Part shown: one piece after another, positions 1-43,813 of the stretch
Numbering within the stretch: position 1 is the first letter of the stretch
Layout of the letters: each line of letters opens with the position of its first letter
Origin: an uncultured SAR116 cluster alpha proteobacterium
GTDB taxonomy: Bacteria > Pseudomonadota > Alphaproteobacteria > Puniceispirillales > Marisalimonadaceae
Assembly: GCA_902589185.1 (NCBI GenBank)
Contig: CACIRZ010000009.1
Location: 1-43,813 of the forward strand
DNA: 43,813 nucleotides
Reading direction: 5' to 3'
The notes under the pieces: generated by a model
The model's input: only the letters and a program-made list of their open reading frames with translations
Database searches by the model: none
Told to the model about the DNA's origin: nothing
Program-made: the position numbers and the translations under genes

Positions 1-2398
<2,398 letters not shown>

Positions 2399-2400
2399 AA

Positions 2401-3633
2401 TTAGTCTAAGACATTATCCTTTCTCATTATATAATCTGAAATTTGTTGGGACGTAAATGCGCTAAGTGTCCATCCTAGGTGCCCATGTCCAGTATTGTAA
2501 AATACGCCAGGTAATTTTCCACTTCCAACTTTTGGTACCATACTTGGTGTCATAGGCCTTAACCCAGTCCATGGAATAGCGTGTTCAGTCGATACTTTTG
2601 GAAAAAGCTCGTTACACCATTTAATAAGAGGATTAATTCTGTCAGCTCTTATGTCTTTATTATAACCATTAAACTCAGCAGTACCTGCAACTCTAAATCT
2701 ATTTTTTCCTAATCTACTAGAAACAATTTTAGCTTTATCATCTAGTAAAGACACATAAGGAGCATTTCTTATGCTTTCTTTATCGTCAAGTAATATTGTG
2801 ATCGAATACCCTTTAACAGGATATATATTGATTTTGTCACCTAAGTTATTAGCTATAAATTTACTGTTAACACCAGCACAAACTACAATTCCGTCGAAAT
2901 TTTGTTTATGAATTTCATTTGATTGACTAAAGGAAAGTATTGGTTGTTTCTTGTCATGATTGACTTTAACAATTTCTGTTTCGTAAAAGAATTTTACACC
3001 TTTTTTTTCACAAGCATCAGCAAGCAATTTTGTAAATTTATGAATATCACCTGACATATCACTTTTTGTATAAAATCCTCCAATAAAATTCTTAAGATTT
3101 AAAGTTGGTTCAATAGATAACATCTCATCTTTAGATATTTCTTTTCTATCTAATCCTGCTTCTAAAAGCCATTTATTAACCTCTCTACCATGTTTTAATG
3201 AAGCATCACACTCACATAAATGCATGATACCTTTCTCTTCAAGATCTAGTTCAATATTTTCTTTTTTTAGAATTCTTTTAAATTCATCTCTACTATTGAT
3301 AGCCATTTTAGCTGTTAAAATTGTATTTTTTTTGTGGTTTGGAATATTACTTATAAAATCTATTATCCAGCTAATTTTATGAAAGCTTAGCTTAGGACTG
3401 AATAGCAATGGAGCATCTTTTTTTAACATCCATTGAATACCTTTAACGATTGTAGACCAACTATTCCATACTTCAGCGTTGCAAGCAGATAGTTGGCCTC
3501 CATTTGCAAAACTTGTTTCCATAGCTGCATAACGGTTTTTATCAAAAACAGATACAGTATAACCTCTTTCTAAAAGTTGGTAAGCAGTAGTTATCCCAGT
3601 TATACCTGCTCCTATTATTGCAATATTTTTCAT
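2401..3633 (-). CDS. dadA: DadA-type FAD-dependent D-amino acid (or glycine) dehydrogenase
   Basis: Membrane-associated flavoprotein family that oxidatively deaminates amino acids to 2-oxo acids, classically D-alanine to pyruvate with electrons passed to the respiratory chain. The protein has 410 residues, close to DadA length. It begins with the Rossmann dinucleotide fold IAIIGAGITGITTAYQL (residues 4-20), has the DadA-like SFANGGQLSACNAEVW near 41-56, and ends with WTGLRPMTPSMVPKVG and NTGHGHLGWTLS, the FAD-closing segment. The start ATG at 3633 has a GGAG six bases upstream. The gene is preceded by a tandem glycine riboswitch (3677-3839), so glycine or a metabolite linked to it is a plausible inducer or substrate. 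Family membership is clear. The true substrate (D-alanine, other D-amino acids, glycine, sarcosine) cannot be read from the sequence. Confidence 0.88.
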   Translation of the reverse strand: MKNIAIIGAGITGITTAYQLLERGYTVSVFDKNRYAAMETSFANGGQLSACNAEVWNSWSTIVKGIQWMLKKDAPLLFSPKLSFHKISWIIDFISNIPNHKKNTILTAKMAINSRDEFKRILKKENIELDLEEKGIMHLCECDASLKHGREVNKWLLEAGLDRKEISKDEMLSIEPTLNLKNFIGGFYTKSDMSGDIHKFTKLLADACEKKGVKFFYETEIVKVNHDKKQPILSFSQSNEIHKQNFDGIVVCAGVNSKFIANNLGDKINIYPVKGYSITILLDDKESIRNAPYVSLLDDKAKIVSSRLGKNRFRVAGTAEFNGYNKDIRADRINPLIKWCNELFPKVSTEHAIPWTGLRPMTPSMVPKVGSGKLPGVFYNTGHGHLGWTLSAFTSQQISDYIMRKDNVLD

Positions 3634-3640
3634 AATAAAC

Positions 3641-3688
3641 TCCGTGACAAAGATTTTTTAAATTAAATATTACCCCATCTGTCACGGA
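3641..3688 (-). promoter_or_regulatory. Putative expression platform: SD-sequestering helix of the glycine riboswitch
   Basis: A perfect 9-bp inverted repeat, TCCGTGACA (3688-3680) and TGTCACGGA (3649-3641, minus-strand reading), spans the end of aptamer 2 and the ribosome binding site. The downstream arm contains GGA of the Shine-Dalgarno GGAG (3643-3640), six bases before the ATG at 3633. The upstream arm uses the conserved strand after CAGG and two bases of the aptamer 2 P1 helix. No U-tract follows, so control is probably translational. The expected logic is that glycine binding fixes aptamer 2, the helix cannot form, and translation is ON. That logic is inference from base pairing. Confidence 0.75.
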
Positions 3689-3839
3689 ACCTGAAAGATT
3701 GACCAAAAATGGCTTACCCCTTCGGTGGATGATAAAATCATCACTCTCCAGATTATCAACTTTTTATGTTTCGGGTGCCTGAGAGTTTCCGGGGTGGTTG
3801 CTCCTTCGGCGGTTATACATAACTCTCTCACACAAAAAG
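3677..3839 (-). promoter_or_regulatory. Tandem (two-aptamer) glycine riboswitch
   Basis: Both aptamers read on the minus strand, 5' of the dadA-like gene. Aptamer 1 (3839-3760) has a 10-bp P1 made by 3839-3830 pairing with 3769-3760 (one G-U), GAGAG paired with CTCTC, and the conserved blocks GCCGAAGGAGCAA and AACTCTCAGGCA. Aptamer 2 (about 3753-3677) has P1 ATCTG (3753-3749) pairing with CAGAT (3681-3677), GAGAG paired with CTTTC, a GATGA/TCATC hairpin, and the blocks CACCGAAGGGGTAA and TCTTTCAGG. These match the glycine riboswitch family almost base for base. A short linker joins the two units, as in cooperative tandem switches. Confidence 0.95.
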
Positions 3840-3894
3840 ACTTTGATTAATAAAGATTAACAATATTTTAAAATAAATCAACACTATAGAATTT

Positions 3895-4755
3895 TTACAT
3901 TTTTATCTTAATTTTTGATACCATAAAAACCCCAAGACAAGAAAGAAACAAACCCAACAAGTCAAAAGAACTGAATGTGTCTTCTAATATTAAAAAAGCA
4001 AGTAAAGCTGATATAGGAGGTACTAAAAAAAATAAAGTAGATGTTTCATTTGCTTTATTCTTCGCTATTAACCACATCAAAATTAAAAATGCACCAAGTG
4101 AAACAGCAAATATTTGCCATGACATAGCCAAAATAAAATCATTTGAAAAATTTATAAAAAATTTTTCAAAGCAAAGCGCTAATAAAAGATGAAAAATTGC
4201 GGCGCTTAATGCTTGCAAAAAATTATTTCCAGATAAAGACAAATCAGACCCTATTTTTTTCTGCCAGATAATACCTAGTGAAGAAGAAACTAGTCCAACT
4301 ATTCCAGCCAAAATGGCAACTATGGTTAGCCCATCAATAAGATCAGAAATTATAATTATCAAAGAACCACTAAATCCTAAAATAATTCCAAGCCACTGAA
4401 ATTTAGTTAAAGTTTCATTCAAATAAATTTTTGCTAGAAATGATGTTAAAATAGGTTGAAATGATACTATTAACGCTATAAGGGTAGCTGATATACCTCT
4501 AGATAAAGCAAAAAAAACTCCACCCAAATATAAGCCATGAAATAATAATCCGCTAATAGATGCATTTTTGAAAGCCTTAAAAGAAATATATTTGTCTTTT
4601 GAAAAAAAAATGAAAAACAGGAAAAATAAGAAGGCAACTATCCCAAATCTTATTGAAAGCGACAGAAAGGGTGGGGCATTATCAACTATTATTTTGCTAG
4701 TAATAAATGCTGAAGACCAAAGTATAACAAAAATTATTGGTATTATATTGTAAAT
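3895..4755 (-). CDS. EamA/DMT-family membrane transporter with no canonical start codon
   Basis: Ten-helix drug/metabolite transporter superfamily protein of the inner membrane; the substrate is unknown. The frame is open from a TAG at about 4770-4768 down to the stop at 3895. The first recognisable EamA segment, FVILWSSAFITSK followed by NAPPFLSLSIRFG, lies upstream of the first TTG at 4527. A start at that TTG would give only 210 residues and delete the first helices. No ATG, GTG or TTG is in frame before the conserved N-terminus. I set the start at an ATT (4755-4753) eight bases after an AGAAAG, giving 286 residues, the normal family length. A nearby ATT or ATA, or a sequence error, is also possible. 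The second EamA repeat carries GFSGSLIIIISD and ends near VPPISALLAFLILEDTFS. Confidence 0.75.
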   Translation of the reverse strand: MYNIIPIIFVILWSSAFITSKIIVDNAPPFLSLSIRFGIVAFLFFLFFIFFSKDKYISFKAFKNASISGLLFHGLYLGGVFFALSRGISATLIALIVSFQPILTSFLAKIYLNETLTKFQWLGIILGFSGSLIIIISDLIDGLTIVAILAGIVGLVSSSLGIIWQKKIGSDLSLSGNNFLQALSAAIFHLLLALCFEKFFINFSNDFILAMSWQIFAVSLGAFLILMWLIAKNKANETSTLFFLVPPISALLAFLILEDTFSSFDLLGLFLSCLGVFMVSKIKIKM

Positions 4756-4792
4756 ATTAATAACTTTCTAATTTGAAAACAATTATAATAAA

Positions 4793-5188
4793 TTATCTTG
4801 GTTTTTCAATTGGTCCTTTTTTTTCTAACCATTTATTAAAACCGCCAACTAGATGAGAGGTGTTTAAAAGCCCAATTTCCATTGCTGAAAGTGTGGCGAG
4901 TGCCGATCTCCAGTCAGATTGACAATAAAAAATGAAATGATAATTATCATTAAAAAACTGTTTATGATATGGGCTCTCAGGATCTATCCAAAACTCTAAC
5001 ATACATCTTGGAACATGTTTTGCTCCAAGTATGCGTCCAGATTTTTGGATTTCTCTTATATCCCTTACGTCAATGAATAAGTTGGTTTTGTTGGAATGCA
5101 TTTTAATAGCATCCCCTACTTCTAAATTATTTATTTGTTTCTTAGCACTTTCTACAAGTTTCATAACTGAGGTTTTTATTTTAATCAT
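4793..5188 (-). CDS. Single-domain rhodanese-like protein
   Basis: Small cytoplasmic protein (131 residues) with one rhodanese domain; the family moves sulfane sulfur via a cysteine persulfide. Visible features are the LFIDVRDIREIQKSGRILGA segment (residues 37-56) with the conserved Asp-Val-Arg, and the active loop CQSDWRS with the catalytic cysteine at 89 and Arg 94. VGGFNKWLEKKGPI closes the fold near the C-terminus. It resembles the short GlpE/YgaP-like rhodaneses. The start ATG at 5188 has an AAGAAAG-type ribosome site upstream. It lies on the same strand as the renalase-like gene (37 bases away) and upstream of the EamA gene, so the three may be co-transcribed. The acceptor is unknown. 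Confidence 0.88.
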   Translation of the reverse strand: MIKIKTSVMKLVESAKKQINNLEVGDAIKMHSNKTNLFIDVRDIREIQKSGRILGAKHVPRCMLEFWIDPESPYHKQFFNDNYHFIFYCQSDWRSALATLSAMEIGLLNTSHLVGGFNKWLEKKGPIEKPR

Positions 5189-5225
5189 ATTTATTCTTTC
5201 TTTAAAATTTTATGAAACAATCAAT

Positions 5226-6158
5226 TTATTTTAGTCTATCAAAAATTAAATTAGCTGCTTTATTCCCTGAAATAAACGCAGCTTCAACATTTGGCCCCTC
5301 CAAAAAATCTCCTGCAATTACAACTGGGTGTTTGGGATCAATCTGGGGGCCTAAGCACTTTTTAGCTACCTTAGCATATCTCCAAACATGTAAACTATGA
5401 AACTTTATCTTTGAGGTGAAAAAATTTTTTTTTACTGAAGACATTATTTTTTCTTTCAGAAAATTTCTGTCTTTATGATAGTTTAAATCTGAAAATTTTT
5501 CATTGGTATGAGCAGTCCAAACATTTAGGCTGCTACCAGAGGCCATCCAACTCAATATTCCTGGTTTTTTATAAAAATCATAATAAGTATTTAGACCAGA
5601 TGGAATTTTATCAAAAGTAAACATAAGAGCAATGCATGCGTGATATGATCCTGTATTGAGAGTTTTCTGTAATGAAGGAAATTGATTTAATAACTCACAG
5701 TTTTGAGGTGCTGGAAGTGTTGAAATGACACCATCGTAACTTATCCATTCTTTTATTTTATTATCAAGAACTTTAATTTTATTATTATCTGTTTTAATTC
5801 CAAGAACTTTAACTTTTTGTTGGACGTGTAATTCTTTTGATAGATTCAGCAAAAATTCTCTCATTGTTTTGTTTCCCCTATATCTTTTAGGATCAAAATT
5901 TCCAAATTCTTTTATATATTTCCCATTAACTCCGGTACTAATAATTTTTTTAAATTCATGTGTTTTGGCAGTAAAAAATTGAGCACCATGAAAAAAATAA
6001 TTTGAACTAGAATTGATCTCTACTTCTCTAGTGCTTATTCTTCCACCTATAAAATTACCTTTATCTAGAATGATTGAATTTATACCATAAGATTTTAGCT
6101 TTAATGATGAAGCAATTCCTGCTATGCCTGAACCAATTATTATCACTTTTTTTGACAT
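5226..6158 (-). CDS. Renalase-like NAD(P)/FAD-dependent oxidoreductase
   Basis: Flavoprotein of the amine-oxidase fold, nearest to the bacterial renalase-like group (COG3380 type). It has 310 residues and begins with the Rossmann motif VIIIGSGIAGIASSLKL (residues 5-21), then the GG-doublet FIGGRIST, and FFHGAQFFTAKTHEF, typical of this group. The C-terminus has VWRYAKVAKKC followed by VVIAGDFLEGPNVEAAF, the FAD-binding end characteristic of renalase-like proteins. Family members oxidise aberrant dihydronicotinamide forms or unknown amines, and the reaction here is not established. The ATG at 6158 faces the divergent HAD-like gene across 47 bases. Confidence 0.85.
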   Translation of the reverse strand: MSKKVIIIGSGIAGIASSLKLKSYGINSIILDKGNFIGGRISTREVEINSSSNYFFHGAQFFTAKTHEFKKIISTGVNGKYIKEFGNFDPKRYRGNKTMREFLLNLSKELHVQQKVKVLGIKTDNNKIKVLDNKIKEWISYDGVISTLPAPQNCELLNQFPSLQKTLNTGSYHACIALMFTFDKIPSGLNTYYDFYKKPGILSWMASGSSLNVWTAHTNEKFSDLNYHKDRNFLKEKIMSSVKKNFFTSKIKFHSLHVWRYAKVAKKCLGPQIDPKHPVVIAGDFLEGPNVEAAFISGNKAANLIFDRLK

Positions 6159-6205
6159 TTTTATCCTTTCGAAAATAGTTTTAATTTACAGGATTTAAAA
6201 TAAGT

Positions 6206-7201
6206 ATGGAAAATTTTAATATAAAAGCTGAATTTGTATTAGAAAAATTTCAATTTGATCAAAAATTCGTAATTCCACCAGTCAAGGGTATGAATGCAGA
6301 TTCTGTCATAAATATTTATGAAAATATGCGAGATTTTTTTCCAAAATATCAAGATAATAACCAAGACATAATTTTAGCTCCTAGATTAGAGAATATTTTA
6401 GATAATTTTGACGCCTTATTATTGGATGCGTTTGGCGTGTTAAATGTCGGTTCTGCCCTAATTCCTGGAATTATTGAAACACTAGAAAAAGCAAGACAAA
6501 AAAATATTACTCTTCTTGTTGTAACTAATGGAGCAAGTAGTAGTTCATTTAAAAAAAGGGATCAGCTTGCATCATTAGGACTTGAATTTTCAAATGATGA
6601 GATAATCTCAAGTAGAGAAACAGCTGAAATATTCTTGTCATTTAATCAACCTGATGGTCCTTTAGGTGTTTTGGGTAATGTTGGCAACAAATTTAACATA
6701 CCCAACATTAGCTGTTTTGAACTTGAACAAGACATTGATATGTTTGATGAAATGAATTCATTTATATTACTTGGAACACTCCAATGGGACACTGTTTGGC
6801 AAGAAATTTTGTTTAATTCTTTAAAAGCAAATCCAAGACCTTTATTTGTAGCTAACCCAGATTTAATAGCTCCACATGAAAAAAATTTTAGTATGGAGCC
6901 TGCATATTATGTATCACACTTAATAAAAAACGGCATTCATCTCCCTTTTTGGTTGGGAAAACCTTTTCCAACAATTTTTGAGCTGGCTATAAATAGATTA
7001 AATGAGCTATCAGGGAGACATATTCCTTTATCTAGAATAGGTATGGTTGGTGACACTCTACATACAGATATTTTAGGTGCTAATAGTTATGGATTGAAAT
7101 CTATTTTAATGACAAAATATGGTTTATTTAAAAACACAAACGTAGGTAGTATAATTAAAAAAACTAAAATTTCTCCAGATTACATTGTTGAGGTTCCATA
7201 A
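6206..7201 (+). CDS. HAD-superfamily subclass IIA-like protein with altered motif I
   Basis: Haloacid-dehalogenase fold protein of the NagD-like subclass IIA (TIGR01459-like), 331 residues. About 65 residues precede the HAD domain. Motif I reads LLLDAFGVLNVG: the nucleophile position Asp 74 is kept, but the second Asp (general acid/base, position 76) is Phe. Motif II is VVTNGASSS. The C-terminus has PFWLGKPFPTIFE (motif III lysine) and GMVGDTLHTDILGANSYGL (motif IV), with the GD-x4-D pattern intact. Loss of the second Asp usually weakens phosphatase activity, so the true role is uncertain. It is followed after three bases by an ABC ATPase gene, so the two are likely co-transcribed. Confidence 0.85.
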   Translation: MENFNIKAEFVLEKFQFDQKFVIPPVKGMNADSVINIYENMRDFFPKYQDNNQDIILAPRLENILDNFDALLLDAFGVLNVGSALIPGIIETLEKARQKNITLLVVTNGASSSSFKKRDQLASLGLEFSNDEIISSRETAEIFLSFNQPDGPLGVLGNVGNKFNIPNISCFELEQDIDMFDEMNSFILLGTLQWDTVWQEILFNSLKANPRPLFVANPDLIAPHEKNFSMEPAYYVSHLIKNGIHLPFWLGKPFPTIFELAINRLNELSGRHIPLSRIGMVGDTLHTDILGANSYGLKSILMTKYGLFKNTNVGSIIKKTKISPDYIVEVP

Positions 7202-7204
7202 GAT

Positions 7205-8002
7205 ATGAATAAAGATCAAATTAATGATTTAATTTTAAAAAACATATCTTTCTCATATTATGAAAAAAATAATAAAAAAATTATTTTGGATAATTTTAAC
7301 TGTAAAATTAAAAAAGGTAAATTTACAAGTATTATTGGCCCTTCAGGCACTGGGAAAACAAGCTTATTAAAGTTAATAGCTGGGTTAATTGAGCCTGAAA
7401 AAGGCGAAATAAAGTTTGAAAATCAAACTTTGAATAAAGTAATTAACCAAATAACTCTAATTCAACAAAATCCTTCTTTAATGCCCTGGTTAAATGTTTA
7501 TAATAACATTACATTAGCAAATTCTAATAATAAAATAACAAACTATAAAAATGTAGATAAACTTATAAAAGATATTGGTTTAGGCGAGTTTTCTTCATAC
7601 TTTCCTCATAAACTATCTGGAGGGTTATTACAAAGGGTCGCAATTGCAAGGGCGTTGCTTTTTTATCCTAGTTTATTATTGTTAGATGAACCATTTGCAG
7701 CGCTAGATAATTTAAGTAGGGAAATTATTTCAACTGAGCTTGTTTCAATAATAAAAAAAAATTCCCTTACTGTTTTAATGGTGACACATTCAATAGAAGA
7801 AGCGGCTTTATTAAGTGACGAAGTTTTGGTAACAGGAATAGAGCCTCTTAGAGTGATAAAGAAATTTATTCCTCCTAAATATTTCAATAACCAATCTTGG
7901 CAAAAATTAGGTCTAAGAAAATCATTGCAAGATAAATCTTTTAATGGCTATGTAAAATCAATAAGAGATACTTCATATTCTATTTTGCAAAAGGAAAAAT
8001 AA
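7205..8002 (+). CDS. ABC transporter ATP-binding protein, NitT/TauT (SsuB/TauB) type, no local permease
   Basis: Cytoplasmic ATPase that powers an ABC importer. It has 265 residues with Walker A GPSGTGKTS, a Q-loop LIQQNPSLMPWLNVYNNI in the style of nitrate/sulfonate/taurine importers, signature LSGGLLQRVAIARAL, Walker B LLLLDEPFAALD, and the H-loop VTHSIEEA. About 60 residues follow the H-loop, as in this family. No permease or binding protein flanks it; neighbours are a HAD-like gene and a pteridine reductase gene with almost no spacing. The only transport genes lacking an ATPase in the window are ynjB and ynjC at 21330-24267, but its sequence looks more like TauB than YnjD. The substrate is unknown. 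Confidence 0.88.
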   Translation: MNKDQINDLILKNISFSYYEKNNKKIILDNFNCKIKKGKFTSIIGPSGTGKTSLLKLIAGLIEPEKGEIKFENQTLNKVINQITLIQQNPSLMPWLNVYNNITLANSNNKITNYKNVDKLIKDIGLGEFSSYFPHKLSGGLLQRVAIARALLFYPSLLLLDEPFAALDNLSREIISTELVSIIKKNSLTVLMVTHSIEEAALLSDEVLVTGIEPLRVIKKFIPPKYFNNQSWQKLGLRKSLQDKSFNGYVKSIRDTSYSILQKEK

Positions 8003-8004
8003 AT

Positions 8005-8778
8005 TTGGAAAGTAAAAATAAAACAATACTCGTTACAGCTTCAGCAAAAAGATTAGGAAAATTTATAGCTATTGATTTAATAAAGAAAGGCTGGAAAGTA
8101 GCTATTCACTATAATAAATCGAAAATATTGGCTGAAGATACAGCAGATTATTTATTTAAAATTGGAGGAAATGTAAGTACTCATCAAGCTGATTTAACTT
8201 GTAACTCAGATGTTGAAAAATTAGTAAACGAAATTGAAGCGCAAGATTCGAAATGGGTTGGATTAATTAATAATGCTGGTTATTTCAATTATGATGATGG
8301 GAACAGTTTTAAAGTAGAAGAGCTACATCGTCATATGTCAGTAAACTTTATTGCTCCTACACTTTTAACTAAAGCATTAGCTAAATACACTATGAAGATG
8401 CCAAAAAAGGAAAGTAGTTCTAAAGGCTTTGTTATAAATATTCTCGATGCAAAAATTTTTGGATTGAATCCAGATTATTATACTTACACATTATCAAAAC
8501 AAGCGATGTATGGTCTTACAAAAATGTCAGCACTGACTTATGCTTCTTGTTTAAGAGTAAATGGAATTGCTCCTGGGATAACTTTGTTAGCACCTGGACA
8601 AGATCAAAAAGCTTTTGAAAAATCGCATAGAAAAAACTTGTTAAAGTCATCCTCTACAGTTGAAGAAATTTTAAATGCAATTCAACTGATCATAAATACT
8701 AAATCTATGACTGGCCATGTAACGGTTCTTGATGGTGGAGCACATCTTGCTCCTCCAAAAAGAGATGTTGGATTATAA
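8005..8778 (+). CDS. folM: PTR1/FolM-type pteridine reductase (SDR family)
   Basis: NADPH-dependent short-chain reductase that probably reduces dihydrofolate or dihydromonapterin. It has 257 residues. The cofactor loop reads VTASAKRLG, the KRLG form typical of PTR1 and FolM in place of the usual TGxxxGIG. The active site uses Asp 148 (NILDAK), Tyr 161 and Lys 165 (YTLSK), the Asp-Tyr-Lys triad of Leishmania PTR1 with identical spacing (13 and 4), where ordinary SDRs have Ser. VNGIAPGITLLAPGQ follows. The start is TTG at 8005 with AAGGA at 7991-7995. The next gene is folB (dihydroneopterin aldolase), which supports a pteridine/folate role. The gene name is by analogy; substrate preference is inferred. 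Confidence 0.82.
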   Translation: MESKNKTILVTASAKRLGKFIAIDLIKKGWKVAIHYNKSKILAEDTADYLFKIGGNVSTHQADLTCNSDVEKLVNEIEAQDSKWVGLINNAGYFNYDDGNSFKVEELHRHMSVNFIAPTLLTKALAKYTMKMPKKESSSKGFVINILDAKIFGLNPDYYTYTLSKQAMYGLTKMSALTYASCLRVNGIAPGITLLAPGQDQKAFEKSHRKNLLKSSSTVEEILNAIQLIINTKSMTGHVTVLDGGAHLAPPKRDVGL

Positions 8779-8791
8779 TAAGAAAGTTAGC

Positions 8792-9148
8792 ATGAAAGTA
8801 AGAAATAGAAAAATACTCATAAATAATTTAATTATACAAGCGTCAGTAGGTGTTTATGAATATGAAAAACAATTTAAACAAAAAATAATTGTAAATGTAG
8901 AATTATTACTTTCAAATGACTCTGAACCAGAGCAGGATAATATAGAATCAACACAAGATTATAGTCAATTTAGAAAATGCCTAATTGACATTATACAAAG
9001 TCAACACTTTCAGTTACTAGAAATACTCGTAGAAAAGATACATTCAACTTTGATGTTAAATACTTATGTAATTGGTGCAAAAGTAAACATCTCTAAACCT
9101 AACATTTTTAATGATTGTGAGGTTGCTTACGAGTTATCAAATATTTAA
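8792..9148 (+). CDS. folB: Dihydroneopterin aldolase
   Basis: Cleaves 7,8-dihydroneopterin to 6-hydroxymethyl-dihydropterin and glycolaldehyde in folate synthesis. With the start at ATG 8792 the protein has 118 residues, normal for FolB; an AAGAAAG lies just upstream. The frame is open from 8729, but that extension would overlap the SDR gene and is not expected. Visible are ILINNLIIQASVGVYEYEK with the conserved Gly-Val-Tyr/Glu region, IIVNVELLL, then DYSQFRKCLIDIIQSQHFQLLEILVEKI with the DY and E..VE pattern, and VGAKVNISKPNIF-like strands at the end. It lies directly behind the PTR1-type reductase. Its TAA shares a TTAA with the stop of the convergent gloB. Confidence 0.9.
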   Translation: MKVRNRKILINNLIIQASVGVYEYEKQFKQKIIVNVELLLSNDSEPEQDNIESTQDYSQFRKCLIDIIQSQHFQLLEILVEKIHSTLMLNTYVIGAKVNISKPNIFNDCEVAYELSNI

Positions 9149-9909
9149 AAATTGTCCTTTTTAAGCCTAATTTCGCAAAAAGATTCAGTGGCATTGTTAC
9201 TACTTAAACCAACTGTTTTTATAAAATTATTATCGTCTGCCCTTAAAAATGGATTAATTTTCTTTTCTACTCCTAAATTAAATGGAACAGTTGGCAATCC
9301 TTTTTCTTTTTTCTTTTTAATTTCTAAGCTAACTTTATTTAATACAGCATTGTTAGTATCAATATAATTAGCGAATTTCATATTAGATAAAGTATATTCG
9401 TGACCACAATATACTGATGTATCTTCTGGCAAAGATCTAAGTTTTAACAAACTTAACCACATTTGCTCCATAGTACCTTCAAAAACTCGACCACAACCTA
9501 AATAAAATAAAGTATCTCCTGAAAACAAAGATTTTTCTTCAGGCATATAAAAACATACATGACCTAATGTATGACCGGGTGTATGAAATACTTTTGTAGG
9601 TATACCAGTAATATTGACAGTTTCATTATCTGAAACAAGAATATCAATATTTGAAATACGCTCATTTTCATATGAGGGAGCAATCAACTTTGATTTATAA
9701 ATATGTAAAAGCTCTCTATTTCCTCCAACATGGTCATGATGATGGTGGGTATTAATAACCTCATCTAAATTCCATCTCTTATTATTCAAAAACTTTATTA
9801 CTGGCTCCGCTTCTCCTGGATCTATTACGCTTGTTATATTTTTATGTTCATTTCGTAATAAATAAATATAATTATCCGATAAAGCATTAATAATGAAGAT
9901 TTCTAGCAT
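9145..9909 (-). CDS. gloB: Hydroxyacylglutathione hydrolase (glyoxalase II)
   Basis: Metallo-beta-lactamase-fold enzyme that hydrolyses S-D-lactoylglutathione to D-lactate and glutathione, finishing methylglyoxal detoxification. It has 254 residues, the usual GloB length. Metal ligands are visible as THHHHDHVGG (residues 54-63), HTPGHTLGHVCF, SGDTLFYLGCGRVFEGT and CGHEYT. The N-terminus has the typical SDNYIYLL. The C-terminal domain with NPFLRAD matches the glutathione-binding part of glyoxalase II, which separates it from generic metallohydrolases. The ATG is at 9909. The gene ends in a four-base overlap with folB. Confidence 0.93.
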   Translation of the reverse strand: MLEIFIINALSDNYIYLLRNEHKNITSVIDPGEAEPVIKFLNNKRWNLDEVINTHHHHDHVGGNRELLHIYKSKLIAPSYENERISNIDILVSDNETVNITGIPTKVFHTPGHTLGHVCFYMPEEKSLFSGDTLFYLGCGRVFEGTMEQMWLSLLKLRSLPEDTSVYCGHEYTLSNMKFANYIDTNNAVLNKVSLEIKKKKEKGLPTVPFNLGVEKKINPFLRADDNNFIKTVGLSSNNATESFCEIRLKKDNF

Positions 9910-10040
9910 TTGAGTCCTTTGAAAATTGAAAAATTATTAAACAACTAATAAAAAATTATCGTATTATAAAAATTAATTTAATCAAAAAGTTTATTTTATT
10001 TTATTAACGTATATATATGTATTTAGAGAAAAGGCGAAAT

Positions 10041-10571
10041 ATGAACAATATAGAATTAGATGAACTTAGGTCTAAAATAGATGAGATTGACAAAAACTTA
10101 TGCCAATTAATAATAGATAGGCAATCCTTGGCCTCTAAGATTATGGATGCTAAAAAAGGAAGCTTCCCGTTTGATCCAAAAAGAGAAGAGGATTTAATAA
10201 AGAAACTAGTAAATTTAGGCCTAGATAAATTTTTGGTTGAAAAAGTTTGGCGACAAATTATTTCATCTAATTTATCAATGCAGAAAATCATTAAAATTGG
10301 TGTTGCTTGGAATGACGACGAAATCAAATCTGCTTATTTAGCTCATTTTGGAAACTATTTTAAAACTACTTATTTTTCCAGTGTTGTAAGTTTACTTGCT
10401 GCATTAGAAAAACAAGATATAGAGCTTGGATTTATTGATAGCCAAAGTATAGATAAATTAAAAAATCAAACAGAAATTCGAGTAAATTTCGATGTTATAG
10501 CAAATGTGCCACTTTATAAGAATATTGATCAAAAAGATTATAGCATTGTAAAATTAAAAAAAAATAATTAG
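10041..10571 (+). CDS. Chorismate mutase (AroQ) with a degenerate prephenate-dehydratase-like tail
   Basis: Converts chorismate to prephenate for tyrosine and phenylalanine. With the start at ATG 10041 (AAGG about nine bases upstream) it has 176 residues; an ATG at 10017 has no ribosome site. Residues 1-82 form an AroQ helical domain. By alignment with the E. coli P-protein the catalytic set is Arg 10, Arg 27, Lys 38/39, Asp 45, Arg 48, Glu 49 and Gln 81. Residues 84-150 (IKIGVAWNDDEIKSAYLAHF, then AALEKQDIELGFIDSQS) resemble the start of a prephenate dehydratase domain but are short and lack its catalytic TRF motif. This looks like the remnant of a P-protein or a regulatory tail. It is followed by hisC and tyrA in an operon. 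Confidence 0.85.
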   Translation: MNNIELDELRSKIDEIDKNLCQLIIDRQSLASKIMDAKKGSFPFDPKREEDLIKKLVNLGLDKFLVEKVWRQIISSNLSMQKIIKIGVAWNDDEIKSAYLAHFGNYFKTTYFSSVVSLLAALEKQDIELGFIDSQSIDKLKNQTEIRVNFDVIANVPLYKNIDQKDYSIVKLKKNN

Positions 10572-10579
10572 GATACTTA

Positions 10580-11668
10580 ATGGATTTCCCTTCTCCAAAA
10601 TTAAACATTGAAAAATTACATACCTACAAACCAAATTTTGGTAAAAGTAAAATAAATAATTTAATTAGATTATCTGCAAATGAAAGCGCCTTGGGTGCAT
10701 CTTTAGATGCCATTGAAGCTCTTAAAATTTTCTCTAATAATCTAAATAGATATCCACCACAGGTAAGTGATGAGTTATTGAGTGCAATATCTAAAAGATA
10801 TTCACTAAATAAGAAAAAAATTATTTTAGGTAATGGTTCCGATGAATTAATATCAATTCTCGCCCAAACTTTTCTGAATTATAATGATGAAGCAATATAT
10901 ACAGAATTTGGGTTTTTGCAATTTCCTCAAGCCATTTCGATAGTGGGCGCTATGGGTGTTGTAGCAAATGATGTAAATCATACAGCTAGTGTTGATAATA
11001 TTCTTTCAAAGATAAGTAAGAAAACTAAGCTAATTTTTTTAGCAAATCCTAACAATCCTACGGGTACATTTATATCTAAGAATGAAGTCATTAGACTACA
11101 CGAATCAATTCCTAAAAATATTCTTTTAGTTTATGATGCTGCTTATTCAGAATTTGTTGTTAATGATGATTACATAGATGGTAGTGAACTCGCAGAGAAA
11201 TATGAAAATGTGATAATGTTAAGAACATTTTCAAAATTACATGGTTTAGCCTCTCTGAGATTAGGCTGGGGTTATGCTTCAGAAAATATAATTGAAAACC
11301 TTATGAAAGTACGTGGTCCTTTTAGCGTAAATGCTGCTGCAATTATGGCAGGTGTTGCGGCTTTAGAAGATTTAGAGTTTCAAAAAAAATCTGTTCAACA
11401 TAACCTCAAATGGATGTCTTGGTTGGAAAAAGAATTGAAATCACTTAACTTGGAATTTCAAAGTTCGATTACTAATTTTCTATTAATAAAGTTTCCTATT
11501 GAGCATAACTATAGTGCAGAGAATGCAGAAAGTTTTCTTGCTTCTAAAGGAATATTAGTTAGGGGAATGAAAGTTTATGGTTTATCAAATTATTTAAGAG
11601 TTTCGATAGGTACTAAAGAAGAAAATATAAAATTTATAAGTGAATTGAAAACTTTTTTTAAAAAATGA
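10580..11668 (+). CDS. hisC: Histidinol-phosphate / aromatic aminotransferase (HisC family)
   Basis: PLP enzyme of fold type I, 362 residues. Visible are the N-terminal LSANESALGAS, NPNNPTGTF (156-164), the aspartate binding the PLP nitrogen in LVYDAAYSEF (Asp 186), the Schiff-base lysine in TFSKLHGLASLRLGWG (Lys 219), and the C-terminal LRVSIGTKEEN. These are HisC hallmarks. Position between chorismate mutase and tyrA suggests it also, or mainly, transaminates prephenate-derived acids (phenylpyruvate, 4-hydroxyphenylpyruvate). HisC-family enzymes often serve both pathways. An AGGA overlaps the upstream stop nine bases before the ATG. It overlaps tyrA by ATGA. Confidence 0.88.
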   Translation: MDFPSPKLNIEKLHTYKPNFGKSKINNLIRLSANESALGASLDAIEALKIFSNNLNRYPPQVSDELLSAISKRYSLNKKKIILGNGSDELISILAQTFLNYNDEAIYTEFGFLQFPQAISIVGAMGVVANDVNHTASVDNILSKISKKTKLIFLANPNNPTGTFISKNEVIRLHESIPKNILLVYDAAYSEFVVNDDYIDGSELAEKYENVIMLRTFSKLHGLASLRLGWGYASENIIENLMKVRGPFSVNAAAIMAGVAALEDLEFQKKSVQHNLKWMSWLEKELKSLNLEFQSSITNFLLIKFPIEHNYSAENAESFLASKGILVRGMKVYGLSNYLRVSIGTKEENIKFISELKTFFKK

Positions 11669-12549
11669 AGATGAAATTAGAATTTAAAAAAATTTCTATT
11701 ATAGGTTTAGGTTTAATTGGAACCTCTATTTTACATGCAATTAGAGCAAAACAATTAGAAGGAGTTACAACTTTTGCATATGACGTAAATTCAAAACATA
11801 GAGATATAGTATCAGAAATGAAAATAGCCACATTTGTTTGTGATGAAATTCATAAAGCAGTTAAAGAAGCTGATTTAGTTATACTTGCAGTACCTGTTGG
11901 TTCTATGAAAACGGTAGCAATATCAATTGCTTCTTCATTAAAAGAGAATGCCATTGTTACTGATACTGGATCTACGAAAAGTTCTGTTATAAACGATGTT
12001 AATCCATACATACCAAAGAGTGTAAATTTCATACCATCACATCCTCTTGCGGGCACAGAATATTCTGGACCTCAATCTGGATTTAGCTCATTATTTGAAA
12101 ATAGATATTGGTTAATAATTTGTAATAAGGAAACAGATAATACAAAAAAACTTGCTAAATTTTTTAAAAATTTTGGAGCTATCGTTGAAACTGTAAGTGC
12201 AGAATATCATGATAAAATTCTTGCAATTACATCACATCTACCACATTTAATTGCATTTACCATTGTTGGAACAGCTTCTGATTTGGAAGCTGACTTAAAG
12301 AATGATGTAATCAAATTTTCTGCTTCAGGTTTTAGAGATTTTACTAGAATTGCTGCATCAGATCCAATAATGTGGAGGGATGTTTTTTTAAATAATTCTG
12401 AAGCTGTTCTAGAGATGTTACAAAGATTTAACGAAGATTTATCAGATCTTCAAAAAGCTATAAGAAAAAAACAAGGTCAAAAATTACATTCTTTCTTTTC
12501 CAGGACAAGATCAATACGTAAAAAAATAATTGAAGCAGGCCAAATATAA
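11665..12549 (+). CDS. tyrA: Prephenate/arogenate (cyclohexadienyl) dehydrogenase
   Basis: NAD(P)-dependent oxidative decarboxylase making 4-hydroxyphenylpyruvate or tyrosine. It has 294 residues. The Rossmann motif IIGLGLIGTSI is near residue 11, then LVILAVPVGSM, VTDTGSTKSSV, and the catalytic-site SHPLAGTEYSGPQSG near 130. Later ITSHLPHLIAF and SGFRDFTRIAASDPIMWRDV are typical TyrA C-terminal segments. The start overlaps hisC by ATGA; ATG 11671 is an alternative. No ACT domain follows, so feedback control, if any, is not of the ACT type. The gene ends eight bases from the convergent YdcF-type gene. Confidence 0.92.
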   Translation: MKMKLEFKKISIIGLGLIGTSILHAIRAKQLEGVTTFAYDVNSKHRDIVSEMKIATFVCDEIHKAVKEADLVILAVPVGSMKTVAISIASSLKENAIVTDTGSTKSSVINDVNPYIPKSVNFIPSHPLAGTEYSGPQSGFSSLFENRYWLIICNKETDNTKKLAKFFKNFGAIVETVSAEYHDKILAITSHLPHLIAFTIVGTASDLEADLKNDVIKFSASGFRDFTRIAASDPIMWRDVFLNNSEAVLEMLQRFNEDLSDLQKAIRKKQGQKLHSFFSRTRSIRKKIIEAGQI

Positions 12550-12557
12550 GAAAAAAA

Positions 12558-13172
12558 TTATGTGTTAAAAAATTTTATCCTAAGGCTTGCAATTATGAAT
12601 TTACAATATTCTGTAAAAACTAAACTAAATGTTTGATATGAACTAAGCCAATTTTCAATATCATGTTTTTTAGGGGCAATCGCATAAGTATAAATTTTTA
12701 GATTTGGCATAACATTTTTGAACTCCAGAATAGCTCTTGGCATATGATAATTACTAGTTATTAGTATAAATTCTTTTATACCATTTTTACTAGTCCATTT
12801 TAAAGTTTCGCTAGCATTTGTTAAAGTGTTTTTTGAAACGTCGTCTAGGTCAATGCAGCATTGAATTAACTGAGGATAAAAGTTTGGGCCTAACTTGTTT
12901 TTAAGACTACTTTTGGTAAAACCCATACCCGTACCACTTACAAGAATTTTAAAATTTATATTTTTTGAATTTTTAAAATCTTCAATAATTTTCAAACCAT
13001 CCTTAATCCTATTAGCACCCCCAGTTAATATAACAATATTAGGGCTTTCTATGTTAGAAAACTTTGTTAAAGATAAAATATGTTTTTTAAAGTTACTTAA
13101 TTCAATAATAAAAAGAGTAAACATTGAAGTTAATAAAAATATAAAAAAGATTTTAAAAATTCTGAATAACAT
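12558..13172 (-). CDS. YdcF/ElyC/SanA-type (DUF218) membrane-anchored protein
   Basis: Protein of 204 residues with one N-terminal membrane helix (about 3-25) and a DUF218 domain outside or beside the membrane. Visible DUF218 features are IVILTGGANRIKDGL, ILVSGTGMG, SKNTLTNASE and ILITSNYHMPRA, with the conserved Asn-Thr and His-x-x-Arg positions. Family members (SanA, ElyC, YdcF) affect envelope integrity and enterobacterial common antigen or peptidoglycan metabolism, but the biochemical role is unsettled. It is convergent to tyrA and divergent from the zinc-ribbon protein gene. Confidence 0.82.
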   Translation of the reverse strand: MLFRIFKIFFIFLLTSMFTLFIIELSNFKKHILSLTKFSNIESPNIVILTGGANRIKDGLKIIEDFKNSKNINFKILVSGTGMGFTKSSLKNKLGPNFYPQLIQCCIDLDDVSKNTLTNASETLKWTSKNGIKEFILITSNYHMPRAILEFKNVMPNLKIYTYAIAPKKHDIENWLSSYQTFSLVFTEYCKFIIASLRIKFFNT

Positions 13173-13202
13173 AAAAATTCAATTCAAATTGATTTAAACA
13201 TG

Positions 13203-13232
13203 TTGGCAATAAAAGCCATGTTAGTATACAAT
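13203..13232 (+). promoter_or_regulatory. Candidate sigma-70 promoter
   Basis: TTGGCA (13203-13208) and TACAAT (13227-13232) are separated by 18 bases and each differs from consensus at one position. A start of transcription near 13240 would leave a leader of about 30 bases before the ATG at 13270. An alternative -10, TATACA at 13225, would give spacing 16. Confidence 0.5.
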
Positions 13233-13269
13233 ACATGATTATTTCAATAATTTCATGAGGAATTTATAC

Positions 13270-14115
13270 ATGCATGAAACGTGTAAATCATGCGGAACGG
13301 TATTTGAAGTTAATCAAAGTATTTTAACGAGTAATATTAAGTGGTTAAAATGTGGAGTTTGTAATAAAAAATGGGCTTTATCCTCAAAGCAAAAAGAAAA
13401 ATTAATTAAAAATGATGTTGAAATTAAAGATAAAACTGAAAAAGTTAAAAAAGAGTTAGCCTCTATAAAATCAGTAGTGGAAGGTAAATCAAAAATTTTA
13501 GCTAAAAAACCTAATCCTGTACTATATCAAAAAAACAAAACAGTTGCAGAAATTGCCTCAGAATTATCATTATCTAAACTTAATGAAACTAATAAAAACA
13601 AAATAAAAAAGAATGAAAATGGAAGTAAAAAAAAGAAAATAAAAAAGTTAAATATATTACCATTTCTTATAATTGCTTTAGGTTTAATATTTTTCTTGGC
13701 TATTTTTTTTCGTTCGACTCTATTGAGTTTCAGTTTTTTTTATTTCCCAAATCACTCACAGAATTATTTCAAAAAGATTAACTCTTTTTTTACAAAAATT
13801 AATTTGCCTATTTTGGCTGATACTAAAAATTTAAACTTGACTAATTTTATTGCTACAGTCCAAGAACAAAATGTAATATTTAGTGGTACAATTAAAAACA
13901 TTTCAGAAAGACCAATGTTAGTACCGAGAATTAAAATCATAGGAGTAAGAGAAGATAGAAAAATTATTCTGGAAAAAGTATTAATATTAGAAGATAAAAT
14001 TGTCCTTCCAAATTCTGAAATAAGCTTTAACAAGTCAGTAAGAGTAAAAATTCAAAATCAAAAAGACAATGTTACTATTAAAGCAACACTGATAAAAAAA
14101 TTATTTGAATATTAA
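13270..14115 (+). CDS. MJ0042-type zinc-ribbon membrane protein with DUF3426-like C-terminus
   Basis: Protein of 281 residues with an N-terminal zinc ribbon (Cys 5, 8, 28, 31; CKSCGTVF and CGVCNKKW), a lysine-rich linker, one membrane helix at about 129-150 (ILPFLIIALGLIFFLAIFF), and a beta-rich C-terminal part (NFIATVQEQNVIFSGTIKNI, then PNSEISFNKSV) that looks like the DUF3426/FxLYD-type domain. The start at 13270 is chosen because AGGA sits nine bases upstream and the zinc ribbon normally begins the protein; ATG 13255 would add five residues. Alphaproteobacterial relatives are common and uncharacterised; a regulatory or envelope role is speculative. Its stop shares TTAA with lysA. Confidence 0.8.
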   Translation: MHETCKSCGTVFEVNQSILTSNIKWLKCGVCNKKWALSSKQKEKLIKNDVEIKDKTEKVKKELASIKSVVEGKSKILAKKPNPVLYQKNKTVAEIASELSLSKLNETNKNKIKKNENGSKKKKIKKLNILPFLIIALGLIFFLAIFFRSTLLSFSFFYFPNHSQNYFKKINSFFTKINLPILADTKNLNLTNFIATVQEQNVIFSGTIKNISERPMLVPRIKIIGVREDRKIILEKVLILEDKIVLPNSEISFNKSVRVKIQNQKDNVTIKATLIKKLFEY

Positions 14116-15374
14116 ATAAACTCAATTATTTTTTCTTTTGATATTATGTCTAGAATGTTGTCAGTTTCTTTTAATTTATACGAATTACCATTATAAATTA
14201 AAACTTCAACTGCATCGACCCTTGCATTATAATTAGATTTCATTACTGATGAATATGCTCCTGTAGTTCTTATTATTAATAAATCATTATTATTAACCTC
14301 AGTTATTTTTCTGTTAAGAGCAATAAAATCTCCAGTTTCACAAATTGGTCCAACAATATCCGCAATAATTTTTTTACCTGAAATCTTTTTAACAGGTTCT
14401 ATTCTATGGTATGCATCATATAAAGTCGGTCTAATTAAATTGTTCATTGCTGCATCAATTATAATAAAATTTTTATCTTTATTCTTTTTATTTCTTATTA
14501 CTTTTGTCACTAAAACTCCAGCTTCAGCTATTAAGATTCTTCCTGGCTCAAAGCTTAATTTATATTCAGAATCTAGAAATAAATCAGAGATAACTTTTTT
14601 ATAGGTTTCAAAATCTGGATTCTTATTTTCATCATAATATATTCCAATTCCACCTCCTAAATCCAAAGTAGGAACCTTAAATCCATCGTTTTTAAGTTTA
14701 TCAGCAACAGTTTTTAGGTTTGAATAAGCTTTGTGAAAGAAATTGAAATCAAAAATCTGAGATCCAATGTGAACACCCAAACCAACTGGATTTATATATT
14801 GTAATTTGTGCAATTTTTCATAGATTGAGAAAATATCTTCATTATCAATACCAAATTTAGTTTCTTTTTCTCCAGTTGATATTTTCTTATGAGTATTTGG
14901 TGCAATATCAGGATTTATCCTTAAACAAATATTTGCTGTTATCTTGAGCTTTGAAGCAACTTGATTGATATCATAAAGTTCTTCTTCAGATTCAATATTA
15001 AATTGTAAAATTTTATTTCTTATTGCTATTTCAATCTCATTTTTATCTTTCCCAACACCAGAAAAAATTATTTTATCTGGTGTTATTCCAGCTGCAATAC
15101 ATTTGTGAAATTCACCTATAGATACTATATCAGCTCCTGCACCTAACTTTCCAAAAAATTTAATTATATTCACAGAATCATTTGCTTTTACAGCATAGTG
15201 AATATTTCCTTTGACATTTTTGACAGTATTTTGAAAGACTTCATATCTTTCTTTCATTAAGCCTGTATCGTATATAAATAGTGGTGAGCCATACTTTTCT
15301 GTAAGACTGTCTAGCTTAATTCCTTGAACATTAAGTTCATTATTTTTATCTCTGTAAAAACCTAAAGGGTGCAT
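14112..15374 (-). CDS. lysA: Diaminopimelate decarboxylase
   Basis: PLP enzyme (fold type III) that decarboxylates meso-diaminopimelate to L-lysine. It has 420 residues, normal length. The Schiff-base lysine is Lys 63 in HYAVKANDS; GVHIGSQIFD and the glycine-rich LDLGGGIGIYY bind the cofactor phosphate; SFEPGRILIAEAGVLVTKV and the catalytic cysteine in GPICETGDF follow, then GAYSSVMKSNYNAR. The start ATG 15374 follows the small lipoprotein gene by seven bases, so the run argH, lipoprotein, lysA is probably one transcript. Four-base convergent overlap with the zinc-ribbon protein gene. Confidence 0.96.
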   Translation of the reverse strand: MHPLGFYRDKNNELNVQGIKLDSLTEKYGSPLFIYDTGLMKERYEVFQNTVKNVKGNIHYAVKANDSVNIIKFFGKLGAGADIVSIGEFHKCIAAGITPDKIIFSGVGKDKNEIEIAIRNKILQFNIESEEELYDINQVASKLKITANICLRINPDIAPNTHKKISTGEKETKFGIDNEDIFSIYEKLHKLQYINPVGLGVHIGSQIFDFNFFHKAYSNLKTVADKLKNDGFKVPTLDLGGGIGIYYDENKNPDFETYKKVISDLFLDSEYKLSFEPGRILIAEAGVLVTKVIRNKKNKDKNFIIIDAAMNNLIRPTLYDAYHRIEPVKKISGKKIIADIVGPICETGDFIALNRKITEVNNNDLLIIRTTGAYSSVMKSNYNARVDAVEVLIYNGNSYKLKETDNILDIISKEKIIEFI

Positions 15375-15381
15375 AATAAAT

Positions 15382-15495
15382 CTATTTTTTTGTAGTGATT
15401 TCTATAGGTTTTATAGGAGAATCCTTTCTTCCGCAGCCATATAAAGAAACAGATGATATAAATATTACAACTAGAAGTATGATTTTGAAATTCAT
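15382..15495 (-). CDS. lptM: Tiny LptM (YifL)-like outer-membrane lipoprotein
   Basis: A 37-residue ORF between argH and lysA: a lysine near the N-terminus, a hydrophobic stretch (about 5-18), and a lipobox LYGC with the lipid-carrying cysteine at 21. The mature part begins CGRKDSPIKP, matching the CGxKGPL..P start of LptM, the small lipoprotein known in E. coli to help assemble the LptDE lipopolysaccharide export complex. Short lipoproteins of this type are commonly found next to lysA or dapF. At 17 mature residues this one is very short. The gene name is by motif and context. The start lies seven bases after the argH stop. Confidence 0.75.
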   Translation of the reverse strand: MNFKIILLVVIFISSVSLYGCGRKDSPIKPIEITTKK

Positions 15496-15502
15496 TCTTT
15501 GA

Positions 15503-16915
15503 TTATCCCTCTAAAAATCTTTTCTTAGCATTTTCAACAGCTTTTAAAACATTTTTCGGCGCTGTTCCACCATAAGATGTTCTACTTGATACAGAATTTT
15601 TAATCTTTAAAACTTCTAATATTTTTAAATCTACATTAGGAACAACACTTTGGATATCCTCTAAAGTTAAATTTTCTAAAGAAGTCATTTTTGTCTCAGC
15701 TAATAAAACTATTTTACCTGTTAAATGATGAGCTTCTCGGAAGGGTATTTTAAGATTTTTTACAAGGTAATCTGCTAAGTCTGTAGCAGTTGGAAAGCCT
15801 TTTTGAAGTGCCTCCATCATTTTTTCAGGAATAGGTTCAATATCTCCGATCATACCTTCCATATTCAAAATGCATAGTTCAATATTTTTAGCAGTATCAA
15901 TTATTGGCTCTTTATCTTCTTGCATATCTTTGCCATATGTCATTGGCAGTCCTTTCAGAACTGTCATTAAACTTAGTAAATTACCAAATATTCTACCAGG
16001 TTTAGCCCTTATTAATTCAGCTGCATCTGGATTTCTTTTTTGAGGCATAATACTAGAACCAGTTGTAAAGTTTTCTGGTAATTTAACAAAATTAAACCTG
16101 TCAGACGACCAAATAACTAATTCTTCAGCAAGCCTAGATAAATGTATAGCTATTAGTGATGATGCAGACATAAATTCAATTGCAAAATCCCTATCAGCAA
16201 CAGCGTCCATTGAATTTTCAGTAGGTTTGCTAAAGCCAAGTTTGTTTGCTACAAAGTGTCTATCTATTGGATAACTAGTACCTGCTAAAGCAGCAGAGCC
16301 CAAAGGTAACTCATTCATTCTTTTTCTACAGTCAAGTAATCTTCCCCTATCTCTACCAAACATCTCCACGTAAGCTAATAGATGGTGTCCAAATGTAACT
16401 GGTTGACCGACTTGAAGATGGGTATAGCCAGGCATAAAGAGATCATAATATATTTCGGATTTTTCAATAAGTGTACGTTGCAAATTTTTCAGACTTAATT
16501 CTATTTCATCAATTTTTTTTCTTAGCCATAATTTGATATCAGTTGCAACTTGATCATTCCTTGATCTAGCAGTATGTAATTTTTTACCAGTATCTCCTAT
16601 TATTTCCACTAATCTATTTTCAATATTCATATGTATATCTTCTAGTTTAGTCGAGAAATTAAACTCTTTGTTGGATATTTCTTTTTTTATTTGTTCTAAA
16701 CCAGACTTAATAGATAAAAACTCTTTTTCAGATATAATATTTTGTTTAGATAACATTTCTGAATGTGCTATTGATCCATCAATATCCTCGATATAAAGTA
16801 TCTGATCAAATTGAATCGATGAATTAAACCCCTCCATTAACTCGCTAGGAGATGTAGAAAATCTTCCACCCCAAATTTTATTATTTTTTTGTTTATCTAA
16901 ACTACTTTTTTTCAT
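15503..16915 (-). CDS. argH: Argininosuccinate lyase
   Basis: Last step of arginine synthesis: argininosuccinate to arginine and fumarate. The fumarase/aspartase superfamily signature GSSIMPQKRNPD is near residue 285, preceded by HTARSRNDQVATD (substrate-binding) and PGYTHLQVGQPVTFGHHLLAY (catalytic His region). The start is placed at ATG 16915, giving 470 residues and the usual KIWGGRF close to the N-terminus; a TTG at 16933 would add six residues. No strong ribosome site is visible at either. The gene diverges from the tlpA-like gene across about 50 bases, the classic alphaproteobacterial argH/tlpA arrangement. Confidence 0.95.
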   Translation of the reverse strand: MKKSSLDKQKNNKIWGGRFSTSPSELMEGFNSSIQFDQILYIEDIDGSIAHSEMLSKQNIISEKEFLSIKSGLEQIKKEISNKEFNFSTKLEDIHMNIENRLVEIIGDTGKKLHTARSRNDQVATDIKLWLRKKIDEIELSLKNLQRTLIEKSEIYYDLFMPGYTHLQVGQPVTFGHHLLAYVEMFGRDRGRLLDCRKRMNELPLGSAALAGTSYPIDRHFVANKLGFSKPTENSMDAVADRDFAIEFMSASSLIAIHLSRLAEELVIWSSDRFNFVKLPENFTTGSSIMPQKRNPDAAELIRAKPGRIFGNLLSLMTVLKGLPMTYGKDMQEDKEPIIDTAKNIELCILNMEGMIGDIEPIPEKMMEALQKGFPTATDLADYLVKNLKIPFREAHHLTGKIVLLAETKMTSLENLTLEDIQSVVPNVDLKILEVLKIKNSVSSRTSYGGTAPKNVLKAVENAKKRFLEG

Positions 16916-16968
16916 TTTATTATATATATTCAATACTAAGAAATTATTAATCTAAAGTAATACTTAAC

Positions 16969-17502
16969 ATGCTTATATCAAATTTTAATAAAAAAATAAT
17001 AATATTATTATATCTCGCAATTTTGTCCGGGAATGCTTACGCTGACGAATACCTAGATAAAATAAGTGATAAAATAAAATTTCCAACTTTAAAGGTTCTG
17101 GATAATAGAGAAAAGCCTATTATATTAAAATTTAATCAGGATTTGAAGAAAAAAGGTTATGTAATTAATTTTTGGGCCACTTGGTGTGTCCCTTGTAAAG
17201 AAGAGTTGCCTGATTTAAGTTTATTAAAATCTAAAATTAAAAAATACAATATAGACGTTTTAACTATATCAATAGATAAAAAAGACATTAAAGATCAACT
17301 AAAATTTTTATCTAATAATGGTGCTTCAAATTTAGATCACTTCTTTGACAACGAAATGAAAATTTTTAAAGCATTAAAATTGAGAGGAATTCCTACAACA
17401 ATAATAGTTAATCAAAATAGTTTCATAATTTCAAAACATGAGGGAATTTTAAAATGGGGAGAAGATACAATAATAAATAAGATAAAAAGCTTATTTTATT
17501 AG
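16969..17502 (+). CDS. tlpA: TlpA-type periplasmic thioredoxin-fold protein
   Basis: Protein of 177 residues with an N-terminal signal peptide (basic NKK, hydrophobic 9-20, likely cut after AYA at 25) and a thioredoxin-like domain carrying WCVPC with Cys 73 and Cys 76 in NFWATWCVPCKEELPDL. The cis-proline segment is GIPTTIIVNQ. TlpA/ResA-type proteins reduce periplasmic disulfides for cytochrome c or cytochrome oxidase copper-site maturation. The partner here is not known, but the organism needs oxidase maturation (ctaA lies at 26876). Its 3' end overlaps etfA by 12 bases on the opposite strand. Confidence 0.87.
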   Translation: MLISNFNKKIIILLYLAILSGNAYADEYLDKISDKIKFPTLKVLDNREKPIILKFNQDLKKKGYVINFWATWCVPCKEELPDLSLLKSKIKKYNIDVLTISIDKKDIKDQLKFLSNNGASNLDHFFDNEMKIFKALKLRGIPTTIIVNQNSFIISKHEGILKWGEDTIINKIKSLFY

Positions 17503-18420
17503 TTTCTCCATTTCTGGCACAGTTTTAAATAAATCATCAGCAAGCCCATAGTCAGACACAGAAAAAATAGGAGCCTCTTCGTCTTTATTTATCGCTACAA
17601 TTACCTTACTGTCTTTCATGCCTGCTAAATGCTGTATTGCGCCAGAAATTCCAGCAGCTATATATAAATTTGGGGCAACTACTTTTCCAGTTTGGCCTAC
17701 TTGCCAATCGTTGGGCACATAGCCAGCATCAACTGCCGCTCTACTTGCCCCCATTGCTGCTCCTAGTTTGTCCGCCAATTTTTCTAGTACTTGAAAGTTT
17801 TCAGCCGATCCAAGGCCTCTTCCACCTGAAACAACAATATCAGCAGCAGTTAATTCAGGTCTTTCATTTTGTGAAAGTTCTGAATTAATATATTTTGTTA
17901 ATTCAGTATTTTTCTCAGCTTTAATAGATACAGCTTCAACTTGATTTTCATTTAATGAAGCTTTTTCAAATGCAGTAGTCCTTACAGTAATAACTTTACA
18001 TGCATCTTCGCTCTTGCAAGTGGCTATGGCGTTGCCAGCGTAAATTGGTCTTTTAAAAGTATTTTCGTCTATTATTTCAATTATATCTGGAACAATCATA
18101 ACATCTAGCAAAGCAGCTAGACGAGGAGCTGTATTTTTTCCACTAGCTGTATTTGAAAATAAAATGTGAGAATAATTTTGTGCAATAGATTTAATAAGGA
18201 CAGATAAATTTTCTGCTATTGAGTTTTTATACATTTCATCATTGCAATAAAGAACTTGATAAAGACCGTCAATTTTGCTTGCATTGTCAATAACTTCTTG
18301 GCAACTATGACCCACAACTAACAAGTCAGTATCGCCAATTTGTTTGGCTGCATTTACAGTATGTAAAGTAGCAGGCAAAAGTTCATGATTATTATGTTCA
18401 GCTATAGCAAGTACTTTCAT
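17491..18420 (-). CDS. etfA: Electron transfer flavoprotein subunit alpha
   Basis: FAD-carrying subunit of ETF, which collects electrons from acyl-CoA and other dehydrogenases and passes them to ETF:quinone oxidoreductase. It has 309 residues, normal. The N-terminal domain has VLAIAEHNNHELLPATLHTV; the C-terminal FAD domain has VVSGGRGLGSAENF, the signature region GASRAAVDAGYVPNDWQVGQ, GKVVAPNLYIAAGISGAIQH and AINKDEEAPIFSVSDYG. It follows etfB by 19 bases on the same strand. Confidence 0.97.
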   Translation of the reverse strand: MKVLAIAEHNNHELLPATLHTVNAAKQIGDTDLLVVGHSCQEVIDNASKIDGLYQVLYCNDEMYKNSIAENLSVLIKSIAQNYSHILFSNTASGKNTAPRLAALLDVMIVPDIIEIIDENTFKRPIYAGNAIATCKSEDACKVITVRTTAFEKASLNENQVEAVSIKAEKNTELTKYINSELSQNERPELTAADIVVSGGRGLGSAENFQVLEKLADKLGAAMGASRAAVDAGYVPNDWQVGQTGKVVAPNLYIAAGISGAIQHLAGMKDSKVIVAINKDEEAPIFSVSDYGLADDLFKTVPEMEKLIK

Positions 18421-18439
18421 TTTATATTCCTTTATTTTC

Positions 18440-19189
18440 TTATATTACTTTTGCTTCATTTTTTAATTTATCAACTAATTCATCCACAGTTTTTAACATA
18501 ATTCCTGATTGACGTTTAGCAGGTTCCTCAACTTTTAAAATACTTAAATGTTTTTTTATTTCTATGTTTAGATCTTCAATCTTAATTTCGCTAATTGGCT
18601 TTTTCTTAGCTTTCATAATGTTTGGAAGGCTAGCATATCTGGGTTCATTTAATCGTAAGTCAGTGCTAATAACTGCAGGTAATGAAATTTCAATATTTTC
18701 AATTCCACCGTCAACTTCGCGGCTAACCTTGGCTGTTTTTCCTGAAATTTCCACTTTGCTTGCAAAAGTAGCTTGAGGCCAATCTAATAAGGCTGCAATC
18801 ATCTGACCAGTAGCATTCATATCATCGTCTATTGCTTGCTTACCTAAAATCATCAAATCGATATTTTCTTTTTTAGCAATAGATGAAATAATTTTTGCTA
18901 CGTTAAGTGGTTCAATATTATCGTTGGATTCAACAAAAATTCCTGAATCTGCACCCATTGCAAGAGCATTTCTTATAGTTTCTTGGACCTGAGATGCACC
19001 GATAGATATAGCTACAACCTCATTCGCTATTCCTTTTTCTTTTAATCTTAAAGCCTCTTCAACAGCTATTTCGTCAAAAGGGTTCATAGACATTTTAACA
19101 TTTTCTAATTCAACACCAGAATTATCATTTTTAACTCTGACTTTTACGTTATAGTCTACCACTCTTTTAACAGGCACTAAAATTTTCAA
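18440..19189 (-). CDS. etfB: Electron transfer flavoprotein subunit beta
   Basis: Partner of EtfA, binding AMP. It has 249 residues, usual length. The start [20 protein letters not shown] is characteristic, followed by [21 protein letters not shown] and [12 protein letters not shown], then [17 protein letters not shown] and a C-terminal [20 protein letters not shown], which holds the EtfB recognition segment. It lies 24 bases after the cobalamin adenosyltransferase gene, within the run yggT to etfA. Confidence 0.97.
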
Positions 19190-19213
19190 ACTAAACTCCC
19201 TTTCGTAAATAAA

Positions 19214-19807
19214 TTATTTTTGATTCAAACCTGGTATCCATAATACATCCTTTAGTCCATTTTCGTTTAAAACTCTACATAATACAAATAATAAATCAGA
19301 CAATCTATTCAAATAAATTAAAGATTGTATGTTTATATCTTCTATGCTTGAGAGTAAACTGACGTCTCTTTCAGCTCTTCTAGCTATTGTTCTTGACTGG
19401 TGTAGCAAAGTAGAGGCTTCAGACCCACCTGGTAAAATGAAGGAATTAAGAGGATTTAATGACTTATTATAATAGTCTATTTTATTTTCTATTTTATCAA
19501 TCTGTCCCTTTTTAATTCTAAGTGCTGGATACTTTTCTTTTTCTTTCGATATTGGTGTTGCTAAATCTGCACCTAAATCAAATAAATCATTTTGAATTTC
19601 TCTGATTAAATTTTTAATTTCAATATGAAGTAAGTTTGAATTTCCTTTGTTTAAGCAAAAGTATACCATTCCTAAGGAGGAATTTAATTCATCAACTGAA
19701 CCATATGCTTGTGGTCTAGGTGAGTGCTTTGGAACTCTACTTCCATCGGTTAACCCAGTTGACCCATCGTCCCCCGTTCGGGTATAAATTTTATTTAATT
19801 TAACCAT
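19214..19807 (-). CDS. PduO-type cob(I)alamin adenosyltransferase
   Basis: Transfers adenosyl from ATP to cob(I)alamin to make coenzyme B12. It has 197 residues. The N-terminal ATP loop is YTRTGDDGSTGL (residues 8-19), followed by YGSVDELNSSLG; the C-terminal helix has ARRAERDVSLL with the conserved Arg-x-x-Glu-Arg, then YLNRLSDLLFVLCR. This is the PduO/MMAB fold, not CobA. It overlaps the HIG1 gene by 8 bases, so the two are translationally linked. A cobalamin role agrees with cobS and cobT elsewhere in the window. Confidence 0.93.
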   Translation of the reverse strand: MVKLNKIYTRTGDDGSTGLTDGSRVPKHSPRPQAYGSVDELNSSLGMVYFCLNKGNSNLLHIEIKNLIREIQNDLFDLGADLATPISKEKEKYPALRIKKGQIDKIENKIDYYNKSLNPLNSFILPGGSEASTLLHQSRTIARRAERDVSLLSSIEDINIQSLIYLNRLSDLLFVLCRVLNENGLKDVLWIPGLNQK

Positions 19808-20003
19808 TGTAATATCTCTTATATATTAATAAGCATATAAAAATTAATATTGCTATAGCTTGAAAAATTATTCTGTATCTCATTAAAATATTGCTATGTG
19901 ACTTGTTGTATTCTCCACCTCTAGCCATTGTTATCAAGCCCCAAGCAAGAATAATAACCACTAATGTCATAGAAAGAAATAAAGTAATGTTAAACCAATC
20001 CAT
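19800..20003 (-). CDS. HIG1-domain twin-transmembrane protein
   Basis: Protein of 67 residues with two membrane helices (about 5-25 and 45-63) joined by a loop MARGGEYNKSHSNILMRYRI, matching the HIG1 consensus (G-G-E-x-N, then S-N-x-L-M-R-x-R). Mitochondrial relatives (Rcf1/HIGD) associate with respiratory complexes III and IV. In alphaproteobacteria the gene is commonly found between folD and the cobalamin adenosyltransferase, as here. The start ATG overlaps the folD stop by one base (TAATG). Function in bacteria is inferred from the mitochondrial relatives. Confidence 0.85.
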   Translation of the reverse strand: MDWFNITLFLSMTLVVIILAWGLITMARGGEYNKSHSNILMRYRIIFQAIAILIFICLLIYKRYYNG

Positions 20004-20923
20004 TATAAAATTCCTTCTAAAACATTAATAAAATCATTTTTTTTGTTAATATAGGCAGCCTTGACAGTATTATGCATTAAGCATGCAATTGTCATTGGCC
20101 CAACGCCACCTGGAACAGGGGTAATTTTTTTGGCAATTTTAAAAACTTTTTCAAATTTTACATCACCAACAAGTACTCGCTTAGTAATAGAATTATCATT
20201 ATTTTTACATTCTAATCTATTAATTCCAACATCTATTACAATAGCGCCTGGTTTAATAAATTTTTCATCAATCATTTCAGGAATACCCACTGCTACAATT
20301 AAGATGTCTGCTTTTCTGGTATGTTCTTGAATGTTGTTGCTTTTTGAATGAGTTATTGTCACTGAGCAGTCTGAAGATAGTAACAGTGACGCCATTGGTT
20401 TTCCAACAATGTTTGATCTCCCAATTATAACAGCGTTTTTCCCTTTTATATCTTTAATTTCGTGCTTCAACATGTAAAGACAGCCTAAGGGTGTGCATGG
20501 AATAAATTTTGGGTCCCCCATGAAAAGTTTACCGAAATTTTTTGGGTGAAACCCATCAACATCTTTTGATGGACTAATTAAATTAATTATCTTTTTTTCT
20601 GAAATATGTCTTGGAAGTGGAAGCTGTACAAGAATTCCATCCACATTTTGATCTTTATTTAGTGTTGAGATATGGTGTATTAATTCGTCTTCTGTAACAT
20701 CAGAACCAAGTAAGATTTCTTTAGATTCTATATCAATTTTTTTGGCTATTTGGATTTTATTTTTTACATATATTTTACTAGCGGGATTGTCTCCAACTAG
20801 TATGACAGTAAGGCATGGCTTACGATTAAAATTAACTAAAAATCCTTTGCTTAGAGGATGAATTTCTCCTAACAGTTTTTCAGCATACATCTTTCCATCA
20901 ATTATTTTATTTATAGTATTCAT
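20003..20923 (-). CDS. folD: Methylenetetrahydrofolate dehydrogenase / cyclohydrolase
   Basis: Bifunctional one-carbon enzyme interconverting 5,10-methylene-, methenyl- and 10-formyl-tetrahydrofolate with NADP. It has 306 residues. Visible are ILVGDNPASKIYVKNK with the catalytic lysine near 56, GILVQLPLPRHI, PSKDVDGFHPKNFGKL, PCTPLGCLYML, the NADP site VIIGRSNIVGKPMASLL, and PVPGGVGPMTIACLMHNT. It follows yggT by eight bases and overlaps the HIG1 gene start by one base. Confidence 0.96.
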   Translation of the reverse strand: MNTINKIIDGKMYAEKLLGEIHPLSKGFLVNFNRKPCLTVILVGDNPASKIYVKNKIQIAKKIDIESKEILLGSDVTEDELIHHISTLNKDQNVDGILVQLPLPRHISEKKIINLISPSKDVDGFHPKNFGKLFMGDPKFIPCTPLGCLYMLKHEIKDIKGKNAVIIGRSNIVGKPMASLLLSSDCSVTITHSKSNNIQEHTRKADILIVAVGIPEMIDEKFIKPGAIVIDVGINRLECKNNDNSITKRVLVGDVKFEKVFKIAKKITPVPGGVGPMTIACLMHNTVKAAYINKKNDFINVLEGIL

Positions 20924-20931
20924 TAATTAAT

Positions 20932-21216
20932 TTATAATCCTAACCTATAATCTTGTATTAAGTTTTTTAAAAAGCTCAATAAAAGAATAACAATCACAGG
21001 GGATAAATCTATTCCTGAAAGAGATGGTATATACTGTCTAATTTTTCCTAATAAAGGTTCATGCAAAGATATTAATGCTCTAAAAATTGTATTAATAATT
21101 TTGTTATAGCTATTAATCATTTGAAATTGGATTAGAAGGCTCATTATAACGTAAGCAAATAATGTATATAGGTAGAGTGTTATAATTTCATTTATCAAAA
21201 TCAAGAGAGCATTCAT
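20932..21216 (-). CDS. YggT-family membrane protein
   Basis: Protein of 94 residues with hydrophobic segments at about 10-32 and 70-88 and the YggT hallmark between them: SLHEPLLGKIRQYIPSLSGI followed by DLSPVIVILLL. YggT proteins are widespread inner-membrane proteins linked to osmotic tolerance or envelope and division functions, with no firm biochemical role. It is the first gene of a long minus-strand run (yggT, folD, HIG1, adenosyltransferase, etfB, etfA). A divergent promoter region (21217-21329) separates it from ynjB. Confidence 0.87.
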   Translation of the reverse strand: MNALLILINEIITLYLYTLFAYVIMSLLIQFQMINSYNKIINTIFRALISLHEPLLGKIRQYIPSLSGIDLSPVIVILLLSFLKNLIQDYRLGL

Positions 21217-21251
21217 AATTACATAACTATTTCTGTGTTGAGTATTTTGGA

Positions 21252-21291
21252 GATAGTAACTATCATTGATATTAATATATCTAATATCAAT
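21252..21291. promoter_or_regulatory. Paired palindromes between yggT and ynjB, possible operator
   Basis: Two adjacent inverted repeats lie in the 113-base divergent gap. One is GATAG-TAA-CTATC (21252-21264). The other has 10-base arms ATTGATATTA (21265-21274) and TAATATCAAT (21282-21291) around a 7-base spacer. They abut directly. No U-tract follows, so a terminator is unlikely; a repressor or activator site for the ynjB-ynjC genes or yggT is possible. Confidence 0.4.
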
Positions 21292-21329
21292 ATTTGTCTA
21301 TTCAAGAACAAACTTTGAGGTAAATCTAA

Positions 21330-22574
21330 ATGTATTTAAAATTGGCAGATAATTTAGCTAAAATAGTTTTAAGATGTTTTTTAGTTAGTATTTTTTTTAT
21401 AATTAGCCCTTACACCAATGCCACAGAAAAAAAGAATGATTGGGACACAAAAGCTAACAAAGTTTCTAGGCAAACAGTTTTTTTTCACGCATGGGGTGGC
21501 GCTAAGAATATTAACTCGTATATCAAATGGGCTTCAGATGAAATCAAAAAAAGATATAACATAACAGTTAAACACGTAAAAGTAACTGATACTGCTAATG
21601 TAGTAGCAAGAATTTTATCAGAAAAAAATGTTAAAAAAGATAACAATGGAGCTGTTGACTTAGTTTGGATTAATGGAGAAAATTTTTCAGTGATGAAGAA
21701 AAATAATATGCTTCATTCTGGAAATTGGATTAGAGACTTACCAAATTCTAAGTATTTAGATTTTGAAAATAACCTAAGTTTGTTAAATGATTTTGGGGTT
21801 CCCACAGAAGGTATGGAAATGCCTTGGGGAGTGTCACAATTAAATTTTTACTATGATAGTAAATACATTAAATCACCACCAAGATCAGCATCTGAATTAA
21901 AAGATTATATAATAAAAAATAAAGGAAGGTTTACTTTTCCTCAGCCACCAGATTTTACAGGGACTAGTTTTTTAAAACAAATTTTAATTGAGTTGATAGA
22001 TGATAAAAGATTGTTGAAATCAGAGTATATTATTCATAAGCATAAAGATACTCTAAGCCCATTATGGAAATGGTTAGATGAGACAACTCCTTATTTGTGG
22101 AGAGAAGGCAAAAATTACCCCCCTAATTATTTAGCTTTAACAGAATTAGTTGCAGAAAGAGAAATTGACATTGGAATGGCATTTAATATAGCACACGCTT
22201 CAAATGCAATTTCTGAAGGAAAGTTACCTAACACTGTAAGAAGTTACATACATAAAGACGGAACTCTTGCAAACGTTCATTTTTTAGCAATTCCATATAA
22301 TTCTGGAAAAAAAACTGCTTCTAAAATCTTTGTTAATTTCCTAATATCACCGGAAGCTCAATTAAAAAAACAAGATAAGACTTTATGGGGTGACCCAAGT
22401 GTTATTTCAGTAGCAAAATTAGATAAAAATTGGAAAAATAAATTTACTTCTCTTCCAAGAGGTGTTGCAACACTCTCAAATGAGGAGTTAACCATGAAAC
22501 TGGAGGAACCACATCCCTCCTGGGTTAAAATTATAGAAGAAGGGTGGATAGAAAAATATGGCTCAAATAATTAG
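21330..22574 (+). CDS. ynjB: YnjB-type ABC transporter substrate-binding protein
   Basis: Periplasmic solute-binding protein of the little-studied YnjBCD importer. It has 414 residues, with an N-terminal hydrophobic signal (about 13-27, cut likely near YTNA) and then FHAWGGAKNINSYIKWAS, AVDLVWINGENFSVMKK, PQPPDFTGTSFLKQ, PYLWREGKNYPPN, LANVHFLAIPYNSG, FLISPEAQLKKQ and TLWGDPSVIS, all closely matching E. coli YnjB. The ligand is not established; a small molecule or metal complex has been suggested for the family. The fused permease gene follows after seven bases. No ynjD ATPase follows. Confidence 0.88.
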   Translation: MYLKLADNLAKIVLRCFLVSIFFIISPYTNATEKKNDWDTKANKVSRQTVFFHAWGGAKNINSYIKWASDEIKKRYNITVKHVKVTDTANVVARILSEKNVKKDNNGAVDLVWINGENFSVMKKNNMLHSGNWIRDLPNSKYLDFENNLSLLNDFGVPTEGMEMPWGVSQLNFYYDSKYIKSPPRSASELKDYIIKNKGRFTFPQPPDFTGTSFLKQILIELIDDKRLLKSEYIIHKHKDTLSPLWKWLDETTPYLWREGKNYPPNYLALTELVAEREIDIGMAFNIAHASNAISEGKLPNTVRSYIHKDGTLANVHFLAIPYNSGKKTASKIFVNFLISPEAQLKKQDKTLWGDPSVISVAKLDKNWKNKFTSLPRGVATLSNEELTMKLEEPHPSWVKIIEEGWIEKYGSNN

Positions 22575-22581
22575 GTCATAA

Positions 22582-24267
22582 ATGGTAAATAATTTTTGCC
22601 GGCTCCTTTCCAAAGTTTCAATAGTCTTTATTGGAATAATTATCACTTTACCTATATTGTTTGGTTTTTTAGGTTTTTTTTTACCATCATTCAATTATTT
22701 GCCGACTTTAGGAAAAGGCGAACTTAACTTAAATTATTTCTATATTTCAATGAATATTCCAGGGATATATAAGTCAATATTATTGTCGATATTTACTGGT
22801 TTAGTTTCAACTGCTTTAGCTTTATTTTTTTCTCAAGTCATTCTTTTGTATTTTTTTAAAACTAAATTTTATAATTATCTAAAAATCATCATATCACCTT
22901 TAATTGCTCTACCACATATTACAATGGCTATTGGTTTAATTTTTCTTTTGTCTCCAAGTGGATTATTGTTAAGGTCTGTTTCACCTTGGTTAACAGGTTT
23001 TGATAGACCTCCGAACACTTATATATTTCCAGATGAATACGGTTTTATTTTAATATTAGGCCTTATGTTAAAAGAAATTCCATTCTTAATCTTGGTGTCT
23101 TTGTCAGCTTTGAAAGAGTTTTCTTCATCGAAATTTTTTGATATGGGCAAATCACTGCAGCATTCGAGTTTTTCTACTTGGTTTATATTAATATTTCCAA
23201 TCATTTACAAAAAAATTAGACTTGTTGTATTTATAATCATTGCATTTTCGTCATCAGTGGTTGATATGTCTTTACTTTTGGCACCATCAACTCCTTCCAC
23301 TTTATCAGTACGAATTTTGCAAATTTTTCAATCTTCAGATATGGATTCATTCTTTATAGCTTCAAATTTATCTTTAATTCAATTATTTTTAATTATAATT
23401 TTACTCATAGTTTGGATTTTTTTTGAGAAAATTATTAAATTAAAATTCTTCTATGTTTTTTTTATAAAAATCACTTCATTTAAATCTGAGTTTTTGAAAA
23501 TTGCTATTCTATGTTTTAGCGTAATTTTACTTTTATTATCTTTTATGGGTATAATTTGTTCTATATTATGGGGATTTAGTGAAAATTGGTACTTTCCAAA
23601 TTTTTTGCCAAATGATTTAAACATAGATAATTTTTTAAGTTTTTATTATCAGAATAAATCATTGATTTTAGTTTCTATATTTATTCCTTTGATGGTTTCA
23701 TTATTATCTATATCGTTAACAATTTTGTGGGTTGAATTATTAGACTATTTAAACATAACAAAAACTCAATTTGAACGGATTATATTTACTCCTTTATTTA
23801 TTCCCCAAATTTCTTTTTTGATTGGAATACAGAGCTTTATGATATTTTTTAATTTTAGTAGTTTTTTAATGCCACTCATATTTGTTCAATTATTTTACGT
23901 AATACCATATTGTTTTATCATACTTGCTCCAGCTATGAGAGAAGTTAAATCTGATTATATAAAAGTAGCTTCTAGTCTAGGAAAAAACAGATTAGGTAGG
24001 TTGTTTAAGATAAAAATTCCATTAGTCTTACCTTCTCTTATGACTTCATTCGCTATAGGCATGATAGTTTCTTTTGCTTTGTATGTACCTGTTTATTTTA
24101 TAGGAGCGGGCAGAGTTACAACTTTGACAGTCGAGGCTCTAAATTTAGCTTTGAGTGGTTCTAAACAAGACCTTGGCATTGCAACATTTTTCCAAATATT
24201 GTTTCCAACCTTATTATTGTTCACTATAGCCTTTATAAATAGAAAAACTATAAAGTGGCAAATTTAA
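22582..24267 (+). CDS. ynjC: YnjC-type fused ABC transporter permease
   Basis: Inner-membrane permease of 561 residues with about twelve helices, made of two fused halves as in YnjC. Each half has a cytoplasmic EAA-like coupling loop: MGKSLQHSSFSTWFILIFP near residues 192-210, and VASSLGKNRLGRLFKIKIP near 463-481. These contact the ATPase, but no ATPase gene is adjacent. Very rich in Phe, Ile and Leu, as expected of membrane protein in AT-rich DNA. It partners with the YnjB-like protein just upstream. Confidence 0.87.
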   Translation: MVNNFCRLLSKVSIVFIGIIITLPILFGFLGFFLPSFNYLPTLGKGELNLNYFYISMNIPGIYKSILLSIFTGLVSTALALFFSQVILLYFFKTKFYNYLKIIISPLIALPHITMAIGLIFLLSPSGLLLRSVSPWLTGFDRPPNTYIFPDEYGFILILGLMLKEIPFLILVSLSALKEFSSSKFFDMGKSLQHSSFSTWFILIFPIIYKKIRLVVFIIIAFSSSVVDMSLLLAPSTPSTLSVRILQIFQSSDMDSFFIASNLSLIQLFLIIILLIVWIFFEKIIKLKFFYVFFIKITSFKSEFLKIAILCFSVILLLLSFMGIICSILWGFSENWYFPNFLPNDLNIDNFLSFYYQNKSLILVSIFIPLMVSLLSISLTILWVELLDYLNITKTQFERIIFTPLFIPQISFLIGIQSFMIFFNFSSFLMPLIFVQLFYVIPYCFIILAPAMREVKSDYIKVASSLGKNRLGRLFKIKIPLVLPSLMTSFAIGMIVSFALYVPVYFIGAGRVTTLTVEALNLALSGSKQDLGIATFFQILFPTLLLFTIAFINRKTIKWQI

Positions 24268-24339
24268 TTTTAACTAGATTACTTGATTAGCTAATCTAAA
24301 TCTTCTATAGAATTTAAAACAAAAAATTAGGAGTGCATT

Positions 24340-24897
24340 TTGTCTAATACATCAGCGTTTAAGGGCAAAAAAATTGCTGTGATGGTAGCAAGTGGTTTTA
24401 ATGAAGAACAATTTTTAATAATACAGAAAACAATTTTAGCTGCTGAAGGTTCTTACACTATAATTTCTCGAGATATTGGAACGACTAGTGGTTGGGCATC
24501 AGAGAAATGGGGATTATCTTATCCTGTTGATCAACCAGTTTCTGAGACATTGGCTATAGATTTTGATGCTTTAATTGTGCCAGGTGGAGCAAATCAAATA
24601 GAAACTTTGAGCAATGATCTTCATGTAAGAAGAATTTTAAGGGCTTTTTTAAGAGAAAATGAACCAGTTGCTTTGGCAGGTGTTTCCTCAATTTTACTTA
24701 CAACCATAGATGCCGCGAAAGGTAGAAAAGTTGCCGCATCAGATGCGGATAGTGCTCTTTTAATTGCTGCTGGTGCAGAGATTATTGATAAACCAACGGT
24801 TAGAGATAACAATTTGATAAGCGCAACCAGCGGTGAGTCAGGTATTTCTGATCTTTTAGAAATGCTTGCGCAAGCTATAAAAGAAAATAATAAATAA
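24340..24897 (+). CDS. DJ-1/PfpI-like protein lacking the nucleophilic cysteine
   Basis: Class I glutamine-amidotransferase-like fold, 185 residues. The N-terminal GKKIAVMVASGFNEEQFLII has the family glutamate. The central FDALIVPGGANQIETL is typical of the DJ-1/PfpI and large-catalase C-terminal domains. The nucleophile elbow, normally A-x-C-H/N-G, reads VALAGVSSILL: the cysteine is replaced by Ala/Gly, so the classic protease, glyoxalase or deglycase chemistry is not expected. It resembles the non-catalytic domain at the end of large catalases. The start is TTG at 24340 with AGGAG at 24329-24333. Confidence 0.78.
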   Translation: MSNTSAFKGKKIAVMVASGFNEEQFLIIQKTILAAEGSYTIISRDIGTTSGWASEKWGLSYPVDQPVSETLAIDFDALIVPGGANQIETLSNDLHVRRILRAFLRENEPVALAGVSSILLTTIDAAKGRKVAASDADSALLIAAGAEIIDKPTVRDNNLISATSGESGISDLLEMLAQAIKENNK

Positions 24898-24910
24898 AAG
24901 AGGAAGTGAA

Positions 24911-25102
24911 ATGGGGCAAATGAATAAAATTAGTCCTTGTGTTGGAGTTTGCTCAATTGATCCTAAAAGTAATTTATGTTTAGGATGTCTTCGTTCGTCA
25001 GACGAAATCGCTATTTGGCCACTGATAGATAATCAAAAAGCTTTAGAGATTATGAAAGAGATCAAAAACAGAACTCATAATAAATTTAATTCTAATTTAT
25101 AG
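24911..25102 (+). CDS. DUF1289 cysteine-rich small protein
   Basis: Protein of 63 residues with the DUF1289 pattern [20 protein letters not shown] followed by a helix (SSDEIAIW...[11 protein letters not shown]). Four cysteines (near 10, 14, 23, 26) probably bind zinc or an iron-sulfur cluster; the function is unknown. SD is GAGGAAG just upstream of the ATG at 24911. Ten bases separate it from aspS. Confidence 0.85.
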
Positions 25103-25112
25103 GAATTTTCAA

Positions 25113-26879
25113 ATGCATAAATATAGAACTCATAAATGTAATGAATTAAGAATTGAAAACGTTAACGACCAGGTAAAGTTATCAGGCTGGGTTCATAGAA
25201 AGAGGGATCATGGACAACTAATATTCATAGACCTTAGAGATCATTACGGATTAACACAAGTCGTTGTTGATTCATCAAATAAGAATTTTTCTATTTTTGA
25301 GAGCCTACCTTTAGAAAGTGTAATAACGGTATCAGGAATAGTTGTGGAAAGATCAGATGAAACGATTAATGATAATTTACCAACAGGTAGAATCGAAATT
25401 AACTTGTCAGAATTAGAAATTATCTCCCAATCAAAAGCATTACCTCTGCAAGTAAATTCAGATGAAGATTATGGTGAAGAAACTAGATTAAAATTCAGAT
25501 ATTTAGACCTGAGAAGAAGTAGGCCTCATCAAAATATTGTCTTAAGATCTAACGTTATTCAAACCATTAGAAATAAAATGTTAGAGTTAGGATTTGTAGA
25601 ATTTCAAACACCAATTTTAACTGCTTCTAGCCCAGAAGGTGCAAGAGATTTTTTGGTTCCTTCTAGACTTAATAAAGGGAAGTTCTATGCTTTACCTCAA
25701 GCTCCTCAGCAGTTTAAACAACTCATAATGGTTTCTGGTTTTGATAAATATTTTCAAATAGCGCCATGTTTTAGAGATGAAGACAGTAGAGCTGACAGAT
25801 CACCAGGAGAATTTTATCAGCTTGATTTAGAAATGTCTTATGTTGAACAAGAAGATGTTTTTCAGGCTGTAGAGCCTGTGATTAAAGAAGTTTTTAAAAA
25901 ATATTCAGACAAAAGCATTGATGAGTTTTTTCAAAAAATTACTTACAAAGACTCAATGTTAAAATATGGGAATGACAAACCTGACTTGAGATTTGCTCTT
26001 GAGATTCAAGATGTAACAGATATTTTTAGAAATTCTGGTTTTACTATTTTTGCAAAATCAATTGAAAATGGATCTGTAGTAAGAGCTGTTCCTGGTCCAA
26101 ATTGTGGTTCACGATCGGTTGCTGATAGAATGAATAGTTGGGCCCAAGGAGAAGGTGCGCCTGGAATGGGATATATTATTTTTAGTGAAAACACTGCTAA
26201 AGGACCAATTGCAAATGCATTGGGAATTGAAAAAGCTCTTGAAATGAAGTCCTTATTTAACCTTAATGATGGAGATGCTTTATTCTTTTCTTGTGCATCA
26301 GAAAGTGAAGCAGCTAATTTAGCAGGAAAAGCCCGAGTTAAAATTGCAACAGATAGAGAACTAATTGAAAAAAATATATTTAAATTTTGTTGGATAGTTG
26401 ATTACCCCATGTTTGAAAAAGACGAAAATACTGGCAAAATAGAATTTTCTCATAATCCTTTTTCTATGCCACAAGGAGGTATGGAAGCATTGTTGAATGA
26501 AAATCCACTTGATATTCTCGCATATCAATATGACTTAGTTTGTAATGGAATTGAGCTTTCATCTGGTGCTATAAGAAATCATGTTCCTGAAATAATGTAT
26601 AAAGCTTTCGAAATTGCAGGTCACAAGCCCGAGGTTGTTGACAATAAATTCCCAGCCATGATTAATGCTTTTAAATTTGGTGCACCTCCTCATGGAGGTA
26701 TAGCTCCAGGTATTGATCGTATTGTAATGTTATTAGCTGATGAACCAAATATAAGAGAAGTAATTTTATTTCCAATGACTGGTAAAGCAGAAGATTTGAT
26801 GATGAACGCACCAAACGAAATAAACGAACTTCAATTAAAAGAATTAGGTATTAAATTAGACAAAAAACACCAAACTTAA
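25113..26879 (+). CDS. aspS: Aspartyl-tRNA synthetase, probably non-discriminating
   Basis: Class IIb synthetase of 588 residues, bacterial type with GAD insertion. The N-terminal OB-fold begins near [20 protein letters not shown]. Motif 1 region is [20 protein letters not shown]; motif 2 is [20 protein letters not shown]; the GAD domain carries [11 protein letters not shown] and [11 protein letters not shown]; motif 3 is [20 protein letters not shown]. The DHG in the OB-fold (His at 33, where E. coli has Leu 30) is the form reported for non-discriminating AspRS that also charges tRNA-Asn for later amidation by GatCAB. That specificity call is inference. It shares a TTAA stop with the convergent ctaA. 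Confidence 0.96.
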
Positions 26880-27886
26880 TTAATTCTAATCATATTCAAT
26901 CTATGCATTATAATTGTAAGAAATATGAATAAAATAACTGCTCCAGTTTGATGAAGAGCTCCTAAGTAAATCGGAACCATATTAATTAAGGTAAATATAC
27001 CTAAGAAAAATTGGAAACATACTAATGCACTCATAAACAGGGAGTATTTCTTAACAATTCCATCACTACTTTGTTTATAGTTTCTGTAGCAATATATCAG
27101 AACACATATTGTAGTGAATAAAGCTATATGTCTGTGATGAAACTGAGCTGATGCAGGATTTTCAAATGGATCTAAAAATCCATTTTCACCATAATTTTCT
27201 GGGATAAAACTATATCCCATTAAAGGGTATTCGTTGTACATCAAGCCTGCGTCCATTCCAGCAACAAATGCACCAGCGATAATTGTTGTAAATAAAAAAC
27301 AAAAAATTATGAAACTGAAGTCTAATTTAATTTTAGAGTGACCATTCTTAAATTCTAATAAAGTCCAAATTAAAAGAAATAATATTAACAATGCATTAGA
27401 TAAATGGACAGCCAAACGATATTGTGAAACTGTAGGATCATTTACAAGACCAGACTTTACCATCCACCAGCCTATGATTGCTTGTAAACTACCTAAAAAC
27501 AAAATAGTTAATAATTTTAGTAAAATTGAATTTGGAATTTTATTATACAAATAAAAAATAATTAACGGAATAATAAAAACGATTCCAATTAACCTTCCCC
27601 ATAATCTGTGAAAGTATTCCCAAAAAAATATCTTTTTGAATTCTATGATGCTCATTCCTTGATTTTTAAAAATATATTCTGGCGAGCTCATGTAAAGTGA
27701 GAAAACTCTTTTCCATTCTTCATCAGTAATAGGTGGTAAAAACCCCCAAATTGGTCTCCATTCAACCATTGATAAACCAGAATCTGTCAACCTAGTAATA
27801 CCGCCGATTAGTATCATTAGAACTACCATTACAATAGTAGTGTACAGCCATGTATTTATATATGTTTGATTTGAAATAGAATTCAT
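26876..27886 (-). CDS. ctaA: Heme A synthase (COX15/CtaA type)
   Basis: Integral membrane enzyme oxidising the C8 methyl of heme O to the formyl of heme A for aa3-type cytochrome oxidase. It has 336 residues and about eight helices. Visible are the N-terminal [19 protein letters not shown], the first heme-ligand region [42 protein letters not shown], then [14 protein letters not shown] and [13 protein letters not shown] in the second half. This is the eukaryote/alphaproteobacterial COX15 length, not the shorter Bacillus form. No oxidase genes are nearby. Confidence 0.93.
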
Positions 27887-27963
27887 TGTTAATTAATGCT
27901 TTTTTTATGTATATGTGATGTTTTATCTTAAAAGCAATATTTTAAATATTTTTTTTATTTAAT

Positions 27964-27995
27964 CTTGAAAGTTACATTTAATTACACTATTTAAG
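27964..27995 (+). promoter_or_regulatory. Candidate RpoH (sigma-32) heat-shock promoter of groES-groEL
   Basis: CTTG (27964-27967), 18 bases, then ACTATTTAAG (27986-27995). This fits the alphaproteobacterial heat-shock consensus CTTG-N17/18-CYTATnTnnG at every fixed position but the first C of the -10 block. It is about 60 bases before the groES ATG. No CIRCE element (TTAGCACTC with its inverted repeat) is present in the 27887-28053 gap, so HrcA control is not indicated. Confidence 0.55.
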
Positions 27996-28053
27996 CTCCA
28001 TCAGTAATGTATTTATTGTTTAACTTTAACATTTTTAATAAGGGAGAAAAGGC

Positions 28054-28341
28054 ATGAAGTTTAGGCCACTTCACGACAGAGTTGTTGTTGAGCGCCTCGA
28101 AGCAGAGGAGAAAACAGCTAGTGGAATAATTATTCCAGATTCAGCACAAGAAAAGCCAATGCAAGGTAAGATTATTGCAGCAGGTTCCGGAGCACGTGAC
28201 GAGACTGGAAAGATTCAACCTTTAGATGTAAAAGAAGGTGATGTTGTACTTTTTGGGAAATGGTCCGGTACTGAAGTCAAGCTTGATGGTAAAGATCTTT
28301 TGATCATGAAAGAAAGCGATATCATGGGAATAATGGGTTAA
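28054..28341 (+). CDS. groES: Co-chaperonin GroES
   Basis: Ten-kDa lid of the GroEL chaperonin. It has 95 residues: [20 protein letters not shown] at the start, the mobile loop [11 protein letters not shown] that contacts GroEL, the roof region, and the C-terminal [15 protein letters not shown]. Strong ribosome site AAGGGAGAAAAGG before the ATG. Followed by groEL after 49 bases in the usual operon, behind a candidate heat-shock promoter. Confidence 0.98.
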
Positions 28342-28378
28342 TTATTCTTTAAGAAATAATAATTACTTTATAATTTGA

Positions 28379-30067
<1,689 letters not shown>

Positions 30068-30089
30068 TTCTGCTCTACTTTATTAATTT

Positions 30090-30127
30090 AACACCTCTAG
30101 CTTTTTTAGTTAGAGGTGTTTTTTTTT
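30090..30127 (+). terminator. Intrinsic terminator after groEL
   Basis: AACACCTCTA (30090-30099) pairs perfectly with TAGAGGTGTT (30111-30120). Three further inner pairs, one of them G-U, are possible, and a run of nine T (30119-30127) follows. It is 22 bases after the groEL stop and is the clearest terminator in the window. Confidence 0.95.
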
Positions 30128-30202
30128 GATAATTATTTGATTATTTGTTGCTTACTACTATTAACTCATATAGCAATAAAAAATATTATTTAAAATTAAG
30201 TT

Positions 30203-31804
30203 ATGAAAAAATCAGAGATTAAAAAATTTGCAGAGAAATCGAATGCTTGGCCTTTTGTTGAAGCTAGGAATTTAAGGGATAGACTGGATAAAATTGAGTG
30301 TTTTGCTCCAAGAGATAACAATACCCCTGTTCTATTTGAGACTGGGTATGGACCTTCAGGACTTCCTCATATTGGAACATTTGGTGAAGTTGCGAGGACT
30401 AACGTTGTACGTAACGCATTTGAAGTTTTAACTGATAGAAACACAAAGTTAATATGTTTTTCAGATGACATGGATGGCTTTCGTAAAATTCCAGAAAATG
30501 TCCCTAACAGAGATTTACTTGAGAAATTTATTGAACATCCCTTAACAAGTGTTCCTGATCCTTTTGAAAAATTTAGTAGTTTTGGTGATCATAATAATCA
30601 TAAACTACAAGAATTTTTAAACCACTTTAATTTTGAGTATGAGTTTGTTTCTGCTACAGAATGCTATAAAAGCGGTAAATTTGATGACGCACTCAAAAAG
30701 ATTTTATTAAATTATGAAAAAATAAAAAACATAATTTTGCCTACTTTAGGTGAAGATCGAAAAAAAACTTACAGTCCGTTTCTTCCAGTCTGCCCAAAAT
30801 CTGGTAAAGTTTTGCAAGTTAACATCACTTCAATCAATACTAAAAACAATACTGTAAGTTATATTGACGAAGATACTAAAGAATTAGTTACTGTTTCTAT
30901 TCTTGGTGGATCATGTAAGTTGCAGTGGAAGTGTGATTGGGCAATGCGTTGGTTTGCTCTAGGTGTAGATTATGAGATGTCAGGAAAAGACTTATCTGAA
31001 AGTGTAATTTTATCTAGCAAAATATTGAGAGTCCTTGGAGGGATACCTCCATCAGGCTTTTCCTACGAACTTTTTCTAGATAATAATGGTGAAAAGATTT
31101 CAAAATCCAAAGGTAATGGTTTATCCATAGAGGAGTGGTTGAGATATGGTTCGGCTGAATCTTTAAATCTGTTTATGTATACAAATCCCAAAAGAGCTAA
31201 GAGACTTTTTTTTGATGTCATACCTAAAACCACTGATGAATATTTTTTGCATTTGAAAAAATATTCTGAACAAGACACTCGTGGAAAAATTGATAATCCA
31301 GTATGGCATTTACATAAAGGGTCACCAAAATCTAATGACCTTCCTGTTACATATACATTATTGTTAAATTTAGTGTCCGTATGTTATGCCAGTGACCCAG
31401 ATATAGTATGGGGATATGTCAAAACCTACTCACCTAATTCAATAAGAACTAAAGAATTAGATGATTTAATTGATCTAGCCGTTAATTTTTATAAAGAGAA
31501 AATAGAACCTCAAAAGAAGTACAGGCTTCCAAATGAAAAGGAGAGAAAAGGTATAACAGAATTAATAAACACTTTATCAACATTAAACAATGAAACCTCT
31601 TCTGATGATATTCAAGCTATAGTATTTACAATTGGAAAAAAACTTGAATATGAGAATTTACGTGAATGGTTTAAAGGTTTGTACGAGACTGTTCTAGGAC
31701 AATCTGAAGGACCTAGAATGGGAAGCTTCATAAAACTCTATGGTATTGGCCCAACAAAAAAATTATTAGAAAACGTTATCCTAGGTAACTTAGTTAAAGA
31801 ATAG
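30203..31804 (+). CDS. lysK: Lysyl-tRNA synthetase, class I
   Basis: Charges tRNA-Lys using the class I (Rossmann) fold, the archaeal-type enzyme also used by most alphaproteobacteria in place of class II LysS. It has 533 residues. The HIGH-like motif is GPSGLPHIGTFGEVART (near 50-66), and the KMSKS-like motif is KISKSKGNGLSIEEWL. Between them ICFSDDMDGFRKIP and GGSCKLQWKCDWAMRWFALG are typical of class I LysRS. The C-terminal alpha-helix cage domain is complete. pyrD follows after five bases. Confidence 0.95.
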   Translation: MKKSEIKKFAEKSNAWPFVEARNLRDRLDKIECFAPRDNNTPVLFETGYGPSGLPHIGTFGEVARTNVVRNAFEVLTDRNTKLICFSDDMDGFRKIPENVPNRDLLEKFIEHPLTSVPDPFEKFSSFGDHNNHKLQEFLNHFNFEYEFVSATECYKSGKFDDALKKILLNYEKIKNIILPTLGEDRKKTYSPFLPVCPKSGKVLQVNITSINTKNNTVSYIDEDTKELVTVSILGGSCKLQWKCDWAMRWFALGVDYEMSGKDLSESVILSSKILRVLGGIPPSGFSYELFLDNNGEKISKSKGNGLSIEEWLRYGSAESLNLFMYTNPKRAKRLFFDVIPKTTDEYFLHLKKYSEQDTRGKIDNPVWHLHKGSPKSNDLPVTYTLLLNLVSVCYASDPDIVWGYVKTYSPNSIRTKELDDLIDLAVNFYKEKIEPQKKYRLPNEKERKGITELINTLSTLNNETSSDDIQAIVFTIGKKLEYENLREWFKGLYETVLGQSEGPRMGSFIKLYGIGPTKKLLENVILGNLVKE

Positions 31805-31809
31805 ACTCA

Positions 31810-32952
31810 ATGATTTGGAAATTTATTACTTTCTTTGTAAGAAAACTTGATCCAGAAATTGCTCATAAAATAACTATTAAATTCTTGAAACTTGGTTTGC
31901 ATCCAAGATTAAATAAAATTGGAATTCCAATAAACATTGGTAATTTGATTTTTAAAAATTTTATTGGTGTTGCCGCTGGTTTTGATAAAAATGCAGAAGT
32001 AATAAACAAAATTCATTTTTTGAACTTTGGTTTCACAGAAGTTGGTACTATTACCCCAATGCCTCAATATGGAAATCCAAAACCAAGAATTTTTAGGCTT
32101 GAAAAAGATAGAGCTATAATAAATCGAAATGGTTTTAACAATTTAGGAATGTTACAGGCAAGAAAACAATTAGAAGACTATAGAAAAAAATTCCCAGTAG
32201 GAAGTAATTTTCTTGTTGGAGTTAACATTGGCCCCAACAAAGATAGCAAAGATAGATTTAACGATTATAAAGTGCTTGCTAAAAACTTATCAAAGTTTGC
32301 CGACTATATTTCTATAAATGTGTCTTCACCTAACACACCAAATTTAAGAGAGTTTCAAAATAAGGAGAATTTAGAAAAAGTTATAAATTTTGTTAAGGAT
32401 GGGATTGCCGCATCCAAAACTCTTAATAAAAAATTGCCAATTTTTTTGAAGATTGCTCCAGACATAAATAAGCAGACATTGAACTCTATTATTGAAACAG
32501 CTCATTCGCAAAAAATTTTTGGGTTGATTATTTCTAATACGACTTTAGATAGAGAAAGTAATCTAAAATCAAAAAAATCTAATGAATTAGGAGGATTGTC
32601 TGGGAAACCATTATTTAAAAAATCAACAGATATTTTGTCACAAGCAAACAAAATAATTAAAAATAATAATTATAAATTATTTTTAATTGCAACTGGTGGA
32701 GTGTCAGACAGTAAAACTGCATATGTAAAAATCTTGTGTGGAGCACATTTAGTCCAATTATATTCTTCTCTAACATTTGAAGGACCTTTAGTTGCAAATC
32801 AAATTATAAGTGGCATATCGAAATTAATGAAAAGAGATAATATAAAAAATGTATTTGAAATAGTTGGTGTTATTGATAATCCTAAAGAAGCTATGAATGT
32901 TGCAATTAATGGTTTTAAAAATCATAAAAAATTAGATTCTTCTACCATTTAA
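31810..32952 (+). CDS. pyrD: Dihydroorotate dehydrogenase (quinone), class 2
   Basis: Membrane-associated FMN enzyme of pyrimidine synthesis, oxidising dihydroorotate with quinone. It has 380 residues. An amphipathic N-terminal segment (residues 1-35, with FVRKLDPEIAHKITIKFL) is the class 2 membrane anchor. Visible are VAAGFDKNAEVINKI, FTEVGTITPMPQYGNPKPR, IINRNGFNNLGM, the catalytic serine region ISINVSSPNTPNLREF, LPIFLKIAPDI, and IISNTTLDRE. GGLSGKPL and ATGGVSDSKTAYVKILCGA close the FMN site. It lies directly behind lysK, while rpmB beyond has its own promoter. Confidence 0.94.
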   Translation: MIWKFITFFVRKLDPEIAHKITIKFLKLGLHPRLNKIGIPINIGNLIFKNFIGVAAGFDKNAEVINKIHFLNFGFTEVGTITPMPQYGNPKPRIFRLEKDRAIINRNGFNNLGMLQARKQLEDYRKKFPVGSNFLVGVNIGPNKDSKDRFNDYKVLAKNLSKFADYISINVSSPNTPNLREFQNKENLEKVINFVKDGIAASKTLNKKLPIFLKIAPDINKQTLNSIIETAHSQKIFGLIISNTTLDRESNLKSKKSNELGGLSGKPLFKKSTDILSQANKIIKNNNYKLFLIATGGVSDSKTAYVKILCGAHLVQLYSSLTFEGPLVANQIISGISKLMKRDNIKNVFEIVGVIDNPKEAMNVAINGFKNHKKLDSSTI

Positions 32953-32953
32953 C

Positions 32954-32982
32954 TTGACCTTCAAGGCTTGCTATCTTATAAG
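32954..32982 (+). promoter_or_regulatory. Sigma-70-type promoter for rpmB
   Basis: TTGACC (32954-32959) and TATAAG (32977-32982) are separated by exactly 17 bases, each one base from consensus. Transcription would start near 32989, about 20 bases before the rpmB ATG. The -35 box begins two bases after the pyrD stop. Confidence 0.65.
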
Positions 32983-33008
32983 TCATTGTGTTAATCTTGA
33001 GGTATGTA

Positions 33009-33308
33009 ATGTCTAGAGTTTGTGAAATTTCAGGTAAAAATGTTATGAGTGGCAATAATGTTAGTCATGCAAAAAATAAAACCAAAAGAAAATTTTTACC
33101 TAATCTTCAAAATGTTAAGTTCTATAGTAAGTCCTTAGATAAATTCATTAGCATGAAAGTGTCTGTAAGAGCTCTAAAGTCTGTTGAAAAAAATGGCGGC
33201 TTAGATGATTACTTATCAAAAACTAGTAATAGAGTCCTAGCACCTCAAGCTATAGCAATTAAAAAATCTATTCAAAAAAATTTAAAAAAAGAAGTTAGCC
33301 CTTCTTAA
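33009..33308 (+). CDS. rpmB: Ribosomal protein L28
   Basis: Large-subunit ribosomal protein, 99 residues. The start MSRVCEISGKNVMSGNNVSH is the family signature; FLPNLQNVKFYSK and VSVRALKSVEKNGGLDDYL follow. The start at ATG 33009 is fixed by the MSR N-terminus and GAGG at 32999-33002; a TTG at 32988 would add seven residues. The first Cys-x-x-[SG] pattern has no second cysteine pair, so this is the non-zinc form. It ends two bases from cobT. Confidence 0.95.
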   Translation: MSRVCEISGKNVMSGNNVSHAKNKTKRKFLPNLQNVKFYSKSLDKFISMKVSVRALKSVEKNGGLDDYLSKTSNRVLAPQAIAIKKSIQKNLKKEVSPS

Positions 33309-33310
33309 CA

Positions 33311-35134
33311 TTATTCTTCATTAAATAAGTCTGCTAACTGCTCAGTAACAGCTCCACCCAATTGCTCAGCATCAGTAAGAGTTACTGCTTTCTCATAATA
33401 TCGGGTAACATCGTGACCAATACCAATTGCAACTAATTCTACGGGTGACCTATTTTCTATAAATGAGATTACTTGTTTTAGATGAAGTTCTAAGTAGTTA
33501 CCACTATTAGAAGAAAGTGTAGTGTCATCTACAGGTGCACCATCGCTTATGACCATAAGAATTTTTCTATCCTCCACTCTACCTAATAGTCGCTCATGTG
33601 CCCAGATTAATGCTTCACCATCTATATTCTCTTTTAAAATTCCCTCTCTCAGCATTAATCCAAGTGAATTTTTTGCTCTTCTCCATGGTGCGTCTGCTGG
33701 TTTATAAATGATATGTCTTAAGTCATTTAATCTTCCAGGATAAGTGGGTTTACCTTCATTTATCCATTGTTCCCTTGATTGACCACCTTTCCATGCTTTG
33801 GTGGTGAAACCTAAGATTTCGACTTTGACTCCACATCTTTCAAGTGTTCTAGCCATGATGTCTGCGCAAATTGCTGCAATGGTTATAGGCCTTCCCCTCA
33901 TTGACCCAGAATTATCTATAAGTAAAGTCACTATAGTATCTCTAAATTTCATGTCTTTTTCTTGCTTATAAGAAAGTGGGAATAATGGCTGAGTAATTAC
34001 TCTAGCTAATTTAGATGCATCTAACATTCCTTCCTCAAGATCAAAGTTCCAGGATCTATTTTGTTTAGCCTGTAATTTTCTTTGAAGTTTATTAGCCAAC
34101 CTAGCTATAGCTCCTTGAAGATTTTCAAGTTGTTTATCAAGTGTCCCTCTTAGTCTGTTAAGTTCGTCTTCTTCACATAACTCAGTGGCATTGACTATTT
34201 CGTCGTATTTAGTAGAAAAGACTTGATAATTATAATTAATATTATTTTTACTTATGTTGTCTCCTGATAAAGAATTAGGAACAATTTCACCTTCACTCTC
34301 TTCATCTTCATTATCGGCATCAGCATCCTGAGTTTCACCTTGTATCTCTTGATCATTTTCTTGGGTATCGCTACTGCTATCTAATCCAGCATCTTCATCG
34401 TTATCACTTTCACTTTCTGCAGACGAATCGTTTTCTTCATTCTCATCAGGATTATTGTCTTCAGTATCCTCGTTTTCACCATCATCATTAGGATCTCTTT
34501 CTCCAATATCAGCATGTAATGCTGATAACAATTCTTTGGTGTATTTAGCAAAAACTTCTTGATTAGTAGTATTTTCTGCAAGTTGGTTTAGAAGATTGCC
34601 AATTTTATTATTAATCCAAGGACGCCATTTCTCTAGAGAAACAGATGTGTTTGAAGGGGAGTCAGAGCCAGTAATTTTTTCTCTTATTACTAAGTGCAAA
34701 GCATTTACTAACGCTTCTTTATCTTCTCCACCTGGTACAGGTAGAATTGTTTCTTTAAATTTTTCAACAACTAAATTTTGTAAATTTTTCTTTATACCTA
34801 GAAGATTCTTAGATCCAACAGCTTCAATTCTAGACTCTTCTGCTAACTGAAAAATTTGGGATGATAAATCTGAAGATGGTATATATTTACTGTGTAAAAC
34901 AGGATCATGATATTTAATTTTAAGAGCAATTTTATCAGCCTCACCTCTTAATTTATACAATTCTGAACCACCTAATTCTTTTGATATAATTGGTAATCTG
35001 ACTTCTTTAGATGATAAATAACTTGTAGATCCAGAAAATTTTATTTCTCTTTCTTCAATCATATTTCCAGAAATTGCTTTTAAAGTTGATGCAGTAGCAT
35101 TTTGGAATTGAGTATTTTCTGAATTCTTGCTCAT
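33311..35134 (-). CDS. cobT: Aerobic cobaltochelatase subunit CobT
   Basis: Partner of CobS and CobN in ATP-dependent cobalt insertion into hydrogenobyrinic diamide during cobalamin synthesis. It has 607 residues. An N-terminal helical region is followed by a very acidic, low-complexity linker (about 211-285, mostly Asp, Glu, Asn, Ser) and then a von Willebrand A domain with the MIDAS motif DNSGS (Asp 407, Ser 409, Ser 411) and [12 protein letters not shown] near the C-terminus. This is the CobT (BchD-like) layout. cobS lies seven bases upstream. No cobN is in the window. Confidence 0.94.
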
Positions 35135-35141
35135 TTTAATT

Positions 35142-36152
35142 TTAAGCGTCTATACTTTTTTCAACTTTAATTAATTCTCTTCCAAAACATCTTTGATAAT
35201 ATTCTGACAAAATTGGTCTTTCCATTTCGTCACATTTATTAAAAAAAGTAAGTTTGAAAGCCAAATCTATATCTTCAATTATATTCGTATTTTCTGCCCA
35301 TGTTATAACTGTTCTTGGAGACATTACAGTAGAAAGATCGCCAGACATAAATCCATTTCTTGTTAAATTAGCTATAGATACCATGGATTTTATAGTTTCT
35401 TTTCCATCCTTAGATTTAAAATTTGGAACTTTAGATAAAACAATTTCTTCTTCTGCATTAGTTGGTAAATAATTTAAGGTTGAAACTATAGACCATCTGT
35501 CCATTTGTCCCTGATTGATTTGTTGTGTTCCATGATATAATCCTGTAGTATCACCAAGTCCAACTGTATTAGCAGTTGCAAACAATCTGAAATTTTGATG
35601 AGGATTTATAACTCGGTTGTTATCAAGTAAAGTTAGTTTGCCTGAAACTTCCAAAACTCTTTGAATAACAAACATAACGTCAGCTCTTCCAGCATCATAT
35701 TCATCAAATACAATTGCAACAGGGTTCTGTAACGCCCAAGGAAGGACTCCTTCTCTAAATTCAGTTACTTGCTTACCATTCTCTAAAACAATGGCATCTT
35801 TGCCTACTAAGTCTAAACGACTAATATGGCTATCTAAATTAACTCTTACACATGGCCAATTTAATCTTGCAGCAACTTGTTCAATGTGTGTTGATTTACC
35901 AGTACCATGGTAACCTTGGATCATAACCCTTCTATTATAGCAAAATCCAGCAAGTATTGCTTTTGTAGTTGTTTCATCAAATAAATAAGATTCGTCAATT
36001 TCAGGTACAAATTTAGTTTTTTCATTAAATCCAACAATTTTCATGTTTGTTTTGAAACCAAAGGTTTTTTCTGAATCAATAACTAAGGTTTGAGAAGATG
36101 GGAATGTCTCTGAATTAAAGTCCATGTTGTTAGTTAGACTAACTTCGTTCAT
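35142..36152 (-). CDS. cobS: Aerobic cobaltochelatase subunit CobS
   Basis: AAA+ ATPase of 336 residues that forms rings with CobT and drives CobN. Walker A is GYHGTGKS (80-87) and Walker B is IVFDEYDAG (about 147-155). Sensor-type [20 protein letters not shown] and the C-terminal [11 protein letters not shown] follow. The N-terminal 60 residues, with [14 protein letters not shown], are typical for CobS. The gene lies between the DnaJ-domain gene and cobT on the same strand. This is the cobaltochelatase CobS, not the unrelated cobalamin synthase of the same name. Confidence 0.94.
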
Positions 36153-36177
36153 ATTATGATCTCCAAAAATGTTTCTG

Positions 36178-36714
36178 TTAAGTTTTTGCTGGTTTAGTTA
36201 ATGATTCTAAAATGATTTTATAAGCATTTGTTATATCAATGAATTTATCTCTATTATTTTTTAATTGATTTTCATCTTGTACATCAGGATGCCATTTTTT
36301 AGCTAACAATTTATATTTTGTTTTCACTTCTTTAATATTTGTGTTAGGACACAGGCCTAATATTCTAAATGCGTTTTCTAACGTTTTATTAGATATCTTT
36401 TTATTTTTTATATTTTTTTTATTTTCAAACTTATTAAAAGCTTTCTCAAAATCATAATTTATATTTTTTGTTCCAAATTTCCAACTTGGTCGATCCCAAG
36501 TAACTGATTTTCTTATTTCAAATTCTAATTCTTGTTCATTTAATCCTTCAAAATAATTCCAAGATTTATTAAAGTCCCTAATACAATTGATACAAAAGTA
36601 TAAATATTCTCTTAGTTGATCCCTTGATTTAGGTGCAGGGTATAACCCTAATTCGTTACATTTCGGGTTAGAGCAAATTCTTTCTTGTTTTTCTTTTTGA
36701 TTAGTATGCAACAT
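36178..36714 (-). CDS. DnaJ-domain protein with N-terminal zinc-ribbon-like cysteines
   Basis: Protein of 178 residues. Four cysteines near the N-terminus (Cys 14 and 19; Cys 41 and 44) look like a zinc site. A C-terminal J domain (about 113-173) has the HPD tripeptide at 142-144 in LLAKKWHPDVQ, needed to stimulate a DnaK-type ATPase. The gene sits 25 bases upstream of cobS, a linkage often seen in alphaproteobacteria, suggesting a role in assembling the cobaltochelatase or simple co-transcription. It diverges from bolA. Confidence 0.87.
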   Translation of the reverse strand: MLHTNQKEKQERICSNPKCNELGLYPAPKSRDQLREYLYFCINCIRDFNKSWNYFEGLNEQELEFEIRKSVTWDRPSWKFGTKNINYDFEKAFNKFENKKNIKNKKISNKTLENAFRILGLCPNTNIKEVKTKYKLLAKKWHPDVQDENQLKNNRDKFIDITNAYKIILESLTKPAKT

Positions 36715-36807
36715 AAATTTAATTCTTTATTTTAATTATAGAATTATGTAGTAATCCATGCAAGGTAGGAATTATTTTTTTAAAAATTTTTGTTAAAAGA
36801 GACTCTG

Positions 36808-37086
36808 TTGAAAAGAAAAATTAATATTGAAAATTTAATCTTAAAAAATTACGAACCTGAATTTTTCTCTGTTTTAGACGTCTCTGAACAACACAGGGGT
36901 CATAAAAACTTTAAAGAAGATGTAGAGAGTCACTTTGAAATTATAATTGTTTCAGAAAAGTTTAAAAATTTAAACAGGATAGAAAGACATAGAATGGTAA
37001 ATCAAACTTTAAAAAAAGAATTTTTATCAGATCTCCACTCTGTAATTATAAAAACATACACTTCAGAGGAATATAAAAACACTTAA
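36808..37086 (+). CDS. bolA: BolA-family protein
   Basis: Protein of 92 residues with the class II KH-like BolA fold: VLDVSEQHRGHKNFKEDVES holds the conserved His region that with monothiol glutaredoxins binds an iron-sulfur cluster, and FEIIIVSEKFKNLNRIERHR and LHSVIIKTYT follow. No ATG is available. The TTG at 36808 with AGAG six bases upstream is the likely start; TTG 36790 lacks a ribosome site. It is divergent from the DnaJ-domain gene. Its stop shares a TTAA with the convergent CNNM/CorC-type gene. Confidence 0.9.
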   Translation: MKRKINIENLILKNYEPEFFSVLDVSEQHRGHKNFKEDVESHFEIIIVSEKFKNLNRIERHRMVNQTLKKEFLSDLHSVIIKTYTSEEYKNT

Positions 37087-38351
37087 TTTTTATTCTTATT
37101 TATTCCTAACTCATTCCATAAACGTAATTGAGAGATAAAATTTGATTTTTTTTGTAATATTCTAAATCTAATATCAAAAAATCTAAACTCTTGTCCAGGT
37201 TCTGGTATTGTCTTGGACTCGAATAAGATTAATCCTGCAATAGTATTTGCATTTTGATCTGGTAATGTCCAACCCAAGGAGCGATTAAGATCTCTAATTG
37301 TTACCGAACCATCTACGATAAAAGATCCATCTGGTTGAGGTTTAAGACCCTTAACTTTTAAATCAGTTTCATCATCTATTTCGCCAACTATCTCTTCTAG
37401 AATATCTTCTAGTGTGACAATCCCTCTAAAATCTCCATATTCATCAACCACAACCGCAAAGTGTTCTCTCCTGGTTTTAAAAATTTCTAACTGATCAAAT
37501 AATAATGTTGTTTCTGGAGCAAAATATGGTTGAATCATTAATTCAGATAAGTTTATGGAGTTTATATTTTTAAAGTTTCTTCTTCTTAAATTTCTAAATA
37601 ATTCTTTTGCGTGTAATATACCGATTATATTATCAGGGTTGCCTGAATAAATTGGTATTCTAGTAAATGGACTTTCCCCTACAACCTTAAAAATTAGCTC
37701 AGGATCTTCTTTCGAGTCTATCATTGTGACTGCGCCTCTATGGGTCATAACAGCTTCTATAGTTACCTCATCCATATCAAGCATACTTGACATCATTTTT
37801 CCACGCTCTTTTCCACGACTTTCATTTCCAGCATGTAATCTGATCATTCCTCTAAGTTCTTCAGTTTTTGCTTCTTCATCATTAATTACTGGCCCAGAAA
37901 CTATTTTTGCAAAACGTTCTGTAATAAATGTAGCTGGTGTTAATAAAAAAATAAAAAAGTTAATTATTGGAGCTACGGTTAAAGCCACTTGATCTGAATG
38001 ACTAAAAGCATAAGTTTTAGGAATAACTTCTGCAAAAATTACTAAAACAATTGTTAATAGTATAGTTACAAAAATTAAATCAAATTCACCAAAATAGATT
38101 ATAGCAAAGCTTGTTGCGTATACTGAGGCTACAATATTTACCAAATTATTGCCTATTAAAATTGTACTAATCATTTTTTCTTTTTTAGCCAAAATACTTT
38201 CAATTGTTATTGCTCTTTTGTTACCTTGAAGCGCTAACTCATGAATTCTAGCCTCCGATACTGCCGTTAAAGCAGTTTCAGAGCTTGAAAAAAAACCTGA
38301 TAAAATAATTAAGAAAAGTATGTTACATAAAAATATGAATAAATCTGGCAT
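37083..38351 (-). CDS. CNNM/CorC-type membrane protein (DUF21, CBS pair, CorC_HlyC)
   Basis: Inner-membrane protein of 422 residues, of the family once called HlyC/CorC hemolysins and now linked to magnesium or cobalt transport. The N-terminal DUF21 domain has about four helices, with FFSSSETALTAVSEARIHEL and ILIGNNLVNIVASVYATSFA. CBS domains (about 195-320) carry VMTHRGAVTMIDSKED and FAVVVDEYGDFRGIVTLEDI. The C-terminal CorC_HlyC domain (about 340-410) has FIVDGSVTIRDLNRSLGW. The start overlaps the aroB stop by one base (TAATG), so it is translated with aroK-aroB, an arrangement common in alphaproteobacteria. The ion is not known. Confidence 0.92.
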   Translation of the reverse strand: MPDLFIFLCNILFLIILSGFFSSSETALTAVSEARIHELALQGNKRAITIESILAKKEKMISTILIGNNLVNIVASVYATSFAIIYFGEFDLIFVTILLTIVLVIFAEVIPKTYAFSHSDQVALTVAPIINFFIFLLTPATFITERFAKIVSGPVINDEEAKTEELRGMIRLHAGNESRGKERGKMMSSMLDMDEVTIEAVMTHRGAVTMIDSKEDPELIFKVVGESPFTRIPIYSGNPDNIIGILHAKELFRNLRRRNFKNINSINLSELMIQPYFAPETTLLFDQLEIFKTRREHFAVVVDEYGDFRGIVTLEDILEEIVGEIDDETDLKVKGLKPQPDGSFIVDGSVTIRDLNRSLGWTLPDQNANTIAGLILFESKTIPEPGQEFRFFDIRFRILQKKSNFISQLRLWNELGINKNKN

Positions 38352-39484
38352 TACATCTCATCATTTAAGAATTCAATTAAAATATTTTCATCCATATTAT
38401 TTTTTATAAAAGATTTTCCAATTTTTTCATTAAGAATAAATGTTAACTGATTATTTTTATTTTTTTTATCATATTTAAATTTTTTTAACATTTCTGATGT
38501 TGAAATAGGATAATTTATTAACTCTCGTAAAGAAGTTGGGAGAGTTAATGTCTTAAAAAATCTTACTACTCGATCTGTTTCAACTTGAGGACAATAACCC
38601 ATTTTACTTGAAAGTCTGAATGCTAAGCAAATTCCAATTGATACTGCTTCACCGTGAATAATTGTTCCATCATATTTTCCAAATGACTCAATAGCATGAC
38701 CAAAGGTATGCCCAAGATTTAGAAGAGCCCTTTTACCATTTTCTTTTTCATCATTTTTTATTATTAAAGACTTTGTTTCACAAGATTTGCTAATTATTTC
38801 ATTTAATTTCAACTGATCATAATTTAGAATATCTTTGTAATTATTTTCTATACTGTTAAAAAATTCTACATCGTAAATTAGACCATACTTGATCACTTCA
38901 ACCAAGCCAGCTAAAAATTCTCTTTTAGGTAATGTTTTAAGCATATCTATGTCTGAAATAACAGCTATTGGTTGATGAAAAGAACCAATTAAATTTTTGC
39001 TTTTACTAGTATTAATCCCAGTCTTACCTCCTACCGAGCTATCTACTTGAGCCAATAGGGTAGTGGGTATCTGAACAAAATCTATGCCTCTTAGAAGTAT
39101 TGAAGCAGCAAACCCTGCTAAATCACCAATTACGCCACCACCAAAAGCAATTATTAAACTACTTCTGTCTATGTTAAATGATAAAGAATCCTCTAAAACA
39201 TTCTCTAATTGAGAAAAATTTTTTGTTTTGTCACCCCCTGGAATGCCTATCAAATTAACCGTTTCACATAATTTTTTAATTGTTTCAACAAATGAAATAA
39301 ATTGTTCGTTATCTTTGTTTTTTAAAGAAAAAAAATTATCATGAATTAATATGACTTTTCTTTTTAATACAAATTTTTTCAAAATTTCTTCACAATTACA
39401 TAATAAACTATTACCTATAAAAATTGGATATGAAAAGTTATTAAATTTATCGTTCAGTGAAACGTTAATGATGATTGGTTTCAT
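38351..39484 (-). CDS. aroB: 3-dehydroquinate synthase
   Basis: Second shikimate-pathway enzyme, converting DAHP to 3-dehydroquinate with NAD and a divalent metal. It has 377 residues. Motifs are GIPGGDKTKNFSQLENVL, the NAD site IIAFGGGVIGDLAGFAAS, FVQIPTTLLAQVDSSVGGKT, GSFHQPIAVISDIDML, and metal ligands in GLVEVIKYGLI, LNLGHTFGHAIES and IIHGEAVSIG. It overlaps aroK by ATGA upstream and the CNNM/CorC-type gene by TAATG downstream. Confidence 0.97.
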   Translation of the reverse strand: MKPIIINVSLNDKFNNFSYPIFIGNSLLCNCEEILKKFVLKRKVILIHDNFFSLKNKDNEQFISFVETIKKLCETVNLIGIPGGDKTKNFSQLENVLEDSLSFNIDRSSLIIAFGGGVIGDLAGFAASILLRGIDFVQIPTTLLAQVDSSVGGKTGINTSKSKNLIGSFHQPIAVISDIDMLKTLPKREFLAGLVEVIKYGLIYDVEFFNSIENNYKDILNYDQLKLNEIISKSCETKSLIIKNDEKENGKRALLNLGHTFGHAIESFGKYDGTIIHGEAVSIGICLAFRLSSKMGYCPQVETDRVVRFFKTLTLPTSLRELINYPISTSEMLKKFKYDKKNKNNQLTFILNEKIGKSFIKNNMDENILIEFLNDEM

Positions 39485-40047
39485 TTTATTGCTTTATTTC
39501 TTTGATGAGATATTAAATTAATTAATTCTTCAGTTATTTGATTTTGGTCAAGTTTATCAGTATTTATTTGATTGTGACCAAGAGAATAGTATTTGGTTCT
39601 TATTTTTAAAAGTTGCAAAATTGAATCTCTAGTTTCTCCTTTTATCATAGGTCTTTTTGATCCATCTCTAACTCTTTGAACTAAAATATCTACAGGAGTG
39701 TTAAGCCAAATTACATGTGTATTATTTAATAATAAATTTCTAGTTTCTTCGTTATCAAATCCTCCACCACCAAGACTAATTATTACTTTTTCTTTGTTTT
39801 TATTAATTTTTAAAATTAAGTCACAAATTGTTTTTTTTTCCACTTTTCTAAAAACCAACTCACCATGTATTTGGAAAAATTCTTTTATTGTCATGTTGAA
39901 TTCTTGTTCGATCATATGATCTATATCATAGAAATTAAATTTCAAAATATTTGATATTTTATGGCCAAATTTAGATTTTCCTGTGCCCATCATTCCAATC
40001 AAAGTAACCTTATCATAGTTGGGATTTATTTCTTCAAAATTTAACAT
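39481..40047 (-). CDS. aroK: Shikimate kinase
   Basis: Phosphorylates shikimate at the 3-hydroxyl. It has 188 residues. Walker A is GMMGTGKSKFG (about 18-28); the shikimate-binding FYDIDHMIEQEFNMTIKEFF includes Asp-x-Asp-like residues; ISLGGGGFDNEETR carries the Gly-Gly-Gly; the lid has RDGSKRPMIKG with the ATP-binding arginine. The start ATG 40047 gives a normal-length protein. First gene of the minus-strand aroK-aroB-CNNM/CorC group. Confidence 0.95.
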   Translation of the reverse strand: MLNFEEINPNYDKVTLIGMMGTGKSKFGHKISNILKFNFYDIDHMIEQEFNMTIKEFFQIHGELVFRKVEKKTICDLILKINKNKEKVIISLGGGGFDNEETRNLLLNNTHVIWLNTPVDILVQRVRDGSKRPMIKGETRDSILQLLKIRTKYYSLGHNQINTDKLDQNQITEELINLISHQRNKAIK

Positions 40048-40179
40048 TTACATAAAATATCATATTAACTTTATACAGACATCATATTTTTAGAAACTTT
40101 TTTAAAATTATGATAAATAATATATTTTAAATTAGTCAAAAACTCGCCATATTTTTAAGTTAAACAGTTTTCGAGGATT

Positions 40180-40323
40180 ATGATGAAAAATTATAAATTT
40201 TTTTTAATTATATTAAGTTTTATTGTTATAGCTGGTTTTTTGGTAGTAACTTACTTAGATATTCCAGCTCCCGATAAATTAGAAACCAAAATTTTAGATG
40301 TCAATGATGAAAAAATTAAATAA
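40180..40323 (+). CDS. Small single-helix membrane protein (DIPAP type)
   Basis: A 47-residue ORF with two basic residues, one hydrophobic helix (about 7-24) and a short tail LDIPAPDKLETKIL. GAGG at 40173-40176 fits the second ATG (40183) best, giving 46 residues. Small proteins with an I-P-A-P-x-K segment after one helix occur upstream of xerD-side genes in other alphaproteobacteria as I recall them, but no function is known to me. Its 3' end overlaps the start of the next gene by 26 bases, so translation of the two is probably coupled. Confidence 0.6.
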   Translation: MMKNYKFFLIILSFIVIAGFLVVTYLDIPAPDKLETKILDVNDEKIK

Positions 40324-41989
40324 CATTAATTTCTTAAATAATAAATGTATAATATTATTATGTCATTTTGTCGTGCTTTTTTGCCTACAACTGAAATCTT
40401 CTTTAGCTCAGACTAATTTTCCAAATGAAGAAGTCTCCTCAAATAATGTTAGCGCTGAAATTAAAGTAAGTAAGCTTGCAAAGCCATCTTTAGGATCCCT
40501 TGGGGTAAAAACCAAAGTAAATAATTTAATGGGACTAAATATTTGGCAAAATCTAAAAGTGAATGAAATTATTGAACATTTAAATTATATTCCAGATAAT
40601 TTAGCTAGTAAACATTTACAAATATTTTTAAATGATCTTTATATTAGCGCCTCTGTGCCACCAGAGGGTGAATCAAATCAAATTTTGAAATTTTTGGAAA
40701 CTAGATTATTTAAAATTAAAAATAGTGGGCAGAGTGATAATTTATATAAATTAGTATCTCAATTACCTAAGAGTAATCGATGGGATATGTGGAAAAAGTG
40801 GCAAATAGAATATGAGTTAATTAATAGAAAAGATGAAAAAGCTTGTGAGTTCATTAATATTGAGTCTAAATCTAATGTTAAAAATTTTTGGCAAATGGCT
40901 CGAATTTTCTGTTTGTCAATTGAGGGGAAAAGAGATCAATCAGAGTTTGTTCTAGATTTGATAAAATCTAGAGGTTTTAATGATGAAATTTTCGAAGATT
41001 TGTTTGAGTCAATCTACAATGAAGTTAACGTTCTGAATATTGAAAATCAAAAAAACAAAATACAACCATTACACATTGTGATGATGGATACTTTAAAGAT
41101 ACCAATAAAAACAAATTATATTGCACACCTTGGGATTGAATATACAGACTCTTTATTGTCTCTTAATTATTTAACGTCAAAAGCAAGAGCTTTTTTATTA
41201 GACAAGCAATTAAATTATAACTTTGTCTCTGTCGATCAAATAATTGAAAATTATAAATCAGTTGCAGATGGAAATATTGACTTTGAAATATCTTTTTCTA
41301 ATTTTTTGAAAGAACCCAATGGTTACAATAGAGCTAACGTTTGGCTAAGCATAATCAAAATTAAAGATGATATTATAAAAGTTAATTCGATTTTTAAAAT
41401 GATTAAGTCCGAAACAAATAATGGAAGATTTCGTGATGTCATAGGCCTATATTTAAATCTTTTAAATGAGATTGATAATTCTTCTTTGCCAGAGGAGCTA
41501 AATCAATCAATAGAAATGCTAAAAATTTCCTCTAATCCTGATCTGTATCCTAATAATAATTTTGCAAAAATAATTTCATTAGCTGAAGGTCAAACTTGGG
41601 ATTTTAACTTGATTTCAAAAGAAAAAGCTTGGCCCTTAATACCAATCGTTGAAAAAGCTGGTATGATAGAACCAAACTCAATAAATTGGATAAATTATTT
41701 AAGAGATCTTAAAGAAATTGATTTAGAGGAAGATATATATCTAAAATGGGAAAGTAATTATAACTTAAGAAGGTTTCTTTTAACTAAATCAATTGAGGAA
41801 GCTGCAAAAAATAATAATAAAACCCTAACAGTTTTACTGACTGCAAGATTAATAGGAGATAATCCACTTATTGATTTTGATTTGAATAGCTTAATTACAA
41901 TTAGGAATTCCTTAAATTCAATTGGCTTAGAAAATTTATCTAAAATTATTACACAAGAAATAATGACATCCAAAATTGTAAATCTTTAA
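40298..41989 (+). CDS. Large secreted protein of unknown function upstream of xerD
   Basis: I do not recognise a characterised family. It has 563 residues with an N-terminal signal-like segment (hydrophobic about 17-35, likely cleavage near SLAQ), so it is exported. The segment SLGSLGVKTKVNNLMGLNIW after the signal resembles a conserved start in uncharacterised alphaproteobacterial proteins found next to xerD. The rest is predicted mainly helical, with no membrane segment and a spacing of Trp/Leu-rich helices that could be a solenoid or TPR-like scaffold. No catalytic motif is seen. ATG 40298, 40304 or 40307 could each be the start. It lies nine bases before xerD and is probably co-transcribed with the small protein and xerD. 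Confidence 0.7.
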   Translation: MSMMKKLNNINFLNNKCIILLCHFVVLFCLQLKSSLAQTNFPNEEVSSNNVSAEIKVSKLAKPSLGSLGVKTKVNNLMGLNIWQNLKVNEIIEHLNYIPDNLASKHLQIFLNDLYISASVPPEGESNQILKFLETRLFKIKNSGQSDNLYKLVSQLPKSNRWDMWKKWQIEYELINRKDEKACEFINIESKSNVKNFWQMARIFCLSIEGKRDQSEFVLDLIKSRGFNDEIFEDLFESIYNEVNVLNIENQKNKIQPLHIVMMDTLKIPIKTNYIAHLGIEYTDSLLSLNYLTSKARAFLLDKQLNYNFVSVDQIIENYKSVADGNIDFEISFSNFLKEPNGYNRANVWLSIIKIKDDIIKVNSIFKMIKSETNNGRFRDVIGLYLNLLNEIDNSSLPEELNQSIEMLKISSNPDLYPNNNFAKIISLAEGQTWDFNLISKEKAWPLIPIVEKAGMIEPNSINWINYLRDLKEIDLEEDIYLKWESNYNLRRFLLTKSIEEAAKNNNKTLTVLLTARLIGDNPLIDFDLNSLITIRNSLNSIGLENLSKIITQEIMTSKIVNL

Positions 41990-41998
41990 ATTTTAACT

Positions 41999-42970
41999 AT
42001 GAAAAATCTAAATCATAAAACAGCAGAATTAATCAATAGAATTTTAGGAATTATTTGCCTAGAGAAAGGATTGTCTAAAAACACAAAAATAGCTTACACA
42101 AAAGATATAAGTTTAGCTTTTGAATGGTTTGAAAATCAAAATATTAATATTCTTTTTGCAAACGAAAAAAATTTTCGTGAATTATTTTCTTTTTTGCAAA
42201 GAAAAAACTATAAACCTAGTTCGTTAAGCAGAAAGTTGTCCTCATTAAAGCAATTTTATGATGTTCTAAAAGTAGAAGAATACATAAAAATTAATCCACT
42301 TAACAACTTAGAAAGTTTTAAAAAAATTAAAAATTTACCAAAATCACTATCTGAAGAGTATTTGATTTTGTTGCTAACAAAAGCTAAAAAACATTTTAAA
42401 AATTTTGAGAAAGATAATTCTACAAAAAAATTAAAATTTCTGCGTATTTTAACTATTTTAGAAATTCTTTACTCCACTGGGATGAGAGTTTCTGAACTAA
42501 TATCTCTTCCTTTATCAGATTTTAGTAAAATAAACGATTTGCTACAGATTAAAGGTAAGGGTGGTGTTTACAGGCATGTTGCTTTTAATAAAGAATCTAA
42601 AAAAATGATAGAGATGTGGTTGTTACATAGATCTTCAATAGAAAAATTCATAAAAAATAAGTATATTTTCCCTAGTAATAATGGTATTGGACACATTAGT
42701 AGACAATCTATTTATAAGGAATTATTAGAATTATCAAATAGTATAAATATGAATAGCGCTAACGTCACGCCGCATAAAATCAGGCATAGTTTTGCAACTC
42801 ATATGTTAAATCGCGGTGCAGATTTAAGGTCTTTACAAAAACTTCTTGGTCACGCTGATATTAGTACTACTGAAATTTATACAAAAGTCCAATCGAAAAG
42901 ATTGTCAGGTCTTGTAAATGAGATCCATCCATTAAATAGAATAAACCTAAAGAAAAAAGAAAGTCTTTAA
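41999..42970 (+). CDS. xerD: Tyrosine recombinase XerD-type
   Basis: Site-specific recombinase that with XerC resolves chromosome dimers at dif. It has 323 residues. An N-terminal SAM-like core-binding domain (about 8-95) has LSKNTKIAYTKDISLAFEWF and SSLSRKLSSLKQFYDVL. The catalytic domain has the full set: Arg 163 (STGMRVSEL), Lys 186 (KGKGG), His 259 and Arg 262 (TPHKIRHSFATHML), His 285 (LLGHADISTTEIYTKV) and nucleophile Tyr 294. The position before accA fits alphaproteobacterial xerD rather than xerC or a phage integrase; no attachment site or phage genes are nearby. Confidence 0.9.
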   Translation: MKNLNHKTAELINRILGIICLEKGLSKNTKIAYTKDISLAFEWFENQNINILFANEKNFRELFSFLQRKNYKPSSLSRKLSSLKQFYDVLKVEEYIKINPLNNLESFKKIKNLPKSLSEEYLILLLTKAKKHFKNFEKDNSTKKLKFLRILTILEILYSTGMRVSELISLPLSDFSKINDLLQIKGKGGVYRHVAFNKESKKMIEMWLLHRSSIEKFIKNKYIFPSNNGIGHISRQSIYKELLELSNSINMNSANVTPHKIRHSFATHMLNRGADLRSLQKLLGHADISTTEIYTKVQSKRLSGLVNEIHPLNRINLKKKESL

Positions 42971-42972
42971 AC

Positions 42973-43813
42973 ATGATTAAGCATTTTTTAGCATTTGAAA
43001 AACAAATTGCAGATCTTGAAGGAAAAATAGAAGAGCTTCGTCATTTGTCTTCTAGTAGTGATATTAATATTGCAGAGGAAATTGGTAAATTACAAGCAAG
43101 TGTGTCAGAAAAGTTAAAATCTACTTACTCACAATTAAGTCCTTGGCAAAAAGTTTTGGTATCTAGACATCCTGAAAGACCACATTTTCAAGATATAATT
43201 AAAAGTTTGTTCGAAGATTATATTCCTTTATCAGGTGATAGAAATTTTGCTGATGACAATGCTTTAACTGGTGGTATAGCTTTTTTTAGAGGAAAGAGTG
43301 TTGTAGCTATAGGGATAGATAAAGGTAAAAACACTCAAGATAGAATTCATAAAAATTTTGGTATGGCTAGGCCTGAAGGTTATAGAAAAGCAGAAAGATT
43401 AATGCAATTAGCTAATGATTTTTCTATTCCAGTCTTAATGTTTGTTGATACAGCAGGTGCTTATCCTGGGAAAGGTGCTGAACAAAGAGGTCAAGCTGAA
43501 GCCATTGCCAAATGTTTGCAAAAGAGCTTGGAGATTACTGTGCCTTCTATTTCAGTAATTACAGGCGAAGGTGGCTCGGGAGGAGCAGTTGCTTTAGGTG
43601 TGGCTAATAACACACTTATGTTAGAACATGCAATTTACTCTGTTATTTCCCCTGAAGGATGCTCTTCAATTTTATGGAGAAGTTCTGATTATGCAGATCA
43701 AGCAGCTGAAGCTTTGAAGTTGACTGCACAAGATATGGAAAAATTTAAAATAATTGATGAGATAATTCCAGAACCTATCGGTGGCGCACATAGAGATCCA
43801 ATTATTACAATAA
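42973..43813 (+). CDS. accA: Acetyl-CoA carboxylase carboxyltransferase subunit alpha, 3' end cut by window edge
   Basis: Transfers carboxyl from biotin to acetyl-CoA with AccD, the first step of fatty acid synthesis. The first 280 residues are visible, and roughly 35-40 more should lie beyond the edge. The start ATG 42973 is two bases after the xerD stop. Visible are FEKQIADLEGKIEELR at the N-terminus, WQKVLVSRHPERPHFQDII, ALTGGIAFFRGKSVVAIG, MARPEGYRKAERLMQLA, VDTAGAYPGKGAEQRGQAEA, the oxyanion-hole segment GEGGSGGAVALG, and SVISPEGCSSILW. Confidence 0.96.
   Translation, partial: MIKHFLAFEKQIADLEGKIEELRHLSSSSDINIAEEIGKLQASVSEKLKSTYSQLSPWQKVLVSRHPERPHFQDIIKSLFEDYIPLSGDRNFADDNALTGGIAFFRGKSVVAIGIDKGKNTQDRIHKNFGMARPEGYRKAERLMQLANDFSIPVLMFVDTAGAYPGKGAEQRGQAEAIAKCLQKSLEITVPSISVITGEGGSGGAVALGVANNTLMLEHAIYSVISPEGCSSILWRSSDYADQAAEALKLTAQDMEKFKIIDEIIPEPIGGAHRDPIITI

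Follow-up and report, generated by a model that had tools for sequence, protein, structure and literature searches.

Which process does a glycine riboswitch serve when it stands before a lone flavoenzyme gene? The question is raised by the window analysed here, a stretch of 43,813 nucleotides (30% G+C) from an uncultured SAR116 alphaproteobacterium. A first-pass annotation had described a tandem glycine riboswitch over 3641-3840, placed directly upstream of a DadA-type FAD gene and not of a glycine cleavage operon, and had suggested that the enzyme disposes of glycine to glyoxylate or of a D-amino acid that tracks glycine.

The tandem riboswitch and the gene that follows it

The riboswitch was borne out by the Infernal search that the annotation had proposed as a check: both aptamers exceed the RF00504 gathering score of 32 bits (Table 1), aptamer 1 in the window-wide cmscan, where it was the sole aptamer listed, and aptamer 2 in a single-family RF00504 search of the genome. 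The two adjacent aptamers share one expression platform, which continues to the ATG at 3633; the annotated span is therefore a fair outline, to which the strand (minus, for riboswitch and gene alike) is added here. The last base of aptamer 2 lies 35 nt from the start of the gene. The window's genome (a MAG of 1.47 Mb, 62% completeness) gave no RF00504 match other than these two. The glycine-GGAnGA variant (RF03166), scanned over 3600-3900, was rejected, the whole tandem reaching 66.3 bits against a cut-off of 110. Judged by its sequence, the leader RNA would bind glycine, and its control of the FAD gene is near certain. The riboswitch is ordinary as an RNA; the gene that it controls is not. 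The upstream neighbour, on the same strand, is an EamA-type transporter gene open over 3895-4527 only (210 aa); since the same frame has two stops in 3895-4797, this gene may be frameshifted or truncated.

Table 1 Features of the riboswitch-flavoenzyme locus (positions in the window).
Feature	Position	Strand	Basis
Glycine aptamer 1	3757-3842	minus	RF00504, 60.1 bits, E 4.2e-10, cut-off 32
Glycine aptamer 2	3669-3761	minus	RF00504, 56.8 bits, cut-off 32
P1 of aptamer 2, 5' strand (AUCUG)	3749-3753	minus	Complementary to 3681-3677
P1 of aptamer 2, 3' strand (CAGAU), also in the sequestor helix	3677-3681	minus	Complementary to 3753-3749
Helix covering the ribosome-binding site, 5' arm	3677-3688	minus	Minimum-energy fold; compensatory changes in family leaders
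Same helix, 3' arm, overlapping the Shine-Dalgarno	3641-3654	minus	Fold and family leaders
Shine-Dalgarno GGAG	3640-3643	minus	Placement 6 nt upstream of the ATG
Gene for a PRK12409 FAD amino-acid dehydrogenase, proposed to act on glycine	2401-3633	minus	NF009074, 632.6 bits, cut-off 494; Pfam DAO PF01266, 213.8 bits

The gene (ATG start, 410 aa) scores above the curated cut-off of the NCBIfam family PRK12409 (NF009074, named 'D-amino acid dehydrogenase') and below those of DadA proper (NF001933, 318.1 bits, cut-off 383) and of the ThiO glycine oxidase (TIGR02352, 133.6 bits, cut-off 250.8). The annotated arrangement, a tandem riboswitch followed by a lone DadA-like FAD gene instead of gcv genes, was confirmed, and the identity of the enzyme is refined: on these scores, it is placed in PRK12409, a sister family of DadA, and is not DadA itself. 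Its nearest solved relatives by sequence are glycine oxidases, and the solved fold nearest to the structure model (mean pLDDT 93.1, built on 44 relatives) is the glycine oxidase 4ysh, followed by sarcosine oxidase beta. The fold group also includes sarcosine oxidase, dimethylglycine dehydrogenase and iminodiacetate oxidase; the substrate is not fixed by the modelled fold alone. Of 80 named PRK12409 loci, 79 have the motif GHGHLGW and one has a broken frame; the 24 DadA-type loci have mostly GHGTLGW (GHGHLGW in one, L051).

In the minimum-energy fold of the leader, the segment 3688-3677, which lies in the core of aptamer 2 and supplies the 3' strand of its P1, pairs with 3654-3641, and three of the four Shine-Dalgarno bases are paired. 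Since P1 of aptamer 2 and this sequestor share 3681-3677, only one of them can form. Compensatory changes occur in the sequestor within the family (CCGUGACA/UGUCACGG in the window versus CCAUGACAG/CUGUCAUGG in L015); L010 and L027 show weak pairing, and when only family leaders are compared, the mean for own halves (-16.8 kcal/mol) is close to that for swapped halves (-15.1 kcal/mol). A broader set, mostly of named alpha-, beta- and gammaproteobacteria, comprised 85 leaders, 82 of them distinct; the motif rule used for it excluded 18 leaders of the family, which belong to the separate family comparison, and three named loci without riboswitch. Own halves gave -10.6 kcal/mol in these 82 leaders versus -8.9 kcal/mol for swapped halves, a difference that none of 20,000 permutations (uncorrected for relatedness) equalled. 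In 57 of the 82, own halves paired better than the swapped median; two or more of the four Shine-Dalgarno-like bases lie within the helix in 54 only. A transcription terminator was also considered, and no terminator-like site was found within 3600-4100. The leader has the layout of a translational ON switch, a direction that we infer from this layout, because the ribosome-binding site was still covered when P1 was forced in the folding.

Conservation of the riboswitch-PRK12409 pair

PRK12409 was found in 53 of the 58 genomes of the window's family (52 above the cut-off, plus one truncated at the edge of a contig), and the riboswitch lies directly upstream of all 53 genes, with two aptamers in 52 genomes and the remaining one cut by a contig end. 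No aptamer was located away from PRK12409 in this family, the five genomes without the gene being also without the riboswitch. Among named genomes (the best 80 of 585 confirmed relatives, of which 79 were scanned, L092 being left out) an adjacent riboswitch was present in 76 (47/49, 17/17 and 12/13) and absent from three (L079, L107, L138). All 16 scanned plasmid copies have it; the plasmids were 17 hand-picked for genus spread among 30 matches listed of 64 records (L163 was omitted from the scan for its size), and they include three from Aminobacter with an identical gene string. Five of the 289 genomes in the class sample reach the PRK12409 cut-off. The riboswitch precedes the gene in the window's genome and in G274, G350 and G060 (L040, L041, L042), and is missing in two deeper rows of this sample, G290 (L044, above the cut-off) and G136 (L045, below the PRK12409 cut-off).

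The 24 DadA-type loci are all without a glycine riboswitch. On a quickly built tree of 114 proteins (39 of its 111 inner branches are starred, and L072 was excluded for its broken frame), the riboswitch label needs three changes versus a shuffled mean of 26.0; riboswitch presence tracks the enzyme clade and is absent from the DadA-type sisters in the class sample. The other neighbours of PRK12409 vary: no general operon partner emerged from 75 named loci, in which a same-strand downstream gene within 60 nt was found 16 times and the largest cluster of related genes comprised 4 loci downstream and 7 upstream, all these counts being lower bounds owing to a crude open-frame caller. The pairing of the switch with PRK12409 is widespread, not local. 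As the pair recurs in the family, in named relatives and on plasmids, riboswitch and PRK12409 behave as one unit; and its recurrence in many bacteria makes glycine breakdown the probable role of the enzyme, the riboswitch pointing to glycine as its likely substrate.

Glycine cleavage and glyoxylate genes

GcvP above the cut-off was found in none of the 58 genomes of the window's family (one stray match, 17.6 bits); in the order-level sample it was present in 36 of 111 genomes, none of them from this family. GcvT above the cut-off was equally absent from the 58 genomes. Sub-cut-off GcvT matches occur in 55 of them; the best, from G030, reaches 233.2 bits against 235.85 and lies in a frame of 794 aa, and further weak ones lie in frames of about 370, 300 or 1000 aa; these frame sizes suggest demethylases, YgfZ-like proteins and dimethylglycine-dehydrogenase-like proteins. 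Order relatives (L003, L031) have a glycine riboswitch before gcvT, and another (G060) has GcvP, yet its only riboswitch precedes PRK12409. PYLIS_3, the pyrrolysine insertion element of mttB, was matched in four order relatives (L003, L004, L005, L007) within a long open frame, about 740 nt upstream of the glycine riboswitch that precedes gcvT.

Malate synthase is encoded in 42 of the 58 family genomes. Isocitrate lyase above the cut-off was found in none of the 58 (37 have weak matches of 52-68 bits, most of them from frames close to 300 aa), and glyoxylate must therefore come from elsewhere; glycine could be one source and glycolate another. Matches to glcD occur in 55 of the 58, all below the cut-off. 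The family genomes are mostly incomplete; the absences of GcvP, GcvT and isocitrate lyase also hold in the six best (at least 90% complete). Many genomes of the family carry two adjacent glcD-like flavoprotein genes (for example G008 C8:24752-27423; about 340-350 bits, under the glcD cut-off), possibly encoding a glycolate or lactate dehydrogenase. Malate synthase of the window's genome (G000) was matched as two pieces in different frames of one contig (C55, 401-1089), perhaps through an assembly error.

Malate synthase also lies beside PRK12409. The order riboswitch, PRK12409, malate synthase G was found on three Aminobacter plasmids and one Mesorhizobium loti plasmid, with gaps of 18-36 nt; malate synthase is in or near 6 of 97 PRK12409 loci, and in Ahrensia (L096) it is upstream of PRK12409. 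These neighbours are the most direct hint that the product of the enzyme is glyoxylate. RidA-type genes are near three of the 97 loci, and alanine racemase occurs in a single case, two genes downstream on a plasmid (L150). On Sinorhizobium meliloti pSymA (L151, 4231-5130), pieces of malate synthase lie just downstream of riboswitch and PRK12409 in a region with no annotated gene; they look like the remains of the gene string seen in Aminobacter and Mesorhizobium.

Proposed function and comparison with known systems

The best explanation of these data, and a probable one, is a translational ON glycine riboswitch that controls a PRK12409 glycine dehydrogenase making glyoxylate, in replacement of a lost glycine cleavage system. 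Without glycine, 3688-3677 would pair with 3654-3641 and hide the ribosome-binding site; with glycine, aptamer 2 would retain 3688-3677 as part of its core and P1, leaving the site accessible. The flavoenzyme would oxidise glycine to glyoxylate and ammonia, the electrons most likely being passed to the respiratory chain, as DadA passes them, and malate synthase G would consume the glyoxylate. Both the switching direction and the electron acceptor are putative, and in the window's family this route from glycine to glyoxylate may stand in place of the lost glycine cleavage system. The comparative data favour the earlier suggestion of glycine disposal to glyoxylate (no GcvP above the cut-off in the family, malate synthase in the absence of isocitrate lyase above the cut-off, gene strings with malate synthase G); the counter-evidence includes the NCBIfam name, the alanine racemase of L150, the five loci without riboswitch (L079, L107, L138, L044, L045), the GcvT match of G030 just short of the cut-off and glycolate as another possible source of glyoxylate, and, for the switching mechanism, the P1-forced fold, the weak pairing of L010 and L027 and the limited coverage of Shine-Dalgarno-like bases. 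We also lean towards a wider proposal, in which PRK12409 is a glycine dehydrogenase and the riboswitch travels along with it as a two-part glycine-disposal cassette, replacing the glycine cleavage system in one bacterial family and leading from glycine through glyoxylate to malate. If this is true, the assigned function of an enzyme family common in many proteobacterial genomes and plasmids is corrected, a route from glycine to malate under direct glycine control is added, and the way in which a bacterial lineage lives without the glycine cleavage system is explained.

Three other explanations were weighed. The enzyme might be a true D-amino acid dehydrogenase, acting on D-alanine or D-serine, with glycine serving only as a stand-in for a surplus of amino acids or for stress on the cell wall; the name of NF009074, the score to DadA and the racemase gene of L150 agree with this, but a riboswitch found at nearly every scanned PRK12409 locus and at no DadA-type locus, together with alanine racemase near one locus versus malate synthase near six, makes it unlikely. 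The substrate might instead be an N-substituted glycine such as sarcosine or iminodiacetate, with glycine as product or by-product, which would suit the fold common to sarcosine oxidase, dimethylglycine dehydrogenase and iminodiacetate oxidase. We consider this quite improbable: a product-driven ON switch would be unusual, the malate synthase neighbours point to glyoxylate, and in the class sample the riboswitch marks the PRK12409 clade and not its DadA-type sisters.

The remaining alternative concerns the direction of the switch. Glycine riboswitches of both the ON and the OFF type have been described, and uptake genes are thought to be turned down by them (PMC6944388); the P1-forced fold, which did not free the ribosome-binding site, would also be compatible with an OFF switch. 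Such a switch is very improbable here, as the sequestor and P1 of aptamer 2 exclude each other through their common segment, the region is devoid of terminator-like sites and induction is expected for a catabolic gene.

A glycine oxidation as proposed for PRK12409 has an enzymatic precedent in ThiO, which converts glycine to glyoxylate. Glycine oxidases are the best solved matches to the PRK12409 enzyme in sequence and fold, but its score is below the ThiO cut-off. In Bacillota, PMC12452182 names thiO among the genes with tandem TPP riboswitches. A glycine riboswitch paired with a DadA-like gene was not found in searches of open full texts, which covered their listings and selected main-text passages; an earlier notice is possible, and the twelve glycine-metabolism orthologues of Additional file 5 of PMC3766115 may include the PRK12409 gene. 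DadA (PRK00711, NF001933) is the sister family, from which the window's gene differs by its sub-cut-off score and by the glycine riboswitch, lacking at the 24 DadA-type loci; the named PRK12409 loci further differ by GHGHLGW in place of the mostly GHGTLGW motif. The gcvT-linked tandem glycine riboswitch (RF00504), found in the order relatives L003 and L031, has the same aptamer family and tandem layout; that of the window, in contrast, is followed by the gene of a PRK12409 flavoenzyme, and GcvP above the cut-off is absent from the family. In SAR11, a glycine riboswitch precedes the malate synthase gene glcB (PMC2211319, PMC5069720), and this arrangement likewise ties the glycine level to glyoxylate use. 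The regulated gene in SAR11 is malate synthase, whereas the switch of the window precedes the gene of a flavoenzyme that may be the source of the glyoxylate; on four plasmids the two genes directly follow each other.
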